Assembly: GCF_020149765.1 (NCBI RefSeq)
Contig: NZ_CP083809.1
Location: 2,108,001-2,172,000 of the forward strand
Length of the DNA: 64,000 bases
Reading direction: 5' to 3'
DNA from: Pantoea agglomerans
GTDB lineage: Bacteria; Pseudomonadota; Gammaproteobacteria; Enterobacterales; Enterobacteriaceae
This document shows positions 1 through 64,000 of this stretch, in pieces. A program made the translations under genes and the position numbers. Numbering within the stretch: position 1 is the first letter of the stretch; every line of letters starts with the position of its first letter. The notes beneath the pieces were generated by a model. That model did not search any database and was not told where the DNA came from. It saw only the letters and a program-made list of their open reading frames with translations.

Positions 1-2
1 TG

Positions 3-347
3 GAGGCAAAGCCTGTCGGGTACGGAATGCAGCGCAAAGACAATGCGACTTTTGGTTCATGGCTTAAGCCGAAGCATTTAGTGAAAGAAAATCTAATTTA
101 TCGACCAGCCCCCCTCTACTTGGCTCAGCCCGTTACCGCGACAGCAATACCGGCCGGATGGAAACTCGTGCCGGTCGAGCCGACAAAGGAGATGGTGTCA
201 GCAGGGCAAGACCAGTTTGAGGAGTGCGTAGACTGCGGTTTCGATAGCTGTGAAGACGGTTCAGTTCATGAATACAGCAAAATCTCATCTGATGCGCCTT
301 ATCAGGTTTTTAGGGCCATGCTGGCAGCAGCGCCGGAGGTGGAGTGA
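3..347 (+). CDS. Phage-type hypothetical protein, 5' end outside window
   Basis: The reading frame is open from the first bases of the window, so the gene probably starts upstream; the first internal ATG is at 27. The protein has the look of small prophage proteins that contain an 'AIPAGWKLVPVEPT' segment in the middle and end in 'AMLAAAPEVE', a composition common in lambdoid and P22-like accessory regions. Function is unknown. Its stop overlaps the next start (TGATG), so it is the first visible gene of a tightly packed phage operon of three genes. Confidence 0.6.
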   Translation, partial: EAKPVGYGMQRKDNATFGSWLKPKHLVKENLIYRPAPLYLAQPVTATAIPAGWKLVPVEPTKEMVSAGQDQFEECVDCGFDSCEDGSVHEYSKISSDAPYQVFRAMLAAAPEVE

Positions 348-697
348 TGTACACAGATACGGAAAAGGAGTTGAACAACGTCGTCGCCTTTCCGATCGCG
401 GACGATACGAACCCAAAAGAGCGCATTAATTTTGCGCTCGAAAAAGATGGTCAGTTCTGCCTGCATCCAGGCTTCACCGTCAACGAGCATGATCGCTCTG
501 TTAAATGCAAGAAATGCGGCGCCGTCATTGATGCGTTCGACCTGCTGATGAAGATTGCACGCAAAGAAACCAATCTGGCAAATGATGTGCAGGCTCTACG
601 TGATGAAGAGCGCTATCGAAGGGCCAATATTCAGAAGCTTATTCAGGTAGAGCGCAACGCTAAAGCAAGGATTCGCCGCGCCGGAGGCAAAAGCTGA
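347..697 (+). CDS. Small phage protein with a Cys-x2-Cys zinc-binding-like motif
   Basis: About 116 residues. ATG at 347 overlaps the upstream stop by one base; a GTG at 344 is an alternative. The middle shows F-C-L-H-P-G then V-K-C-K-K-C-G, i.e. C/H plus a CxxC pair that could hold a zinc ion, followed by a charged helical C-terminus rich in Arg, Glu and Asp. I recognise the style (phage proteins with a short Zn-ribbon-like element), not a named family. It overlaps the next gene by one base, so translation is probably coupled. Confidence 0.6.
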   Translation: MYTDTEKELNNVVAFPIADDTNPKERINFALEKDGQFCLHPGFTVNEHDRSVKCKKCGAVIDAFDLLMKIARKETNLANDVQALRDEERYRRANIQKLIQVERNAKARIRRAGGKS

Positions 698-1035
698 TGC
701 CAAAATCCCCCGCCGAACGTAAAGCCGCGCAGCGTGCCCGCCAGCGCGTTGCCGGCGGTAAAAAGCTGGAGCTGAAGCTGGATAGTCAGGAAGTGGAAAT
801 GCTGGCGCAGAACTGCGCCGCCCGGCGCCCCGGCCGCGAGCCGTATGAGCTAAACGAGTATATCACCATGCTTATCCGCAAGGACGCGGCTGAGCTGGCG
901 CAGCAGCTGGAAGCGCTGGCGAAGCGCCAGTGCGGAAAGTGTGGCGACCGTCTGCCGGTAAGTGCTTGCCCCTGCCAGGGTGAATCCGCCTGCTGGCTGA
1001 CAAATGGCTGGCATCGACTGAAATTAATGATATAA
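697..1035 (+). CDS. Small phage hypothetical protein with C-terminal Cys cluster
   Basis: 112 residues. The basic N-terminus (roughly 1-25, Lys/Arg/Ala rich) is followed by a helical region with an 'EYITMLIRKD' stretch, then a Cys-rich tail with CxxC, CPC and a further Cys, probably a metal site. Proteins of this type occur near the integrase end of enterobacterial prophages, but I cannot name a function. ATG overlaps the upstream stop (TGATG). After this gene the base composition changes sharply to AT-rich. Confidence 0.6.
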   Translation: MPKSPAERKAAQRARQRVAGGKKLELKLDSQEVEMLAQNCAARRPGREPYELNEYITMLIRKDAAELAQQLEALAKRQCGKCGDRLPVSACPCQGESACWLTNGWHRLKLMI

Positions 1036-1071
1036 GTTGCTGATCATTATTTCCTAGTCAAAGAGGTTAAA

Positions 1072-1755
1072 ATGCAATCTTTCGGATTCTCTTTCACCGA
1101 TGAAGGACTCCACATAGATGGAATTCAAGATGCTGATAAAGCGTTTACAATTCCCAAGGAGCTTTCAAAAAAACTAGTAGATTTACACTATCACTTAACG
1201 GATTTAGATATATCAATTAGTAGCCTAAATTACATACTTAATAATCAAAAGATTGAAAACTTTGTTAAAGAATCACTATGGAGATCTGCCATTATTCATT
1301 TCACAAAGTGTTTCACGCACCAAGTTACAAAAAAGGAGGATATTCCTTTATCTAGGGCGAGGTTAGATGAGGCGCAGTTATTTAGCAACCTAGACCCGAT
1401 AGCTCTTGAGAGCTTTAAGTATTTTAAGCTCTTGAGAAACAAACATATTGTCCATGATGAAACTGCTCATCTAAATAGTATTCCTGCCGTTATACTAAAC
1501 AATGGGGAAAAAGAATTTAAGGTGGAAAGGGTTATTTGCATAGGCATGCTAGCAGAAACCTTGGATCAACCTAGCTTCAGTAATCTTTATAATCTTGTTA
1601 AATCAACTAGATCTTTTTTAATAAAAGAATTTGATGAAGAGTGTAACAGGCTGAAGTTGATGTTCGAAAATTATTCAGATGAAGATTTCACTAATTTGGA
1701 CATTCTAACAGTAACTTTCCTTTCTAAAGATGAAATGAAAAAACCCAGAAAATAA
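1072..1755 (+). CDS. HEPN-like hypothetical protein, AT-rich phage cargo
   Basis: 227 residues. The gene is clearly AT-rich compared with both phage and host neighbours, which suggests separate acquisition (a 'moron' gene). The protein is mostly helical by composition. Residues 121-130 read L-R-N-K-H-I-V-H-D-E, giving an R122-x5-H128 pair of the kind that forms the RNase site of HEPN domains (R-x4-6-H). HEPN proteins often act in phage defence, toxin-antitoxin pairs or RNA processing; that role is inferred here from one motif. No obvious nucleotidyltransferase partner is visible. It stands alone between the phage operon and the AlpA-like gene. Confidence 0.55.
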   Translation: MQSFGFSFTDEGLHIDGIQDADKAFTIPKELSKKLVDLHYHLTDLDISISSLNYILNNQKIENFVKESLWRSAIIHFTKCFTHQVTKKEDIPLSRARLDEAQLFSNLDPIALESFKYFKLLRNKHIVHDETAHLNSIPAVILNNGEKEFKVERVICIGMLAETLDQPSFSNLYNLVKSTRSFLIKEFDEECNRLKLMFENYSDEDFTNLDILTVTFLSKDEMKKPRK

Positions 1756-1792
1756 CATTCCTGTTGCAGCAGGTTTATCGTGGAGAAATAAC

Positions 1793-1984
1793 ATGGCCAA
1801 TACAGATTTGATTTCAGAGAAAGAAGTTATGGATAAGCTAAAGGTTTCATCCAGAATGACCATCTGGACTTACACCAATAGGATGGGGTTCCCTAAACCA
1901 GTAAGAAGCCGTCCAAAGCTTTACTTACTGGCCGAGGTTGATAGCTGGATACTTAACGGCGGCGTTAACCAGAGATCAGCTTAA
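1793..1984 (+). CDS. AlpA-like DNA-binding regulator / excisionase-type protein
   Basis: 63 residues, the usual size for AlpA-type proteins. It has the expected pattern: 'ISEKEVMDKLKVS' (helix-turn-helix first part), then a 'FPKPVR' wing-like segment and 'LLAEVDSWI' (family form: WxxxEVxxWI). AlpA-type proteins regulate prophage integrase genes or act as excision directionality factors. It ends convergently over the last 20 bases of the integrase gene, an arrangement compatible with control of excision. A good ribosome-binding region (GTGGAGAAATAAC) precedes the ATG. Confidence 0.75.
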   Translation: MANTDLISEKEVMDKLKVSSRMTIWTYTNRMGFPKPVRSRPKLYLLAEVDSWILNGGVNQRSA

Positions 1985-3155
1985 TTTGCTCAAAAATCCT
2001 TTCTGCATAAAGTTCATATGCCGCCTTCTGTTCTGCTAACCAGTCGTGCTTGTTATAAACGGCAAGCACGCCCCCTAAATCATGTCCAAGCATCTTCTCG
2101 ATGACGTGCGGCGCAACACCTTCCTCAGAAAGTCTGGTCGCCAGAGTTCGCCTGAAGTCATGGGCCGTAAAGTCACCAATGCTCAATTGATCACGCAATA
2201 GCCTGACATATCTTGTTGCGGAGCCAATCGACAAGGGGACATCGCGATCGTAAGCGCCAGGGAAAAGAATATCTTTCCCTGATGACTTAGCCTCCTCCAA
2301 CAGTGGCAGCACATGCTTGAAAATAGGACGCCTGATGATTTTATCTGTTTTGCTCTTTGCGGCCGGCAGAGTCCAAATGTTTTCTTCGAAATTGAATTCT
2401 TGCCTGAGGGCTTCGCGCATCTCACTATTTCGAGCGCCATAAAGAATGAGTAACTTAACCAGGCGCTTAGAGGACGCGGTCGCAGTAGTTTTTTCATTTT
2501 CAAGCCATATCTGGGCCAGCTGGCGATAGGTCAGGACTGTTTCCCCTACCCTTGGTTTTTTGCCAAAGTCTTTAGGGTCAAGGCGAAGTAGGCTTGAACT
2601 GTCTATGTATTGCCTTCGTATACACCAGTCTACGGCACCACGCAGATTAACCAGGAGCCTTCGGGCCTTAACAGGGTTTTCCTGCTCTTTTTCAGTAAAG
2701 AAATCTACCCATGTACTGACGTTTATATCCTCAAGAGGAATACCCTCAAACACGCCTTCCATTTCGTTCAGAACTACGCGGTTGTAAACCTCTTGAGTGC
2801 TCTCACGGAGGGATTGCTGAACATAGTTTTTCCACCAGTAGTTAATGCAGTCCTGGAGTGTTGGGCGAAATTTTACCCGTGGCTTATGGTGCTTAGGGTC
2901 TTTACCTGCTCCAAGGGACTCCTTAAATTCCCCTACTTTTATTCTCGCATCCCTCAGCGAGATTTCCGGGTAGCGCCCAATTCCGAGACGATGCTGCTTA
3001 CCGTTGAATCGGTATCTGTACTGAAAGCTGATAATACCCTTTGGCGTGATGCGGATTCCTAGGCCATCTGCGTCAGTTAACTCAGGCGGTCCGTCATAGG
3101 GTTTACCCTGCAATCCTCTTAGCTTTGTGTCACTGATGGCCATCTGTGTACTCAT
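1965..3155 (-). CDS. int: Tyrosine recombinase (site-specific integrase)
   Basis: 396 residues from the chosen ATG at 3155; an open frame extends to 3224 but the 'MSTQMAISDTKLRGL' start fits the family. The N-terminal arm-binding region (about 1-95) has the P4-like 'YRYRFNGKQHRLGIGRYPEISL' element, shown here only to locate it. The core-binding domain spans about 96-200, the catalytic domain 205-380. Catalytic residues are visible: R242 (GARNSEM), H332-x2-R335 (HDFR), H358 (LGHD) and Y367 (VYNKH). It is the last gene of the island; the recombined host gene pqqU/yncD begins about 170 bp beyond its start, so it very likely catalysed this insertion. Confidence 0.92.
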   Translation of the reverse strand: MSTQMAISDTKLRGLQGKPYDGPPELTDADGLGIRITPKGIISFQYRYRFNGKQHRLGIGRYPEISLRDARIKVGEFKESLGAGKDPKHHKPRVKFRPTLQDCINYWWKNYVQQSLRESTQEVYNRVVLNEMEGVFEGIPLEDINVSTWVDFFTEKEQENPVKARRLLVNLRGAVDWCIRRQYIDSSSLLRLDPKDFGKKPRVGETVLTYRQLAQIWLENEKTTATASSKRLVKLLILYGARNSEMREALRQEFNFEENIWTLPAAKSKTDKIIRRPIFKHVLPLLEEAKSSGKDILFPGAYDRDVPLSIGSATRYVRLLRDQLSIGDFTAHDFRRTLATRLSEEGVAPHVIEKMLGHDLGGVLAVYNKHDWLAEQKAAYELYAERIFEQIKLISG

Positions 3156-3335
3156 CTTATTTTGTTGGTACTCACATTGTACTTGATCATCGTTGGACAA
3201 AGGAATACGCGAGCAGACACACAAATAATAAAGAATACAAACAGCTTAATTTATTTTCTTATATTACAGTTATTTAAATACATTAATGGCCACATGAATA
3301 CATAAAAGTACCCATAGATACATGTGAGGCATAAC
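3156..3335. other. Probable attachment-site junction (island / pqqU boundary)
   Basis: An AT-rich stretch lies between the integrase start and the point where pqqU homology begins. Homology to the receptor starts at about 3333 (Asn-Arg-Gln-Asn-Tyr-Ala-Gln), with an in-frame TAG just upstream at 3315, so the junction must lie near 3325-3345. The hexamer ATACAT occurs three times between about 3276 and 3322 and could mark integrase arm sites. The exact core cannot be defined because the other junction is outside the window. Confidence 0.5.
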
Positions 3336-5198
3336 CGACAGAATTACGCCCAGGATCTGCAGCTCTCGGTGCGCGGATTTGGTTCGCGCTCCACTTACGG
3401 CGTGCGCGGACTGCGCCTGTACGTCGACGGCATTCCTGCCACCATGCCCGACGGTCAGGGACAAACCTCCAATATCGATATCGGCTCGATCGACCATATC
3501 GAGGTGCTGCGCGGCCCCTTTTCCGCCCTCTACGGCAACGCCTCGGGCGGCGTGATTAACGTCGACACCCAGACGGGCCAGCAGCCGCCCACGCTGGAAG
3601 CAGGCAGCTGGTACGGCAGCTACGGCAGCTGGCGCAACAGCGTCAAGGCGAGCGGCGCGACCGGCGACGGCAGCCAGGCGGGTGACGTCAACTACACCGT
3701 TTCCGCCTCGCGCTTCACCACTCACGGCTACCGCGACCACAGCGAGGCGCAGAAGAATCTCGGCAACGCGAAGCTGGGGGTGCGCATCGACGACGTCAGC
3801 ACCCTGACGCTGCTGTTCAACAGCGTGCATATTGACGCGCAGGATCCCGGCGGGCTGACGCCGGATCAGTGGCGCGCCAACCCGCGCCAGGTGGTCAGCA
3901 ACGTTACCCTCTACAACACGCGCAAAACTGTGGATCAGACCCAGGGCGGCCTGCACTATCAGCGTCAGATGGGCGAAAACGACGATCTCAGCGTGATGAT
4001 GTACGCCGGGATGCGCGAAACCACCCAGTATCAGTCGATCCCGAAAAACGTCCAGCTCAGCGCGAAACATCCCGGCGGCGTGATCGACCTGACGCGCCAC
4101 TACCAGGGCATCGACACGCGCTGGACCCACCGCGACAGCCTGTTCAGCGTGCCGGTGACGCTAACCGGCGGGCTCGACTATGAAACCATGACCGAGCGCC
4201 GCAAGGGTTTCGAAAACTTCAGCGGCAACGACCTGGGCGTTAAAGGTAATATCCGCCGCAACGAACGCAACCTGATGTGGAACCTGGATCCCTACCTGCA
4301 GACCGCCTGGCAGCTGACCGATAAATGGTCGCTGGACGCCGGGCTGCGCTACAGCACGGTCAGCTTCGACTCCAACGACCACTATATTACCGCCGGCAAC
4401 GGCGACGACAGCGGCGACGCGCGCTACCATAAATGGCTGCCCGCCGCGTCGCTGAAGTACGCTATCGACAGCAGCTGGAACGCCTATCTCTCTGCAGGGC
4501 GCGGCTTTGAAACGCCGACCATCAACGAACTCTCCTATCGCGCCGACGGCGAGACGGGTCTGAATACCCAGCTGAAGCCAGCGACCAGCGACACGGTCGA
4601 ACTGGGCACCAAAAAACGCATCGGCAACGGCCTGATCACCGCCGCGCTGTTCCAGACCGACACCCAAAACGAGATCGTCACCGATACCAGCCTCGGCGGC
4701 CGCACCACCTACAAAAACGCCGGGCAAACCCGTCGTCGCGGCCTGGAGCTGGGAGTGGATCAGCAGTTCGCCGCCGACTGGCGCGCGAAGGCGGCCTGGA
4801 CGCTGCTCGACGCGCGCTATCGCAGCAACGCCTGCGGCGATACGAGCTGCGACGGCAACCGCATTCCCGGCATTGCGCGTAATATGCTCTACGCCAGCGT
4901 GGCGTACGCGCCGGAACAGGGCTTTTATGCGGGCGCGGAGATGCGCTATATGAGCGATATCGCCGCCGACGACGAGAACGACGTCAAGGCGCCCGCCTAT
5001 ACCGTGGCGGCGCTCAACAGCGGCTACAAATGGCTGGTGCAGAACTGGACGCTGGATCTTTTCGGCCGCGTCGATAACCTTTTCGACCGCCGCTACGTCG
5101 GCTCGGTCATAGTAAATGAAGGCAACGGACGCTACTTTGAACCGGCACCGGGACGGAACTACAGCGTCGGCCTGACGCTGAGCTACGCCTTCCAGTAA
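3324..5198 (+). pseudogene. pqqU: 3' part of TonB-dependent receptor PqqU/YncD, 5' end cut off by the island
   Basis: From Asn at 3333 the protein is strongly like E. coli YncD (PqqU, outer-membrane receptor for pyrroloquinoline quinone): plug segment with 'RGFGSRSTYG' and 'YVDGIPATMPDG', 'EVLRGPFSALYGNASGG', then a 22-strand barrel ending in an aromatic residue cluster 'LTLSYAFQ'. About 75-80 N-terminal residues (signal peptide, TonB box, start of plug) are missing, and the upstream DNA is integrase-side sequence with no export signal. The GTG at 3324 is only the first possible start after a stop. No internal stop or frameshift, so inactivation is recent or reversible. A hairpin terminator follows. 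Confidence 0.88.
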
Positions 5199-5206
5199 GC
5201 CCTGTC

Positions 5207-5232
5207 GCCCCGGCCAGCCGCCGGGGCTTTCT
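5207..5232 (+). terminator. Intrinsic terminator after pqqU
   Basis: A 7-bp GC stem (GCCCCGG / CCGGGGC) with a 7-base loop followed by TTTCTT, directly after the pqqU stop and before the convergent AbrB-like gene. Confidence 0.75.
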
Positions 5233-6299
5233 TATGGCGCGCGCCGCGCCATCCAGCGGGCAATCCAGCGCGATAAAATCGGACCGGTGAACATCACCAC
5301 GATAAAGCGCCCGGTCTGCATCGCCATCACAAACGGCATATCGACGTTGCTCGACGCCGCGATAATTGCCACCGAGTCCGCCCCGCCCGGACTGGTCGCC
5401 AGATAGGCGGTCAGCGGATCGATACCGGCAAACTCCACCAGCAGAAAAGCGAACAGACCGCAGATAGCGATCAGCGTCAGCACCGACAGCAGCACGCGCG
5501 GAAAGGCGTGCGCCGCATAGCGCAAAATATCGGCGCTGAAGCGCAGGCCGATGCCCCAGCCGACAAAGGCGTAGGCCAGCGCCAGCAGCCATTTAGGCAG
5601 GGTGATCGCGAGGCCGCCAAAATCCTGGAGCAGCGAGGCGACAATCAGCGTCATCAGCATCGGGCCGGCGGGAATGCGTAACAGACGCGCCGCCAGCAGC
5701 CCGGCGGCGATGGTCAGCAGCGTAAACAGAAAGGCGGTCGGCGCGAAAGGCGCGAAGAGGTGGAGCGCGGGCGAGGCGGCAGGCGCGCCACCCTCGTGGG
5801 TCCAGAGCCGCGTCACCAGGGTCGCGACCAGCGCCACCATCATCACGCGCAGATACTGCATAAAGGCGACGAGGCGCACGTCGGCGCCGAAACTCTCCGC
5901 CATCAGGGTCATGGCCGTCGCCGCACCGGGCGACGATCCCCAGATGGCGGTCGAGCCCGGCAGCACGCGGAAGCGCGCCAGCAGGCCGCCCAGCGCCAGG
6001 CTGGCAATAATCACCGAACCGACGCAGAGCACAAACAGCGGCCAGTCGTCGGCGATTTCATGAAAAATCGTGGCGGGGATCGCTGCGGCGATCATGGCGC
6101 CCACCGTCGCCTGCGCGCCGTTAAACAGCGGCCGCGCGATTTTTAGCGTGCGGCCGGAGGCGGCGAAGCCGATGCCCGCAAACATCGGGCCAAGCAGCAG
6201 CGCGGCCGGAATATGCAGCCATTCCAGCAGCGCCACCAGCGCCGCCGAGCTGAGGATCAGCCCGGCCCAGCGCCCCAGGCCCGCCTGCGCCATCGTCAT
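5232..6299 (-). CDS. AbrB-family (PF05145-type) inner-membrane protein
   Basis: 355 residues with about ten hydrophobic segments and an internal duplication: 'LLLGPMFAGIGFA' near the N-terminus and 'AGPMLMTLIVASLL' in the second half, plus 'GSSPGAATAM' and 'ATSPGGADSVAI', the paired Gly-rich motifs of this family. Such proteins, historically mis-named ammonia monooxygenase or AbrB regulators, are probably transporters; the substrate is unknown. It starts 1 base beyond the stop of the hydrolase gene, so it is the last gene of a marR-hydrolase-abrB operon. Confidence 0.8.
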   Translation of the reverse strand: MTMAQAGLGRWAGLILSSAALVALLEWLHIPAALLLGPMFAGIGFAASGRTLKIARPLFNGAQATVGAMIAAAIPATIFHEIADDWPLFVLCVGSVIIASLALGGLLARFRVLPGSTAIWGSSPGAATAMTLMAESFGADVRLVAFMQYLRVMMVALVATLVTRLWTHEGGAPAASPALHLFAPFAPTAFLFTLLTIAAGLLAARLLRIPAGPMLMTLIVASLLQDFGGLAITLPKWLLALAYAFVGWGIGLRFSADILRYAAHAFPRVLLSVLTLIAICGLFAFLLVEFAGIDPLTAYLATSPGGADSVAIIAASSNVDMPFVMAMQTGRFIVVMFTGPILSRWIARWMARRAP

Positions 6300-6300
6300 A

Positions 6301-6858
6301 TCAGCGCGCGTCGACCAGCGCCAGCACCTCAGCAGCCGAGCCGGTTTCGCCGAGGCGCGGGAAGATCAGCTTAACGCTGTTGTTGTGGGTGTCGAGATTA
6401 AGATCGGTCATGGCGTCGGTGGCTAAAGTGACGTTGTAACCTAACTCATAGGCCTGACGCGCGGTGGATTCGACGCCGATGCTGGTGGCGATGCCGCACA
6501 CCACTACCTGGGTGACGCCGCGCTTTTGCAGCTCCTCGTGCAGCGCCGTATTGTGAAACGCGCCCCAGGTCTTCTTGGTCACGGTAATATCGCCCGGCTG
6601 CGGCGTCATTTCCGGTACCAGCGTCGCCCAGTCGGCCGGCAGCTCGCCGCTGTGGCTGCCCTGCTCGTTTCGGCCCGGCGCGCCGCCGGCCACATTCACC
6701 AGCACCACCGGCAGCTGGCGGGCGCGAAAGCCGTCGGCGAGCTGCGCGCAGCGGTCGATTACCGGCTGCGGCTCATGCACCACCGGCAGGCGCACAATGC
6801 CGTGCTGCAGGTCGATAATGATGAGAGCGGTTTGGGGATCAAGGGTAGTCAATGCCAT
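6301..6858 (-). CDS. Isochorismatase-like hydrolase without the usual catalytic Cys
   Basis: 185 residues, the cysteine-hydrolase/isochorismatase fold. Asp16 (IIIDLQ) and Lys95 (K-x3-G-A-F) of the family triad are present. The third position, Cys in nicotinamidases and N-carbamoylsarcosine amidohydrolases, is Gly128 (G-I-A-T-S-I-G-V-E-S-T-A). A Gly at this site is also found in true isochorismatases such as EntB, which do not use a thiol, so activity on a vinyl-ether or another non-amide substrate is possible. The cis-peptide-like 'VCGIATS' region is intact. It lies 11 bp after marR and abuts abrB; MarR control is likely. Confidence 0.8.
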   Translation of the reverse strand: MALTTLDPQTALIIIDLQHGIVRLPVVHEPQPVIDRCAQLADGFRARQLPVVLVNVAGGAPGRNEQGSHSGELPADWATLVPEMTPQPGDITVTKKTWGAFHNTALHEELQKRGVTQVVVCGIATSIGVESTARQAYELGYNVTLATDAMTDLNLDTHNNSVKLIFPRLGETGSAAEVLALVDAR

Positions 6859-6869
6859 AAAAAATCCTC

Positions 6870-7301
6870 TCAGGATGCGTGGTCGGCGAGTCGTTGCAGT
6901 AAGGGGATGGCACGCAGCAACAGCTGCTGCTCCTCGGCGCTGAGCTCGGTATCAATGGCGCGCACCAGCCAGTCGTCGCGCATCGCCCGGTTGGCGGTAA
7001 GCAGCGCACGGGCGGCAGGCGTGGCGGTATAGCGGGTTTTACGGCCGTCGAGGGGATCGGCCTCTCCCTGCACCATCTCCGCCGCCAGCAGGCTGGCAAC
7101 GGTAGCCCCCATCGACTGGGTGCGTACGCCCTCTGCCGCCGCCAGTTCGGTCACGGTCATCGCCCCGTCGCGCACCAGATAACCCAGCACGGAAACCTGC
7201 GACCAGGTGAGATCGCCGGGCGGCGCAGATTCGCGCAGCCGCCGACCCAGTCGGCCAACCAGCATACGCAGCAGGGTGGCTGATTCGTTCAGTTCGCTCA
7301 T
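6870..7301 (-). CDS. MarR-family transcriptional regulator
   Basis: 143 residues from the ATG at 7301, which has a clear AAGGAG site upstream; an upstream in-frame ATG at 7346 would lie inside the operator palindrome and is unlikely. Winged-helix signature: 'LTWSQVSVLGYLVRDGAMTV', shown as a locator, 'VRTQSMGATVASLLAAEMV' recognition helix and 'DPLDGRKTRYTAT' wing. It leads the operon with the hydrolase and AbrB-like gene and probably represses it through the palindrome at 7339-7364. The ligand is unknown. Confidence 0.88.
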   Translation of the reverse strand: MSELNESATLLRMLVGRLGRRLRESAPPGDLTWSQVSVLGYLVRDGAMTVTELAAAEGVRTQSMGATVASLLAAEMVQGEADPLDGRKTRYTATPAARALLTANRAMRDDWLVRAIDTELSAEEQQLLLRAIPLLQRLADHAS

Positions 7302-7338
7302 TGCCCTTCTCCTTACGTTGCCTGAAGTATAGATATAG

Positions 7339-7364
7339 GAAGGCAAACTGTGTAGTTTACCTTC
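7339..7364. promoter_or_regulatory. Candidate MarR operator (inverted repeat)
   Basis: GAAGGCAAACT and AGTTTACCTTC form 11-bp arms with one mismatch around a GTGT spacer, 38 bp upstream of the marR start. Position and symmetry fit an autoregulatory MarR site; a TATACT -10-like hexamer lies just downstream on the minus strand. Confidence 0.6.
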
Positions 7365-7367
7365 GTA

Positions 7368-7925
7368 TCAATTTGTAAGGTCGGGACGCTGCAGATAGTG
7401 GATCAGGCTGTGAAAGCGCAGCGGCACGGCAAGCGGATTGCGGTAGCTGTGGGCCACATCGGCGGCGAACTGCAGCGCCTCGCCCGCCTGTAAACGCCGC
7501 CAGACGCCGTGCAGCCCCAGCAGCAGCTCTCCCTCAATCACCACCACCTGCTCGACGCAGCCTTGCTCGTGCGGCGAGGAGTCGCTCTGCGCGCCCGCCG
7601 CCAGCTCGACCGCCAGCAGGTCGAAACGCAGCTGCGCATCGTAAGGCAGCAGCGGCCGCACGGTCATCTGCGCGTTGGGCTGGCTAAAGCGCGCGCTGTC
7701 GCCGCTCTGCAGCCCGTTGCCCTGAATAAAAAAAGAGAATGGAACGTTGAAACCGGTAGCGATTTTCCACAGCGTCGCCACCGTCGGACTGGACTCACCG
7801 CGCTCGATCTGGCCGAGCATCGCTTTGCTGACGCCGGTGCGCTCTGCGGCCAGCGTCAGGCTCCAGCCGTTCGCCTGGCGCAGCTGTTTCAGCGCCCCGC
7901 TGAGATGCTGATGCAGATTTTCCAT
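7368..7925 (-). CDS. sutR: XRE-cupin transcriptional regulator, SutR (YdcN)-like
   Basis: 185 residues. N-terminal HTH (about 8-62): 'LTLAAERTGVSKAMLGQIER' locates the helix-turn-helix, 'GESSPTVATLWKIATG' completes it. C-terminal cupin (about 110-180) with 'EQVVVIEGELLLG' and 'AHSYRN'. In E. coli the same kind of regulator (ydcN/sutR) is divergent from ydcO/benE; that arrangement is kept here, which supports the name. SutR is linked to sulfur-utilisation genes in E. coli. Good Shine-Dalgarno AGGAGAAACTT before the ATG. Confidence 0.8.
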   Translation of the reverse strand: MENLHQHLSGALKQLRQANGWSLTLAAERTGVSKAMLGQIERGESSPTVATLWKIATGFNVPFSFFIQGNGLQSGDSARFSQPNAQMTVRPLLPYDAQLRFDLLAVELAAGAQSDSSPHEQGCVEQVVVIEGELLLGLHGVWRRLQAGEALQFAADVAHSYRNPLAVPLRFHSLIHYLQRPDLTN

Positions 7926-7961
7926 AAGTTTCTCCTGAAATCCTGGCGGCAGTGTAACACT

Positions 7962-8006
7962 TGAGCGCTATAGCGCACACTGCTACGATGTGCGCTATAA
8001 CGCACA
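7962..8006. promoter_or_regulatory. Tandem operator-like palindromes between sutR and benE
   Basis: Two 18-bp near-palindromes, TGAGCGCTATAGCGCACA (7962-7979) and TGTGCGCTATAACGCACA (7989-8006), share a GCGCTATA core and are 27 bp apart centre to centre. They lie in the short divergent intergenic region and overlap the benE leader just before its Shine-Dalgarno. Binding by the adjacent SutR-like protein is inferred. Confidence 0.6.
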
Positions 8007-8017
8007 GCGGAGGTTTT

Positions 8018-9193
8018 ATGCAAAGCATTACGGCGCGATCCGCCTTTTCTTTTCCCATGCTGGTGTCGGGTTTCGTTGCCGTGCTGGTCGGCTACAGCAG
8101 CTCCGCGGCCATTATTTTTCAGGCCGCGCAGGCTGCCGGCGCTTCGCCGACGCAGATCGGCGGCTGGCTGTCGATACTGGGTATCGCGATGGGCCTCTGT
8201 TCGCTGGGTCTGTCGCTCTGGACGCGCATGCCGATCCTCTGCGCCTGGTCCACCCCCGGGGCGGCGCTGCTGGCGACCAGCCTGCAGGGCCTTTCCATCA
8301 ATGAGGCGGTCGGCGTGTTTATCTTCGCCAACGCGCTGATTGTGCTGAGCGGCGTGACCGGCCTGTTTGCGCGCCTGATGAAGGTGATCCCGCCCGCGCT
8401 GGCCTCCGCCATGCTCGCCGGGATCCTGCTGCGCTTCGGGCTGGAAGCCTTTACCGGCCTGCAGAACGATAGTGCGCTGTGCGGCGCGATGCTGCTGAGC
8501 TGGCTGCTGGCGCGGCGCTGGCTGGCGCGCTACGCCATTCTGGCGACGCTGGCGGTGGGCATCGCGGTGGCGCTTGCCCGGCACGAAATTCATTTTCCGG
8601 CGCAGATAGCGAGCTTCGCGCTGCCGCAGGGCATCATGCCGCATTTTAGCCTGACCGCGCTGCTCGGCGTCGGCCTGCCCTTTTTTCTCGTTACCATGGC
8701 GTCGCAAAATGCGCCGGGCATCGCCACGCTGCAGGCGCACGGCTATCAGCCACCGGTCTCGGCGCTGATGAGCTGGACCGGGCTGGTCGCCCTGCTGCTG
8801 TCGCCGTTCGGCGGGTTTTCCGTCTGTATCGCCGCCATCACCGCCGCTATCTGCATGGGCGATGAGGTTGACCCTGACCCGCGCCGCTGCTGGATGGCCG
8901 CCGCGCTGGCCGGCCTGTTTTATCTGCTGGCCGGGCTCTCGGGCGCGCTTATCGCCGCCCTGTTTGTGGCGCTGCCGTCGCCGCTTATCGCCACCCTCGC
9001 CGGGCTGGCGCTGCTGTCGACCTTTAGCGGCAGCCTGACGCGCGCGCTGGCGCAGCCCGATACCCGCGACACCGCCGCCATTACCTTTCTGATTACCGCC
9101 TCCGGCCTCTCGCTGTCTGGCATTGGCGCGGCGTTCTGGGGGCTGGTCGGCGGCGTTGTGGCGCACGCCGTGCTGACGCGCCGCGCACCATAA
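8018..9193 (+). CDS. benE: Benzoate/H+ symporter-family transporter, BenE (YdcO)-like
   Basis: 391 residues from the ATG at 8018, which has GCGGAGG seven bases upstream; the open frame extends further but into the operator. It has about twelve hydrophobic segments with family features: 'VGYSSSAAIIFQAAQAAGAS' near the start (locator), 'WSTPGAALLA' and 'TMASQNAPGIATLQAHGY'. BenE-type proteins are inner-membrane transporters related to the xanthine/uracil permease fold; the actual substrate in E. coli YdcO is not established. Divergent from the SutR-like regulator. Confidence 0.82.
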   Translation: MQSITARSAFSFPMLVSGFVAVLVGYSSSAAIIFQAAQAAGASPTQIGGWLSILGIAMGLCSLGLSLWTRMPILCAWSTPGAALLATSLQGLSINEAVGVFIFANALIVLSGVTGLFARLMKVIPPALASAMLAGILLRFGLEAFTGLQNDSALCGAMLLSWLLARRWLARYAILATLAVGIAVALARHEIHFPAQIASFALPQGIMPHFSLTALLGVGLPFFLVTMASQNAPGIATLQAHGYQPPVSALMSWTGLVALLLSPFGGFSVCIAAITAAICMGDEVDPDPRRCWMAAALAGLFYLLAGLSGALIAALFVALPSPLIATLAGLALLSTFSGSLTRALAQPDTRDTAAITFLITASGLSLSGIGAAFWGLVGGVVAHAVLTRRAP

Positions 9194-9355
9194 CCGGCTG
9201 GGCGCGCTGTGCATTTTTTATCGCAGCGCGCGAAAAACGCCCTTAATTATCGTTTTTTCCGCCGTTTGATTTGCCGTAGCCCGGCGTAAAATCACTCTAA
9301 TCGCCGATATCACACGATTTTCTGCCTTACACTTTGACCGATAAGGGCCCAACAG

Positions 9356-10675
9356 GTGGCAAAAACTTTTCTGCGCAGCGGCAATCTTGACGCGGTGCTG
9401 GCGCTGGGTGAAAACGGCCAGCCGGTTTACGCATCCGCGCTGCAAATTCGCGAAACGCTGCGGCTACGCCGTCAGACCGTGCTGGCCAACTGCCTGGCTA
9501 TTCCTCAGCCTAATGCGCGTGGTGACCGTCTCGACTGGTACGCGCCCTTCAGCGGCAAGGTTAAATCCTGGCTGGGTGCCAGCGATCGCGAGCGCCGGCA
9601 GGCGCTGGAACAGCTGACGGCAACGCAGCAGGAGATGCAGGATCTCAGCGCGCGCGCGCGCGACGCGGAGAATCCGGCGATGCGCCTGTTCGGCGCGCTG
9701 CTGAGCAAAGCGCTGCAGTTTCCCGATCAGCAGTATGTCTACCTGGTGGACGGCAAGCCGGTGATCACCTTCTGGGGCTTTGTCGACGCTCAGTCGCGCA
9801 CGCGCGACGACGCGCTCGCCTGCCTGCGCGATACGCTGGAGGCGTCGCTGCCGCCGCTGCTGCCGGAAGTCACCGTTACTGCACCGCAGCCGGCGATGGC
9901 AGAGATGCCACTGATGGTCGCTGAGCCTGTGCCCGTGCCGGAACCCGTCGCCGACGCGGTGCCGGTCGCCGCGACGCCTCCTGTCGCGTCAGCAGCAGCG
10001 CCCGCTGTCGCGCCGGTCACAAAGCGCCGCGCCTTCCGCCTCTGGTATCTGACGCCGGTCGCGCTGGCCGTTGCCGGGGCCGCCGCGTTCTGGCTGCATC
10101 AGCCGGTGCAGGTCGCTGCGCCGCAGCTGGCCGCACCGGCGGCCACCGCTATCGCGCCGCCTGCCGCACTGGTCGCCGCACAAAAGCTCGCCGCTACCCT
10201 GCCGCAAACGCCAGCCAGCGTTGCCGCGCCCGCCGAAACGGCAGCGCCTTCCGCTACCCTTGCCAGCGTAGTGACGCCCGCCGTTCCCGCCGCGGGCGAC
10301 GCGCTGAAAATGAGCGTGGAGGATGTGCGTACCGGCGCGATCAACGTCGTTGACGGCCGCTGGCGCGTGGTGATGCAAAATTCCCTGCCGGGGGGCGCAT
10401 CGCCGGTGCTGCACTATGAGATCCGCGGCGGTAAAGGCAGCGCCACGGTCACCCAGGGCAATAACCTGCGCTGCAGCGCCGATGAAGTCTCCGCCGCCAT
10501 GCTCGGCAGCGGTCAGCTCTCGGTGCGCAGCCGCTATACCGCAAAATGCAGCGACGGCTCGCGCTACCGCATGCCGCAGCTGATGTGTAAGCCGGGAGAC
10601 GGCGCCGCCGTGTGCGAAGCGCTGTTCAGCGATGACAAATCCTTCCCGATGACGATTAAGCGTGAGAGTAAGTAA
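9356..10675 (+). CDS. srfA: SrfA family protein
   Basis: 439 residues, first gene of the srfABC operon (named in Salmonella as SsrB-regulated factors). Start is GTG at 9356. N-terminal soluble region (1-165), then a Pro/Ala-rich linker (about 168-222), one transmembrane helix at about 228-247 preceded by K-R-R, a second Ala/Pro linker, and a C-terminal domain (about 310-439) with four Cys. This gives a cytoplasmic N-terminus and a periplasmic C-terminal domain by charge rule. Molecular function is unknown. srfB starts three bases after its stop. Confidence 0.85.
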   Translation: MAKTFLRSGNLDAVLALGENGQPVYASALQIRETLRLRRQTVLANCLAIPQPNARGDRLDWYAPFSGKVKSWLGASDRERRQALEQLTATQQEMQDLSARARDAENPAMRLFGALLSKALQFPDQQYVYLVDGKPVITFWGFVDAQSRTRDDALACLRDTLEASLPPLLPEVTVTAPQPAMAEMPLMVAEPVPVPEPVADAVPVAATPPVASAAAPAVAPVTKRRAFRLWYLTPVALAVAGAAAFWLHQPVQVAAPQLAAPAATAIAPPAALVAAQKLAATLPQTPASVAAPAETAAPSATLASVVTPAVPAAGDALKMSVEDVRTGAINVVDGRWRVVMQNSLPGGASPVLHYEIRGGKGSATVTQGNNLRCSADEVSAAMLGSGQLSVRSRYTAKCSDGSRYRMPQLMCKPGDGAAVCEALFSDDKSFPMTIKRESK

Positions 10676-10677
10676 CC

Positions 10678-13641
10678 ATGTTGGCTCCCCTGATCGATGA
10701 CAAACAAAAAATCACGCTGATTGAAGAGAGCGGCGTGCAGTTTCTGGATTTCGGCCTGCGCATCGCAGCAGGCCAGGCGCGCCGCCAGTTTGTGCGCCAG
10801 ACCGCAAACGGTCCGCTGCTGCGCCTCAACGTCGACGGCAACAGCGGCAAGTTTCTGCTCTATCCGCAGGATGGCGGCGCGCCGGAAGTGGTGCGCCCGG
10901 AATCGGACGTGGCGCTGGCCGACTCGCTGACGCTGCTGGCGGACTGCTGGCTGCCCCTGCCGATGCTGCGCTGCGCCAGCGGCCGTCGCTTTATCGGCGG
11001 CCCGGAGAACTGGGCGCGCCTGCGCCTCACCGCGCTGGCGCAGCCCGATGCGGCGGGCAATACCCACCGCGTGACCCTGGCGTTCGATACCCGCTGCGTG
11101 GCGCAGGAGGATGGCGGCGAGCAGCTCGGCCTGACCGCCGCCGACGCGCAAAACGGCGTCACCTTCTCACTCGCCTGGCACAACTACGAGCTGGGCGAGT
11201 TTCTCGATCATATCTGGGTAGACGGCTGGCTGCGTGAGGCGTTCAGCGACCGCGTCGGCGACCGCCGCGAACAGGCGATCGCGCAGGCGCTGCGCGAGTT
11301 TGAGTATCAGGCGCACTACCTGAACCTGCTGGAGCTGCTCGGCGAGCAGCTTAACCTGAACGATATCCATCTTCAGGCCGCCACCCAGCAAACGCCGGCG
11401 GTGAACGTCGATATTATTCTCGACGTCGGCAACTCGCACACCTGCGGCATCCTGGTAGAAGATCACCCGGAAGAGAGCAACGGCCTGAAGCAGACCTACG
11501 AACTCCAGCTGCGCGACCTTTCGCAGCCGCATCAGGTCTATAACGAACTGTTTGACAGCCGGCTGGAGTTTGCGGAAACGAACTTCGGCAAGGCGAGCTT
11601 TTCGCTGCAGAGCGGCCGCGAAAACGCCTTTATGTGGCCGTCGCTGACGCGCGTGGGCCGCGAGGCGAGCCGCCTGGCGCTGCAGCGCGCCGGCCTTGAG
11701 GGCAGCACCGGCATCTCCAGCCCGCGCCGCTATCTCTGGGACGAGGCGCGCTACCAGCCAGGCTGGCGCTTTAACCAGCCGCAGGGTGCAAACGAGCCGC
11801 AGGCCAACGCCGCGCCCTTCACCTTTCTGCTGAATGACGAAGGTGAGCCGCTGCACGCGCTCGCCGAGGACGATCGCCTGCCGGTCTTTTCCGCCCACTA
11901 CAGCCGCAGCTCGCTGATGACCTTTATGCTGTGCGAACTGCTGGCGCAGGCGCTGATGCAGATGAACAGCGCCGCGCAGCGCCAGCGCATGCCGCAGAGC
12001 CACGCGCCGCGCCAGCTGCGCCACGTTATCCTGACCCTGCCGTCGGCGATGCCGAAGCCGGAGCGCGAGATTTTCCGCCGCCGCATGCAGCAGGCGATCG
12101 CGCTGGTGTGGAAAGCCGAGGGCTGGCACGCGGCCGACGAGCCGTTTGACGCCGCCACGCCGCCCACGTGCCGCAAGCCGGTGCCGGACGTGCAGATGGA
12201 GTGGGACGAGGCTACCTGTGGCCAGATGGTCTGGCTGTTCAACGAAACGCAGGTCAACTTCGCCGGACGCGCGCAGGACTTCTTTAGCAGCACCGCGCGC
12301 CCGGATCGTCCGCGCGAAGCGGACGAAGTGCCGGGCAAAAGCCTGCGCATCGCCTCGATCGATATCGGCGGCGGCACCACCGATCTGGCGATTACCCACT
12401 ACCGTCTCGACGACGGCCAGGGCAATAACGTCAAAATTACCCCGCGCCTGCTGTTCCGCGAAGGCTTTAAAGTCGCGGGCGACGATATTCTGCTGGACGT
12501 TATCCAGCTCTGGATCCTGCCTGCGCTGCAGCAGAGCCTGCAAAAGGCGGGCCTGACGCTGGCCGAGCCGCTGCTGAACAAGCTGTTCGGCCACGACGGC
12601 CGCCTCGACGGGCAGGCTACGCTGCGCCAGCAGGCGACGCTGCAGCTGTTTATTCCGCTGGCGCAGGCGGTGCTGGAGCGCTACGAAAGCTGGGACCCGC
12701 TGGAGAGCCACGCGGAGATTAACGCCCTGTTCGGCGAACTGGTGGAGAGCCGTCCGGCCGACGCGGTGCTCGCCTTTATCAACGGCGAGATCCAGCGCGC
12801 CCTGGGCGCCGACAGCGGTTTCGATCTGCTGGAAGTGCCGCTGATCGTCAGCCTTGCACAGCTGCACGCCGAGTTTATGCAGCACCGCATGGCGATTATT
12901 CCGGCGCTGCGCTCAATGTGCGAGGTGGTGTCGCTCTATCAGTGCGATGTGCTGCTGCTCACCGGCCGCCCGTCGCGCTTCCCCGGCATTCAGGCGCTGG
13001 TGCGCCATCTGCAGCCGCTGCCGGGCAGCCGCATTCTGTCGCTGGAGGGCTATCACACCAGCGACTGGTATCCGTTCAACAAACATGGCCGCATCGACAA
13101 CCCGAAATCCACCGCGGCGGTAGGCGCGATGCTCTGCCTGCTGGCGCTGGATCTGCGCCTTAACAGCTTCTGGTTCCGCGCGGGCGATTTCGAGCCCTAC
13201 TCGACGATCCGCTATCTTGGCGTGCTGGATGAAAATCAGGCGCTGACCGACGATAATCTCTGCTACGGCGATATCGATCTCGACGACCGGAGCTTCGCGC
13301 TGGACCGCAAAAGCAGCTTCCGCATTCGCGGCAACGTCTGCCTCGGCTTCCGCCAGCTCGACAACGATCGCTGGCCCGCGTCGCCGCTCTACAGCCTGAC
13401 CCTGAACGACGCTCAGCTGGCGCGCAAGGTGGCCGGAGAGAGCGTGCTGCGCGTGAAGCTGGCGGTTGCGCCCGGCCCGACGCTGCCGGGGCCGGAGCGC
13501 CTGGTGCTGAGCGACGCCCGCCTTGACGATGGCACCCGCGTGCCGCTCGAGCAGCTGAGCCTGAAGCTCAACACCCTCTCGCCGACGGGCAACGCCAACG
13601 CCCAGTACTGGATTGACAGCGGAAGCCTTTGTAAACGATGA
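10678..13641 (+). CDS. srfB: SrfB family protein with actin/Hsp70-like nucleotide-binding motifs
   Basis: 987 residues, matching the large size of SrfB. Two phosphate-loop-like motifs of the actin/Hsp70 superfamily are visible: 'DIILDVGNSHTCGILVED' at about 244-261 and 'SIDIGGGTTDLAITHY' at about 559-574; a later 'VLLLTGRPSRFPGIQALV' region near 760 resembles the adenosine motif of the same fold. So the protein probably binds ATP. Annotated as a virulence factor in other bacteria, but the activity is not established. Its stop overlaps the srfC start (ATGA), implying translational coupling and a complex. Confidence 0.87.
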   Translation: MLAPLIDDKQKITLIEESGVQFLDFGLRIAAGQARRQFVRQTANGPLLRLNVDGNSGKFLLYPQDGGAPEVVRPESDVALADSLTLLADCWLPLPMLRCASGRRFIGGPENWARLRLTALAQPDAAGNTHRVTLAFDTRCVAQEDGGEQLGLTAADAQNGVTFSLAWHNYELGEFLDHIWVDGWLREAFSDRVGDRREQAIAQALREFEYQAHYLNLLELLGEQLNLNDIHLQAATQQTPAVNVDIILDVGNSHTCGILVEDHPEESNGLKQTYELQLRDLSQPHQVYNELFDSRLEFAETNFGKASFSLQSGRENAFMWPSLTRVGREASRLALQRAGLEGSTGISSPRRYLWDEARYQPGWRFNQPQGANEPQANAAPFTFLLNDEGEPLHALAEDDRLPVFSAHYSRSSLMTFMLCELLAQALMQMNSAAQRQRMPQSHAPRQLRHVILTLPSAMPKPEREIFRRRMQQAIALVWKAEGWHAADEPFDAATPPTCRKPVPDVQMEWDEATCGQMVWLFNETQVNFAGRAQDFFSSTARPDRPREADEVPGKSLRIASIDIGGGTTDLAITHYRLDDGQGNNVKITPRLLFREGFKVAGDDILLDVIQLWILPALQQSLQKAGLTLAEPLLNKLFGHDGRLDGQATLRQQATLQLFIPLAQAVLERYESWDPLESHAEINALFGELVESRPADAVLAFINGEIQRALGADSGFDLLEVPLIVSLAQLHAEFMQHRMAIIPALRSMCEVVSLYQCDVLLLTGRPSRFPGIQALVRHLQPLPGSRILSLEGYHTSDWYPFNKHGRIDNPKSTAAVGAMLCLLALDLRLNSFWFRAGDFEPYSTIRYLGVLDENQALTDDNLCYGDIDLDDRSFALDRKSSFRIRGNVCLGFRQLDNDRWPASPLYSLTLNDAQLARKVAGESVLRVKLAVAPGPTLPGPERLVLSDARLDDGTRVPLEQLSLKLNTLSPTGNANAQYWIDSGSLCKR

Positions 13642-16013
13642 GAACTGTAAAACCGCGCCAGCCGCAGACGCTGGCAAAACGCCTTGGCCTGCTGCAGGAG
13701 GCGCTTAACGCCAGCCTGGGCTGGATCGCCGAACACCGCGACGCGTCGCCGCGCCTGGCGCTGGAGGCGGAAACCTTCACGCGCCAGCTGCGCCGCGCCC
13801 GCGTGCAGAGCGATGCGCTGGCCCAGCAGGTCGCCCGTCCGGTGACGCTGGCGCTGTTCGGCCAGTCGCAGGCGGGTAAAGCCTGGCTGCTGAGCGAAAT
13901 GGTCGCCGACGCGCAGGGGCAGCTGCTGACGCGCCTCGGCGAAAAAAGCCTGAACGTCTTCCAGCAGATCAATCCCGGCAATCTCGACTTCGCTGCGGCG
14001 ACCCGCTACTGCCATCAGCGCGACCCCCTTTCCGGTGAATGGCCGGTGGAGCTGCAGCTGCTGGGCGAGGCGGAAATTTTACGCCTGGTGCTGAGCTGCC
14101 GTCATACGGCGGCGCAGCCGGAAAGCGCCCAGCTCGACCAGCAGCTGCAGCGCCTGCAGCGCCAGCGGCTCAGCGCCCCGGTGGGCGGGCTCGACAGCGA
14201 CGCGCTGGTCACGCTCTGGGCCTGGAGCCGTCGTCACCGCTGTCACGATCCGCGGCTCGACCGCCATTTCTGGCCGCAGGCGGTCGAACTGGCCCCGGCG
14301 CTCAGCGTGGACGACCGGGTGCAGCTCTTTGCGCTGCTGTGGCCGACGCAGCCGGAGCTGAGCGAGGCGCTGCGCGCGCTGCTGCATCTGCGCCATCAGC
14401 TGCGCAGTGCCAGCCGCGTGCTTGCGCCGCTTAGCCTGCTGACGGATGAGGCGCTGCTGCCGAGCGAACAGCTGATCGCGCCCGCCAGCGAGCAGGATCG
14501 GCAGATGAAGGTGGAAGTCTGCCCGCTGAACGGCAACCGCATCGGCAAGCCGCAGCAGGTGGCGCTCGGCTGGCTGGCGCTGCTGACCCTGGAGCTGACC
14601 ATCCCCTTAAGCTCCACGCCGCGCACCGCCCTGTTTGACGACGCCGATATGCTGGATCTGCCCGCGCCCGGCGCGCCCGCCGATGCGGCGGCGCTGGAGG
14701 AGCGTCAGCGTCTGGAGCAGCAGGATCCGCTGCTTGCCCGACTGCTGGAGCAGAAACGCGCCCTGCTGCCTGGCTTTTACGCCACGCGCCAGGGGATCGA
14801 TTTAATGCTGGTCTGCACCGCCGCCAGCCAGCGCCAGGATGTCGATGTCGCCAGCCGCGCGCTGCGCGAATGGCAGCTGCATCAGCCGCCGCGCGAAAAC
14901 GGCGAAAAGCCGCGCCTGATTTGGGCCATCACCCCTTATGACGCGCGCCATCAGCAGATTAACGTCGATGAGGCGGTACAGCGCCAGATCGGCCAGCCCG
15001 GTCAGCGCTGGGGATCGATGCTGGCGCTCGATCGCGCCGGCGTCGATCGCATGGCGGAGTGGCTGCAGGATGAGATGCAGCCCGATGCGCGCCGCGATCG
15101 GCTGCTGGCCGAGCTGCGCGCCCTGCAGCACAGCGTGCTGGAGCGTCGACTGCTGCCCTGGACCGATGCCGAAGCGAGCGCCGAACAGGCGGCGCGCAGG
15201 CAGACCATCGCCGATACGCTGCTGAAATGTCTGCAGCACCGCACCGGCCTGCACGGCGAACTGCTGGAGCGGCTGCAGCCGCCGCGCGAAACGCTGCGCC
15301 AGCTCTGGCTCAGCCAGCATGATGCGCCGACCACGGCCGCGGCGATCCGCGCTGAGGCGCCCGCGCAGCATTTCGGCGTCGGATTTGAATTCGATCTCTT
15401 TAGCGATACGCCGCTGGCCGAGCCGGCGGGCGCGCCGCATCAGGTCAGCGCCGTGGGACAGAGCTTTGCGCGCCAGGTAATGGCGCTGTGGCTCGATCAT
15501 CTGCGCGAGCTGCCGGAGAACCGCAGCCTGCTGACGCTGCTGAATGTGGATCGCGGCACGCTGGAGTGGCTGGTAGAAGAGCTGATCGTTGCCAGCTTCC
15601 GCCTCGATATGCTGACGTCGCTGGAGCAGGCGCTGCACGAGCCGGAAAACCCCACCGTTACCCATGAGTCGCGCGCCGATCGTCAGGTTTCCCGCGCCAT
15701 GACGGTGCTGGGGGATTTTGTCGCCTGGCTGGGCTTTTTACAGCGTGATGAAGCGGAACGGCCGCCGAGCCGCGTCAATCGCGGCCAGCCGATTTTTGCG
15801 CGTCCGCCCGCGCCGAGCGTCAGCTTCTCTGCCGGACAGCGCCTGACGCGCCTCTCCGCCGCGCCCGCCAACCACACCGCCTACTATATTTACGACTGGC
15901 TGGTCGGGCTCAATTCGGTGATCCTGGAGAACAACGGTCACGCCGGTGGACGCGACGTCACGCCCGCCGCGCGCGCCGCGCTGACCGCCATCCTCGCGAC
16001 GCTGCGCAGCTAA
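13638..16013 (+). CDS. srfC: SrfC family protein with P-loop-like motif
   Basis: 791 residues, third gene of srfABC. Near residues 73-85 the sequence L-F-G-Q-S-Q-A-G-K-A-W-L-L has the layout of a Walker A loop (GxxxxGK) but with Ala instead of Ser/Thr after the Lys. Long helical, Gln/Arg/Leu-rich stretches (about 145-300) follow, and 'LALDRAGVDRMAEWL' near 455. Possibly a large GTPase-like protein; this is inference. The gene ends tail to tail with barstar, the two stop codons overlapping by three bases. Confidence 0.85.
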   Translation: MRTVKPRQPQTLAKRLGLLQEALNASLGWIAEHRDASPRLALEAETFTRQLRRARVQSDALAQQVARPVTLALFGQSQAGKAWLLSEMVADAQGQLLTRLGEKSLNVFQQINPGNLDFAAATRYCHQRDPLSGEWPVELQLLGEAEILRLVLSCRHTAAQPESAQLDQQLQRLQRQRLSAPVGGLDSDALVTLWAWSRRHRCHDPRLDRHFWPQAVELAPALSVDDRVQLFALLWPTQPELSEALRALLHLRHQLRSASRVLAPLSLLTDEALLPSEQLIAPASEQDRQMKVEVCPLNGNRIGKPQQVALGWLALLTLELTIPLSSTPRTALFDDADMLDLPAPGAPADAAALEERQRLEQQDPLLARLLEQKRALLPGFYATRQGIDLMLVCTAASQRQDVDVASRALREWQLHQPPRENGEKPRLIWAITPYDARHQQINVDEAVQRQIGQPGQRWGSMLALDRAGVDRMAEWLQDEMQPDARRDRLLAELRALQHSVLERRLLPWTDAEASAEQAARRQTIADTLLKCLQHRTGLHGELLERLQPPRETLRQLWLSQHDAPTTAAAIRAEAPAQHFGVGFEFDLFSDTPLAEPAGAPHQVSAVGQSFARQVMALWLDHLRELPENRSLLTLLNVDRGTLEWLVEELIVASFRLDMLTSLEQALHEPENPTVTHESRADRQVSRAMTVLGDFVAWLGFLQRDEAERPPSRVNRGQPIFARPPAPSVSFSAGQRLTRLSAAPANHTAYYIYDWLVGLNSVILENNGHAGGRDVTPAARAALTAILATLRS

Positions 16014-16279
16014 TCCCGCTTCAGGCGCAGGTCGCCCTCCAGCGCCTGCGCCGCCTCTTCCAGCAGCGCCAGCACGGCGGCAAACTCGTCGCGCTTTTCC
16101 GCCTCCGCCGCGTGGCGCAGATGAATACGCGCCGGCAGCGCCATGCCGCCGGTCAGCCAGTCCCACAGCGCGTCCAGATTATTGCCGAAGGCGAACGGGC
16201 AATGACTCTGCTGCGCCAGCGTCTGGTAGAGCGCATCGCGATCCGCCAGGCGACGAAAGTCGAGCGTAATGGTCAGCAT
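16010..16279 (-). CDS. Barstar-family ribonuclease inhibitor
   Basis: 89 residues, the length of Bacillus barstar. The barnase-binding helix is kept: N-N-L-D-A-L-W-D-W-L-T-G, in which D36, W39 and D40 match barstar D35, W38 and D39, the residues that plug the RNase active site. It starts two bases after the barnase stop, so the two are co-translated, and it stays in the cytosol (no signal peptide), protecting the cell from unexported enzyme. Related to E. coli YhcO. Confidence 0.88.
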   Translation of the reverse strand: MLTITLDFRRLADRDALYQTLAQQSHCPFAFGNNLDALWDWLTGGMALPARIHLRHAAEAEKRDEFAAVLALLEEAAQALEGDLRLKRD

Positions 16280-16281
16280 CT

Positions 16282-16716
16282 TCAGGGCACCTGCTTAAAG
16301 CTGCGGTAGTGATCGGTGGTGATATAGACCAGGCCGTCAGAAGAGTAGACCAGCCGATCCGCCTCGCGATGGCCGCAGCGATAGTTGACGTCAGCTTCAT
16401 ACCAGAGGCGTCCGCTGCGCTGCGGCAGGCGCTTTTCACGATTGCCGAAGCGGTCACCGCCGATCGCTTTGCCCGGCAGCACCTCGCACAGATTGCCTTT
16501 GGCCGGATCCCAGCCGCGACGGCGCGCGTCATTTTTGCTGATGTAATATGAGGGTAGCTGCTGATGTTGCAGCAGGTAACGCGCCACGGTACGCGCATCG
16601 GTCAGCGAGCTGATATCACCGGTTTCAGGCGTGGGTGAAACGTTCAGGTGGGGTTTAAGACCGGCCCAGGCGGCCGCAAGCACGATGAACAGTGCAATCC
16701 AGAGTTTTTTTGACAT
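16282..16716 (-). CDS. Secreted barnase-type ribonuclease
   Basis: 144 residues. The first 20 form a signal peptide or membrane anchor (KK then a Leu/Ala/Trp-rich core). From about residue 40 it aligns to Bacillus barnase without gaps at an offset of 34: K61, R93, E107, R117, R121 and H136 match barnase K27, R59, E73, R83, R87 and H102, so the general base (E73) and acid (H102) are present. Cys77 and Cys114 fall on barnase positions 43 and 80 and could form a disulfide in the periplasm. Catalysis: guanyl-preferring RNA cleavage by 2',3'-cyclisation. Immediately followed by its barstar. Confidence 0.92.
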   Translation of the reverse strand: MSKKLWIALFIVLAAAWAGLKPHLNVSPTPETGDISSLTDARTVARYLLQHQQLPSYYISKNDARRRGWDPAKGNLCEVLPGKAIGGDRFGNREKRLPQRSGRLWYEADVNYRCGHREADRLVYSSDGLVYITTDHYRSFKQVP

Positions 16717-16775
16717 GATGGCATCCCAGACAACAGGACGCTGATAATACCAGCTTTAGCGGGCAGATACAGCGC

Positions 16776-16794
16776 GGGCCAGCGAAGCTGGCCC
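16776..16794. other. Hairpin between rarA-like gene and barnase gene
   Basis: GGGCCAGC-gaa-GCTGGCCC gives a perfect 8-bp stem downstream of the regulator stop. There is no T-run on the minus strand after it, so it may slow but is not a textbook terminator. Confidence 0.4.
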
Positions 16795-16802
16795 TGCGGG
16801 GA

Positions 16803-17147
16803 TCACTGCATGGCTTGCATCTGCGCCCCATGTCGACGCCAGGCGCCTGGCGCGACGCCGTACTGGCGTTTAAAGCTGCGGTTGAAAGACTGCTGCGAGT
16901 CGAAGCCCAGCGAAATCGCCACGTTGAGGATCGGCTCGTTGGTGGTCGTCAGACGATCCGCGGATTTCTTCAGCTTCTTGATGCGGATGTACTCACCCAG
17001 CGGATAGCCGGTGTGCTCTTTAAACATACGCTGCAGGTGCCATTTGGAATAGCCTGCGCGCTCCGATACGGTGTCCAGATCCAGACGTGCTTCGATGTTG
17101 TTATCGATCCAGTCGATTAGATCGTGAATAAATGCGTCGCTCATCAT
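16803..17147 (-). CDS. rarA: MarA/SoxS/RarA-type AraC-family activator
   Basis: About 113 residues: only the two helix-turn-helix motifs of AraC proteins, without a ligand domain, as in MarA, SoxS, RamA and RarA. First HTH around 'DTVSERAGYSKWHLQRMFKE' (locator), second around 'VAISLGFDSQQSFNRSFKRQ'. ATG at 17147 or the adjacent ATG at 17144, with GGGAG upstream. Divergent from OqxA/OqxB-like pump genes, the position of rarA in Klebsiella, so it probably activates them; the name rests on context, since the sequence is intermediate between MarA and SoxS. Confidence 0.7.
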   Translation of the reverse strand: MMSDAFIHDLIDWIDNNIEARLDLDTVSERAGYSKWHLQRMFKEHTGYPLGEYIRIKKLKKSADRLTTTNEPILNVAISLGFDSQQSFNRSFKRQYGVAPGAWRRHGAQMQAMQ

Positions 17148-17457
17148 CCCATTTTCTCCCGTCGCCGTTGCGAACAGTATCAGTATCAGTTGCAATTACA
17201 CTTTAAGGGTGACTGACTTTGCCATTTAATGCAAGTTGAATTGATACATTAAATGCCGCACTCGCCGTAAGGTCATTCTCTGCCCCGCTACGCCTGTGCA
17301 TCGCCCCCAGCAAAACCGCACATAAAGTGTATCAGATATTCTTGCAGTTGCAGGATACCCGAGCCTACACTCCTCGCGATAAATTGCAATCTTAAAAGTT
17401 GCAAATATTGGCCCGCCTTTGTGGGCTCTTTTTTTAACGCTATGCGGAATAACAATA
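17148..17457. promoter_or_regulatory. Divergent rarA/oqxA regulatory region
   Basis: 310 bp without a gene. It holds a marbox-like sequence ACCGCACATAAAGTGTATC (17315-17333; agrees with most of AYnGCACnnWnnRYYAAAY), a TTGCAA-N9-TTGCAA inverted repeat at about 17386-17406 that could be a regulator site, and a terminator-like hairpin just before oqxA. All are candidate elements from pattern only. Confidence 0.45.
17411..17435 (+). terminator. Intrinsic terminator in the oqxA leader
   Basis: GCCCGC-CTTT-GTGGGC (one G-U pair in RNA) followed by CTTTTTTTT, ending about 22 bases upstream of the oqxA ATG. There is no other plus-strand gene upstream that it could terminate, since rarA is on the other strand. 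It may work as an attenuator of the efflux operon. Confidence 0.6.
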
Positions 17458-18618
17458 ATGAACAGACAAACGAAGTGGGTTCGTCAGGGTTCAACCCTTC
17501 TGGGCGCGGTGCTGCTCAGCAGCATACTCAGCGGATGCGACAGAGGCGTGGCGCAAAACGCCCCGCCGCCCCCTCCTCAGGTCAGCGTCGCCGACGTGGT
17601 GGTGAAACCCGTCAGCCAGTGGGACAGCTTTAATGGCCGCATCGAGGCGGTGCAGAGCGTGCAGCTGCGCCCGCGCGTCTCTGGCTATATCGACGCGGTG
17701 AACTACCGCGAAGGCGACGAAGTGAAAAAGGGTCAGGTCCTGTTCACCATCGACGACCGCACCTACCGCGCCGCGCTGGAGCAGGCGAAGGCCGAACTGG
17801 CGCGCGCACGCAGTCAGGCGGCGCTGGCGCGCAGCGAGTCGGCGCGCACCGAGAAGCTGATCGGCACTCAGGCGGTGTCGCGTGAGCAGTGGGAACAGCG
17901 TCGCTCCGCCGCCAGCCAGGCGCAGGCGGACGTGCTCTCTGCTGAAGCGGCCGTGGATATGGCGCAGCTCAATCTTGACTTTACCCGCGTGACCGCGCCG
18001 ATCGACGGACGCGCCAGCCGCGCCATGATCACCACCGGCAACCTGGTGACCGCCGGCGACAGCGCCAGCGTACTCACCTCGCTGGTGTCGCAGGATCGCA
18101 TGTATGTCTACTTCGACGTCGATGAAGCCACCTTCCTGCACTACCAGGCGATGGCGCGTCAGGGCCAGCAGCGCGGCTCGCTGCCGGTGGAAATCGGCCT
18201 GGCGGGCGAAAGCGGCTATCCGCATCGCGGCATCGTCGACTTCACCGACAACCAGCTGACCGCCAGCACCGGCACCATCCGCATGCGCGCCCAGCTCGAC
18301 AACCGCCAGCGCCAGTTTACGCCCGGCCTTTTCTCCCGCGTGCGCCTGCCCGGCAGCGCGGAGTTCCAGGCGCTGCTGATTGACGACAAGGCGGTGCTGA
18401 CCGACCAGGATCGCAAGTATGTCTATGTGGTGGACAAAGAGGGCAAAGCGCAGCGCCGCGACATCCAGCCCGGCGCGATGGCCGAGGGTCTGCGCATTGT
18501 GAAAAGCGGGCTGCAGTCGGGCGATCGGGTGATTGTCGACGGGCTGCAAAAAGTGTTTATGCCCGGAATGCCGGTAACGGCCCAGCAGGTCGCGATGCGC
18601 GCGGCTAACGCCAACTAA
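17458..18618 (+). CDS. oqxA: RND efflux periplasmic adaptor, OqxA-like lipoprotein
   Basis: 386 residues from the ATG at 17458. Signal peptide with lipobox L-S-G-C near residue 27, so lipid-anchored to the inner membrane. Family features: 'RPRVSGYIDAVNYREGDEV' lipoyl domain half (locator), coiled-coil hairpin rich in Ala/Arg/Glu (about 105-170), 'LNLDFTRVTAPIDGRA', beta-barrel and membrane-proximal 'LTDQDRKYVYVVD'. It bridges the RND pump and an outer-membrane channel (TolC by analogy). 17 bp separate it from oqxB. Confidence 0.88.
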   Translation: MNRQTKWVRQGSTLLGAVLLSSILSGCDRGVAQNAPPPPPQVSVADVVVKPVSQWDSFNGRIEAVQSVQLRPRVSGYIDAVNYREGDEVKKGQVLFTIDDRTYRAALEQAKAELARARSQAALARSESARTEKLIGTQAVSREQWEQRRSAASQAQADVLSAEAAVDMAQLNLDFTRVTAPIDGRASRAMITTGNLVTAGDSASVLTSLVSQDRMYVYFDVDEATFLHYQAMARQGQQRGSLPVEIGLAGESGYPHRGIVDFTDNQLTASTGTIRMRAQLDNRQRQFTPGLFSRVRLPGSAEFQALLIDDKAVLTDQDRKYVYVVDKEGKAQRRDIQPGAMAEGLRIVKSGLQSGDRVIVDGLQKVFMPGMPVTAQQVAMRAANAN

Positions 18619-18635
18619 CTGAGGCTACTGCCGCT

Positions 18636-21600
18636 ATGGACTTTTCCCGCTTTTTTATCGACCGGCCGATATTCGCCGCCGTTTTGTCGATTTTAATTTT
18701 CGTGACCGGCCTGATCGCCATTCCGCTGCTGCCGATCAGTGAATACCCGGACGTGGTACCGCCCAGCGTGCAGGTGCGCGCCGAATATCCCGGTGCCAAC
18801 CCGAAGGTGATTGCCGATTCGGTGGCTACGCCGCTGGAAGAGGCGATCAACGGCGTTGAAAATATGATGTATATGAAATCGGTGGCCGGTTCCGACGGCG
18901 TGCTGGTGACTACCGTCACCTTCCGCCCGGGCACCGATCCCGATCAGGCGCAGGTGCAGGTGCAAAACCGCGTCGCCCAGGCGGAAGCGCGCCTGCCGGA
19001 AGATGTGCGCCGCCTCGGCATCACCACCCAGAAGATGTCGCCAACGCTGACGCTGGTTGTGCATATGTTCTCGCCGCACGGCAAGTACGACTCGCTCTAC
19101 CTGCGCAACTACGCCACGCTGAAGGTGAAAGATGAGCTGGCGCGCCTGCCTGGCGTGGGCCAGATTCAGATCTTCGGCGCGGGCGAATATGCGATGCGCG
19201 TCTGGCTCGATCCCAACAAAGTGGCTGCGCGCGGCCTGACCGCCGCCGACGTGGTGACGGCGATGCAGGAGCAGAACGTGCAGGTGTCAGCCGGCCAGCT
19301 GGGTGCCGAGCCGCTGAAGAAGCAGTCCGATTTTCTGCTCTCCATCAACACCGCTGGCCGCCTTGAAAACGAGCAGCAGTTCGGCAACATCATCCTGAAA
19401 ACCTCGGATGACGGCTCACTGGTACGCCTGCGCGACGTGGCGCGTATCGAGATGGGCTCTGGCAGCTATGCCCTGCGTTCGCAGCTCAACAATAAGGACG
19501 CGGTCGGCATCGGTATCTTCCAGGCGCCGGGGGCCAACGCCATCGATCTCTCCAACGCGGTGCGCGCTAAGATGAACGAGCTGGCAACGCGCTTCCCGGA
19601 CGATGTGAAGTGGGCTGCCCCTTACGACCCTACCGTGTTCGTGCGCGACTCTATCAGCGCGGTGGTGCATACGCTGCTGGAAGCGGTTGCCCTGGTGGTT
19701 CTGGTGGTGATCCTGTTCCTGCAGACCTGGCGCGCCTCGATCATTCCGCTGCTGGCGGTGCCGGTTTCGGTCGTCGGGACGTTCAGCGTGCTCTACCTGC
19801 TCGGCTTCTCGCTGAATACCCTGAGCCTCTTCGGGCTGGTGCTGGCGATCGGCATCGTGGTGGATGACGCCATCGTGGTGGTGGAGAACGTCGAGCGTAA
19901 TATCGCGCTGGGCCTTTCACCGCAGGCGGCGGCGCATCAGGCGATGCGCGAGGTCTCCGGGCCGATTATCGCTATTGCGCTGGTGCTGTGCGCCGTGTTC
20001 GTGCCAATGGCGTTTCTCTCCGGCGTGACCGGCCAGTTCTATAAGCAGTTCGCGGTGACTATCGCCATTTCCACGGTGATCTCCGCCATCAACTCGCTGA
20101 CCCTGTCTCCTGCGCTGGCGGCGAAGCTGCTAAAAGATCACCATGCGCCGAAAGATATTCCGACGCGAATTATCGATCGCCTGCTCGGCTGGCTGTTCCG
20201 TCCGTTCAACCGCTTCTTTAACAGCAGCGCGCACGGCTACGAAGGCCTGGTAGGCAAAACGCTGCGCCGCCGCGGCGCGGTGTTCGGCGTCTATGTGCTG
20301 CTGCTGGCGGGCGCGGGCTTTATGTTCCACGCCGTGCCGGGCGGCTTTATCCCGACGCAGGACAAACTCTATCTGATCGGCGGCGTGAAGATGCCGGAAG
20401 GCTCTTCGCTGGAGCGTACCGACGAGATGATCCGCAAGATGAGCGAAATCGGCATGAATACCGAAGGCGTCGCCTATTCTGTCGCCTTCCCCGGCCTGAA
20501 TGCGCTGCAGTTCACTAACACGCCCAATACCGGCACGGTGTTCTTCGGTCTGAAGCCCTTTAGCGAGCGTAAGCACAGTGCGGCAGAGATTAACGCGGAG
20601 ATCAATGCGAAGATTTCTCAGCTGCAGCAGGGGTTCGGCTTCTCCATTATGCCGCCCCCTATCCTCGGTCTGGGCCAGGGTTCCGGCTATTCGCTCTACG
20701 TGCAGGACCGCGCGGGGCTGGGCTACGGCGCACTGCAGACGGCGATTAACACCCTCTCCGGCGCGGTGATGCAGACGCCAGGGATGCACTATCCTATTTC
20801 GTCCTACCAGGCGAATGTGCCCCAGCTCGACGTGCAGGTGGATCGCGATAAAGCCAAGGCGCAGGGCGTATCGCTGACCGATCTCTTCAGCACGCTGCAA
20901 ACCTATCTCGGTTCGTCATACGTCAACGACTTCAACCGTTTCGGCCGCACCTGGCGCGTGATGGCGCAGGCGGATGGCGAGTTCCGCGACAGCGTTGAGG
21001 ATATCGCCAACCTGCGCACCCGCAACGATCGCGGCGAGATGGTGCCTGTCGGCAGCATGGTGCATATCACCACCACCTACGGGCCCGACCCGGTGATCCG
21101 CTATAACGGCTATCCGGCGGCGGACCTGATTGGCGATGCCGATCCGCGTATCCTCTCGTCCGCGCAGGCGATGACCCAGCTGGAAGCGATGTCCGGTCAG
21201 CTTTTGCCTAACGGCATGAATATTGAGTGGACCGACCTGAGCTATCAGCAGGCGACGCAGGGTAATACTGCCTTTATCGTCTTCCCGGTGGCGGTGCTGC
21301 TGGCGTTCCTGGTACTGGCCGCGCTCTATGAGAGCTGGACGCTGCCGCTGGCGGTGATCCTAATCGTACCGGTGACCATGCTGTCGGCGCTGGTCGGCGT
21401 CTGGCTGACGGGCGGCGATAACAACGTCTTTGTGCAGGTCGGCCTGGTGGTGCTGATGGGGCTGGCGTGTAAGAACGCCATTCTTATTGTGGAGTTCGCC
21501 CGCGAGCTGGAGATGCAGGGCAAAGGCATTGTGGAAGCGGCGCTGGAGGCCTGTCGCCTGCGTCTGCGTCCCATTGTGATGACTTCTATCGCCTTTATCG

Positions 21601-21788
21601 CCGGTACCGTGCCGCTGATTCTGGGCGAAGGCGCGGGCGCAGAAGTGCGCGGCGTTACCGGTATTACCGTGTTCGCCGGGATGCTGGGCGTCACGCTGTT
21701 CGGTCTGTTCCTGACCCCGGTGTTCTACGTCACGCTGCGTAAGCTGGTGACGCGCAAGGCACCGCAAGAAACGATGCAGACGGTGTAA
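18636..21788 (+). CDS. oqxB: RND multidrug efflux transporter, OqxB-like
   Basis: 1050 residues, the size of OqxB. Start M-D-F-S-R-F-F-I-D-R-P-I-F and long stretches agree with Klebsiella OqxB as I remember it. TM4 carries 'GIVVDDAIVVVENV' with the two proton-relay Asp residues; 'VFVPMAFLSGVTGQFYKQFA' and 'GQGSGYSL' are further RND landmarks. In other species OqxAB exports quinolones, olaquindox, nitrofurans and other compounds; substrates here are inferred. Followed by a strong terminator. Confidence 0.92.
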   Translation: MDFSRFFIDRPIFAAVLSILIFVTGLIAIPLLPISEYPDVVPPSVQVRAEYPGANPKVIADSVATPLEEAINGVENMMYMKSVAGSDGVLVTTVTFRPGTDPDQAQVQVQNRVAQAEARLPEDVRRLGITTQKMSPTLTLVVHMFSPHGKYDSLYLRNYATLKVKDELARLPGVGQIQIFGAGEYAMRVWLDPNKVAARGLTAADVVTAMQEQNVQVSAGQLGAEPLKKQSDFLLSINTAGRLENEQQFGNIILKTSDDGSLVRLRDVARIEMGSGSYALRSQLNNKDAVGIGIFQAPGANAIDLSNAVRAKMNELATRFPDDVKWAAPYDPTVFVRDSISAVVHTLLEAVALVVLVVILFLQTWRASIIPLLAVPVSVVGTFSVLYLLGFSLNTLSLFGLVLAIGIVVDDAIVVVENVERNIALGLSPQAAAHQAMREVSGPIIAIALVLCAVFVPMAFLSGVTGQFYKQFAVTIAISTVISAINSLTLSPALAAKLLKDHHAPKDIPTRIIDRLLGWLFRPFNRFFNSSAHGYEGLVGKTLRRRGAVFGVYVLLLAGAGFMFHAVPGGFIPTQDKLYLIGGVKMPEGSSLERTDEMIRKMSEIGMNTEGVAYSVAFPGLNALQFTNTPNTGTVFFGLKPFSERKHSAAEINAEINAKISQLQQGFGFSIMPPPILGLGQGSGYSLYVQDRAGLGYGALQTAINTLSGAVMQTPGMHYPISSYQANVPQLDVQVDRDKAKAQGVSLTDLFSTLQTYLGSSYVNDFNRFGRTWRVMAQADGEFRDSVEDIANLRTRNDRGEMVPVGSMVHITTTYGPDPVIRYNGYPAADLIGDADPRILSSAQAMTQLEAMSGQLLPNGMNIEWTDLSYQQATQGNTAFIVFPVAVLLAFLVLAALYESWTLPLAVILIVPVTMLSALVGVWLTGGDNNVFVQVGLVVLMGLACKNAILIVEFARELEMQGKGIVEAALEACRLRLRPIVMTSIAFIAGTVPLILGEGAGAEVRGVTGITVFAGMLGVTLFGLFLTPVFYVTLRKLVTRKAPQETMQTV

Positions 21789-21793
21789 AGATT

Positions 21794-21822
21794 AAGGGCG
21801 GTCAGCGACCGCCCTTTTTTAT
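21794..21822 (+). terminator. Intrinsic terminator after oqxB
   Basis: GGGCGGT-cagcg-ACCGCCC followed by TTTTTT, ten bases after the oqxB stop. Confidence 0.85.
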
Positions 21823-21982
21823 TTATATAATTAACGCTAAATATGAAAATTGCGTACCGCTACGCAATTGTGGCCAGGCGCAATAATTGACAGAGAAAAG
21901 CTTCCAGGTTAATTTCCCTACGGCAATGCCGCAAAGGATCAACTGTTCACGTGAAATAATAAAGGCTATTCAAGGAGACCAT
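21823..21982. other. Intergenic stretch with a strong hairpin
   Basis: AATTGCGTA-ccgc-TACGCAATT at 21848-21869 is a perfect 9-bp stem without a T-run. The rest is AT-rich leader-like sequence leading to the short ORF at 21983. No gene is seen. Confidence 0.45.
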
Positions 21983-22018
21983 ATGATTAAATTAAGAGAC
22001 GAATTTGACGGATTCTGA
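21983..22018 (+). CDS. 11-codon ORF with strong Shine-Dalgarno, leader-peptide-like
   Basis: Reads M-I-K-L-R-D-E-F-D-G-F-stop, with AAGGAGA five bases before the ATG. A terminator-type hairpin follows 17 bases later. It could be a leader peptide, a tiny functional peptide, or chance; the good ribosome site is the main argument. No run of one amino acid suggests amino-acid attenuation. Confidence 0.35.
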   Translation: MIKLRDEFDGF

Positions 22019-22031
22019 GCAGACGTATAAT
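22005..22031 (+). promoter_or_regulatory. Candidate sigma-70 promoter
   Basis: TTGACG and TATAAT are near-consensus hexamers, but the spacer is only 15 bp. Transcription from here would begin inside or just before the hairpin at 22036. Confidence 0.4.
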
Positions 22032-22035
22032 AGCT

Positions 22036-22062
22036 AAGGCGGGAAAGCGCCCCGCCTTTTTC
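22036..22062 (+). terminator. Intrinsic terminator-like hairpin
   Basis: AAGGCGGG-aaagcgc-CCCGCCTT followed by TTTTT, between the 11-codon ORF and the DUF4760-like gene. It could end the small transcript or attenuate the next gene. Confidence 0.65.
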
Positions 22063-22075
22063 ATGGATGAAAAAT

Positions 22076-22578
22076 ATGACACTAAACCTGACCATCTGGC
22101 CATTCATCAGTAACGCTATCCTCCTGCTCGGCGTTGTCGTCGCAACTTGCGCAATCTTCTATAACGTGCGCACAGCCAAAAAAAGAGACCGCTCACTTTT
22201 TATTTGAAAGCCGCCAGGATACGGCTTACACGGAATCGTTACACGTTCTTAAAAAAGTAAATCGTTCAGGTAAGTCTTTTCGTTCATATATTTTCCCGCG
22301 CGAAGGAAAAATCATAACGGAGAGAGAGAGAGAGAATTGAGCGGCGCAAGTTACAATATATTCTTAACTTCTATGAGAGAGTCGCCGTCGCTATTCGTGA
22401 AGGGATATATGATGAGCAGATGATTAAGAGAGCCTCTTTTACTACCGTTATTCAGGCCTGGGATATTGCGGAGCCTCTTATTAAAGCGATCAGAGAGCAT
22501 ATTCACTCTGAGACCACGTATCAGGAGTTTGAGTGGCTGGTGATGCGCTGGAAGCAGAACCCTTTACAGAAAAAATAG
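22076..22578 (+). pseudogene. DUF4760-like membrane protein gene with two frameshifts
   Basis: Three consecutive frames join into one protein-like sequence: frame A from the ATG at 22076 (MTLNLTIWPFISNAILLLGV..., a membrane helix, then R-T-A-K-K), frame B (F-E-S-R-Q-D-T-A-Y ... S-Y-I-F-P-R-E-G), frame C (R-R-K-L-Q-Y-I-L-N-F-Y-E-R-V-A-V ... ending N-P-L-Q-K-K, stop at 22578). The order and wording resemble DUF4760 proteins from memory. The breaks coincide with an A7 tract (about 22178-22184) and a (GA)8 tract (22320-22335). One A less and one GA more would restore a single frame of about 167 codons. It may be a decaying gene, slippage-controlled, or affected by read errors. Confidence 0.6.
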
Positions 22579-22618
22579 CCCGGCGTGAAATGGCTACTGG
22601 AAGCATACTCACCATAAT

Positions 22619-22641
22619 AAAGCCGCGGTTAGCGGCTTTTG
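22619..22641. terminator. Bidirectional terminator
   Basis: AAAGCCGC-ggtta-GCGGCTTTT between the DUF4760-like gene and the convergent zinc-ribbon gene. Confidence 0.7.
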
Positions 22642-22670
22642 ATATTCATAACACGTTGCAAAAGGCCCTG

Positions 22671-23003
22671 TCAGGCTTTGGGACGCGTCAGAAAAACCAG
22701 CGTGCCGATAATAATATCGCCCACGACCCAGAGGATCCCCAGCATCATCGCGCCCATGCCTGCGCCCAGCGCTGCGCCAGCGCGTTCTGCATCGGAAGCG
22801 GCGTTGTTGATGACGTCTCCGCTCGCGCCCATGCCGGCGAAGATGGAATAGATCATCAGCAGGTTAAAAAGGATAAACACGATCTTCACGATTTTCCCAA
22901 ACAGCGTTCGCTTCGGTTTTTTTACCTGATGTCCACATGAGGGGCATTTAAAAGCGGAATCGCTGATGTCCGCTTTGCATTCCGGACAGTTGATTAAGGC
23001 CAT
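22671..23003 (-). CDS. Zinc-ribbon membrane protein of unknown function
   Basis: 110 residues from the ATG at 23003 (GGAGAGAGAA before it). The N-terminus M-A-L-I-N-C-P-E-C-K then K-C-P-S-C-G-H is a zinc ribbon with two CxxC knuckles. Two membrane helices follow (about 31-50 and 80-105) around a Gly/Ala-rich loop. Such 'zinc-ribbon domain-containing' proteins are common in enterobacteria; function is unknown. It lies between the efflux genes and the Rrf2 regulator. Confidence 0.7.
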   Translation of the reverse strand: MALINCPECKADISDSAFKCPSCGHQVKKPKRTLFGKIVKIVFILFNLLMIYSIFAGMGASGDVINNAASDAERAGAALGAGMGAMMLGILWVVGDIIIGTLVFLTRPKA

Positions 23004-23190
23004 TTCTCTCTCCATAGATACAAAATAATCAGACGGAAAAATACGCTTTTTCTGCGTTATCAATCGGATAAAAACACCCTCATTTCGCCGGGTAATTTTG
23101 CTATAGCGAGAAACTGGCAGGATTTGACGGCAGGAGAGGCGAGAAAACGTTCAGGAAAGGCGCAAAACTCAGATATAAAAAAAGCCGCAT

Positions 23191-23679
23191 TTAGCGGCTT
23201 TTTTTACACAGGTCCTCGATCGCATCCGGTTCCAGCACCGGGGCGCACTCGGTTTCGTTGCCTTTCTTCAGCTCTTCGAGCGCGTCGGCAACGGTGCGTT
23301 TTTCCAGCACTTCCAGCGAGGCCTGCTCGGCTTCATCGGCAATCGATTTAAAGTACCAGCAGAGATTGGCGCTGACCAGGCAGCGAGGCGCAACGTCTGG
23401 ACGCGACGCCCAGAGCTTTTTGTCCTCAATCACCGAGGTGTAGATATCGCGCAGCGTGATTTCGCTGGCCGGACGCCCAAGGTGGATTGAACCGGTGCGG
23501 CCAAGCGTCGAGACGATAATGCCGTCGCGAGTAAGCGGAACCATCAGCTTGCGGATGAAGCTGGGATTCGCCTCAAGGCCGTATGCCAGAATGGCGCTGG
23601 TCGAGCGTTTACCCATTTGCTCCGCCATCGCTACGCTAAGAACCATTTGCAAAGCTGTCGGGAAGCGGTAATCAAGCAT
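23191..23679 (-). CDS. oqxR: Rrf2-family regulator, OqxR-like
   Basis: 162 residues. Winged helix: 'TSAILAYGLEANPSFIRKLM' (locator) and wing 'STLGRTGSIHLGRPASEITL'. The central region has C100 and C107, and two more Cys lie in the C-terminal tail (C145, C158), which could sense redox or bind a cofactor but do not match the IscR/NsrR spacing. In Klebsiella an Rrf2 repressor, OqxR, sits next to rarA-oqxAB; here it is about 1.4 kb from oqxB, separated by small genes. Name by context and general resemblance. Confidence 0.72.
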   Translation of the reverse strand: MLDYRFPTALQMVLSVAMAEQMGKRSTSAILAYGLEANPSFIRKLMVPLTRDGIIVSTLGRTGSIHLGRPASEITLRDIYTSVIEDKKLWASRPDVAPRCLVSANLCWYFKSIADEAEQASLEVLEKRTVADALEELKKGNETECAPVLEPDAIEDLCKKSR

Positions 23680-23871
23680 TTATTTATCCTGAGTTGCGGT
23701 GGATCTTATTGTTTTATTGCCGCGTAAGTGAACATTCAGTGAGCAATAAATATAACAAACACTGTTGCTTTTTAGAAGCAAGGCGACTGCGCCAGGGCAC
23801 GTATTCATTAAAACCTGGTAGCCAACAGCACAAGCTGTTCAGCCCGCGGCGCCACTGCTTTCGCCCTGCCC

Positions 23872-25056
23872 TTAAACTGCCGCTGGCGGCGTCGAAGGCA
23901 GCCGCTTTTTCAGCAGCAGCACCAGCGCGACGTTAAGCAGCGCCAGCGCGCAAAGCAGCCACAACGTAGCGGAAGCGCCGAGGGTTTCAAACAGATATCC
24001 CCCTGCCAGCGGCGTCAGCGCCTGACCGATAAGCGCCGGGCGCGCCATCCGCCCAACCACGACGGCATACGCCTCTGGTTTGACCATCGCCAGCGGTAAA
24101 GTTCCCCGTACGATGGCGCGCAGACCATTTCCCGCACCGTAAAACACCATGCTGAGCAGCGCAAGCTGAGGAAACAGCGCCAGCAACAGCAGGCCAAGCG
24201 CCACCAGACCGACCGAGAAAAAAGCGGTCCAGATGGGATGGCCGCGTTTAAACAGGATATCGACGATGCGTGAGCCCACCTGACACGGCCCCAGAATGGC
24301 GCTGAGCCCTAGCGCGGCAGCCAGCGTATAGCCGCTCGCCTGCAGCAAGGCGATCAGCTGTACCGACATCGCCGTCATAATCACCGAGGCCAGCGTAAAG
24401 ATGGCGCACAGCAGCCAGAACAGCGACGGCGCGATATCGCTCTGCGGCGCGGGAGCTGATGTCGCTTTCGCCTTCACGGCCACTGCGTTATTCGGCAGCG
24501 CGTAAACAGAGGCGGGCAACACCAGCAACAGCAGCATCGCCGCGATAGCGAAACAGGCGCCGCGCCAGCTCAGCAGATGAATCAGCAGCGCGGTGCCTGG
24601 CCATACCAGCGTGGTGCAAAAGCCGGAGATCAGGGTAATGCTGGTGATGGCGCTGCGCGCCTGCCCGCCGTAGCACGTGCCCAGCGTTGCGAACAGCGCG
24701 TCATAAAGCCCCATCGCCATACCCACGCCGATAATCACCCAGGCGCCAAGAAACAGTGGCAGCGAGTGGCTTAATCCCATCACCACCAGCCCGGCCGCCA
24801 TCACCGCCCCGCTCAGCGCCAGCAGCATTCGGCCGCCGGTGCGCGCGATAATGCGTCCGCAAAGCGGCGCCAGCAGGCCGGACACCAGGATGCCGAGCGA
24901 CAGTGCGCCGTAGACCCACTGCTGCGACCAGCCGGTTTCCGCGACGATGGGGGCCGCCATCACCGCCATCAGATAGAAGGAGCCGCCCCAGGAGAGTATT
25001 TGTACCAGGCCCAGCACCACAACCGCCGACACGCCGGGTTTATTCCGTTGATTCAC
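23872..25056 (-). CDS. MFS transporter
   Basis: About 394 residues and twelve membrane helices. GTG at 25056 is chosen as start because AAAAGG lies nine bases upstream; another GTG at 25065 is too close to it, and a much longer open frame to 25218 runs through AT-rich, Ter-like sequence. MFS features: 'LCGRIIARTGGR' after TM2-3 and a matching loop 'VGSRIVDILFKRG' in the second half. Substrate unknown; resembles the OFA/YnfM-like drug and anion transporters in general layout only. Confidence 0.75.
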   Translation of the reverse strand: MNQRNKPGVSAVVVLGLVQILSWGGSFYLMAVMAAPIVAETGWSQQWVYGALSLGILVSGLLAPLCGRIIARTGGRMLLALSGAVMAAGLVVMGLSHSLPLFLGAWVIIGVGMAMGLYDALFATLGTCYGGQARSAITSITLISGFCTTLVWPGTALLIHLLSWRGACFAIAAMLLLLVLPASVYALPNNAVAVKAKATSAPAPQSDIAPSLFWLLCAIFTLASVIMTAMSVQLIALLQASGYTLAAALGLSAILGPCQVGSRIVDILFKRGHPIWTAFFSVGLVALGLLLLALFPQLALLSMVFYGAGNGLRAIVRGTLPLAMVKPEAYAVVVGRMARPALIGQALTPLAGGYLFETLGASATLWLLCALALLNVALVLLLKKRLPSTPPAAV

Positions 25057-25182
25057 ATCCGTCACCCTTTTGTACAGGTAGCGCCTTTTATAACATGCCA
25101 GAGAATAAGGAAAAAACCGAAACGCACGCAGCGCCTCGCTTTGCCTGTTCAGCAGGCAGGCCGCACCATTTTGTATCGCAAT

Positions 25183-25205
25183 TTTTATGTATGTTGTAAC
25201 TAATA
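25183..25205 (+). promoter_or_regulatory. Replication terminator site (TerB-like)
   Basis: GTATGTTGTAACTAA matches the conserved core of E. coli Ter sites, including the G of the G:C(6) pair. It lies upstream of tus as TerB does in E. coli, where Tus binding also represses tus. By that orientation it should block forks entering from the left side of the window. Confidence 0.85.
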
Positions 25206-25242
25206 GAGCGGATTGCACACAGAGCCTCTCTCTGTCAGAGTA

Positions 25243-25265
25243 AGGAATGTTGTAACTATGGAGAG
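25243..25265 (+). promoter_or_regulatory. Second, degenerate Ter-like site over the tus ribosome-binding region
   Basis: GGAATGTTGTAACTATG keeps 13 of the central Ter bases in the same orientation as the first site, 60 bp away, and abuts the tus Shine-Dalgarno (GGAGAG). Probably a weaker site; a role in tus autorepression is plausible. Confidence 0.6.
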
Positions 25266-25267
25266 TA

Positions 25268-26197
25268 ATGATGCGTTACGATCTGATTTCCGACCTGCAT
25301 GACTGCGCCAACAGCCTTGAACGGGCGCTGGCCGAGTTACGCGAAATGATTATGGCGCAGCCGCTGCTGATCGCGCGGGTGTTCTCACTGCCCCCGGTTG
25401 AAAAAGGCCATGAGCATGACGCGGTGACCGAAATTGCCGTCGAGCAGCACCTGGGCGAAGCGGCGCGCGAAATGGCGCTGGCGCACTTCTGCCGCCTCTT
25501 TATGCAGCACCAGTCAGAAAAGCTCAGCACCAAAGCGGCCGTTCGCCTGCCCGGTGCCCTCTGTATTGAGGCTGAGGGCGAACGCGAAACCGCCCTTATC
25601 GACCAGATCGCGCAAGTGAATCACTATAAAGCGCGACTGGAGCAGATTATTACCGTGGAGTCGGGGCTGCCGAGCGAGGCGCGCTTTGAGTTCGTTCACC
25701 AGCATCTGCGCGGCCTGATTACGCTGAACGCCTACCGCTCCATTACCCTGCTGCAGGCGCCAGACAGCCTGCGCTTCGGCTGGGCCAATAAGCACGTCAT
25801 CAAAAACGTGAAGCGCGAGGAGATTATCGCGCAGCTGGAGAAGAGCCTGAGCGCAAACCGCGCGCAGGCGCCCTGGACGCGCGAGCAGTGGGCAGAAAAA
25901 GTACAGGATGAGCTGGAGAGCGTGCGCGCCCTGCCCGCCACCGCCCGGCTGAAGATAAAGCGTCCGGTAAAGGTGCAGCCGATTGCGCGCGTCTGGCGCG
26001 CCGACGAGAAAAAGCAGACCCAGCTCGCCTGCCCGTCGCCGATTATTGTGCTGTGCCGCGACCGCACCCAGGTGCCGGTGCTGGGCGAACTGCTGAACTA
26101 CAACGCCGATAACGTGCAGCATCGCTACAAGCCGGCGGCGCAGCCGCTCAACCTGCTGATCCCGCGGCTGCACCTGTGGGTCGACTGCCCGATATAA
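25268..26197 (+). CDS. tus: DNA replication terminus site-binding protein Tus
   Basis: 309 residues, the normal size. Recognisable features are 'RFGWANKHVIKNVKREE' and 'ARLKIKRPVKVQPIARVWR', which map to the DNA-contacting interdomain strands of E. coli Tus, and the C-terminal 'RLHLWV'. Tus bound at Ter stops the DnaB helicase on one side. Start at 25268 or the next ATG at 25271. The two Ter-like sites directly upstream support the assignment and autorepression. Convergent with fumC, as in E. coli. Confidence 0.93.
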   Translation: MMRYDLISDLHDCANSLERALAELREMIMAQPLLIARVFSLPPVEKGHEHDAVTEIAVEQHLGEAAREMALAHFCRLFMQHQSEKLSTKAAVRLPGALCIEAEGERETALIDQIAQVNHYKARLEQIITVESGLPSEARFEFVHQHLRGLITLNAYRSITLLQAPDSLRFGWANKHVIKNVKREEIIAQLEKSLSANRAQAPWTREQWAEKVQDELESVRALPATARLKIKRPVKVQPIARVWRADEKKQTQLACPSPIIVLCRDRTQVPVLGELLNYNADNVQHRYKPAAQPLNLLIPRLHLWVDCPI

Positions 26198-26201
26198 CGC
26201 A

Positions 26202-26226
26202 AAAAGGCCAGCAGCGCTGGCCTTTT
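26202..26226. terminator. Bidirectional terminator between tus and fumC
   Basis: AAAAGGCCAGC-agc-GCTGGCCTTTT, symmetrical with A/T tracts on both sides. Confidence 0.85.
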
Positions 26227-26239
26227 ATAACGGCGGCGG

Positions 26240-27637
26240 TTACGACTTCATGCTGCCAACCATATCTTCCGGGCGCACCCAGGCGTCAAACTCCTCTTCG
26301 GTGAGATAGCCCAGCTTCAGTGCCGAGCCTTTCAGCGTCAGCCCCTCTTTATGCGCCTTCTTGGCGATTTCGGCCGCTTTGTCGTAGCCGATATGGGTAT
26401 TAAGCGCGGTCACCAGCATCAGCGACTCATTAAGCAGCTGCGAAATACGGTCGCGGTTCGGCTCGATGCCGACGGCGCAGTGATGGTTAAAGCTGTCGAT
26501 GCCGTCAGCCAGCAGGCGCACCGACTGCAGGAAGTTGTGGATCACCATCGGCCGGTAGACGTTCAGCTCGAAGTTGCCCGACGCGCCGCCGATATTGATC
26601 GCCACGTCATTGCCCATCACCTGACAGCAGAGCATGGTCATCGCTTCGCACTGGGTCGGGTTGACCTTGCCCGGCATAATAGAGCTGCCCGGCTCGTTTT
26701 CCGGGATAGAGAGTTCGCCGATGCCGCAGCGCGGGCCTGAGGCCAGCCAGCGCACGTCGTTGGCGATTTTCATCAGCGAGGCAGCCAGCCCTTTCAGCGC
26801 ACCGTGCGCATGCACCAGCGCATCGGTGGTCGCCAGCGCCTCAAATTTATTCGGCGCGGTAACGAACGGCTGTCCGGTCAGCTCGGCCAGCGCTTTCGCC
26901 ACGCGCTCCGCATATTCCGGATGGGTATTCAGCCCGGTGCCAACGGCGGTGCCGCCCAGCGCCAGTTCAGCGACGTGAGGAATACTCTGCTCGATATGGC
27001 GGAGATTATGCTCCAGCATCGCCACCCAGCCGGAGATCTCCTGGCCCAGGGTCAGCGGCGTCGCATCCTGCAGATGGGTACGGCCAATCTTGACGATATC
27101 TTTAAAGGCGCTGGACTTCTCGCTCAGCGTTTTTTTCAGCGTTTCAATCTGCGGGATCAGCTTTTCACGCAGCGCGATAACCGCCGCGACATGCATTGCG
27201 GTCGGGAACACATCGTTAGAGCTCTGGCTTTTATTGACGTCGTCGTTGGGATGCACCAGGCGCGACATGCCGCGTTCGCCGCCGAGGATCTCGCTGGCGC
27301 GGTTGGCCAGCACCTCGTTCATATTCATATTGGTCTGGGTGCCGGAGCCGGTTTGCCAGATCGCCAGCGGGAATTCGCCGCTGTGGCGATCGGCCAGCAC
27401 CTCGTCGGCAGCTTTGACAATCGCATCGGCACGTTCAGCAGGCAGCAGGCCGAGATCGCGGTTAACGGTCGCGGCGGCGCGCTTGGTCTGCGCCAGCGCA
27501 TAGACCAGCTCGGTGGGCATTTTTTCTGTCGAGATACGGAAGTGTTCCAGCGAGCGCTGCGTTTGCGCGCCCCATAACTTGTCTGCGGGTACATCAATGG
27601 GCCCCATTGAATCTTTTTCAATGCGCGTGGCTGCCAT
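26240..27637 (-). CDS. fumC: Class II fumarate hydratase FumC
   Basis: 465 residues from the ATG at 27637 (AAAGGAG before it). The superfamily signature [10 protein letters not shown] lies near residue 317, with '[18 protein letters not shown]' and '[16 protein letters not shown]' as further substrate-site segments. Converts fumarate to malate in the TCA cycle, oxygen-stable and iron-independent. No fumA copy is next to it, unlike E. coli. Confidence 0.95.
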
Positions 27638-27830
27638 GTCTACGTCTCCTTTAGCACAGGTTGTGGTGATTGGTCGCCCGACGCGGGAAGCACGCCGGAC
27701 GCGCAGAAATCTTACATACAAGAATTTAACATTATGCGAGCCATAAGCGCTGTTTGCACTTCATATGTATTATCCGCACCATTTTCTGCTTTAATAGGCG
27801 CAATAACTTCCCGTGATTAAAGGGTTAATC

Positions 27831-29006
27831 ATGCAAAAGATGGTCAATTCGCTGCAAAATTACGCGTGGGGCAGCAAAACCGCCTTAACGGATCTCTACG
27901 GCATCGCCAACCCTGCCGGCGCGCCGATGGCGGAGCTGTGGATGGGGGCGCATCCTAAAAGTCCTTCACAGGTTGAGGTAGGGGGCGAGCCCTGTTCCCT
28001 GCGCGAGGTCATCGCCGCCGCGCCCGAGGAGATGCTGGGCTATGCGGTGGCGAAACGCTTTGGCGAACTGCCCTTTCTGTTTAAGGTGCTGTGCGCCGAT
28101 CGCCCGCTGTCGATTCAGGTTCATCCCAGCAAAAGCGCGGCAGAAGAGGGTTTCGCGCGCGAGAATGCGGCGGGCATTCCGCTTAACGCGGCGGAGCGCA
28201 ACTATAAAGACGCCAACCACAAGCCGGAGCTGGTGTATGCGCTGACCCCTTTTCAGGCGATGAACGGCTTCCGCGAGCTGCCGGAGATCGCCTCGCTGCT
28301 GCAGCCGGTCGCTGGCGCGCATCCGCAGATCGCCCACTTTTTGCAGCATCCTGACAGCGAGAATCTGGCGACGCTGTTTACCACCATGCTGTCGCTGCAG
28401 GGAGACGCAAAGTCGCTGGCGCTCGGCGTGCTGAAAGCCGCGCTCAACGCGCGCGACGGCCAGCCGTGGCAGACCATTAAGGCGATTGCGGCGGACTATC
28501 CGGACGACAGCGGGCTCTTTTCGCCGCTGCTGCTGAACGTGATTACGCTGCAGCCGGGCGAAGCGATGTTCCTTTACGCCGAGACGCCGCACGCCTATCT
28601 CAACGGCGTGGCGCTGGAGGTGATGGCCAATTCCGACAACGTGCTGCGCGCCGGCCTGACGCCGAAATATATCGATATTCCCGAGCTGCTCGCCAATGTG
28701 AAGTTTGAGCCAAAGCCGGCGTCGCAGCTGCTTACCCAGCCGCAGCGCCAGCAGCGCGCGCTGAACTTCCCCATTCCGGTAGAGGATTTCGCGTTCGCTA
28801 TTCACGCGCTGGACGGCGAACCGCAGACGCTCACGCAGGAGAGCGCGGCGATCCTGTTCTGCATTGAAGGCGAAGCGACCCTGACGCTGGGCCAGCAGCA
28901 GCTGCATCTGCAGCCGGGAGAGTCCTGCTTTGTGCCCGCCAGCGACGGCGCGCTAAAAGCCACCGGCAGCGGCCGCCTGGCGCGCGTTTTTAACGCATTG
29001 CGCTGA
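27831..29006 (+). CDS. manA: Mannose-6-phosphate isomerase ManA
   Basis: 391 residues, type I phosphomannose isomerase. Zinc ligands lie in 'IQVHPSK' and in the signature Y-K-D-A-N-H-K-P-E-L; 'LRAGLTPKYIDIPELL' is also typical. Interconverts mannose-6-P and fructose-6-P, feeding glycolysis and GDP-mannose synthesis. The ATG at 27831 has AAAGGG upstream; a GTG at 27813 is less likely. Divergent from fumC. Confidence 0.95.
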   Translation: MQKMVNSLQNYAWGSKTALTDLYGIANPAGAPMAELWMGAHPKSPSQVEVGGEPCSLREVIAAAPEEMLGYAVAKRFGELPFLFKVLCADRPLSIQVHPSKSAAEEGFARENAAGIPLNAAERNYKDANHKPELVYALTPFQAMNGFRELPEIASLLQPVAGAHPQIAHFLQHPDSENLATLFTTMLSLQGDAKSLALGVLKAALNARDGQPWQTIKAIAADYPDDSGLFSPLLLNVITLQPGEAMFLYAETPHAYLNGVALEVMANSDNVLRAGLTPKYIDIPELLANVKFEPKPASQLLTQPQRQQRALNFPIPVEDFAFAIHALDGEPQTLTQESAAILFCIEGEATLTLGQQQLHLQPGESCFVPASDGALKATGSGRLARVFNALR

Positions 29007-29055
29007 TCTGGCTGACGGAACTGACCCTAACTGCTATTATTTCAATCTATTAGCG

Positions 29056-29077
29056 AAAAACGCCTGCGGGCGTTTTT
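29056..29077 (+). terminator. Terminator after manA
   Basis: AAAAACGCC-tgcg-GGCGTTTTT hairpin with T-run. Confidence 0.8.
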
Positions 29078-29131
29078 CTTCCCTCGTCGGACAGCGGCGT
29101 AAGCGGACACAAGGATAAGGACGACTCAGCA

Positions 29132-30634
29132 ATGAAAAAGACCAACGTTGCCGTAGGTGTGATTATCGCCCTGGGCGTAATCTGGACCGGCGCGGCATGG
29201 TTTACCGGTAAGCAGCTGGAAAGCCATATGGATGAGCTGGTGCAGAACGCCAATACCCAGCTTAACGCGTACGCGCCGGACAGCCGCCTGAAGCTCAGCT
29301 ATCAGAATTACCAGCGCGGCGTGTTCAGCAGTTCAGCGAAGCTGGTACTGCAGGCAAACTCGCAAACCGAAGATAACGCTTTCCTGAAGCCAGGGCAGAG
29401 CATCGTCTTTAACGAAACTATCGATCACGGTCCCTTCCCGTTCGCCCAGCTGCGCCGCTTTACGCTGATCCCGAGCATGGCGTCGGTACACACCGAGCTG
29501 GAAAATACCGAGGCGCTGAAAAATCTGTTCGCCCTGACCGACAATAAGTCGCCGATAAATGCGGACACCCGCGTCGGCTACAGCGGCGCGACCGATACCG
29601 CCCTGCACTTTTTGCCGGTTAATTACCAGAATGCGCAGACCGGCCAGCGCGTGGCGACCAACGGCGGCACGCTGAACGTCAGCGCGGACAGCAAAGGCGA
29701 TAAAGTGTCGATGGATAGCGATATCGACAGCATCGCCATCACCAGCAAAAACGAGCTGGGCATGCCGGTGCTGTTTACCGCCAACGGCGTGAAGCTCAGC
29801 GGTAATACGCATCTGACGCCGGAAGGGGTGCGCATCGGCGATCAAAAAGTGGCGCTGGAGAAATTTAACGCCAGCGTTAACGGCAAAGATGCCCTGACGC
29901 TGCAAAAGCTCAACGGCACCTCATCGTTTGACAACAAAGCGGGCAAAATCAGCGGCGATATCGACTATCGCGTCGATAACGTCCACCTGCAGAACAACGA
30001 TTTCGGCGAAGCGAAGCTCAGCATGAAGCTGGCGCAGTTTGACGCCCAGGCGGTGAAAACGTTCTCCGACAACTACCAGGCGCAGATGCAGGATCTGCTG
30101 AATCAGCCGGGCCTCGCCAGCGATCCGATTCGCTATCAGGCGGGCGTAAACACCATTCTGATGAACAATCTGCCGACGCTGCTGAAAGGCGCGCCGATGG
30201 TAAGCATTGCGCCGCTGAGCTGGAAAAACAGCAAAGGCGAAAGCACCTTTAACCTCACCGCCAACTTCAACGATCCCGCCACCGTGACCGGCGAGCCGCA
30301 AAACCTGGCTGGCATAGTGGACCGCGTGCTGAAGAGCTTATCGGCCAAACTGGTGATCAATATGCCGATGGCGACCGAAGTGATGCGCAACGTTGGCCTG
30401 GCTGAAGGCTACACCGGCGACGACGCGCAGAAGCTGGCGGATCAGCAGGTGAAAGGCCTGGCGGCGATGGGCCAGATGTTCCGTCTCACCCAGCAGCAGG
30501 ACAACAATATCGTTACCAGCCTGCAGTACAGCGCCGGCGGCCAGGTGAACATGAACGGCAACACCATGACGCTGGAGCAGTTTATGTCGCGCTATATGCT
30601 CGGCCTGCCCACCAGCGAAGGTATGCCGCAGTAA
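29132..30634 (+). CDS. ydgA: YdgA family protein (DUF945)
   Basis: 500 residues. One N-terminal membrane helix or uncleaved signal (about 5-25) followed by a long beta-rich periplasmic domain with repeated 'KLS/KLV' strands, typical of DUF945. Sits after manA as in E. coli (manA-ydgA order). Function poorly known; E. coli YdgA is an inner-membrane-anchored protein. Confidence 0.87.
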   Translation: MKKTNVAVGVIIALGVIWTGAAWFTGKQLESHMDELVQNANTQLNAYAPDSRLKLSYQNYQRGVFSSSAKLVLQANSQTEDNAFLKPGQSIVFNETIDHGPFPFAQLRRFTLIPSMASVHTELENTEALKNLFALTDNKSPINADTRVGYSGATDTALHFLPVNYQNAQTGQRVATNGGTLNVSADSKGDKVSMDSDIDSIAITSKNELGMPVLFTANGVKLSGNTHLTPEGVRIGDQKVALEKFNASVNGKDALTLQKLNGTSSFDNKAGKISGDIDYRVDNVHLQNNDFGEAKLSMKLAQFDAQAVKTFSDNYQAQMQDLLNQPGLASDPIRYQAGVNTILMNNLPTLLKGAPMVSIAPLSWKNSKGESTFNLTANFNDPATVTGEPQNLAGIVDRVLKSLSAKLVINMPMATEVMRNVGLAEGYTGDDAQKLADQQVKGLAAMGQMFRLTQQQDNNIVTSLQYSAGGQVNMNGNTMTLEQFMSRYMLGLPTSEGMPQ

Positions 30635-30653
30635 GCCTGCGCGAAACGAGAAC

Positions 30654-30679
30654 AAAAGCGACCTGCGGGTCGCTTTTTT
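30654..30679. terminator. Bidirectional terminator between ydgA and malI
   Basis: AAAAGCGACC-tgcg-GGTCGCTTTTTT. Confidence 0.85.
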
Positions 30680-31709
30680 ATTTCCTGTCGCCGTCGATAA
30701 GGCTCGGCGTCAAAATCATATGCTGGCTGGCGGTCTCTGGCGCGCTGAGCCGCAGCAGAATGCGCGCCGCCGCGGCGCGGCCCATCTCGCGCGCCGGGCT
30801 GCAGACAAAGGTAAGCGGCGGATCGCTCAGGTTCGCCTGCGGCTCGTCGCTAAAGCCCACCAGCGCTATCTGCTGCGCGTAGTAGCTGTCAACCGCGCCC
30901 TGGCCCAGGGTGCGCCCGCTGCGCAGCAGCGCGAAGTAGCTGCCCAGCGCGGTGGCGGCGTTGGCGGCGATAATGGCCGTCAGGCGCGGATGGCGCTGCA
31001 GCAGCTGCGCGGTGGCGTCGGCTGCCGCCTTCTGATTCTCTTCGCATTCAATAATCCACTCCGGCTTAAAGGGTAAGCCGTACTGCAGCAGGGTGGCGCA
31101 GTAGCCGCCGATACGCTCGGCGCGCGTCAGCGAGGCACCGCTGCCGCCCAGCCAGGCAATGTGCTGATGCCCCTGGCGGATCAAATACTCCGTTGCCATG
31201 CGCGCGCCCAGCGCGTTGTCTGGCCGCAGGCTGTCACTCCCCTCCAGATAGCTGGCGCGTGAGGCGCAGATCAACGGCAGGCCGAGCTCGGCGGCGCGCG
31301 CCGCCAGCGCTGCGCCGTTGCCCGCATCGCCGCCCAGCACCACGCCGTCGACGCCCTGCGCCACCAGCGACTCGAAACAGCGCGTCAGATGCTGCCCCTG
31401 CGCGCCGCTCTGGGTCAGCACCAGCATCTTATCCTGCGCCTCCAGCGCCTCGCTAAGCCCGGCGGTCATTTCAGCATAAAAGCGCTGACTCAGATCCCTG
31501 ACGATCAATCCGATCACCCCACTGGTGCCGCCGCGCAGCGCGGCCGCCGTTCGGTTACGCACATAGCCGGACTGTTCGATCGCCTCGTTAACCCGCGCCA
31601 CCGTGGCGGGCGAGATGCGGCCTTTGCCGGAGAGCACCAGCGAAACGGTGGTAACAGAGACGCCAGCCGCCTCGGCGACGTCGTTAATGGTAATTTTTTG
31701 CTGCGTCAT
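30678..31709 (-). CDS. malI: LacI-family repressor MalI
   Basis: 343 residues from the ATG at 31709. HTH 'TINDVAEAAGVSVTTVSLVL' (locator) and hinge 'SGYVRNRTAAALRGG', followed by the periplasmic-binding-protein-like effector domain with 'GLIVRDLSQRFYAEM'. Represses the divergent malXY operon. Two palindromes with the MalI-type core AAAACGTT lie in the 180-bp gap. The inducer of MalI is not firmly known. Confidence 0.92.
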   Translation of the reverse strand: MTQQKITINDVAEAAGVSVTTVSLVLSGKGRISPATVARVNEAIEQSGYVRNRTAAALRGGTSGVIGLIVRDLSQRFYAEMTAGLSEALEAQDKMLVLTQSGAQGQHLTRCFESLVAQGVDGVVLGGDAGNGAALAARAAELGLPLICASRASYLEGSDSLRPDNALGARMATEYLIRQGHQHIAWLGGSGASLTRAERIGGYCATLLQYGLPFKPEWIIECEENQKAAADATAQLLQRHPRLTAIIAANAATALGSYFALLRSGRTLGQGAVDSYYAQQIALVGFSDEPQANLSDPPLTFVCSPAREMGRAAAARILLRLSAPETASQHMILTPSLIDGDRK

Positions 31710-31750
31710 AGTGCGCGCCTGGGGAGAGCTATTACGTGGCTCCATCATAT

Positions 31751-31768
31751 AGGTAAAACGTTAAACCT
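31751..31768. promoter_or_regulatory. Candidate MalI operator next to malI
   Basis: AGGTAAAACGTTAAACCT, an imperfect palindrome centred on AACGTT, 42 bp upstream of malI; similar to the known MalI site GATAAAACGTTTTATC. Confidence 0.6.
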
Positions 31769-31829
31769 GCCGAAAAAACTTAACCTCCCGGCGCTCACCT
31801 GGATTGTGACAGGCCGCTCAAAACGTAGT

Positions 31830-31845
31830 GGTAAAACGTTTTATC
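31830..31845. promoter_or_regulatory. Candidate MalI operator next to malX
   Basis: GGTAAAACGTTTTATC differs by one base from the E. coli MalI operator GATAAAACGTTTTATC; 46 bp before malX. Confidence 0.75.
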
Positions 31846-31890
31846 CTGAATTTCACCTAACCGCTGCCCGCTTTCTTTTCAGGAGAAAAT

Positions 31891-33474
31891 ATGTCCGCTT
31901 CACTTCCGCGTCTGACGCTCTGGGAGTTTTTTCAGAGCCTCGGCAAGACCTTTATGCTGCCCGTCGCCCTGCTTTCCTTTTGCGGCATTATGCTCGGCAT
32001 CGGCAGTTCGCTCAGCAGCCGCGACGTGCTGACGCTGATCCCGCTGCTGGACCAGCCGCTGCTGCAGCATCTGTTTGTCTGGATGGCGACTACCGGCGCC
32101 TTCGCCTTTCGCTTTCTGCCGGTAATGTTCGCCATCGCCATACCGCTCGGCATGGCGCGCGAAAATAAAGGGGTCGCGGCCTTCGCCGGTTTTGTCGGCT
32201 ACACGGTAATGAATCTCAGCACCAACTTCTGGCTCACCGTTAAAGGCATCTTGCCCAGCGGCGACGCGGCGCTGCTGAAGGCGAACAACGTGCAGTCGGT
32301 GCTGGGCATCCAGGCGATCGACACCGGCATCCTCGGCGCAGTAATCACGGGTGTGGTGGTGTTCTGGCTGCATGAGCGCTTCCACACTATCCGGCTGCCG
32401 GACGCGCTCGCCTTTTTCGGCGGCACGCGCTTTGTTCCCATTATCACCCTGCTGGTCACCGGCCTGCTCGGCCTGGTAGTGCCGCTGATATGGCCATTTT
32501 TCGCGCGCGGCATCGCGGCCCTTGGCTGGATGATTAACGGCGCGGGCGACCTTGGCCCGATGCTGTTCGGCACCGGCGAACGCCTGCTGCTGCCGTTTGG
32601 TTTGCAGCATATTCTGGTGGCGATTATTCGCTTTACCGACGCGGGCGGCACCCTGGAGGTGTGCGGCAAAAGCGTCAGCGGCGCGCTGACCATTTTCCAG
32701 GCGCAGCTTGCCTGCCCGGAAGTGAAAGGCTTCTCGGAAAGCGCCACCCGTTTTCTCTCGCAGGGCAAAATGCCCGCCTTCCTCGGCGGCCTGCCCGGCG
32801 CGGCGCTCGCCATCTACCACTGCGCGCGGCCGGAGAATCGCCACAAAATCAAGGGGCTGCTGATTTCCGGGGTGGTGGCCTGTGTGGTTGGCGGCACCAC
32901 CGAGCCGATCGAGTTTCTGTTTCTGTTTGTCGCGCCGGCGCTCTATCTGCTGCACGCGCTGCTCACCGGGCTGGGCTTCACGCTGATGGCGGTGCTGGGG
33001 GTGACCATCGGCAATACCGACGGCAACATTATCGACTTTGTGGTATTTGGCATCCTGCACGGGCTCGCCACCAAATGGTACTGGGTGCCGGTCGCCGCCG
33101 CGCTGTGGTTTACGGGCTACTATGCGCTGTTCCGCTTTGCCATCACCCGCTTTAATATCGCTACGCCCGGGCGTGAAAAAGAGAGCGGCGTCGAGCAGCA
33201 GGTCAGCCGCGCCGGGGCAGGCAAGTCGGGCTATAACGCGCCCGCTATCCTCGACGCGCTGGGCGGCGTAGAGAATATTACCTCGCTGGATAACTGTCTG
33301 ACCCGCCTGCGCCTGCGTATCGTCGATATGAGCAAAGTAAGCAACGCCGCGCTGAAGGCCAACGGCGCCATCGGCGTGGTGCATCTCAGCCCGGTCACGC
33401 TGCAGGTGGTGATTGGGCCGCAGGTGCAGTCGGTTAAGGAAGAGCTGGCGTCGCTGATGAATGTGACGGTGTAA
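31891..33474 (+). CDS. malX: PTS glucose/maltose-type EIICB component MalX
   Basis: 527 residues. N-terminal EIIC (about 1-420) with ten or so membrane helices and 'GGTTEPIEFLFLFVAP'; C-terminal EIIB with the phosphorylation site Cys469 in L-D-N-C-L-T-R-L-R-L. In E. coli MalX can carry glucose and maltose by facilitated diffusion or phosphotransfer, though its natural sugar is unknown. Five bases before malY; repressed by MalI. Confidence 0.92.
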   Translation: MSASLPRLTLWEFFQSLGKTFMLPVALLSFCGIMLGIGSSLSSRDVLTLIPLLDQPLLQHLFVWMATTGAFAFRFLPVMFAIAIPLGMARENKGVAAFAGFVGYTVMNLSTNFWLTVKGILPSGDAALLKANNVQSVLGIQAIDTGILGAVITGVVVFWLHERFHTIRLPDALAFFGGTRFVPIITLLVTGLLGLVVPLIWPFFARGIAALGWMINGAGDLGPMLFGTGERLLLPFGLQHILVAIIRFTDAGGTLEVCGKSVSGALTIFQAQLACPEVKGFSESATRFLSQGKMPAFLGGLPGAALAIYHCARPENRHKIKGLLISGVVACVVGGTTEPIEFLFLFVAPALYLLHALLTGLGFTLMAVLGVTIGNTDGNIIDFVVFGILHGLATKWYWVPVAAALWFTGYYALFRFAITRFNIATPGREKESGVEQQVSRAGAGKSGYNAPAILDALGGVENITSLDNCLTRLRLRIVDMSKVSNAALKANGAIGVVHLSPVTLQVVIGPQVQSVKEELASLMNVTV

Positions 33475-33479
33475 CGAAT

Positions 33480-34664
33480 ATGAGCGATCATTTTAACTTT
33501 AACCAGCCCATCGACCGACGCGGCAGCTACTGCACCCAGTGGGATTTTGTCGCCGACCGCTTCGGCGTGCCGGATCTGCTGCCCTTCACGATTTCCGATA
33601 TGGATTTCGCCGTCGCGCCCGCTATCCGCGCGGCGCTGCAGCAGCGGCTCGACCACGGTGTGTTCGGCTACAGCCGCTGGCAGCATAACGACTTTCTCTC
33701 GGCGGTCTGCAACTGGATGCAGAGGCGATTTAACGCCACGCTGGATGCGCGCGCGCTGGTTTACGCGCCTTCGGTGATCTATATGGTGGCGCAGATGGTG
33801 CGGCTCTGGAGCGATCCGGGCGACGAAGTGCTGATCCATACGCCCGCCTATGACGCCTTTTATGCCTTGTTGACTGCCAGTCAACGGCGTGTCCTGACGC
33901 AGCCGCTGCAGCGCGACGGCCACGGCTGGCGCTGTGATATGCAGGCGCTGGCGCAGCAGCTGGCGCACCCCGGCTGCAAAGTGATGCTGCTCTGCAGCCC
34001 GCACAATCCCACCGGCAAGGTCTGGACGCGCGAGGAGCTGATGCAGATGGCGGCGCTCTGCGCGCGCTATCAGGTGCGCGTTATCAGCGATGAGATCCAT
34101 ATGGATATGGTTATGCCGGATGTTGTGCATTTGCCCTGGAGCGAGGTGGCGCGCAGCGACTGGGCGCTGTTCACCTCGGCATCAAAGAGCTTTAACGTGC
34201 CGGCGTTAACCGGCGCATGGGGGATTATTCCCGATGCCGGGGATCGCCAGGCGTTTTTGCGGCAGATAAAGGCGGCGGACGGCCTCTCTTCCCCTGCGGT
34301 TCTCGCCGTCGCGGCGCATATCGCCGCCTATCGCCACGGCGCGCCCTGGCTCGACGCGCTGCGCCGCTATTTGCAGGCGAATATGCAGTGGATAGCGGAG
34401 CGTCTTAACGGCGCCTTCCCGCAGCTGAGCTGGCAGCCGCCGCAGGCGACCTACCTGGCGTGGATCGATCTCAACCCGCTCGGCGTCGACGAGGCGGCGC
34501 TGCAGCAACAGCTTATCCATCAGCAGAAAGTGGCGATGATGCCCGGCTCCACCTACGGCGAAGCGGGCCGTGGCTATTTGCGCCTTAACGCCGGCTGTCC
34601 GCGCAGCAAGCTGGAGGAAGGCGTCAGCCGCCTGATCGCGGCGCTGCACGCGCTCGGCGTCTGA
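33480..34664 (+). CDS. malY: PLP-dependent cystathionine beta-lyase / MalT modulator MalY
   Basis: 394 residues, PatB/MalY aminotransferase fold type I. PLP lysine K236 in T-S-A-S-K-S-F-N; 'SPHNPTGKVW' and 'ISDEIHMD' hold the Asn and Asp cofactor contacts. E. coli MalY cleaves cystathionine and also binds and inhibits the activator MalT. Co-transcribed with malX. Confidence 0.93.
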   Translation: MSDHFNFNQPIDRRGSYCTQWDFVADRFGVPDLLPFTISDMDFAVAPAIRAALQQRLDHGVFGYSRWQHNDFLSAVCNWMQRRFNATLDARALVYAPSVIYMVAQMVRLWSDPGDEVLIHTPAYDAFYALLTASQRRVLTQPLQRDGHGWRCDMQALAQQLAHPGCKVMLLCSPHNPTGKVWTREELMQMAALCARYQVRVISDEIHMDMVMPDVVHLPWSEVARSDWALFTSASKSFNVPALTGAWGIIPDAGDRQAFLRQIKAADGLSSPAVLAVAAHIAAYRHGAPWLDALRRYLQANMQWIAERLNGAFPQLSWQPPQATYLAWIDLNPLGVDEAALQQQLIHQQKVAMMPGSTYGEAGRGYLRLNAGCPRSKLEEGVSRLIAALHALGV

Positions 34665-34797
34665 CATCGGGCGGTGAATCGCCGCCCTTTCGCTTACTAT
34701 CCCAGCAGTTGCGGCGTGGGTTGCGCAAAGGACTCGCTATGTTGCGCAAGATGTTTCTATAATGGTCTGCACTTTTATTCCTGTCAGAGAGTGCAGC

Positions 34798-35796
34798 ATG
34801 TTCGATTCCAGCCTTCCCGTTACCGATATCCATCGCCATCTTGACGGCAACATCCGCGCGCAAACCATTCTGGATTTAGGCCGCCAGTTTAACCTTGCCC
34901 TGCCCGCCACCACCCTGGAAGCGCTGCGTCCCCACGTTCAGGTCGTGGAGAACCAGCCCGATCTGGTGAGCTTCCTGAATAAGCTCGACTGGGGCGTCAA
35001 AGTGCTGGGCGATCTCGACGCCTGCCGCCGCATTGCGCTGGAGAACGTTGAAGATGCGGCGCGCGCCGGCATTCACTACGCCGAACTGCGCTTTTCGCCG
35101 GGCTATATGGCGATGAACCATAACCTGCCGGTGGCGGGCGTGGTGGAAGCGGTTATCGACGGGATTAAGGCGGGCTGCCAGAAATATAACGTCGACGTGC
35201 GCCTGATCGGCATTATGAGCCGCACCTTCGGCGACGAAGCCTGCCTGCGCGAGCTGGAAGGCTTGCTGGCGCACCGCGATCACATCACCGCTGTCGATCT
35301 GGCGGGCGACGAGCTGGGCTTTCCCGGCAGCGAGTTTCTGAGCCACTTTACCCGGGCGCGCGACGCCGGCTTCCGCGTGACGGTGCATGCGGGCGAAGCG
35401 GCCGGCCCGGAGAGCATCTGGCAGGCGATCCGCGAGCTGGGCGCCGAGCGCATCGGCCACGGCGTGAAAGCGATTGAAGATCGCGCGCTAATGGACTTTC
35501 TCGCCGAGCACCGCATCGGCATCGAGTCCTGCCTGACCTCCAATATCCAGACCAGCACCGTCTCCTCGCTGGCGCACCACCCGCTGAAGCAGTTTCTGGA
35601 GCACGGCATCCTGGCGACGCTAAACACCGACGATCCGGCGGTTCAGGGTATTGAGCTGGCGCACGAGTATCAGCACGCCGCGCCCGCTGCCGGGCTGAGC
35701 GCCGCGCAGATCCGCCAGGCGCAGGAGAATGGCCTGACCATCGCCTTCCTGAGCGACGCCGAGAAAACCGCTATCCGCAATAAAGTGCAGGCGTAA
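34798..35796 (+). CDS. add: Adenosine deaminase
   Basis: 332 residues from the ATG at 34798 (AGAGAGTG upstream). Zinc site 'DIHRHLDG', '[11 protein letters not shown]' with catalytic Glu, 'RIGHG', 'SCLTSNIQT' and 'NTDDPAV' are all present. Deaminates adenosine and deoxyadenosine to inosine in purine salvage. Follows malXY as in E. coli. Confidence 0.96.
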
Positions 35797-35821
35797 AAAA
35801 GGCCGCGGATGCGGCCTTTGT
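35797..35821 (+). terminator. Terminator after add
   Basis: AAAGGCCGC-ggat-GCGGCCTTT immediately after the add stop. Confidence 0.8.
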
Positions 35822-35971
35822 GAGTAAGTAATGTGCTGACAAGGCACCTCATCTCTGAGGTGCCCCGTCGCCGGGCCAGCGCTTTACTCTTTGGCCAGGT
35901 TATCCGCGTTTTACGTTTCCAGCGGGCTGAGATCGGGCAACGGCGTGAACAGCGCCGTTAACCTTTGCCGG

Positions 35972-37012
35972 TTACTTCAGCGAGAGCGTCTGGCGCTTCT
36001 CTGCCGACTGCAGCCCCAGCTCGATCAGCTCCATCACCTGAATCGCCTCTTCCGCCGTCACCGGGTTGCTGCCGCGTCCGCTAATCGCGTCGCGCACTGC
36101 CGCATAGTAGGCGGGATAGTTGCCCGGCTGCGTCATCAGCGTCTCTTCCTTGACCCCTTCGCCGTCGGCCAGCGTCAGGACGCCGTCGCGCATATCGTAG
36201 CCCCACTCTTCGCCCGGCGGAAAATCGCCCGCCTTCAGCCGATCTTCCTGCGGGTCGAGACCATATTTCACGTAGCTGCCGCGCAGGCCGTGCACCACGT
36301 AACGCGGTGACTCCGCCGCCACCAGCATGCTGGCGTGCAGCACCACGCGGCGCTGCGGATAGGTCAGCGTGGCGTGGAAGTAGTCGGTGGTCTGCGCCCC
36401 TGGGCGCATCTCCGCCATATCGACGTTAATGGCCACCGGCGCGCCAAACAGCTGCAGCGCCTGATCGAGCAGGTGCGGCCCCAGATCGTACCAGATGCCG
36501 CTACCGGCACCTTTCATCTCGCGCCAGCGCTGACGGACTTCCGGGCGGAAACGGTCGAAGTGCGATTCAAAATAGCGCACCTCACCCAGCGTGCCCTCAT
36601 TCAGCAGCTGCTTAAGCGTCAGGAAGTCGCTGTCCCAGCGGCGGTTGTGGAACACCGAGAGCAGCAGGCCTTTAGCCTTCGCCAGCGCCTCCAGCTCGCG
36701 CGCCTGTGACAACGTCACGGTAAAGGGTTTATCCACCACCACATGCTTACCGGCGTTCAGCGCCGCCTTGGCCAGCGGAAAGTGGGTATCGTTGGGCGTC
36801 GGGATCACGATCAGCTGCAGCGACGGGTCCTCTAACAGCGCCTGAGGATCGGCCACCACTTTTACCTGCGGCCAGTCGGCGTGCACTTTCGCTTCGTCGC
36901 TACTGGAGATAGCGGCCAGCTCGACGTCCGGCGTGCCCGCAATCAGCGGCGCGTGAAACGTCTTGCTCGCAAAGCCGTATCCCATCAATCCAACACGAAG
37001 TTTATCGCTCAT
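35972..37012 (-). CDS. ydgJ: YdgJ, Gfo/Idh/MocA-family oxidoreductase
   Basis: 346 residues from the ATG at 37012. N-terminal Rossmann fold 'VGLMGYGFASKTFHAPL', 'IVIPTPNDTHF' and the Gfo/Idh/MocA lysine in 'VVDKPFTVT'; C-terminal substrate domain with 'YDLGPHLLDQALQLFG'. NAD(P)-dependent sugar or polyol oxidoreductase; substrate unknown. Sits after add, as in E. coli. Confidence 0.9.
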   Translation of the reverse strand: MSDKLRVGLMGYGFASKTFHAPLIAGTPDVELAAISSSDEAKVHADWPQVKVVADPQALLEDPSLQLIVIPTPNDTHFPLAKAALNAGKHVVVDKPFTVTLSQARELEALAKAKGLLLSVFHNRRWDSDFLTLKQLLNEGTLGEVRYFESHFDRFRPEVRQRWREMKGAGSGIWYDLGPHLLDQALQLFGAPVAINVDMAEMRPGAQTTDYFHATLTYPQRRVVLHASMLVAAESPRYVVHGLRGSYVKYGLDPQEDRLKAGDFPPGEEWGYDMRDGVLTLADGEGVKEETLMTQPGNYPAYYAAVRDAISGRGSNPVTAEEAIQVMELIELGLQSAEKRQTLSLK

Positions 37013-37090
37013 TATTACTCCTCTTATTCGTATACCCGACTGATTTAAGACCATAGCATCGGTTAGAACAAGCAGGATTCTCCCGAAAAA

Positions 37091-38008
37091 TCAGGATATA
37101 GCACGCTGCGCCATCGGCCAGGGCGTTTCGGCAAGCAGGCTATCCTGCGCATCCTGATTGCGACGACGAAAATCGCTGGGGCTGACGCCGACCCGCTTGC
37201 GGAACACGCGTGAGAAGTAGAGCTGGTCGTCGTAACCCACTTCGCGCCCGACGCTGGCGATCGGCTCCTGCGTGGTTTGCAGCAGCAGCTTGGCGCGGAT
37301 CACGCGCTGGTCCTCGCGCCAGCGCAGCAGGTTAACGCCCATCTGCTCGCGGAACAGGTGGGCCAGCCGCGACGGCGACAGGCAGACGTGGCGCGCCACC
37401 TCTTCAATTTTGACTTCACTGGCGAGATGGTTGGTGACGTACTGGCAGGCTTCGATAATGCGCGGATCGCGCACCTGCTGATGGCTGCGCGGATCCTCCT
37501 CTACCGCGCGCAGCAGCAGGCGCTCCAGCAGGTTCATCGCCAGCTCCTCGGCGAAACGGCGGCCGGAGTTATGGGTCTGCTCGATGCTGGCGAACAGCCG
37601 GTCGAACTCGGCGCGCAGCGTTTCGTTGAGATGGAGCCGCCCGACGCCTTCGCGCGCGTCCTGCCACTGCAGCCAGTCGTTCCAGTAGGCGCGCGGACGG
37701 AAGTAGACCCAGCGGTGATGCCATTCCGGGCTGTCGGAGGCGCGCCCGTAATAGTGCGGCGTTTTCGGCTGGAACAGCAGCATATCGCCCGGCAGGCAGT
37801 CAAAGCCGTTTTCACCGTCGAATACGCGGCCTTTGCCTTTAATAGTGAGGTTGAGAATAAAGCCTTTCATGCCGTGCGGGCGGTCAATAAAGAAATCGAG
37901 CGGCCCGTCGGCCGTGATTGGCGTCAGCCCGGCCACCAGCCAGGCGTTGAAGGGATAACCGGGCAACAGAGGATTTTGCTGCGCCGCTGTGGATTCACGG
38001 TGGTACAT
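37091..38008 (-). CDS. araC: Arabinose operon regulator AraC
   Basis: 305 residues. N-terminal cupin for arabinose binding and dimerisation ('[15 protein letters not shown]', '[17 protein letters not shown]'), C-terminal double HTH ('[20 protein letters not shown]' and '[18 protein letters not shown]'). Controls ara transport and catabolic genes positively with arabinose and negatively without. Here it lies after araH on the minus strand, 62 bp away, rather than divergent from araB. Confidence 0.94.
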
Positions 38009-38070
38009 AACGTCCTCACTCAGTCAGGATTAAGCCGCGCGCGGCGCCAGGGCGCCGCGTCTTTGTGCCG

Positions 38071-39057
38071 TCAGGCTTTATGCTTTTGTTTATAGCGGTC
38101 GAAAATCACCGCAGCTAACAGTATCAGACCACGCACTACGTACTGTGAGAATGGCGAGATATTCAGTAAATTCATCGCATTCTCTACGGTGCCGAGGATC
38201 AGGACGCCTGCAACCACGTAGGAGATTTTGCCGATGCCGCCCTTCAGCGAGACGCCGCCCAGCACGCAGGCGGAGATCACCACCAGCTCGTAGCCCAGCG
38301 ACGTCATTGGCTGGCCGCTGGTCATGCGCGAGGCGAGAATAATGCCCGCCGCCGCCGACACCAGGCCGGAGAGAATAAAGATGATGATGCGGGTGCGCAC
38401 CACCGGCACGCCCGCCAGCCGCGCCGCCTCTTCGTTGCCGCCGATCGCCAGCGTGTTGCGACCAAAGGTGGTTTTGTTAAGCAGGAAGCCGAAAATCAGC
38501 ATGGTGGCGATAGTGAGCCAGATCGGCGCGGGCACGCCGAGCCAGTTGGCGAAGCCGAGGGTAAAGAAGCGCTCATCTTCGATGCCGACCGCCTTGCCGT
38601 CGGAGAAGATATAGGCCAGGCCGCGCACGATTTGCATCGTCGCCAGCGTGGTGATCAGGGCGTTGATTTTCAGGCGCGCAATCACAAAGCCGTTAATAAA
38701 GCCGGTGGCGACGCCGATCAGCAGGCCGGCAAAAACGCCGATCCACAGGCTCTCGGTCATATTGATCACCACCGCAGTAACCACCCCCGCGCAGGCGATC
38801 ACCGAGGCGACCGACAGGTCGAAATCGCCGGAAGCGAGGCAGAACAGCATGCCGCACGCCACCATTCCCGACATCGACATCGCCAGGCCCAGCCCTTTCA
38901 TATTAATAAAGGAGCCGAAGTTAGGCACGAACACGGCGCAGGCGACAAACAGCAGCGCAAACACCACCAGCATGCCGAAGTTATCCCAGATACGCCCAAA
39001 GCGCATGCCGCTGCGCTGCTGCACCGGCGGCGTACCTGAAGTTGTGGATGAAGACAT
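38071..39057 (-). CDS. araH: L-arabinose ABC transporter permease AraH
   Basis: 328 residues with about ten membrane helices. Contains the CUT2-type permease motifs 'LASGDFDLSVASVIACAGV' and 'CVLGGVSLKGGIGK'. Forms the membrane channel of the high-affinity arabinose importer with AraG and AraF. Starts 14 bp after araG. Confidence 0.93.
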   Translation of the reverse strand: MSSSTTSGTPPVQQRSGMRFGRIWDNFGMLVVFALLFVACAVFVPNFGSFINMKGLGLAMSMSGMVACGMLFCLASGDFDLSVASVIACAGVVTAVVINMTESLWIGVFAGLLIGVATGFINGFVIARLKINALITTLATMQIVRGLAYIFSDGKAVGIEDERFFTLGFANWLGVPAPIWLTIATMLIFGFLLNKTTFGRNTLAIGGNEEAARLAGVPVVRTRIIIFILSGLVSAAAGIILASRMTSGQPMTSLGYELVVISACVLGGVSLKGGIGKISYVVAGVLILGTVENAMNLLNISPFSQYVVRGLILLAAVIFDRYKQKHKA

Positions 39058-39071
39058 AATTTTTTCCTCTG

Positions 39072-40592
39072 TCAGGCCACGGCGGCCGCTTGGGTGGTTT
39101 TAGGCATCGCCAGGCTCAGCGTCTGCTGCTCCGTGGCGGCGTCATGCAGCAGTTCGCCGGCGATAGCGCCTTCGCGCATCACCACGATGCGGTCGGCCAG
39201 GCCCATCACTTCCGGCAGGTCGCTGGAGGCGAACAGCACCGCAATGCCTTTGCTCGCCAGCTGATAGATCAGGTTGTAGATCTCATGTTTCGCGCCGACG
39301 TCGATGCCGCGCGTCGGCTCGTCCAGCAGGATCACCTTCATCTCTTCCGACAACCAGCGGCCGAGAATCGCCTTCTGCTGGTTGCCGCCCGAGAGGTTCA
39401 TAATCAGCTGCTCGGCGTGAGGCGTTTTAATATTGAGCGAGCGGATATGGCTGTCGGCGTTGCGGGTCTCCCACTGATTTTTAATCAGGCAGCCGGCGGT
39501 CAGATTATGACGGCGCGCGCTGATATTGATGTTGTCGCGCACCGAGTGAACAGGAATGATCCCCTCGGCTTTGCGGTCTTCCGGGCAGAGCATCACGCCG
39601 GCACGAATAGCGTCGATTGGCTCGCGCAGCTTCAGCACCTCGCCATCCAGCAGAATGCGCCCGCCGCGCAGCCGGGTCGCGCCGAAGATGCCCTTCATCA
39701 GCTCGCTGCGTCCGGCACCCACCAGCCCAAACAGGCCGACGATTTCACCGGCGCGCACCTCAAGCGAGATGGGCTCGCGCACCCCTTTCGCCTCGACCTT
39801 CTCCAGCACCAGCCGCACCGGCCCGTGCGGACGCGGCGTATAGCCGTAGATATCGCCGAGGTTGCGTCCCACCATCGCCTGCACCAGATCGTCATGATGG
39901 GTATTGGCCATATCGGTAAAGGTGCGCACGTAGCGGCCATCTTTAAAGACGGTAATGGCGTCGCTGAGCGCAAAGATCTCTTCCATGCGGTGCGACACGT
40001 AGAGCACTACCCGGCCCTCTGCGCGCAGCTGGCGGATAACGCGGAACAGGTTCTCGATTTCGCGCGCCGACAGCGAGCTGGTTGGCTCGTCAAACGCGAT
40101 AATGCGCGCGTTGCGCGCCAGCGCCTTGGCGATCTCCACCATCTGCCACTGGCCGAGAGAGAGATATTTCAGCGGCATATCGGGATCAATATCCATGCCG
40201 AGATTTTTCAGCTGCAGCCCCGCTTCGTAGCGCAGCAGCTTGCGGTTCACCAGGCCGCGCTTGTGCGGGATCTGACCGAGGTAGATGTTCTCCGCCACGC
40301 TCATCTCCGGCACCAGATGCAGCTCCTGATAGATAATGGCGACGCCAGCATCCAGCGCCTCGCTGGTGTGCTGAAAACTGACCGGCTCGCCTTTAATGCG
40401 GATTTCACCGCCGCTGGGCTGATAGCTGCCGCTGAGAATTTTCAGCAGCGTCGATTTGCCCGCGCCGTTCTCGCCCATCAGGGCGTGTACTTCGCCGCCG
40501 CGACAGTCAAACGAGATATCCTGCAGCGCTTTAACGCCGGGAAAGGTCTTGCTGATGCCATGAAACGACAGAAAGGTTGGCTCGCTATTCAT
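39072..40592 (-). CDS. araG: L-arabinose ABC transporter ATPase AraG
   Basis: 506 residues with two ABC domains, as usual for sugar CUT2 importers. First domain: Walker [10 protein letters not shown], signature '[16 protein letters not shown]', Walker B '[11 protein letters not shown]'. Second: degenerate Walker A '[10 protein letters not shown]', signature '[14 protein letters not shown]', Walker B '[14 protein letters not shown]'. Powers arabinose uptake. Confidence 0.93.
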
Positions 40593-40618
40593 GGTAACTC
40601 CTCTGGTTTACCGTAGAG

Positions 40619-40642
40619 GTGCCGTCGCGCAGGCGACGGCAC
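40619..40642. other. Hairpin between araF and araG
   Basis: GTGCCGTCGC-gcag-GCGACGGCAC, a perfect 10-bp stem in the araF-araG gap without a T-run. Such hairpins protect the abundant binding-protein mRNA from 3' decay and lower downstream expression. Confidence 0.6.
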
Positions 40643-40653
40643 GGTACGCGGGT

Positions 40654-41637
40654 TTACATCAACCCTTTCTTCGCCAGTTCGGTTTTGAAGTTGTCGCGGG
40701 TAATCAGCACGACGTCGGTGACTTCGGTGAATTTCGGCGGCTCCGCCCCTTTGCTCACCCACTCATAGAGCATCTGGCTGCTCTTGTAGCCGTGGACGTC
40801 AGGGCTGGGCAGCAGCGAGCCGTAGAAGCCGGTCGCTTTGTCTTTCGACAGTTCGCTGATGGCGTCGACGCCGTTGATGCCGATGCCGATCACGTCCGCC
40901 GCCTTAAAGCCCTGGCCTTCGGTGGCGCGCACGCCGCCCAGCACGGTGTTGTCGTTCATGCCAACGATGAGCCAGTGTTTCACTTCCGGATGCTGCACCA
41001 GCAGCGAGTTGCCGGCGTCAAACGCGCCAGGGATATCGTTGGATTTGGTCGGCACCTGATAGATCTGCGCCGCCGGGAAGCCGGCCGCTTTCAGCGCATC
41101 CATCGAGCCGCCGGTGCGGCGACGCGCGGTATCCAGCTCGTTAGCGGTAATCGCCATCACGCCGGTCTCTTTGACGTTCCAGCCGCGCTTCTGCATCTCT
41201 TTATAGAGCTCCTGTCCCTGACGCTCGCCGATTTTGGTGGCGGCCATCATTACCAGCGGTACGCTATCCATCGGCTTGCCTTTGGCGTTAACGAACTGGT
41301 CGTCGACGGCGATCACCTTCAGATCGTAGCCGCGCGCCTTGGCGACGATAGCGGAGCCGAGTTTGGGGTCAGGGGTACAGATCACGAAGCCCTTCGCGCC
41401 GCTGGCGGCCAGGCTGTCGATGGCGTTAAGGGTCTTTTCGCCGTCGGGAATGGCGATTTTGATCACTTCAAAGCCTAAATCCTTGCCGGCTTTGTCCGCG
41501 AATTTCCATTCGGTCTGGAACCAGGGTTCTTCAGGCTGCTTGACAAGAAAACCCAGCTTCATGGTTTCGGCGATAGCGGAATGTGACATAACCGCTGCCA
41601 GGCCGATGGCCGCGAACGCTTTAGTGAATTTATGCAT
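40654..41637 (-). CDS. araF: L-arabinose periplasmic binding protein AraF
   Basis: 327 residues. Signal peptide of about 23 residues ending A-I-A-E. Binding-protein fold with 'KLGFLVKQPEEPWFQTEW' and 'VMMAATKIGERQGQELY' as in E. coli AraF. First gene of araFGH-araC. Confidence 0.94.
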   Translation of the reverse strand: MHKFTKAFAAIGLAAVMSHSAIAETMKLGFLVKQPEEPWFQTEWKFADKAGKDLGFEVIKIAIPDGEKTLNAIDSLAASGAKGFVICTPDPKLGSAIVAKARGYDLKVIAVDDQFVNAKGKPMDSVPLVMMAATKIGERQGQELYKEMQKRGWNVKETGVMAITANELDTARRRTGGSMDALKAAGFPAAQIYQVPTKSNDIPGAFDAGNSLLVQHPEVKHWLIVGMNDNTVLGGVRATEGQGFKAADVIGIGINGVDAISELSKDKATGFYGSLLPSPDVHGYKSSQMLYEWVSKGAEPPKFTEVTDVVLITRDNFKTELAKKGLM

Positions 41638-42004
41638 GATGCTCTCCGGAGCCAGGGTGTTTTTCCCTGCTGTTAACGAATCGGTGTAAACGCTACCAGT
41701 CAGTTTTCTTTTTTGGGTACAGATGAAAATCAGCGCGTTAGACCGGCGAATGAGTAAAGCCTGTGCAAACGCTGGGCTAGTTGTAGCGGGAAAGACGATG
41801 AAAAATGTAGAGCGGTATCACACCCTGAAATCACGGCAAAATGTTCCATATATTCAGCAATTTTAACCGACCGGCAACTTTTGTCGGCGATCACAAAATC
41901 GCTGCCCATGACAGAAAAGTGCATATTCTCAGCCATCGGGGAATAACGTTTCCTGCGCCGCCGTCACAGGATAAGGGACGATTATTCATAACAGGAGATA
42001 AGCG
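41638..42004. promoter_or_regulatory. araF/araB divergent control region with AraC-site-like repeats
   Basis: 367 bp without a gene. At 41834-41850 (CGGCAAAATGTTCCATA) and 41855-41871 (CAGCAATTTTAACCGAC) two sequences resemble the AraC I1/I2 half-sites (TAGC-N7-TCCATA type), direct repeats 21 bp apart as in the E. coli pBAD. They point toward araB and leave a leader of about 100 bases. A CRP-like TGTCGGCGATCACA follows but its spacing is not canonical. Confidence 0.45.
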
Positions 42005-43690
42005 ATGCGTGCTGGAGCCATCACTCTGGGCCTCGACTTTGGCAGTGATTCGGTACGTGCGCTGGCGGTTGACTGCGACAGCGGCAGCGAGCTGAAGAGC
42101 GCCGTAGTGAACTATTCGCGCTGGCAACAGGGTATGTACAGCGATCCCCATACCAACCGCTTTCGTCACCATCCGCTGGACTATATCGAGGCGATGGAGC
42201 AGGCATTGCTGGGGGTGCTCGACGCGCTGACGCCGGATCAACGTGACAGCGTCACGGGTATCGGCGTTGATACCACCGGCTCGACGCCCGCCCCCATTGA
42301 CCGCGACGGCAATGTGCTGGCGCTGCGTCCCGACTTCGCCGACAACCCCAACGCCATGTTTGTGCTGTGGAAAGATCACACCGCTATTGAAGAGGCGGAA
42401 GCCATTAACCAGCTCTGCCGCAGCGGGCGCTTTACCGACTACAGCCGCTATATTGGCGGGATCTACTCCTCTGAATGGTTCTGGGCAAAAATTCTGCACG
42501 TCTCTCGCGCTGACGCCGCGGTGCGCGACGCAGCCGTATCATGGGTCGAGCTGTGCGACTGGGTGCCGGCGCTGCTGAGCGGCACCACCGCGCCCGCCAG
42601 CCTGCGGCGCAGCCGCTGCGCCGCCGGGCATAAGGCACTGTGGCATCCCGACTGGCAGGGTTTGCCCGACCCCGACTTCCTTAACGCGCTCGATCCGCTG
42701 CTGACGCAGCAGCTCGACTCACCGCTGTTTAGCGACACCTGGACCGCCGATATTCCGGTCGGCACGCTGAGCGCCGAATGGGCGCAGCGACTTGGCCTGC
42801 ACCAACCCGTCACTATCGCCGGCGGCGCGTTCGACTGCCATATGGGTGCCGTCGGCGCAGGCGCACAGCCCTATACGCTGGTCAAGGTGATCGGCACCTC
42901 AACCTGCGACATTCTGATCGCCGATGCAGATCAGGTGGGCGATCGCGCCATCAAAGGCATCTGCGGCCAGGTCGACGGCAGCGTTATGCCGGGCGCTATC
43001 GGCTGTGAGGCGGGCCAGTCTGCATTCGGTGATATTTACGCCTGGTTCAGCCGCCTGCTCGGCTGGCCGCTGCAGCAGGCGGCAGCGCAGCACCCTGAGC
43101 TACAGCCGCAGCTGGCTGAACTGCAGCGCAGCCTGATCCGCCAGCTTACCGAAGCCTGGGCCGCCGATCCGCAGCTGGATCACCTGCCGGTGGTGCTCGA
43201 CTGGTTCAACGGACGCCGTACCCCCAACGCTAACCAGCGCCTGAAAGGCGTGATCACCGATCTCAATCTCGGCACCGACGCCCCCGCGCTGTTCGGCGGC
43301 CTGATCGCCGCCACCGCCTTCGGCGCGCGCGCCATTATGGAGTGCTTCGAACAGCAGCAGATCCCGGTGGAGAACATCCTGACGCTGGGCGGCATCGCGC
43401 GCAAATCGCCCGCCATTATGCAGGCGTGCTGCGACGTGATGAACCGCCCGCTGGACATCGTCGCCTCGGATGAGTGCTGCGCGTTAGGCGCGGCGATCTT
43501 CGCTGCCGTTGCCGCGGGCGTTTACCCCTCGGTGCCTGAGGCGCAAAAAGCCATGGCCAGCCCTATTGCCGTCACGTTACAGCCCGACGCCACGCGTGTC
43601 GCGCGCTATCAGCAGCTTTACGAACGTTATCAATTCTGGTGCGCGGCGGCTGAGCCGCAGTATGCGTCGCGCCCCGCCAACGCTAATTGA
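42005..43690 (+). CDS. araB: Ribulokinase AraB
   Basis: 561 residues, FGGY kinase. '[16 protein letters not shown]', '[13 protein letters not shown]', '[18 protein letters not shown]', '[14 protein letters not shown]' and '[16 protein letters not shown]' match E. coli AraB. Phosphorylates L-ribulose to L-ribulose-5-P. Start ATG with CAGGAG upstream. araA follows after 11 bp. Confidence 0.95.
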
Positions 43691-43701
43691 GGAGTGGTTT
43701 T

Positions 43702-45204
43702 ATGGATCAGTACAACGCGCACAGCGTATGGTTTGTGATCGGCACCCAGCATCTTTACGGCGCGGAGACCCTGCGTCAGGTGGAAGAGCACGCGCGCCAG
43801 GTGGTTGAAGGGCTGAACGCCTCTTCCACCTTGCCGCTAAAGCTTATCGCCAAACCGCTGGTGAAATCGCCGGATGAAGCGCTGGCGCTCTGCCGCGACG
43901 CCAGCCATGACGACAGCTGCGTCGGCATCATCACCTGGCTGCACACCTTCTCGCCCGCCAAAATGTGGATCGGCGGGCTCAGCGTGCTCAACAAGCCGCT
44001 GCTGCAGTTCCATACCCAGTTCAACGCGGAGATCCCGTGGGACGGCATCGATATGGACTTTATGAACCTCAACCAGACCGCGCACGGCGGCCGCGAGTTC
44101 GGCTTTATCGGCGCGCGCATGGGGCTGCAGCACAGCGTGATCACCGGCCACTGGCAGGATGCGGCGAGCCAGCAGCGCATCGGCAACTGGATGCGCGCCG
44201 CCTTCGCGAAGCAGAGCAGCCAGCAGCTGAAGGTGGCGCGCTTCGGCGACAATATGCGCGAAGTGGCGGTGACCGAAGGGGATAAAGTCGCGGCGCAGAT
44301 CCAGTTCGGCTACGCGGTCAACGGCTGGGGCGTCGGCGATCTGGTCGAGGTGATTAATCAGGTAAGCGACGGCGAGGTTAACGCGCTGATCGATGAGTAT
44401 GAAAGCCTCTACCGCTTTAGCGACGTGGCGGCCAGCGGCGGCGAGAAGCGCCAGAACGTGCTCGACGCGGCGCGTATCGAGATCGGCATCAAGCGCTTCC
44501 TTGACGACGAAGGCTGTAAAGCCTTTACCACCAACTTCCAGACGCTGCACGGCATGACGCAGCTTCCCGGTCTGGCGGTGCAGCGCCTGATGGGCCAGGG
44601 CTACGGTTTCGCCGGCGAAGGCGACTGGAAAACCGCTGCGCTGCTGCGCATTTTCAAAGTGCTGGCAGGGGATCGCCCCGGCGGCACCTCCTTTATGGAG
44701 GATTACACCTACCACTTCTCGCCCGGCAACGATCTGGTATTAGGCTCGCATATGCTGGAAGTCTGCCCCTCTATCGCCAAAGAGGAGAAGCCGCTGATCG
44801 ATGTGCAGTTCCTCGGCATCGGCGGCAAAGCCGATCCGGCGCGCCTGATTTTCTCTACGCCAGCCGGTCGCGCGATCAACGCCAGCGTGATTGATATGGG
44901 CGACCGTTTCCGCCTGCTGGTGAACGTGGTGGATGCGATTGAGCAGCCGAAGCCGCTGCCGAAGCTGCCGGTCGCGCGCGCGCTGTGGCGCGCCCAGCCG
45001 TCGCTGGCCACCGCGTCGGAGGCCTGGATTCTGGGCGGCGGCGCGCACCATACGGTGTTCAGCCAGGCGCTGACGCTGGAGGATATGTATCTCTACGGCG
45101 AGATGAACGATATTGAAGTGCTGGTAATTGACGAGCATACGCGGCTGCCGGCGTTCAAGGACGCGCTGCGCTGGAACGAGGTGTATTACCGCTCGAAACG
45201 CTAG
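43702..45204 (+). CDS. araA: L-arabinose isomerase AraA
   Basis: 500 residues from the ATG at 43702 (GAGGAG upstream). '[12 protein letters not shown]', '[17 protein letters not shown]' and 'FMEDYTYHF' carry the metal and catalytic residues of AraA. Converts L-arabinose to L-ribulose. No araD (ribulose-5-P 4-epimerase) follows; the operon ends here at a terminator. Confidence 0.95.
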
Positions 45205-45226
45205 GCTGTGGTTTGAGAGAGATACG

Positions 45227-45257
45227 CGCCGACTTTTACAGTTGGCGTTTTCTTTTT
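45227..45257 (+). terminator. Terminator after araBA
   Basis: CGCCGAC-ttttaca-GTTGGCG (one G-U pair) followed by TTTTCTTTTT. Confidence 0.7.
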
Positions 45258-45417
45258 CAGGCCCAAGCTGCCCGGTAGGGAAGATGGGCAGTTCTGTGAA
45301 GTCGGTTTAAAAACATTCGTGGAGCCTCGGCCTCGCCTTACTCGTCCTGTCCTGGAATCGCCCGCAAGCGGGCCAATGCTATGCATCGTTCAAAAACGCT
45401 CACGCCGTTTTTGTCCA

Positions 45418-45812
45418 TGGCTCGGACGCTTCACTCTACTGCCCATCCTCCCTCCTTTATGAACCTCTGTGCGATTTGTTTCGAGCGCTATTCACACAGC
45501 GATACCCTGGCCCGCAAGAGAAAGGGGTATTGCCCGGATGGCAAGACCGATGCGTTATTAAGCGCTGAGTGTTATTCACACAGCGATACCGTAGCCAGCA
45601 AGGGAAAGGGGGTATTGCCCGAATGGCAAAACCGATGCGTTATTAAGCGCTGAGTGTTATTCACACAGCGATACCGTAGCCAGCAAGAGAAAGGGGGTAT
45701 TGCCCGGATGGCAAGACCGATGCGTTATTAAGCGCTGAGTGTTATTCACACAGCGATACCGTAGCCAGCAAGGGAAAGGGGGTATTGCCCGAAGAGCAAA
45801 GCGTCCGAGCCA
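45418..45812. repeat. Perfect 14-bp inverted repeats bounding the 85-bp array
   Basis: TGGCTCGGACGCTT at 45418-45431 and AAGCGTCCGAGCCA at 45799-45812 are exact reverse complements, 367 bp apart, with the tandem array between them. Nearby similar inverted segments (CGGCCTCGCC-type) extend the symmetry less perfectly. Confidence 0.75.
45490..45793 (+). repeat. Tandem array of ~85-bp units with internal hairpins
   Basis: Unit starts ATTCACACAGCGATACC at 45490, 45574, 45659 and 45744 (periods 84, 85, 85; last copy incomplete). Units are nearly identical. Each contains two potential hairpins: CGCTGAGTG-ttatt-CACACAGCG across the unit junction (one mismatch) and GGTaTTGCC-cgrat-GGCAAxACC. The last unit's AAAGGGGGTATTGCCCG (45775-45791) pairs perfectly over 17 bp with 45857-45873. 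Short frames translated from it are repeat artefacts. Nothing recognisable as IS, REP or CRISPR. Confidence 0.8.
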
Positions 45813-45920
45813 GGATGGCGAGGCCGATCCGCATGGATGCGGGCATTCTTTGCGATCGGGCAATACCCCCTTTCACACGGCATAACATCACAGCCATGAC
45901 GTTATCCCCTTTGCACACAA

Positions 45921-45944
45921 CAAAAAAGCCGCCCGCTGGCGGCT
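45921..45944 (-). terminator. Terminator after yjfF
   Basis: On the minus strand GCCGCC-agcg-GGCGGC followed by TTTTTT, 19 bases beyond the yjfF stop. Confidence 0.8.
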
Positions 45945-45962
45945 CAAATCCCCTCTTTTAAC

Positions 45963-46949
45963 TCAGGTCGCAATCCGCTTCACCGGCGCATTCTTCTGCC
46001 GATCCCATATCACCGTCAGCAGACGCTGCAGCGCGATAAAGGCAAACAGCAAAATACCAATCGCGATCTTGGTCCACCAGGAGCTCAGCGTACCGTCAAA
46101 ATTAATCCAGGTCTGAATCAGCCCCTGAATCAACACCCCGAACAGCGTGCCCAGCACCGTCCCGACGCCGCCGGACAGCAGCGTACCGCCGATCACCACC
46201 GAGGCGATGGCATCCAGCTCGACCCCCAGCCCCGCCAGCGCATAGCCCGCTGAGGTATAAACAGAAAACACAATGCCCGCCAGCGTCGCCAGCGTGGTCG
46301 ACAACATATAGATGCGGATAGTTGTCGCGCGCGTGGAAATCCCCATCAGCTGCGCCGAGGTAACGTTGCCGCCGATTGCGTAAACCTGATTGCCAAAGCG
46401 CGTGCGGTGCGCCAGCAAAATGCCGCCCGCCACCACTAGCAGCATCACCAGCGCCAGCAAACTCAGCCGCCCGCCACCCGGCACCTTCCACGCCATGCTG
46501 GAAAGCGTGGCATACAGCGGATGATCGATGGGAATTGAATTCTCCGACACCAGATAGCTGCAGCCGCGCAGAAAAAACATCCCCGCCAGGGTAATAATAA
46601 ACGCCGGGATCTTCAGCGCGTCGATCAGCCAGCCCATCATGGCGCCGAACAGCGCGCCCGCCACCAGAATAATGGCAAACGCCAGCAGCGGATGAATATG
46701 CAAATCGCCGATGGCGCGCGCCAGAAACACGCCGGTAAAAGCGATCACCGCGCCCACCGACAGATCGATACCGCCGGAGAGAATGACAAACGTCATGCCC
46801 ACGGCAATAATGCCCAGAAAAGCGTTATCGGTCAGGATATTGCAAATTACGCGCGTCGAGGCGAAGCCGGGAAACTGGCTCAGACAGAACAGATAGCCAG
46901 CAACAAACACCAGCAGCGTAATCATCAGGGGAAGATGACGTTTAATCAT
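45963..46949 (-). CDS. yjfF: Galactofuranose ABC transporter permease YjfF
   Basis: 328 residues from the ATG at 46949, which overlaps the ytfT stop by four bases (ATGA). CUT2 permease with 'LSGGIDLSVGAVIAFTGVF' and 'IGGTLLSGGVGTVLG'. Works with YtfT as the second membrane subunit. Confidence 0.9.
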   Translation of the reverse strand: MIKRHLPLMITLLVFVAGYLFCLSQFPGFASTRVICNILTDNAFLGIIAVGMTFVILSGGIDLSVGAVIAFTGVFLARAIGDLHIHPLLAFAIILVAGALFGAMMGWLIDALKIPAFIITLAGMFFLRGCSYLVSENSIPIDHPLYATLSSMAWKVPGGGRLSLLALVMLLVVAGGILLAHRTRFGNQVYAIGGNVTSAQLMGISTRATTIRIYMLSTTLATLAGIVFSVYTSAGYALAGLGVELDAIASVVIGGTLLSGGVGTVLGTLFGVLIQGLIQTWINFDGTLSSWWTKIAIGILLFAFIALQRLLTVIWDRQKNAPVKRIAT

Positions 46950-47956
46950 TGGGGCCGTCTCCGTTTCAACATCGCCAGAAAGCGCGGCGACTGCAGCAGC
47001 AGCACGCACATCACCACCACCGCCTTCACCACCTGATTCAGCTCCGGCGGAAAACCGGAAAGCAAAATGCCGGTATTCATCGCCTGAATAATCAGCGCGC
47101 CGATCAGCGACAGCACCAGATTAAAACGACCGCCCATCAGCGAGGCGCCGCCAATCACCACCGCGAGGATCGCATCCAGCTCCAGCCACAGGCCGGCGTT
47201 ATTGGCGTCCGCGCCGCGAATATCGGCGGTCACAATCAGGCCCGCCACCGCCGCGCACAGCCCGCTGATCGCATAGGTGGACATCACCACCAGCCAGCCG
47301 GTCACGCCCGCGTTGCGCGCCGCGCGCAGGTTAATGCCCACCGCCTCGATAAACAGCCCGAGCGCGGTCTTGCGCGTCAGCAGCCAGACCAGCAGCGCCG
47401 CTGCCAGGGTAATCCACACCGGCACCGGCAGCAGCCAGAGCGAACCGCTGCCCAGCCAGCCCAGCGTCGCGCTGTCAAAGGTAACGATCTGCCCCTGGGT
47501 AATCAGCTGCGCGATGCCGCGCCCCGCCACCATCAAAATCAGCGTGGCGACAAACGGCTGAATGCGCAGCAGCGCCACCAGCACGCCGTTCCATAACCCG
47601 CACAGCAGGCCGGCACCCAGCGCGGAAAAAATGACCGTCGTCAGGCTGTGGCCCGCCACCGTCAGGGTGGCGGCGGTCGCGCCCGCTATCGCCATCACCG
47701 CGCCCACCGAGAGATCGATGCCGCCGGTGGCGATCACCAGCGTCATGCCGATCGCCAGCAGCGCCACCGGCGCGGCGCGGTTAAGAATATCAATCGGGCT
47801 GCCGAACAGACGGCCGTCCTGCAGATGGATGGCGAAAAAATTATTCGCCACCAGACTATCCACCAGCAGCACCAGAATCAGCGCGGCGATCTGCGGCAGA
47901 CCCGGCGGCAGGCGAAACTTACGGCGTTCTGGCTTCGTCATATGGGATTCAAGCAT
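46946..47956 (-). CDS. ytfT: Galactofuranose ABC transporter permease YtfT
   Basis: 336 residues from the ATG at 47956; it overlaps ytfR by eight bases. 'FGSPIDILNRAAPVALLAIG', 'ATGGIDLSVGAVMAIAGA' and 'ADIRGADANNAGLWLELDA' match E. coli YtfT closely. Confidence 0.92.
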   Translation of the reverse strand: MLESHMTKPERRKFRLPPGLPQIAALILVLLVDSLVANNFFAIHLQDGRLFGSPIDILNRAAPVALLAIGMTLVIATGGIDLSVGAVMAIAGATAATLTVAGHSLTTVIFSALGAGLLCGLWNGVLVALLRIQPFVATLILMVAGRGIAQLITQGQIVTFDSATLGWLGSGSLWLLPVPVWITLAAALLVWLLTRKTALGLFIEAVGINLRAARNAGVTGWLVVMSTYAISGLCAAVAGLIVTADIRGADANNAGLWLELDAILAVVIGGASLMGGRFNLVLSLIGALIIQAMNTGILLSGFPPELNQVVKAVVVMCVLLLQSPRFLAMLKRRRPQ

Positions 47957-49469
47957 GTTGTGCCCCTCCATCCGCGATGGCGTTCACAATCGACGCCACC
48001 GACAGCTGCTCAAGCGGGATCTCCGCCACCTGCTTCAGGTCGCGCATAATCACTACGCGATCGGCGTAGCCCACCAGCTCCTCCAGCTCGGAAGAGATCA
48101 CCAGCAGCGCCAGCCCATCGGCGCACAGGGACTCGATCAGGCGAATGATTTCGGCGTGGGCGCCGACGTCGATGCCGCGCGTGGGTTCGTCCAGGATCAG
48201 GAACTGCGGTTTGGTCACCAGCCAGCGCGACAGCAGCACCTTCTGCTGATTGCCGCCGGAAAGCAGCTCTACCGGCTGCTCGGCGTGCGGCGTGCGAATG
48301 CCGAGACGCTTGATAAAGCGATCCGCAATCGCCTGCTGCTCGCGCCGCTTAATTGGTCGCAGCCAGCCGCGCTGCGCCTGCAGCGCGAGGATAATATTTT
48401 CGCGCACCGAGGCGGCGCCGATAATGCCGTCGGTTTTGCGATCCTCCGGGCAAAAGCCGATGCCGAGGCGCGACGCCTGCGCCGGGGAGCGGATAGTCTG
48501 AGGCTTGCCTTTAATGGTTGCCGTGCCGCGATCGGGCCGGCGAATGCCAAACAGCACCTCGGCGGTCTCGGTGCGGCCAGAGCCGAGCAGCCCGGCCAGC
48601 CCCACCACTTCGCCCGGGCGCACCTCCAGGTCGAAAGGTTCAATAGTGCCCTTCTTGCCGTAGTCGCGAAACGACGCCACCGGCTGATCGCTGCGCAGCG
48701 TGCTGCCCTGGCGCTGCAGCGCGGTCTCCAGCAGCTCGCGCCCCAGCATCAGCTTGATCAGCTCAATCTGCGGCAGCGTCGCGGTGTCGCGCGTGGCGAT
48801 AAACTGGCCGTTGCGCAGCACCGTGATGCGGTCGGTAATGCGGTAGACCTGATCGAGAAAGTGAGTCACGAAGATCAGGCTCATCCCTTTGGCTTTCAGC
48901 TGCGCCATCAGGGTAAAGAGCATCTCGACTTCGCTGGCGTCAAGGCTGGCGGTCGGCTCGTCGAGGATCAGCACCTGCGCCGAAAGATCCACCGCGCGGC
49001 AGATAGCGATAATCTGCTGCATCGCCACCGAGTAGTGTCCCAGCGGGCGCGTCACGTCGAGAATAAAACCGTAGTTGCGCATCAGCGCGTCGGCGTCGCG
49101 CACCATTTTGCGGCGGTCAACCATGCCAAAGCGGCGCGGCTCGCGCCCGATAAACAGATTGTCGGCCACCGTCATATTCGGCAGCAGGTTAACCTCCTGA
49201 TAAACGGTGCCGATACCCATCTTTTGCGCATCGGCGGTGCTGCGCGGCGCAATGGTCTGCCCGTTCAGCGTCAGCGTGCCCGCGTCGCGGCTGTAAACCC
49301 CGGTCAGCACCTTAATCAGCGTCGACTTGCCCGCGCCGTTCTCGCCCAGCAGCGCCATAATCTCGCCTTTGCGCACGCTAAACGACACGTTATCCAGCGC
49401 CTTCACGCCGGGAAACCCTTTGCTGACGCCGCTGATGGTGAGCAGCGTATCGTCATTGTGCCTAGTCAT
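47949..49469 (-). CDS. ytfR: Galactofuranose ABC transporter ATPase YtfR
   Basis: 506 residues, two ABC domains. First: '[10 protein letters not shown]', 'YSVAMQQIIAICRAV', 'LILDEPTASLDASE'. Second: degenerate 'GLLGSGRTETAE', '[14 protein letters not shown]', '[13 protein letters not shown]'. Provides energy for the YtfQ-YtfT-YjfF importer. Confidence 0.92.
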   Translation of the reverse strand: MTRHNDDTLLTISGVSKGFPGVKALDNVSFSVRKGEIMALLGENGAGKSTLIKVLTGVYSRDAGTLTLNGQTIAPRSTADAQKMGIGTVYQEVNLLPNMTVADNLFIGREPRRFGMVDRRKMVRDADALMRNYGFILDVTRPLGHYSVAMQQIIAICRAVDLSAQVLILDEPTASLDASEVEMLFTLMAQLKAKGMSLIFVTHFLDQVYRITDRITVLRNGQFIATRDTATLPQIELIKLMLGRELLETALQRQGSTLRSDQPVASFRDYGKKGTIEPFDLEVRPGEVVGLAGLLGSGRTETAEVLFGIRRPDRGTATIKGKPQTIRSPAQASRLGIGFCPEDRKTDGIIGAASVRENIILALQAQRGWLRPIKRREQQAIADRFIKRLGIRTPHAEQPVELLSGGNQQKVLLSRWLVTKPQFLILDEPTRGIDVGAHAEIIRLIESLCADGLALLVISSELEELVGYADRVVIMRDLKQVAEIPLEQLSVASIVNAIADGGAQHA

Positions 49470-49491
49470 CTTGTCAGCTCCGCCTCAACAG

Positions 49492-49519
49492 ATAAAAAGC
49501 CGCTCCGTAGAGCGGCTCG
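49492..49519 (-). terminator. Terminator-like hairpin between ytfQ and ytfR
   Basis: On the minus strand AGCCGCTC-tacg-GAGCGGCT followed by TTTTTATC, directly after ytfQ. As a partial terminator it would keep binding-protein expression above that of the ATPase and permeases. Confidence 0.65.
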
Positions 49520-49523
49520 CGGC

Positions 49524-50480
49524 TCAGTAACCCATGCCTTTTTTCCGATCCAGCTGCGCCTGCGCGTCGGCAGGCAGATAGAGCCGGGATTCGGTTTTGG
49601 TGATCTTCGGCGGCAGCGTGCCATCTTTTTTAAACTTCTCCAGCGCGTCGAACGCCGGGCCAGCCATATTCGGCGTCAGCTCAACGTTGGCGTTAGCCTC
49701 GCCTGCCAGCATCGCCTTATAGATATCGGGCACGCCGTCGATAGAGCCGGTGAGGATATCTTTGCCGGGCTTCAGCCCCGCCTCTTTGATCGCCTGAATC
49801 GCACCGATCGCCATATCATCATTGTGGGCGTAAACCATGCAGATGTTTTTGCCGTTGTTCTCCGCCTTAATAAAGCTCTCCATCACCTCTTTACCCTTGC
49901 TGCGGGTAAAGTCGCCCGACTGCGAACGCGTCAGCTTGATATTAGGGTGTCCGGCGATCGCCTCGGCAAAGCCTTTTTTACGGTCAATGGCGACGCTGGC
50001 GCCGACGGTGCCCTGCAGCTCAACCACGTTGCACGGCTTATCGCCGACGGTCTTCACCAGCCAGTCACCAATCAGCTTGCCTTCCAGCACGTTGTCGGCG
50101 GTCACCACCGTCATATAGAGCGACTTATCTTTCACGACGATGGCGCGGTCCAGCAGGAATACCGGGATTTTGGCGTCTTTGGCTTCTTCCAGCACCGGCT
50201 CCCAGCCGGTCTGCACAACCGGCGCGATGAAAATCGCATCCACGCCCTGAGCGATAAACGAGCGCACCGCCTTGATCTGGTTCTCTTGTTTCTGCTGGCC
50301 GTCGGCGATTTTCAGCGTGATGCCGCGCTTCGCCGCTTCACTTTTCGCCACGTTGGTTTCTGCTGAGCGCCACCCCGATTCGGAGCCGACCTGCGAGAAG
50401 CCGACGGTCAGGTCGGCCGCCATTACCGGCGCGGCTAACGCGGCGCTGACCAGGCTGGTCAAAAGTAAACGTTTCCACAT
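49524..50480 (-). CDS. ytfQ: Galactofuranose periplasmic binding protein YtfQ
   Basis: 318 residues from the ATG at 50480 (AGAGGA nine bases upstream); a second in-frame ATG lies at 50489. Signal peptide of about 21 residues ending V-M-A-A. 'LTVGFSQVGSESGWRSAET' and 'LLDRAIVVKD' match E. coli YtfQ, which binds galactofuranose. First gene of ytfQ-ytfR-ytfT-yjfF. Confidence 0.93.
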   Translation of the reverse strand: MWKRLLLTSLVSAALAAPVMAADLTVGFSQVGSESGWRSAETNVAKSEAAKRGITLKIADGQQKQENQIKAVRSFIAQGVDAIFIAPVVQTGWEPVLEEAKDAKIPVFLLDRAIVVKDKSLYMTVVTADNVLEGKLIGDWLVKTVGDKPCNVVELQGTVGASVAIDRKKGFAEAIAGHPNIKLTRSQSGDFTRSKGKEVMESFIKAENNGKNICMVYAHNDDMAIGAIQAIKEAGLKPGKDILTGSIDGVPDIYKAMLAGEANANVELTPNMAGPAFDALEKFKKDGTLPPKITKTESRLYLPADAQAQLDRKKGMGY

Positions 50481-51194
50481 AGTTTGCATTCCTCTGAAGG
50501 GCTTTTGCGAGTAAGGGTAAAGAGCCCGTTTAGCCTGGCGTAAATCGGCCTGAATAAGGGCGACGCGCTTCACAAATTAGTTCAAATTAAAGGGGTTACG
50601 TGCAGGTATGGCAGTCTGGCGCAGGCGGGTGCATGGACAAAATAACTGAGTTATTTAAAAAGGCTGGTTAAATAAATGTAATAAACAGAATCGCTTATGA
50701 AATCTGCCTCTGAAAGCGATTACAATAATACGTACACTTTGGTCGCCGACCGGGGCGCGGGCGAGATAACGATTTTGTGATTTCCCGCACAGTCGCGGGG
50801 GGAAATTGGCTCGACGCCGCCTCGCTAGCGTCAGCGCAGAAAGCGCGTCCTGCTCAGGAAAAAAGAGGCTATTACCCGCCTCTGTTTCATCGTCAGTGCG
50901 GGCGCGTAATTCATTATGCTTTCTTGCTGTAAACGAAGCGGATCTTCCCTGCAAAAGCGGAAATAAAGCGCGCGATCGAATGCGTCGCGGTCTAGGCGAT
51001 GGTGGACCTGTAAGGCTGACCGGCTATGCTTTAGCCGTTTCGCTTTCCTGACGCGCGGCTGACAGAAAGTGCTGTTTTTGGCGCATTGATTAACTAAAGT
51101 AAATAATTTGTCTCTTTTTCAGCATAAGGCGCTGGACAGCCTGCGCCTGCTCCCTATACTGGCCTCTTCTCTGTTCTCTTCATCTATGGCAATC
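50481..51194. other. Intergenic region ytfQ-cnu
   Basis: 714 bp with no convincing gene. It should hold the ytfQ promoter (minus strand) and the cnu promoter (plus strand). The one clear motif is a GalR-operator-like sequence at 50710-50725. A blr gene, found near here in E. coli, was looked for and not seen. Confidence 0.55.
50710..50725. promoter_or_regulatory. GalR/GalS-operator-like sequence
   Basis: CTGAAAGCGATTACAA agrees with most of GTGKAANCGNTTNCAC, including the central CG. Lies 230 bp upstream of ytfQ, whose E. coli homologue is GalR/GalS controlled. Pattern match only. Confidence 0.4.
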
Positions 51195-51410
51195 ATGACT
51201 GCGCAAGATTACCTGCTCAAATTCCGCAAAGTAAATAATCTGGAAAGTCTGGAAAAACTCTACGATCACCTTAACTACTCGCTCACCGATGACAGCGAGA
51301 TTATCAGCATGTACCGGGCGGCGGATCACCGGCGCGCGGAGCTGGCATCGGGCGGTCGGCTGTTTGACCTGGGCCGCGTGCCGAAAACGGTGTGGCGCTA
51401 CGTAGTCTGA
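51195..51410 (+). CDS. cnu: Hha/YmoA-family nucleoid modulator Cnu (YdgT)
   Basis: 71 residues from the ATG at 51195, the size of Cnu. Strong match: '[20 protein letters not shown]', '[20 protein letters not shown]'. Cnu binds H-NS and StpA and contributes to silencing of AT-rich and horizontally acquired DNA; it also binds oriC weakly. Upstream of ydgK and rsx as in E. coli. Confidence 0.95.
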
Positions 51411-51514
51411 TAAAGGGAGTCAGGCCTGCCGACGCCGCATCGCTTCTGCGCGGGCAGGCCCTGTTTAGACGTGTTATCCTCTCCTGCTTTCCTTGCCGCA
51501 ACAGGATCACCTCA

Positions 51515-51958
51515 ATGAATCAACTGGTAACCGCGCCGCGTCTCGGCGGCTGGCTGCTTGTGCCGCTCGCCTGGCTGATTATGATGATGCTTACCAGCGC
51601 CATGGTGCTGGCGATGTACCTTAGTCCGCTGTTTAATCCAGCCTGGCGCGCGACGCTCTTTTCGCACGGCGGCATGCTGGTGACTAACTGGGCGGTCTCG
51701 CTGCTCACCGCGCTCGCCGTCTGGCTTTACAGCCTGTGGGTCTGCTGGATCTTCTGCAAACGCTCGCGCCGCCTGCCGCGCCACTACATTATCTGGCTGC
51801 TGGTGACGCTGCTGCTGGCGCTGAAGACCTTCGCCTTTACGCCGGTCTCCGACGGCAAGGCTGCTCAGACGCTGCTGCTCGCCCTGCTCGCCGCGGCGGT
51901 TTTCGTGCCCTATTTCAAACGCTCGCAGCGGGTAAAATCGACCTTTATTCAGCCGTAA
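51515..51958 (+). CDS. ydgK: YdgK family inner-membrane protein (DUF2569)
   Basis: 147 residues from the ATG at 51515. Four hydrophobic segments with 'GGWLLVPLAWLIMM' near the N-terminus, characteristic of DUF2569. Located between cnu and rsxA as in E. coli. Function unknown. Confidence 0.85.
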   Translation: MNQLVTAPRLGGWLLVPLAWLIMMMLTSAMVLAMYLSPLFNPAWRATLFSHGGMLVTNWAVSLLTALAVWLYSLWVCWIFCKRSRRLPRHYIIWLLVTLLLALKTFAFTPVSDGKAAQTLLLALLAAAVFVPYFKRSQRVKSTFIQP

Positions 51959-52081
51959 CGCCGTGAGTTTCGTCAACAATTTAATTCTGAGTGCGAAACA
52001 GCGCGCTGCCATTCGTGCAGTGGTTGAGATAGCGGCACAGATCACAGATAATGGGCCGCTTTCCGAATCAATGGCGAAAAA

Positions 52082-52663
52082 ATGACCGATTATCTGCTGC
52101 TGTTTGTAGGCACTGTGCTGGTGAACAACTTCGTTCTGGTGAAATTTCTTGGCCTCTGCCCCTTTATGGGCGTTTCCAAAAAACTGGAAACGGCGATTGG
52201 CATGGGCCTGGCGACCACCTTCGTCATCACCCTGGCGTCGATTTGCGCCTGGCTGGTGAACCACCTGATTCTGGTGCCGCTCGATCTCGTTTATCTGCGT
52301 ACCATGGCCTATATCCTGGTGATCGCCGTTGTGGTGCAGTTCACCGAAATGGTGGTGCGCAAAACCAGCCCGTCGCTCTATCGGCTGCTCGGCATCTTCC
52401 TGCCGCTGATCACCACTAACTGCGCGGTGCTCGGCGTGCCGCTGCTCAGCGTCAACCTGAACCATACCTTTCTGCAGGCGGCGCTTTACGGCTTTAGCGC
52501 CTCGCTCGGCTTCTCGCTGGTGATGGTGCTGTTCGCCGGCATGCGCGAGCGTCTGGTGCTGGCTAACGTGCCCGCGCCTTTTAAAGGCTCCTCTATTGCG
52601 CTGGTGACCGCTGGCCTGATGGCGCTGGCGTTTATGGGCTTTACCGGTCTGGTGAAATTCTGA
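52082..52663 (+). CDS. rsxA: Electron transport complex subunit RsxA
   Basis: 193 residues, six membrane helices. '[20 protein letters not shown]' and '[11 protein letters not shown]' contain the paired Cys that hold the intramembrane iron-sulfur site in Rnf/Rsx/Nqr complexes. First gene of rsxABCDGE; the complex keeps SoxR reduced in E. coli. The stop overlaps the rsxB start. Confidence 0.95.
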
Positions 52664-53241
52664 TGACTGCGATCTGGATTGCCATTATCGTTCTGAGCGC
52701 GCTGAGCCTGGTGTTTGGCGCCCTGCTGGGCTACGCCTCACGCCGCTTTGAGGTTGAAGAAGATCCCATCGTCGAGCAGATTGACGAGCTGCTGCCGCAA
52801 AGCCAGTGCGGCCAGTGCGGCTATCCCGGCTGCCGTCCCTATGCGGACGCGGTGGGCAACAACGGCGAGGCGATCAACAAGTGCGCGCCAGGCGGCGAGC
52901 AGACGATGCTCAAGCTGGCGGCGCTGCTGAACGTCGAGCCTCAGCCGATCGACGGCGATGAAACGGCGAAAGAGCCGGTGCGCACCGTCGCCTGGATCGA
53001 TGAAGCGAACTGCATCGGCTGCACCAAATGTATCCAGGCCTGTCCGGTCGACGCCATTGTCGGCGCGACGCGCGCCATGCACACCGTGCTGAGCGACGTC
53101 TGCACCGGCTGCGATCTCTGCGTCGCGCCCTGTCCTACCGACTGCATCGAGATGCGTCCAGTGGCCACGACCACCGCCAACTGGAAGTGGGATCTTGAAA
53201 CCATTCCTGTACGGGTGATCCCGGTAGAAAGTCATGCTTAA
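52663..53241 (+). CDS. rsxB: Electron transport complex subunit RsxB
   Basis: 192 residues. N-terminal membrane helix, then the Fe-S segment '[16 protein letters not shown]' and two 4Fe-4S ferredoxin motifs: [12 protein letters not shown] and [12 protein letters not shown]. Passes electrons within the complex. Overlaps rsxC by eight bases. Confidence 0.95.
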
Positions 53242-55711
53242 TCTGTTGAATATTTTTCGTAAAGAGAAGCTCTGGGATTTCGAGGGCGGCATTCATCCGC
53301 CGGAGATGAAAACCCAGTCGAACGGCACGCCGCTGAGCCAGCTGCCGCTGCCGAACCATTTTATTATTCCGCTGAAGCAGCATATCGGTCATGAAGGCGA
53401 GATTTGCGTTGCGCCGGGCGATCGCGTGCTGCGTGGCCAGCCGCTGACCTTCGGCACCGGCCGCATGCTGCCGGTGCATGCGCCGACCTCCGGCACCATC
53501 GACGCTATTGGCGAGCATATGACCGCGCATCCCTCTGGGCTGTCGGAGCTGTGCATTTTTATGTCGCCGGACGGCGAGGATCGTTGGGCACGTCTGGAGC
53601 CGATGGCGGACTACCGCCAGCGCGAACGCGCCGCTATTGTGCAGCGCATTCATGACGCGGGCGTCGCCGGTCTTGGCGGCGCGGGCTTCCCCACCGGCAC
53701 TAAACTGCGCGGCGGGCTGCGCGGCGTAAAGACCCTGATTATCAACGCCGCCGAGTGCGAGCCCTATATCACCGCCGACGATCGCCTGATGCAGGACTAC
53801 GCCGCCGAGGTGCTGGAAGGCTGCCGTATCCTCGCCTGGGTGTTGCAGGCCGAGCGCGTGCTGATCGGCATTGAAGATAACAAGCCGGAAGCGATCGCCG
53901 CACTCAAACAGGCGCTGGGCGGCGAGCGCGATCTGCACATCCGCGTGATCCCCACCAAATATCCCTCCGGTGGTGCGAAGCAGCTGACCAAAATTCTTAC
54001 CGGGATGGAAGTGCCGCACGGCGGACGCTCTACCGATATCGGCGTGCTGATGCAGAACGTCGGCACCGCCTGGGCGGTGAAGCGCGCGGTGATTGACGGC
54101 GAGCCGCTGACCGAGCGCGTTGTAACCCTGACCGGCGAGGCGATTGCGCAGCCGCGCAACGTCTGGAGCCGCATCGGCACCCCGATCAGCCATCTGCTGC
54201 ACCAGGTCGGCTTTACCCCCGCGCCGCGTCAGATGGTGATTATGGGTGGTCCGCTGATGGGCTTTACCCTGCCGTCCCTTGGCGTGCCGGTGGTGAAGAT
54301 CACCAACTGCATTCTCGCCCCATCCGCCAGCGAAATGGGCAACAACGACGAGGAGCAGTCCTGTATTCGCTGCTCCGCGTGCGCCGACGCCTGCCCGGCC
54401 AATCTGCTGCCGCAGCAGCTCTACTGGTACAGCCAGGGCGGCGATCACGATAAAGCGCGCGCCCACCATATTGACGACTGCATTGAGTGCGGCGCCTGCG
54501 CCTGGGTCTGCCCGAGCAATATTCCGCTGGTGCAGTACTATCGCCAGGAGAAGGCGGAACTGCGCGCCATCGATCTTGAGGCGAAGCGCACCGCCGAGGC
54601 GAAAGCGCGCTTCGAGGCGCGCCAGGCGCGACTGGAACGTGAGAAGCTGGCGCGCGAAGCGAAGCATGAACAGGCGAAGCAGCGCGTTGCGCGCAGCGAC
54701 GAAGGCGAACTGGCCGCTGCCCGCGAACGCGTTATGGCTAAGCGGCAGGCGGCAGGCGAAGTCGATCCGGCGGTAGAAGAAGCGCAGCGTCAGGCGCGTC
54801 ATGCACAGGCGCGTCTGCGCCAGGCAGAAGCACAGGCGGAAACCCAGCCGGTGACGCGTCAGACCGACGACCCGCGCAAGGCGGTGGTGGAAGCCGCTAT
54901 CGCCCGCGCCAAAGCGAAGAAAGCTGCCGAGGCGCAGGTATCAGCGGGCACGCCAACCGAGGAAACTAAGTCGGTCGACGATGCACCCTCGGCTGACCCG
55001 CGCAAGGCGGCGGTAGAGGCCGCTATCGCCCGCGCCAAAGCGAAGAAAGCCGCTGCGGCACAGGCATCAGCGGGCACGCCGACTGAGGAAACTAAGTCGG
55101 TCGACGATGCACCCTCAGTCGACCCGCGCAAGGCGGCGGTCGAAGCCGCTATCGCCCGCGCTAAAGCGAAGAAAGCCGCTGCGGCACAGGCATCAGCGGG
55201 CACGCCGACTGAGGAATCTAAGTCGGTCGACGATGCACCCTCAGTCGACCCGCGCAAGGCGGCGGTCGAAGCCGCCATCGCCCGTGCCAAAGCGAAGAAA
55301 GCTGCCGCGGCGCAGGCATCAGCGGGCACGCCGACTGAGGAAACTAAGTCGGTCGAAGATACACCCTCAGTCGACCCGCGCAAGGCGGCTGTAGAAGCTG
55401 CCATCGCCCGCGCCAAAGCGAAGAAAGCTGAGGCAGCACAGGCGGCAGCCGGCACGCCCACCGAAGAGGTTCAGCCGGTCGACGATGCACCGCCGGCTGA
55501 TCCGCGCAAGGCGGCGGTAGAGGCCGCTATCGCCCGCGCCAAAGCGAAGAAAGCCGCTGCGGCGCAGGCATCAGAAAAGGACGTCGTGACCCTCGACGTT
55601 GCAAACAGTGATGCGCGTCCGTCGGAAGACGCGCGCAAGGCAGCCGTCGCTGCCGCTATCGCCCGGGCAAAAGCGCGTAAAGCGCAGCCGCCGTCGACGT
55701 TTGAGGAATAA
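53234..55711 (+). CDS. rsxC: Electron transport complex subunit RsxC with repeat-expanded tail
   Basis: 825 residues, longer than E. coli RsxC (about 740). NADH/FMN core with '[13 protein letters not shown]' and '[14 protein letters not shown]', then two ferredoxin motifs [12 protein letters not shown] and [12 protein letters not shown] near 376-425. From about 435 a charged coiled coil, and from residue 546 a tail of 42-residue repeats starting [18 protein letters not shown] (five full, two partial). It is followed at the next base by rsxD. Confidence 0.94.
54869..55690 (+). repeat. 126-bp in-frame tandem repeats in rsxC
   Basis: Copies begin at 54869, 54995, 55121, 55247, 55373 and 55499 (exact 126-bp period), with a seventh partial copy at 55628. 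Copies 2-4 are almost identical at the DNA level, indicating recent duplication; each codes for an Ala/Lys helix plus an acidic linker G-T-P-T-E-E. Confidence 0.92.
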
Positions 55712-56770
55712 ATGGCTTTTCGTATCGCAAGTTCTCCTTATACCCATAACCACCGCAGCACCGGCAATATTATGTTGCTGGTGGTGCTGGCGGCCGTACC
55801 CGGCTTCGCCGCGCAGTGGTATTTCTTCGGCTACGGCAGCGTACTGCAGGTGCTGCTGGCGGTGCTGACCGCATGGCTGGCGGAAGCGGCCATTCTGCGC
55901 CTGCGCAAGGCGCCAGTCGTTCCCAGCCTCGCGGATAACTCTGCGCTGCTTACCGCCGTGCTGATCGGCATCAGCCTGCCGCCGCTCGCCCCCTGGTGGC
56001 TGGTGGTAATCGGCACCCTGTTCGCTATTGTGATCGCCAAGCAGCTTTACGGCGGTTTGGGACAGAACCCCTTTAATCCGGCGATGGTCGGCTATGTGGT
56101 GCTGCTGATCTCCTTCCCGGTGCAGATGACCAGCTGGCTGCCGCCCGACGCGCTTCAGGTGGTGAAACCCGGCCTGCTCGATTCCCTGAGCATGATCTTT
56201 ACCGGCCATACCCTGGCGGGCGATACCATGCAGCAGCTGCAGCTCGGCGTCGACGGCGTCAGCCAGGCGACGCCGCTGGATAACTTTAAAACTGGCCTGC
56301 GCGCCGGGCACAGCGCAGAGCAGCTGCTGGCGCAGCCGATCTATAGCGGCGTGCTGGCGGGTCTCGGCTGGCAGTGGATTAACCTCGGCTATCTGGCTGG
56401 CGGCCTGTTTCTGCTGTGGAAGAACGCCATTCGCTGGCATATTCCGGCGGCGATGCTGCTGTCGCTGGCGTTCTGCGCCACCCTGGGCTGGCTCATCTCG
56501 CCTGAGAGCCTGAACACGCCGCTGATTCACCTCTTTTCCGGCGCGACCATGCTCGGGGCGTTTTTTATCGCCACCGACCCGGTTACCGCCTCCACCACCA
56601 ACCGCGGGCGCCTGCTCTACGGCGCGCTGATTGGTCTGCTGGTGTGGCTGATCCGCAGCTTTGGCGGCTATCCCGACGGCGTCGCCTTTGCCGTGCTGCT
56701 GGCGAATATCTGCGTGCCGCTGATCGATTACTACACGCAGCCGCGCGTTTACGGCCATCGCAAGGAGTGA
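55712..56770 (+). CDS. rsxD: Electron transport complex subunit RsxD
   Basis: 352 residues, NqrB/RnfD family with about ten membrane helices. '[15 protein letters not shown]' and the FMN-attachment region '[16 protein letters not shown]' (Thr in S-T-T) are present. Starts directly after rsxC and ends three bases before rsxG. Confidence 0.94.
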
Positions 56771-56773
56771 TCG

Positions 56774-57406
56774 ATGCTTGAGACTATCCGTAAAAACGCC
56801 GTCACCCTGGCACTCTTCGCGGTGTTTACTACCGGCCTGACCGCCGTGGTGAACTACGTTACCAAACCGACCATTAGCCATCAGACGGCGCTGAACCAGA
56901 AAAACCTGCTGGATCAGGTGGTGCCGGTGGATTTGTACGATAATCAGATCCAGCGCGAATGTTACCTTGTCACCGACCCCGCACTGGGCAGCACCGCCCC
57001 GCACCATCTCTATCTGGCGCGCAAAGGCGATACGCCGGTGGCGGCTGCGCTTGAGACCACCGCGCCGGACGGCTATTCTGGCGCGATACAGATGCTGGTC
57101 GGCGCCGATTTTCACGGCAAGGTGCTGGGCGTGCGCGTTATTGAACATCACGAAACCCCCGGCCTGGGCGACAAGATCGAGCTGCGGATTTCAGACTGGA
57201 TCAACAGCTTTAACGGCAAAGTGGTGCACGGCGCCGATGACAAAGCCTTTGCGGTGAAGAAAGATGGCGGCGAGTTCGACCAGTTTACCGGCGCCACCAT
57301 TACGCCACGCGCGGTGGTCAACGCCACTAAGCGCACCGCGCTACTGATTGAAACGCTGAGCGGCAAGGTCTCGTCGCTGCCCGAATGTGGAGACGCAAAT
57401 GAGTGA
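56774..57406 (+). CDS. rsxG: Electron transport complex subunit RsxG
   Basis: 210 residues. N-terminal membrane anchor (about 11-30) and periplasmic FMN-binding domain with the covalent attachment motif '[11 protein letters not shown]' (Thr in GAT). '[16 protein letters not shown]' is characteristic. Overlaps rsxE by eight bases. Confidence 0.94.
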
Positions 57407-58103
57407 AGCCAAAAACCTGCTGGTAGGCGGCCTGTGGAAAAACAACTCGGCGCTGGTGCAGCTGCTGGGGCTCTGTCCACTACTGGCCGTCACCTCGACG
57501 GCGACCAACGCGCTGGGCCTCGGTCTGGCGACCACGCTGGTGCTGACCATTACCAACAGCGCCATTTCCGCCTCGCGCCGCTGGGTGCCGTCAGAAATCC
57601 GCATCCCAATCTACGTCATGATTATCGCCTCGGTGGTGAGCTGCGTGCAGATGCTGATCAACGCCTACGCCTATGGCCTTTATGAGTCGCTCGGCATCTT
57701 TATTCCGCTGATCGTCACCAACTGTATCGTGGTCGGCCGCGCCGAGGCGGTCGCCTCGAAGAGCAGCATTCCCCTTGCCGCGCTGGATGGCTTCGCGATT
57801 GGCATGGGTGCCACCTGCGCCATGGTCACGCTCGGCTCGATTCGCGAGCTGATCGGCAGCGGCACGCTGTTTAACGGCGCGGATCAGCTGCTCGGCCCCT
57901 GGGCCAGGGCGCTGCGCATTGAGGTGGTACACTTCGACTCGCCGATGCTGCTGGCGATGCTGCCGCCGGGCGCCTTTATCGGACTCGGTATGCTGCTGGC
58001 CGCAAAATACCTGATCGATCAGAAAATGAAACAGCGCGCCGCGCGCCGCGCCGCTGAAGCCGCGGCCGCCGAGCCGCACGCGCCAGCCGGGAAAGCAGTG
58101 TGA
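57399..58103 (+). CDS. rsxE: Electron transport complex subunit RsxE
   Basis: 234 residues from the ATG at 57399, homologous in fold to RsxA: '[18 protein letters not shown]' and '[15 protein letters not shown]' with the paired membrane Cys. Six membrane helices. Its stop overlaps the nth GTG start. Confidence 0.94.
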
Positions 58104-58735
58104 ATCAGGCGAAGCGCAGAGAGATCCTCAGCCGGCTGCGGGACAATAACCCGCACCCCACCACCGAGCTCAATTTCACCTCGCCGTTTGAGCTGCTGAT
58201 CGCCGTGCTGCTGTCGGCGCAGGCGACTGACGTCAGCGTCAACAAGGCGACCGCGAAGCTCTATCCGGTCGCCAGTACGCCCGCCGCGATGCTGGCGCTG
58301 GGCGTAGAGGGGGTGAAGGAACATATCAAAACCATCGGCCTCTATAACAGTAAAGCTGAGAATGTGATTAAGACCTGCCGCATTCTGCTGGAGCAGCACG
58401 GCGGCGAGGTGCCAGAAGATCGCGCCGCGCTGGAGGCGCTGCCCGGTGTCGGGCGTAAGACCGCCAACGTGGTGCTGAACACCGCCTTCGGCTGGCCGAC
58501 CATCGCCGTGGACACCCATATTTTCCGCGTCAGCAACCGCACCCGCTTCGCGCCAGGGAAAAACGTGGAAGAGGTCGAGGCGAAGCTGCTGAAGGTGGTG
58601 CCCGCCGAATTTAAGGTGGATTGCCATCACTGGCTGATCCTGCATGGCCGCTACACCTGCGTTGCGCGCAAGCCGCGCTGCGGTGCCTGCCTGATTGAAG
58701 ATCTGTGCGAGTTTCCTGAGAAGACGGAAATTTAG
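58100..58735 (+). CDS. nth: Endonuclease III
   Basis: 211 residues, same as E. coli. HhH motif '[14 protein letters not shown]' with catalytic Lys120, Asp138 in 'VDTHIFRV', and a 4Fe-4S cluster from C187, C194, C197 and C203. DNA glycosylase/AP lyase for oxidised pyrimidines. GTG start overlaps rsxE, and the pair is probably co-transcribed. Confidence 0.96.
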
Positions 58736-58741
58736 CGGGCG

Positions 58742-58875
58742 CGGGCGCGTCCCATGATAAAGCTGCCAGAAGACGAACGCTTTGCCGGTGATTTAACGGG
58801 CGCGCCCGTGATAAATCTGTCAGAAGGCGAACGCTCTGCCGACGGTGTAACGGGCGCGAACGCGCCCGTAATGCC
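58742..58875. repeat. Degenerate 54/55-bp tandem repeat downstream of nth
   Basis: Copies start CGGGCGCG at 58742, 58797 and 58851; the first two share ATAAA-CTG-CAGAAG-CGAACGCT and are about 85% alike, the third is cut short. The last part, CGGGCGCG-aa-CGCGCCCG (58851-58868), is a hairpin that may terminate nth transcripts. Confidence 0.65.
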
Positions 58876-59574
58876 TTAGCGCCCTGCCAGCGCCGCCTGC
58901 AGCCAGGCGATCGCCAGCGGCGATTCTTTTTTCTGCAGCGCGGCTCGCTCCGACTGAAACAGGGTTGCGACAAAGAAAGGATGATCGATCAGCTCTATGC
59001 CGCGCACATCCCCTGCAGCATCCCATGAGGTAATACGCAAATTCTGCCCTTCCAGCGCCTCGCTAAATGCCGGATTGACGCCGAAATTACAGTGGTAGCC
59101 CTCATCGCTTGACTGCGCGCCATAGGCTTCGGCGATGCGCGATCCCGGCGCAAACCTGACTTCGCCCCGCTGCTCTACCAGCGAACAGCTAAGCGGCGCG
59201 ATCACCATGCGGCCGCCCTCGTCGGTCTCGGCGTGGTTCGCATCCTGCCAGCCCAGCACGTTGCGGGCATACTCGATCACCGCATACTGAAATCCCCCAC
59301 AGGATCCGAGAAACGGCTGACGCTGCTCCCGCGCCCAGCGAATGGTTTCAAAGACCTTCTCATCGTTTTGATAGGGGCTTCCCGGTACGACCCAGACGGC
59401 GTCGCAGCGGCGCACGGCGCTCAGATCGCCGAGCCGATCGGTAGCAAGCCAGCGAAAGCTGACCTCAGTGCCCAGACGGGCGGCGGCGCGTTCAATAGCC
59501 AGAGGAATGGCCTGATGCGCTACGGCGCTGGCGCGATAGTCACCCACCAGCGCCAGCTGTAAAGAAGCTGCCAT
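58876..59574 (-). CDS. CTP-synthase-like glutamine amidotransferase domain protein, catalytic His replaced
   Basis: 232 residues resembling only the GATase domain of CTP synthase. The nucleophile elbow is present with Cys92 (F-L-G-S-C-G-G-F-Q). In the last motif, CTP synthase has F-H-P-E; here it is F-Q207-S-E209, so the catalytic His is Gln while Glu is kept. The protein also has 'HPFFVATLF' before it, as in CTP synthase. Glutaminase activity is therefore doubtful; it might bind a ligand or hydrolyse another substrate. Stands alone between nth and dtpA. Confidence 0.75.
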   Translation of the reverse strand: MAASLQLALVGDYRASAVAHQAIPLAIERAAARLGTEVSFRWLATDRLGDLSAVRRCDAVWVVPGSPYQNDEKVFETIRWAREQRQPFLGSCGGFQYAVIEYARNVLGWQDANHAETDEGGRMVIAPLSCSLVEQRGEVRFAPGSRIAEAYGAQSSDEGYHCNFGVNPAFSEALEGQNLRITSWDAAGDVRGIELIDHPFFVATLFQSERAALQKKESPLAIAWLQAALAGR

Positions 59575-60154
59575 ATTTACGTCCTGTAGATGGAAATTTC
59601 GAGGTTAGCGGATCGTTAAATTGATGTCGAGACGGTAAAATTCGCATTTTTATCTTCGCCGTTGCCGCCGGCAAAAACCCTTTCTTCTTTTACCTTATGA
59701 ATTAATTGGCGATTCTGTGCGGAGGATCAACTTTTGCCCGTCCACTTTCATTAATGTAAGCCCTGGTGGTGGTTTGTTGCTCCAGTTAGCTGATAAATAG
59801 ACCGTATCCAACATAATAAGCTGGTTGATTATCGAACTGCGGCACCTTAGCCTGTGAAATCATCCGCAAGCAGCTTATACGGTTATTGTGGTCCCCTGCC
59901 GGTGAATAACAAACGTTTATTCTGGTAGAATTAACGCAGCTGAAATTAAAACCCAACTAACCACGGTCAATCGGTTTTTAAAGCTCACATAGCCCGGGCT
60001 TTTCAGCATTCAAAAAATTCTTGCCCTGATGCGCGTTATCAGCCACATTAGGCGCCGCTTTTCCCTACTAATAACAATGTCGCGCATGGAATCCTGACAT
60101 GACGCGGACTTATTTCCTGTCGTAAAACAGGGTACGCGAAAAACTGAGGTACAC
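59575..60154. other. Intergenic region upstream of dtpA
   Basis: 580 bp without a confident gene. It is AT-rich relative to its surroundings and should contain the dtpA promoter; E. coli tppB/dtpA is OmpR dependent, but I could not pick OmpR sites. AGCCCGGGCTTTT near 59991-60003 looks like a short terminator. A 39-codon minus-strand frame (59695-59814) may be a gene remnant. Confidence 0.5.
59695..59814 (-). other. Possible 39-codon ORF or gene remnant
   Basis: Minus-strand frame beginning M-L-D-T-V-Y-L-S-A-N-W and ending S-P-I-N-S. It has protein-like wording (K-V-D-G-Q-K-L-I-L-R) but no Shine-Dalgarno. An adjacent frame upstream (Q-P-A-Y-Y-V-G-Y-G-L-F-I-S) would join it with one shift, as in a decayed gene. 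Confidence 0.25.
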
Positions 60155-61651
60155 GTGTCAACTGCAAACAAACACACCGATGAGGCCGTTAGCCTCAATG
60201 CGTTCAAACAGCCGAAGGCCTTCTACCTGATCTTCTCGATTGAGTTATGGGAGCGCTTCGGTTTCTACGGCCTGCAGGCCATCATGGCTGTTTATCTGGT
60301 TAAACAGCTGGGCATGACGGAAGCGGATTCCATTACCCTCTTCGCCTCGTTTAGCGCGCTGGTTTATGGCCTGGTGGCTATCGGCGGCTGGCTGGGGGAC
60401 AAGGTGCTGGGCACCAAGCGCGTTATCGTGCTGGGGGTTATTGTGCTGGCGCTGGGCTACGCGCTGGTGGCCTTCTCCGGCCATCACGTCGGCATGGTCT
60501 ATGTCGGCATGGCTACCATCGCGGTGGGCAGCGGGCTGTTTAAAGCGAACCCGTCTTCGCTGCTCTCTACCTGCTATGAGAAAGATGACCCGCGCCTCGA
60601 CGGCGCCTTCACCATGTTTTACATGTCAATCAACGTCGGCTCGCTTTTCTCCATGATGCTGACCCCCTGGCTGGCGGCGAAATATGGCTGGAGCGTGGCG
60701 TTTTCCCTGTCGGTTATCGGCCTGGTGATCACCCTGCTTAACTTCCTGTTCTGCAAAGGCCTGGTTAAAAACTACGGCTCAAAGCCGGACTTCGCGCCCC
60801 TTAACGTCAGCAAGCTGCTGATGACGCTGGTGGGCGTCGTGGTGCTGGTCGCCATCGCTACCTGGCTGCTGCACCACCAGACAATCGCGCGCATCACCCT
60901 GGGCGTGGTCGCACTGGGCATTATCCTGATCTTCGCCAAAGAAGCCTTCTCGCTGCAGGGTGCGGCGCGTCGCAAAATGATCGTGGCGTTTCTGCTGATG
61001 GTCGAGGCGATCGTCTTCTTTGTGCTCTATATGCAGATGCCGACCTCGCTTAACTTCTTTGCGATCCGTAACGTTGAGCACACCATTCTGGGCATCACCT
61101 TCGAACCAGAGCAGTTCCAGGCGCTTAACCCGTTCTGGATTATGCTGGCGAGTCCGCTGCTGGCGGCGGTCTACAACAAACTGGGCGACCGACTGCCAAT
61201 GCCGTTTAAGTTCGCTATCGGTATGGTGCTCTGCTCGGCCGCCTTCCTGGTGCTGCCGCTGGGCGCGAAATTCGCCTCAGACGCCGGTATCGTCTCGGTT
61301 AACTGGCTGATCCTCAGCTATGCGCTGCAGAGCATCGGCGAGCTGATGATCTCGGGTCTCGGCCTGGCGATGGTGGCGCAGCTGGTGCCGCAGCGTCTGA
61401 TGGGCTTTATCATGGGCTCCTGGTTCCTTACCACCGCCGGCGCGGCGATGATCGCCGGTAAAGTGGCGGGCATGATGGCGGTGCCGAAAGATGTCACCAA
61501 TCCGCTCGCCTCGCTGGATATCTACAGCAGCGTCTTCCAGCAGATCGGCATCGTCACCGGCGTCATCGCCGTGCTGATGCTGCTGACCGCACCACTGCTG
61601 AACCGTATGGTGCAGACGCCGCAGGCGGAGCTGAAAAAAGCGCAGGCCTGA
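60155..61651 (+). CDS. dtpA: Di/tripeptide:H+ symporter DtpA (TppB)
   Basis: 498 residues, POT/PTR2 family with twelve to fourteen membrane helices. '[20 protein letters not shown]' holds the E-x-x-E-R-F proton-coupling motif; '[15 protein letters not shown]' is the PTR2 signature. GTG start with CTGAGG upstream. Imports small peptides. The nth-dtpA-gstA-pdxY-tyrS order follows E. coli. Confidence 0.94.
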
Positions 61652-61669
61652 TCGTTCAGGTGATTTGCA

Positions 61670-61696
61670 GCCGGGCCATGCGCCCGGCTTTTTTTT
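61670..61696 (+). terminator. Terminator after dtpA
   Basis: GCCGGGC-catgc-GCCCGGC followed by eight T. Confidence 0.88.
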
Positions 61697-61796
61697 ATCC
61701 CTGTTCGGGCCGGGCGCAACGCTTGATCGCGGTCACTGGCAATTCGGTGACGAGGCATTAAGCTGCAATGATCCTGTCGCAATCCGGAGGTCCGAG

Positions 61797-62402
61797 ATGA
61801 AACTGTTCTGTAAGGCTGGCGCCTGCTCGCTCTCGCCGCATATCGTGCTGCGCGAGTGCGGGCTCGACTTCACGCAGGTTAATGTCGATCTGGTAAAAAA
61901 AGTCACCGAATGCAGCGAAGATTACTGGCAAATCAATCCCAAAGGCCAGGTACCGGCGCTGGAGCTGGATGACGGCACCCTGCTGACCGAAGGCGTGGCG
62001 ATTGTGCAATACCTGGCGGACCTGAAGCCCGATCGCCAGCTGCTGGCCCCGGTCGGCAGCCTGACGCGCTATCACACGCTGGGGTGGCTCAGCTTTATCA
62101 GCAGCGAGCTGCATAAAACCTTTACGCCGCTGTTTAAGCCCGATACGCCCGACGGCTACAAGCCCTTGCTGCGCGCCCGGCTGGAGCAGCAGTTTCGCTT
62201 CGTCGACAAGGCGCTGCAGGACAAGCAGTGGCTGATGGGGCTGCGCTTCAGCGTGGCGGACGCTTATCTGTATGTGATGGTGCGCTGGGCGCGCGCGCTG
62301 AAGCTGGAGCTGGATGGGCTGTCGGCGCTGGAAGCCTGGTTTGAGCGGGCGTCTCAGCGGCCTGCGGTGCAGGCGGCACTGAAGGCGGAAGGCCTGGCGT
62401 AA
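61797..62402 (+). CDS. gstA: Glutathione S-transferase GstA
   Basis: 201 residues from the ATG at 61797 (CCGGAGG upstream). Beta-class GST with the catalytic Cys10 in [11 protein letters not shown] and '[14 protein letters not shown]' glutathione-site loop. Detoxification and redox protection. Matches the E. coli gstA location between dtpA and pdxY. Confidence 0.93.
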
Positions 62403-62407
62403 CTGTC

Positions 62408-62430
62408 GGGGCCGATGCGATATCGGCCCC
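62408..62430. other. Convergent hairpin between gstA and pdxY
   Basis: GGGGCCGAT-gcgat-ATCGGCCCC, symmetrical stem without a clear T-run. Confidence 0.5.
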
Positions 62431-62436
62431 GCGCGT

Positions 62437-63297
62437 TTAGAGCGCCTCGGCGGCGAAATGGTGGGTCGGCTGGGCGATAGCGTCCTGCGCCGCCACCAGC
62501 TGCAGCTCATATTCGCCCATCGCGTGCGTGGTCAGCATCACCTCATACACCGCGGCGGTCACGTGCTCCAGCGCCTGCTTCAGATCCTTGCCGTGCAGCA
62601 GATTGACCAGCAGCAGGCCGCTGGTCAGGTCGCCGACGCCGACCGGCTGACGCACGCCGAAGTCCACCAGCGGACGGCTGATATGCCAGGCCTCTTCCGC
62701 GGTGACCAGCAGCATTTCAAAGCGGTCGCTGCGGCGTCCGGCGCGCGCCAGATGTTTCACCAGCACCACGCGCGGGCCCTGCGCAATCAGCGCGCGCGCC
62801 GCCGCAATCGCCTCTTCTACGCTGGTCACGCTGCGCTCGCTGAGCATCTCCAGCTCCAGCAGATTCGGCGCGATAATGTCGCTGGCGGGCATGGCGTATT
62901 TACAGTGATACTCCGCCACGCCGGGCGCGACGATGCACCCTTTCTCAGGATGTCCCATCACCGGATCGCAAAAGAACCAGGCGTCCGGGTTGGCCGCTTT
63001 CACCATGCGCACGATCTCCAGGATCTGTTCGCCCTGCTCAGCCGAGCCCAGATAGCCGCTCAGCACCGCGTCGCAGGTTTTTAGCCGGTCAATATCGCTG
63101 ATGCCTTTGACGATCTCCGTCAGGTGCGTCGCGGGCATTACCGTGCCCGTCCAGTGACCATACTGGGTGTGGTTAGAGAACTGTACGGTGTTGAGCGGCC
63201 AGACGTTGGCCCCCATGCGCCGCATCGGAAATTCGGCGGCGGCGTTGCCGGCGTGGCCGAATACCACATGCGACTGAATTGCGAGAATGTTTTTCAT
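62437..63297 (-). CDS. pdxY: Pyridoxal kinase PdxY
   Basis: 286 residues from the ATG at 63297. Ribokinase-type fold: '[15 protein letters not shown]', '[13 protein letters not shown]' and the anion hole '[15 protein letters not shown]' with catalytic Asp. Phosphorylates pyridoxal in vitamin B6 salvage. Directly downstream of tyrS on the minus strand. Confidence 0.94.
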
Positions 63298-63333
63298 TAT
63301 GTTCTGAACTGCCTTGCCCTTGCCTGCCATAAA

Positions 63334-63355
63334 AAAGGGCCGGAGACCGGCCCTG
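63334..63355 (-). terminator. Terminator between tyrS and pdxY
   Basis: On the minus strand GGGCCGG-tct-CCGGCCC followed by TTTTTT; probably separates tyrS from pdxY expression, at least partly. Confidence 0.8.
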
Positions 63356-63361
63356 AAGCGC

Positions 63362-64000
63362 TTACTGCCAGACGATCAGGCAGTAGTGTTTTTTCCCGCG
63401 ACGCAGCAGCGTATAGCGGCCAAACAGCTTGTCGCTGTCGCTGAAGCGGTATTCCGCGTTTGACTGCTTCTCGCCGTTAATGGTCACGGCGTTGGAGCCG
63501 ATCATGGTGCGTGCCTGACCGCGTGACGGCACCAGCTCGGCATTCACCAGCGCCTGCTGCAGGTCATCTTCTGCGCTCAGCTGCACGGTCGGCATGCCGT
63601 CCTGCGCCAGCTGCTCAAAGTCCGCTTCGGTCATATCGCTCAGCGCGCCCGAGAAGAGGCTTTCGGTAATGCGCTTCGCTGCCGCCAGACCCGCTTCGCC
63701 ATGCACCATACGGGTGACGTTTTCCGCAAGCACATACTGCGCACGCGGCGCTTTACCGCTGTTTTTGTCTTCTTCTTCCAGCGCGTTGATCTCGTCAAGG
63801 CTGAGGAAGGTGAAGAACTTCAGGAAGCGGTAGACGTCGGCGTCCGCCGTATTGATCCAGAACTGGTAGAACTTGTAAGGGCTGGTTTTCTTAGCATCGA
63901 GCCACACCGCGCCGCCTTCGGTTTTACCAAACTTGGTGCCGTCCGATTTGGTGATCAGCGGCACCGTCAGGCCGAAGACCTGGTTCTGATAGAGACGACG
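63362..64000 (-). CDS. tyrS: Tyrosyl-tRNA synthetase, C-terminal part (runs off window)
   Basis: About 213 residues visible; the frame is open to the window end. Contains the class I 'KMSKS' loop as D-G-T-K-F-G-K-T, the segment '[20 protein letters not shown]' and the C-terminal S4-type RNA-binding domain (from about '[19 protein letters not shown]'). Charges tRNA-Tyr. The N-terminal Rossmann half with HIGH lies outside. Confidence 0.96.

Follow-up and report, generated by a model that had tools for sequence, protein, structure and literature searches.

We analysed a 64,000-nucleotide stretch of the Pantoea agglomerans contig NZ_CP083809.1 (positions 2,108,001 to 2,172,000), hereafter the window. 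A gene for a barnase-type ribonuclease begins with an ATG at 16716 and ends with a stop codon at 16284-16282. The coordinates given for it in the initial annotation (16282..16716) are exact, and the strand, absent from that annotation, is minus. The features of the locus are as follows.

16803..17147, minus strand: small AraC-family regulator (HTH_18, 80 bits), just upstream of the barnase-type gene and seen in Pantoea loci
16282..16716, minus strand: barnase-type ribonuclease gene, 144 aa (ORF, translation, PF00545 at 60.3 bits, best PDB phmmer E 5.7e-38)
16657..16704, minus strand: hydrophobic N-terminal segment of the ribonuclease, residues 5-20, a putative signal peptide or membrane anchor (translation; helix 3-18 of the model)
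16486..16488, minus strand: TGC codon of Cys77, which aligns with barnase position 43 (sequence, ungapped alignment)
16375..16377, minus strand: TGC codon of Cys114, which aligns with barnase position 80 (sequence, ungapped alignment)
16010..16279, minus strand: barstar-type inhibitor, 89 aa (PF01337, 68 bits), beginning 2 bases past the stop codon of the barnase gene

The barnase-barstar pair of Pantoea lies between the convergent SrfB/SrfC genes and the AraC regulator, with an AcrA/AcrB-type pump beyond (10678-21788), and relatives of AraC, AcrA, barnase, barstar and SrfC are all found in 29 of the 31 Pantoea loci. The AraC-family gene and the barnase gene are possibly co-transcribed; a consensus scan of positions 15900-17500 found no promoter-like site. 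No functional tie of the ribonuclease to the SrfB/SrfC, AraC or efflux genes was seen in the neighbourhood. On a symbiont contig of the Pantoea whose name refers to the stink bug Euschistus servus (L099), the ribonuclease gene is broken, with barstar and SrfC similarity still adjacent.

The 144-residue protein exceeds the cut-off of the PF00545 profile by a wide margin (60.3 bits against 24), and a family search of the genome identified its gene as the sole match. NCBIfam has no family for either the barnase-type protein or barstar. Judged by its sequence, the protein is a barnase-type RNase of the long form of PF00545, for which guanyl-specific or guanyl-preferring activity would be expected. 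The closest named copy among the relatives kept (80 of 95) is that of Pantoea septica LMG 5345 (L031), at 96% identity.

A sequence search of the PDB placed residues 44-143 on barnase residues 10-109 without a gap and with a constant offset of 34. This is the alignment that the initial annotation had proposed, and a structural alignment gave the same register. The protein is identical to the barnase of PDB entry 1bne at 57 of 100 aligned residues, including Lys27, Asp54, Arg59, Glu60, Glu73, Arg83, Arg87, Asp101, His102 and Tyr103 (barnase numbering); differences from barnase include S57->G, F82->H and S85->A. Lys27, Arg59, Glu73, Arg83, Arg87 and His102 make up the catalytic set of barnase, and all six are identical at this offset, in agreement with the earlier claim that the catalytic residues are conserved. 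Cys77 and Cys114, said to be the only cysteines of the mature protein and to fall on barnase positions 43 and 80, do so and are the only two in the entire 144 residues. The three best distinct PDB sequences, ranking above binase and wild-type barnase, are 7mrx, 6pqk and 1bne. The last two are A43C/S80C barnases according to their PDB titles, 1bne being the disulfide mutant, and 7mrx has cysteines at the same two positions in its sequence. The parent Bacillus barnase has no cysteine, and the binase stretch aligned in the PDB search has none either.

A structural model predicted from 26 sequences has a mean pLDDT of 87.8; from residue 41 onward, the block means lie at 92-98. Its top match in Foldseek is 1bne (E 1e-15, rmsd 0.8 Å); in VIA-align 2, 1bne ranks third, tied with other barnases, with residues 38..144 superposed on 4..110 in register. 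Both programs thus confirm the barnase fold for the predicted model. As barnases lacking the Cys pair score nearly equally in both, the comparison speaks to the backbone, not to the bond. Cys77 is carried by the third helix of the domain (residues 76-79 of the model); the model also has an N-terminal helix spanning residues 3-18.

The N-terminus is basic and hydrophobic in this protein and appeared hydrophobic by eye in the 25 entries with both cysteines that were inspected. The enzyme is therefore probably exported, and then cleaved or anchored. In two relatives, the hydrophobic N-terminus contains a cysteine that is not found in the window's protein: LAAC in Mixta mediterraneensis (L035), which we take to be lipobox-like, and LVVC in Pantoea dispersa (L054). 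A DsbB protein is present in all six Pseudomonadota genomes tested that carry the pair, including the genome of the window, so that a route to disulfide formation exists there. Among eight Bacteroidota genomes with the pair, four have a VKOR protein and none has DsbB, while a DsbB-family protein is encoded in all three genomes of the Bacillota sample whose barnase has Ala43 and Ser80. The presence of DsbB or VKOR was considered as a cause of the Cys pair and rejected, as it gave no clean split (10 of 14 genomes with the pair versus 4 of 12 without). In Aerococcus tenax (CP127381.1; L189), the gene immediately before barnase and barstar is annotated ‘thiol reductase thioredoxin’; this barnase has Trp43 and Gly80.

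The distribution of the two cysteines was surveyed at 110 loci, made up of 80 of the 95 contig relatives and 30 further loci, with the window's own included. Both positions are cysteine in 100 of these and not in the other ten, one of which is the broken Euschistus symbiont copy. Relatives were also collected by searching sampled genomes with PF00545, which matched 35 of 398 genomes in Pseudomonadota, 7 of 345 in Bacteroidota, 11 of 246 in Actinomycetota and 11 of 299 in Bacillota (one of these below the cut-off; two weak matches with inner stops in the Bacillota sample yielded no entry). The last three phyla were assigned by the titles of the loci on which the samples were centred. Three of four plasmid-collection records and the relatives from viral contigs were added to the set. 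The three viral-contig relatives, two of them partial, all lack the Cys pair, and no relative was matched in the phage collection. When the different full-length barnase-type domains are counted (n = 115, omitting the broken copy, the partial domains L198 and L199, and 49 short RNase Sa-type members without the segment that contains position 43), both cysteines are present in 92, neither in 23 and exactly one in none. The survey of homologues for a lone cysteine, suggested at the outset as a way to refute a natural bond, thus found none in 115 domains. Within the genus, the gene is present in 33 of the 35 genomes searched, and all 33 copies have both cysteines. The domains with the pair contain exactly two cysteines in 118 of 119 entries, and their identity to the window's protein falls as low as ∼55% (L108 and others).

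The carriers found all belong to Pseudomonadota, mostly Enterobacterales, or to Bacteroidota; the Bacillota and Actinomycetota relatives in the set lack it, and none of the carriers came from the 246 actinomycetotal or 299 Bacillota genomes sampled. Named carriers in Enterobacterales are Pantoea, Mixta, Tatumella, Erwinia, Enterobacter, Izhakiella, Winslowiella, Rosenbergiella, Morganella, Proteus and Xenorhabdus, and those in Bacteroidota comprise Chryseobacterium, a Chitinophagales bin and another bin. One further named carrier is a Pseudomonadota bin (L108), and the other entries with the pair are from genomes of the same phylum as the window or as Chryseobacterium. The residues at 43/80 in Bacillota and in two actinobacterial bins are A/S, N/T, H/S, N/P, W/G, D/G, E/G, N/G or R/G; one viral-contig relative has S/G, and the gammaproteobacterial L192 has W/G.

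To ask how often the pair arose, a tree was built without the two Cys columns; with only 98 columns, it is weak evidence either way on a single clade of carriers. In the careful tree the pair needs two changes, as L192 joins the long branch of L108, which has the pair. With L192, L181 and L197 removed, one change is sufficient (SH-aLRT 86); with L108, L181 and L197 removed, two are needed. An AU test did not reject a single clade of carriers (p 0.209). These sequence data allow a single gain of the pair, with L192 as the one gammaproteobacterial exception (its genome, G1455, encodes DsbB). The covariation of positions 43 and 80 is strict, but one or two evolutionary changes account for it, so the 92 sequences cannot be counted as independent trials.

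Other cysteine arrangements occur elsewhere in the superfamily. The RNase Sa-like relatives from Pseudomonadota (L111-L137, L151, L152 and L154-L156), which lack the position-43 segment, often have a different Cys pair at columns 124 and 130 of the window's protein, located across the β3-β4 hairpin. Both cysteines are present in 20 of these 32 entries and one alone in none; on sequence grounds, the superfamily contains a further all-or-none pair distinct from that at 43-80. Two actinobacterial bins (L106 and L109) have a cysteine at each of barnase positions 46 and 74, which may form yet another bond. Seven Bacillota relatives (L103, L104, L107, L110, L176, L177 and L190) combine Trp43 and Gly80 with a cysteine at position 74.

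If two cysteines were positioned at random among 110 residues, the chance of their falling on one named pair would be 1 in 5995, and that of their falling on any of the three engineered barnase pairs identified from PDB titles (43-80, 70-92 and 85-102) would be ∼5 in 10,000. These odds overstate the surprise, because native disulfides need positions that are spatially close and well oriented. The coincidence is also less odd than it appears at first sight because engineers and evolution share few permissible pairs. Given a natural bond at all, we would guess the chance of a match with an engineered pair at perhaps 1 in 10 to 1 in 30, and we judge the match at 43-80 to be a pleasing rather than a startling convergence. 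The noteworthy part is that the pair marks a Gram-negative branch and is apparently undescribed: full-text searches of the open-licence PMC literature listed no paper recognized as describing a natural 43-80 disulfide in the barnase family.

We have considerable confidence in the explanation that the protein, a guanyl RNase, is exported or anchored in the envelope, is inhibited by barstar in the cytoplasm and acquires a 43-80 disulfide after export. The enzyme would be a guanyl-preferring, barnase-type RNase, either exported or anchored in the inner membrane, and the barstar from the next gene would act as the cytoplasmic antidote. After export, a Cys77-Cys114 disulfide would tie the third helix to the loop between sheet strands 2 and 3, as in engineered A43C/S80C barnase. 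Such a bond would stabilize the enzyme outside the cytoplasm and leave the active site and barstar binding untouched. Clarke and Fersht reportedly found in 1993 that the engineered 43-80 bond stabilizes barnase and slows its unfolding; we infer that the bond forms in the natural enzyme and has a similar stabilizing role. By its title, 6pqk shows the A43C/S80C enzyme in complex with a barstar variant, so the two replacements still allow the inhibitor to bind. The pair, as a mark of the branch found in Enterobacterales and Bacteroidota, was most likely gained once, as a pair, and may then have been passed on both vertically and by horizontal transfer. Against this explanation stand the failure of the disulfide machinery to predict the pair, L192 and its DsbB-encoding genome included, the small number of evolutionary changes behind the covariation, and the 12 of 119 entries with the pair in which no barstar was found directly downstream.

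A different role for the same bond would be that of a redox switch, in which the enzyme, when reduced, would have a loose fold and do no harm in the cytoplasm, and would turn fully active upon oxidation after export. The all-or-none occurrence of the pair in an enzyme harmful to its own cytoplasm would suit such a switch, as would the few carriers (3 of 119) for which the normally present barstar was not found. However, barstar lies directly downstream of the gene in 107 of the 119 entries (and elsewhere in the locus in nine), which renders a second safeguard unneeded, and the cysteine-free Bacillus barnase manages with barstar alone. We consider the switch improbable. The same low probability applies to its extension to the whole Gram-negative branch as a lock between compartments, whereby these enzymes would be marginally folded when reduced and would be hardened and activated once oxidized in the envelope; if true, oxidation and barstar would share the protection of the producer.

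Two further explanations dispense with a functional disulfide. Free thiols, or a metal site, could have fallen by chance on the engineered positions, but the two cysteines always occur together in intact full-length domains, a disulfide mutant at the very same pair is present in the PDB (1bne, by its title), and the protein has an export-like N-terminus; this reading is very unlikely. Slightly less probable still is a Cys pair that arose by chance in a single lineage and has no selective value. It would require only one or two changes on the tree, which speaks for it; nonetheless, the pair persists in 92 distinct sequences, some of them only ∼55% identical to the window's protein, neither cysteine has been lost alone in the 115 domains, and L192 is the only possible loss of the pair. 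An exported, barstar-controlled RNase with a stabilizing disulfide is thus the reading that we prefer.

Barnase is among the best studied models of protein folding, and 43-80 is a classic engineered disulfide. A natural branch with this pair, set against the Bacillus enzymes without the bond, would allow its effects on stability, slower unfolding, protease resistance and producer safety to be tested, and would supply folding studies with natural barnases that presumably depend on DsbA.

The family itself is known; it is the disulfide-bearing subgroup that seems to be undescribed in the searchable open-licence literature. The order of barnase followed by barstar resembles the toxin-then-immunity order of polymorphic-toxin barnase domains with Imm-Barstar, as far as these are described in the parts of PMC3482391 consulted. 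Unlike those toxins, the protein is a small, stand-alone one, since the 144-residue ORF is too short for a carrier or repeats. The consulted parts of the same source note that simple barnase-barstar pairs are widely distributed and may be an early form of the toxin-immunity order (PMC3482391). RNases Sa, Sa2 and Sa3 of Streptomyces (1rge, 1py3 and 1mgr) are a shorter form than the long-form enzyme studied here, and the short-form relatives in our set are without the segment bearing position 43. The disulfide of RNase Sa lies elsewhere than 43-80. Barnase and binase are secreted, and barnase has barstar as its partner. The window's protein shares its fold and catalytic residues with wild-type barnase and binase (PF00545), but these have Ala and Ser where it has two cysteines, and its N-terminus may be an anchor. 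The nearest parallel is the A43C/S80C barnase (1bne and 6pqk, and 7mrx with the same cysteines), with which it has in common the two Cys positions, the fold and an ungapped alignment. In contrast to 1bne, which was made in the laboratory on the Bacillus enzyme, the pair is natural here and is found in a Gram-negative enzyme that is identical to it at just over half of the aligned residues.
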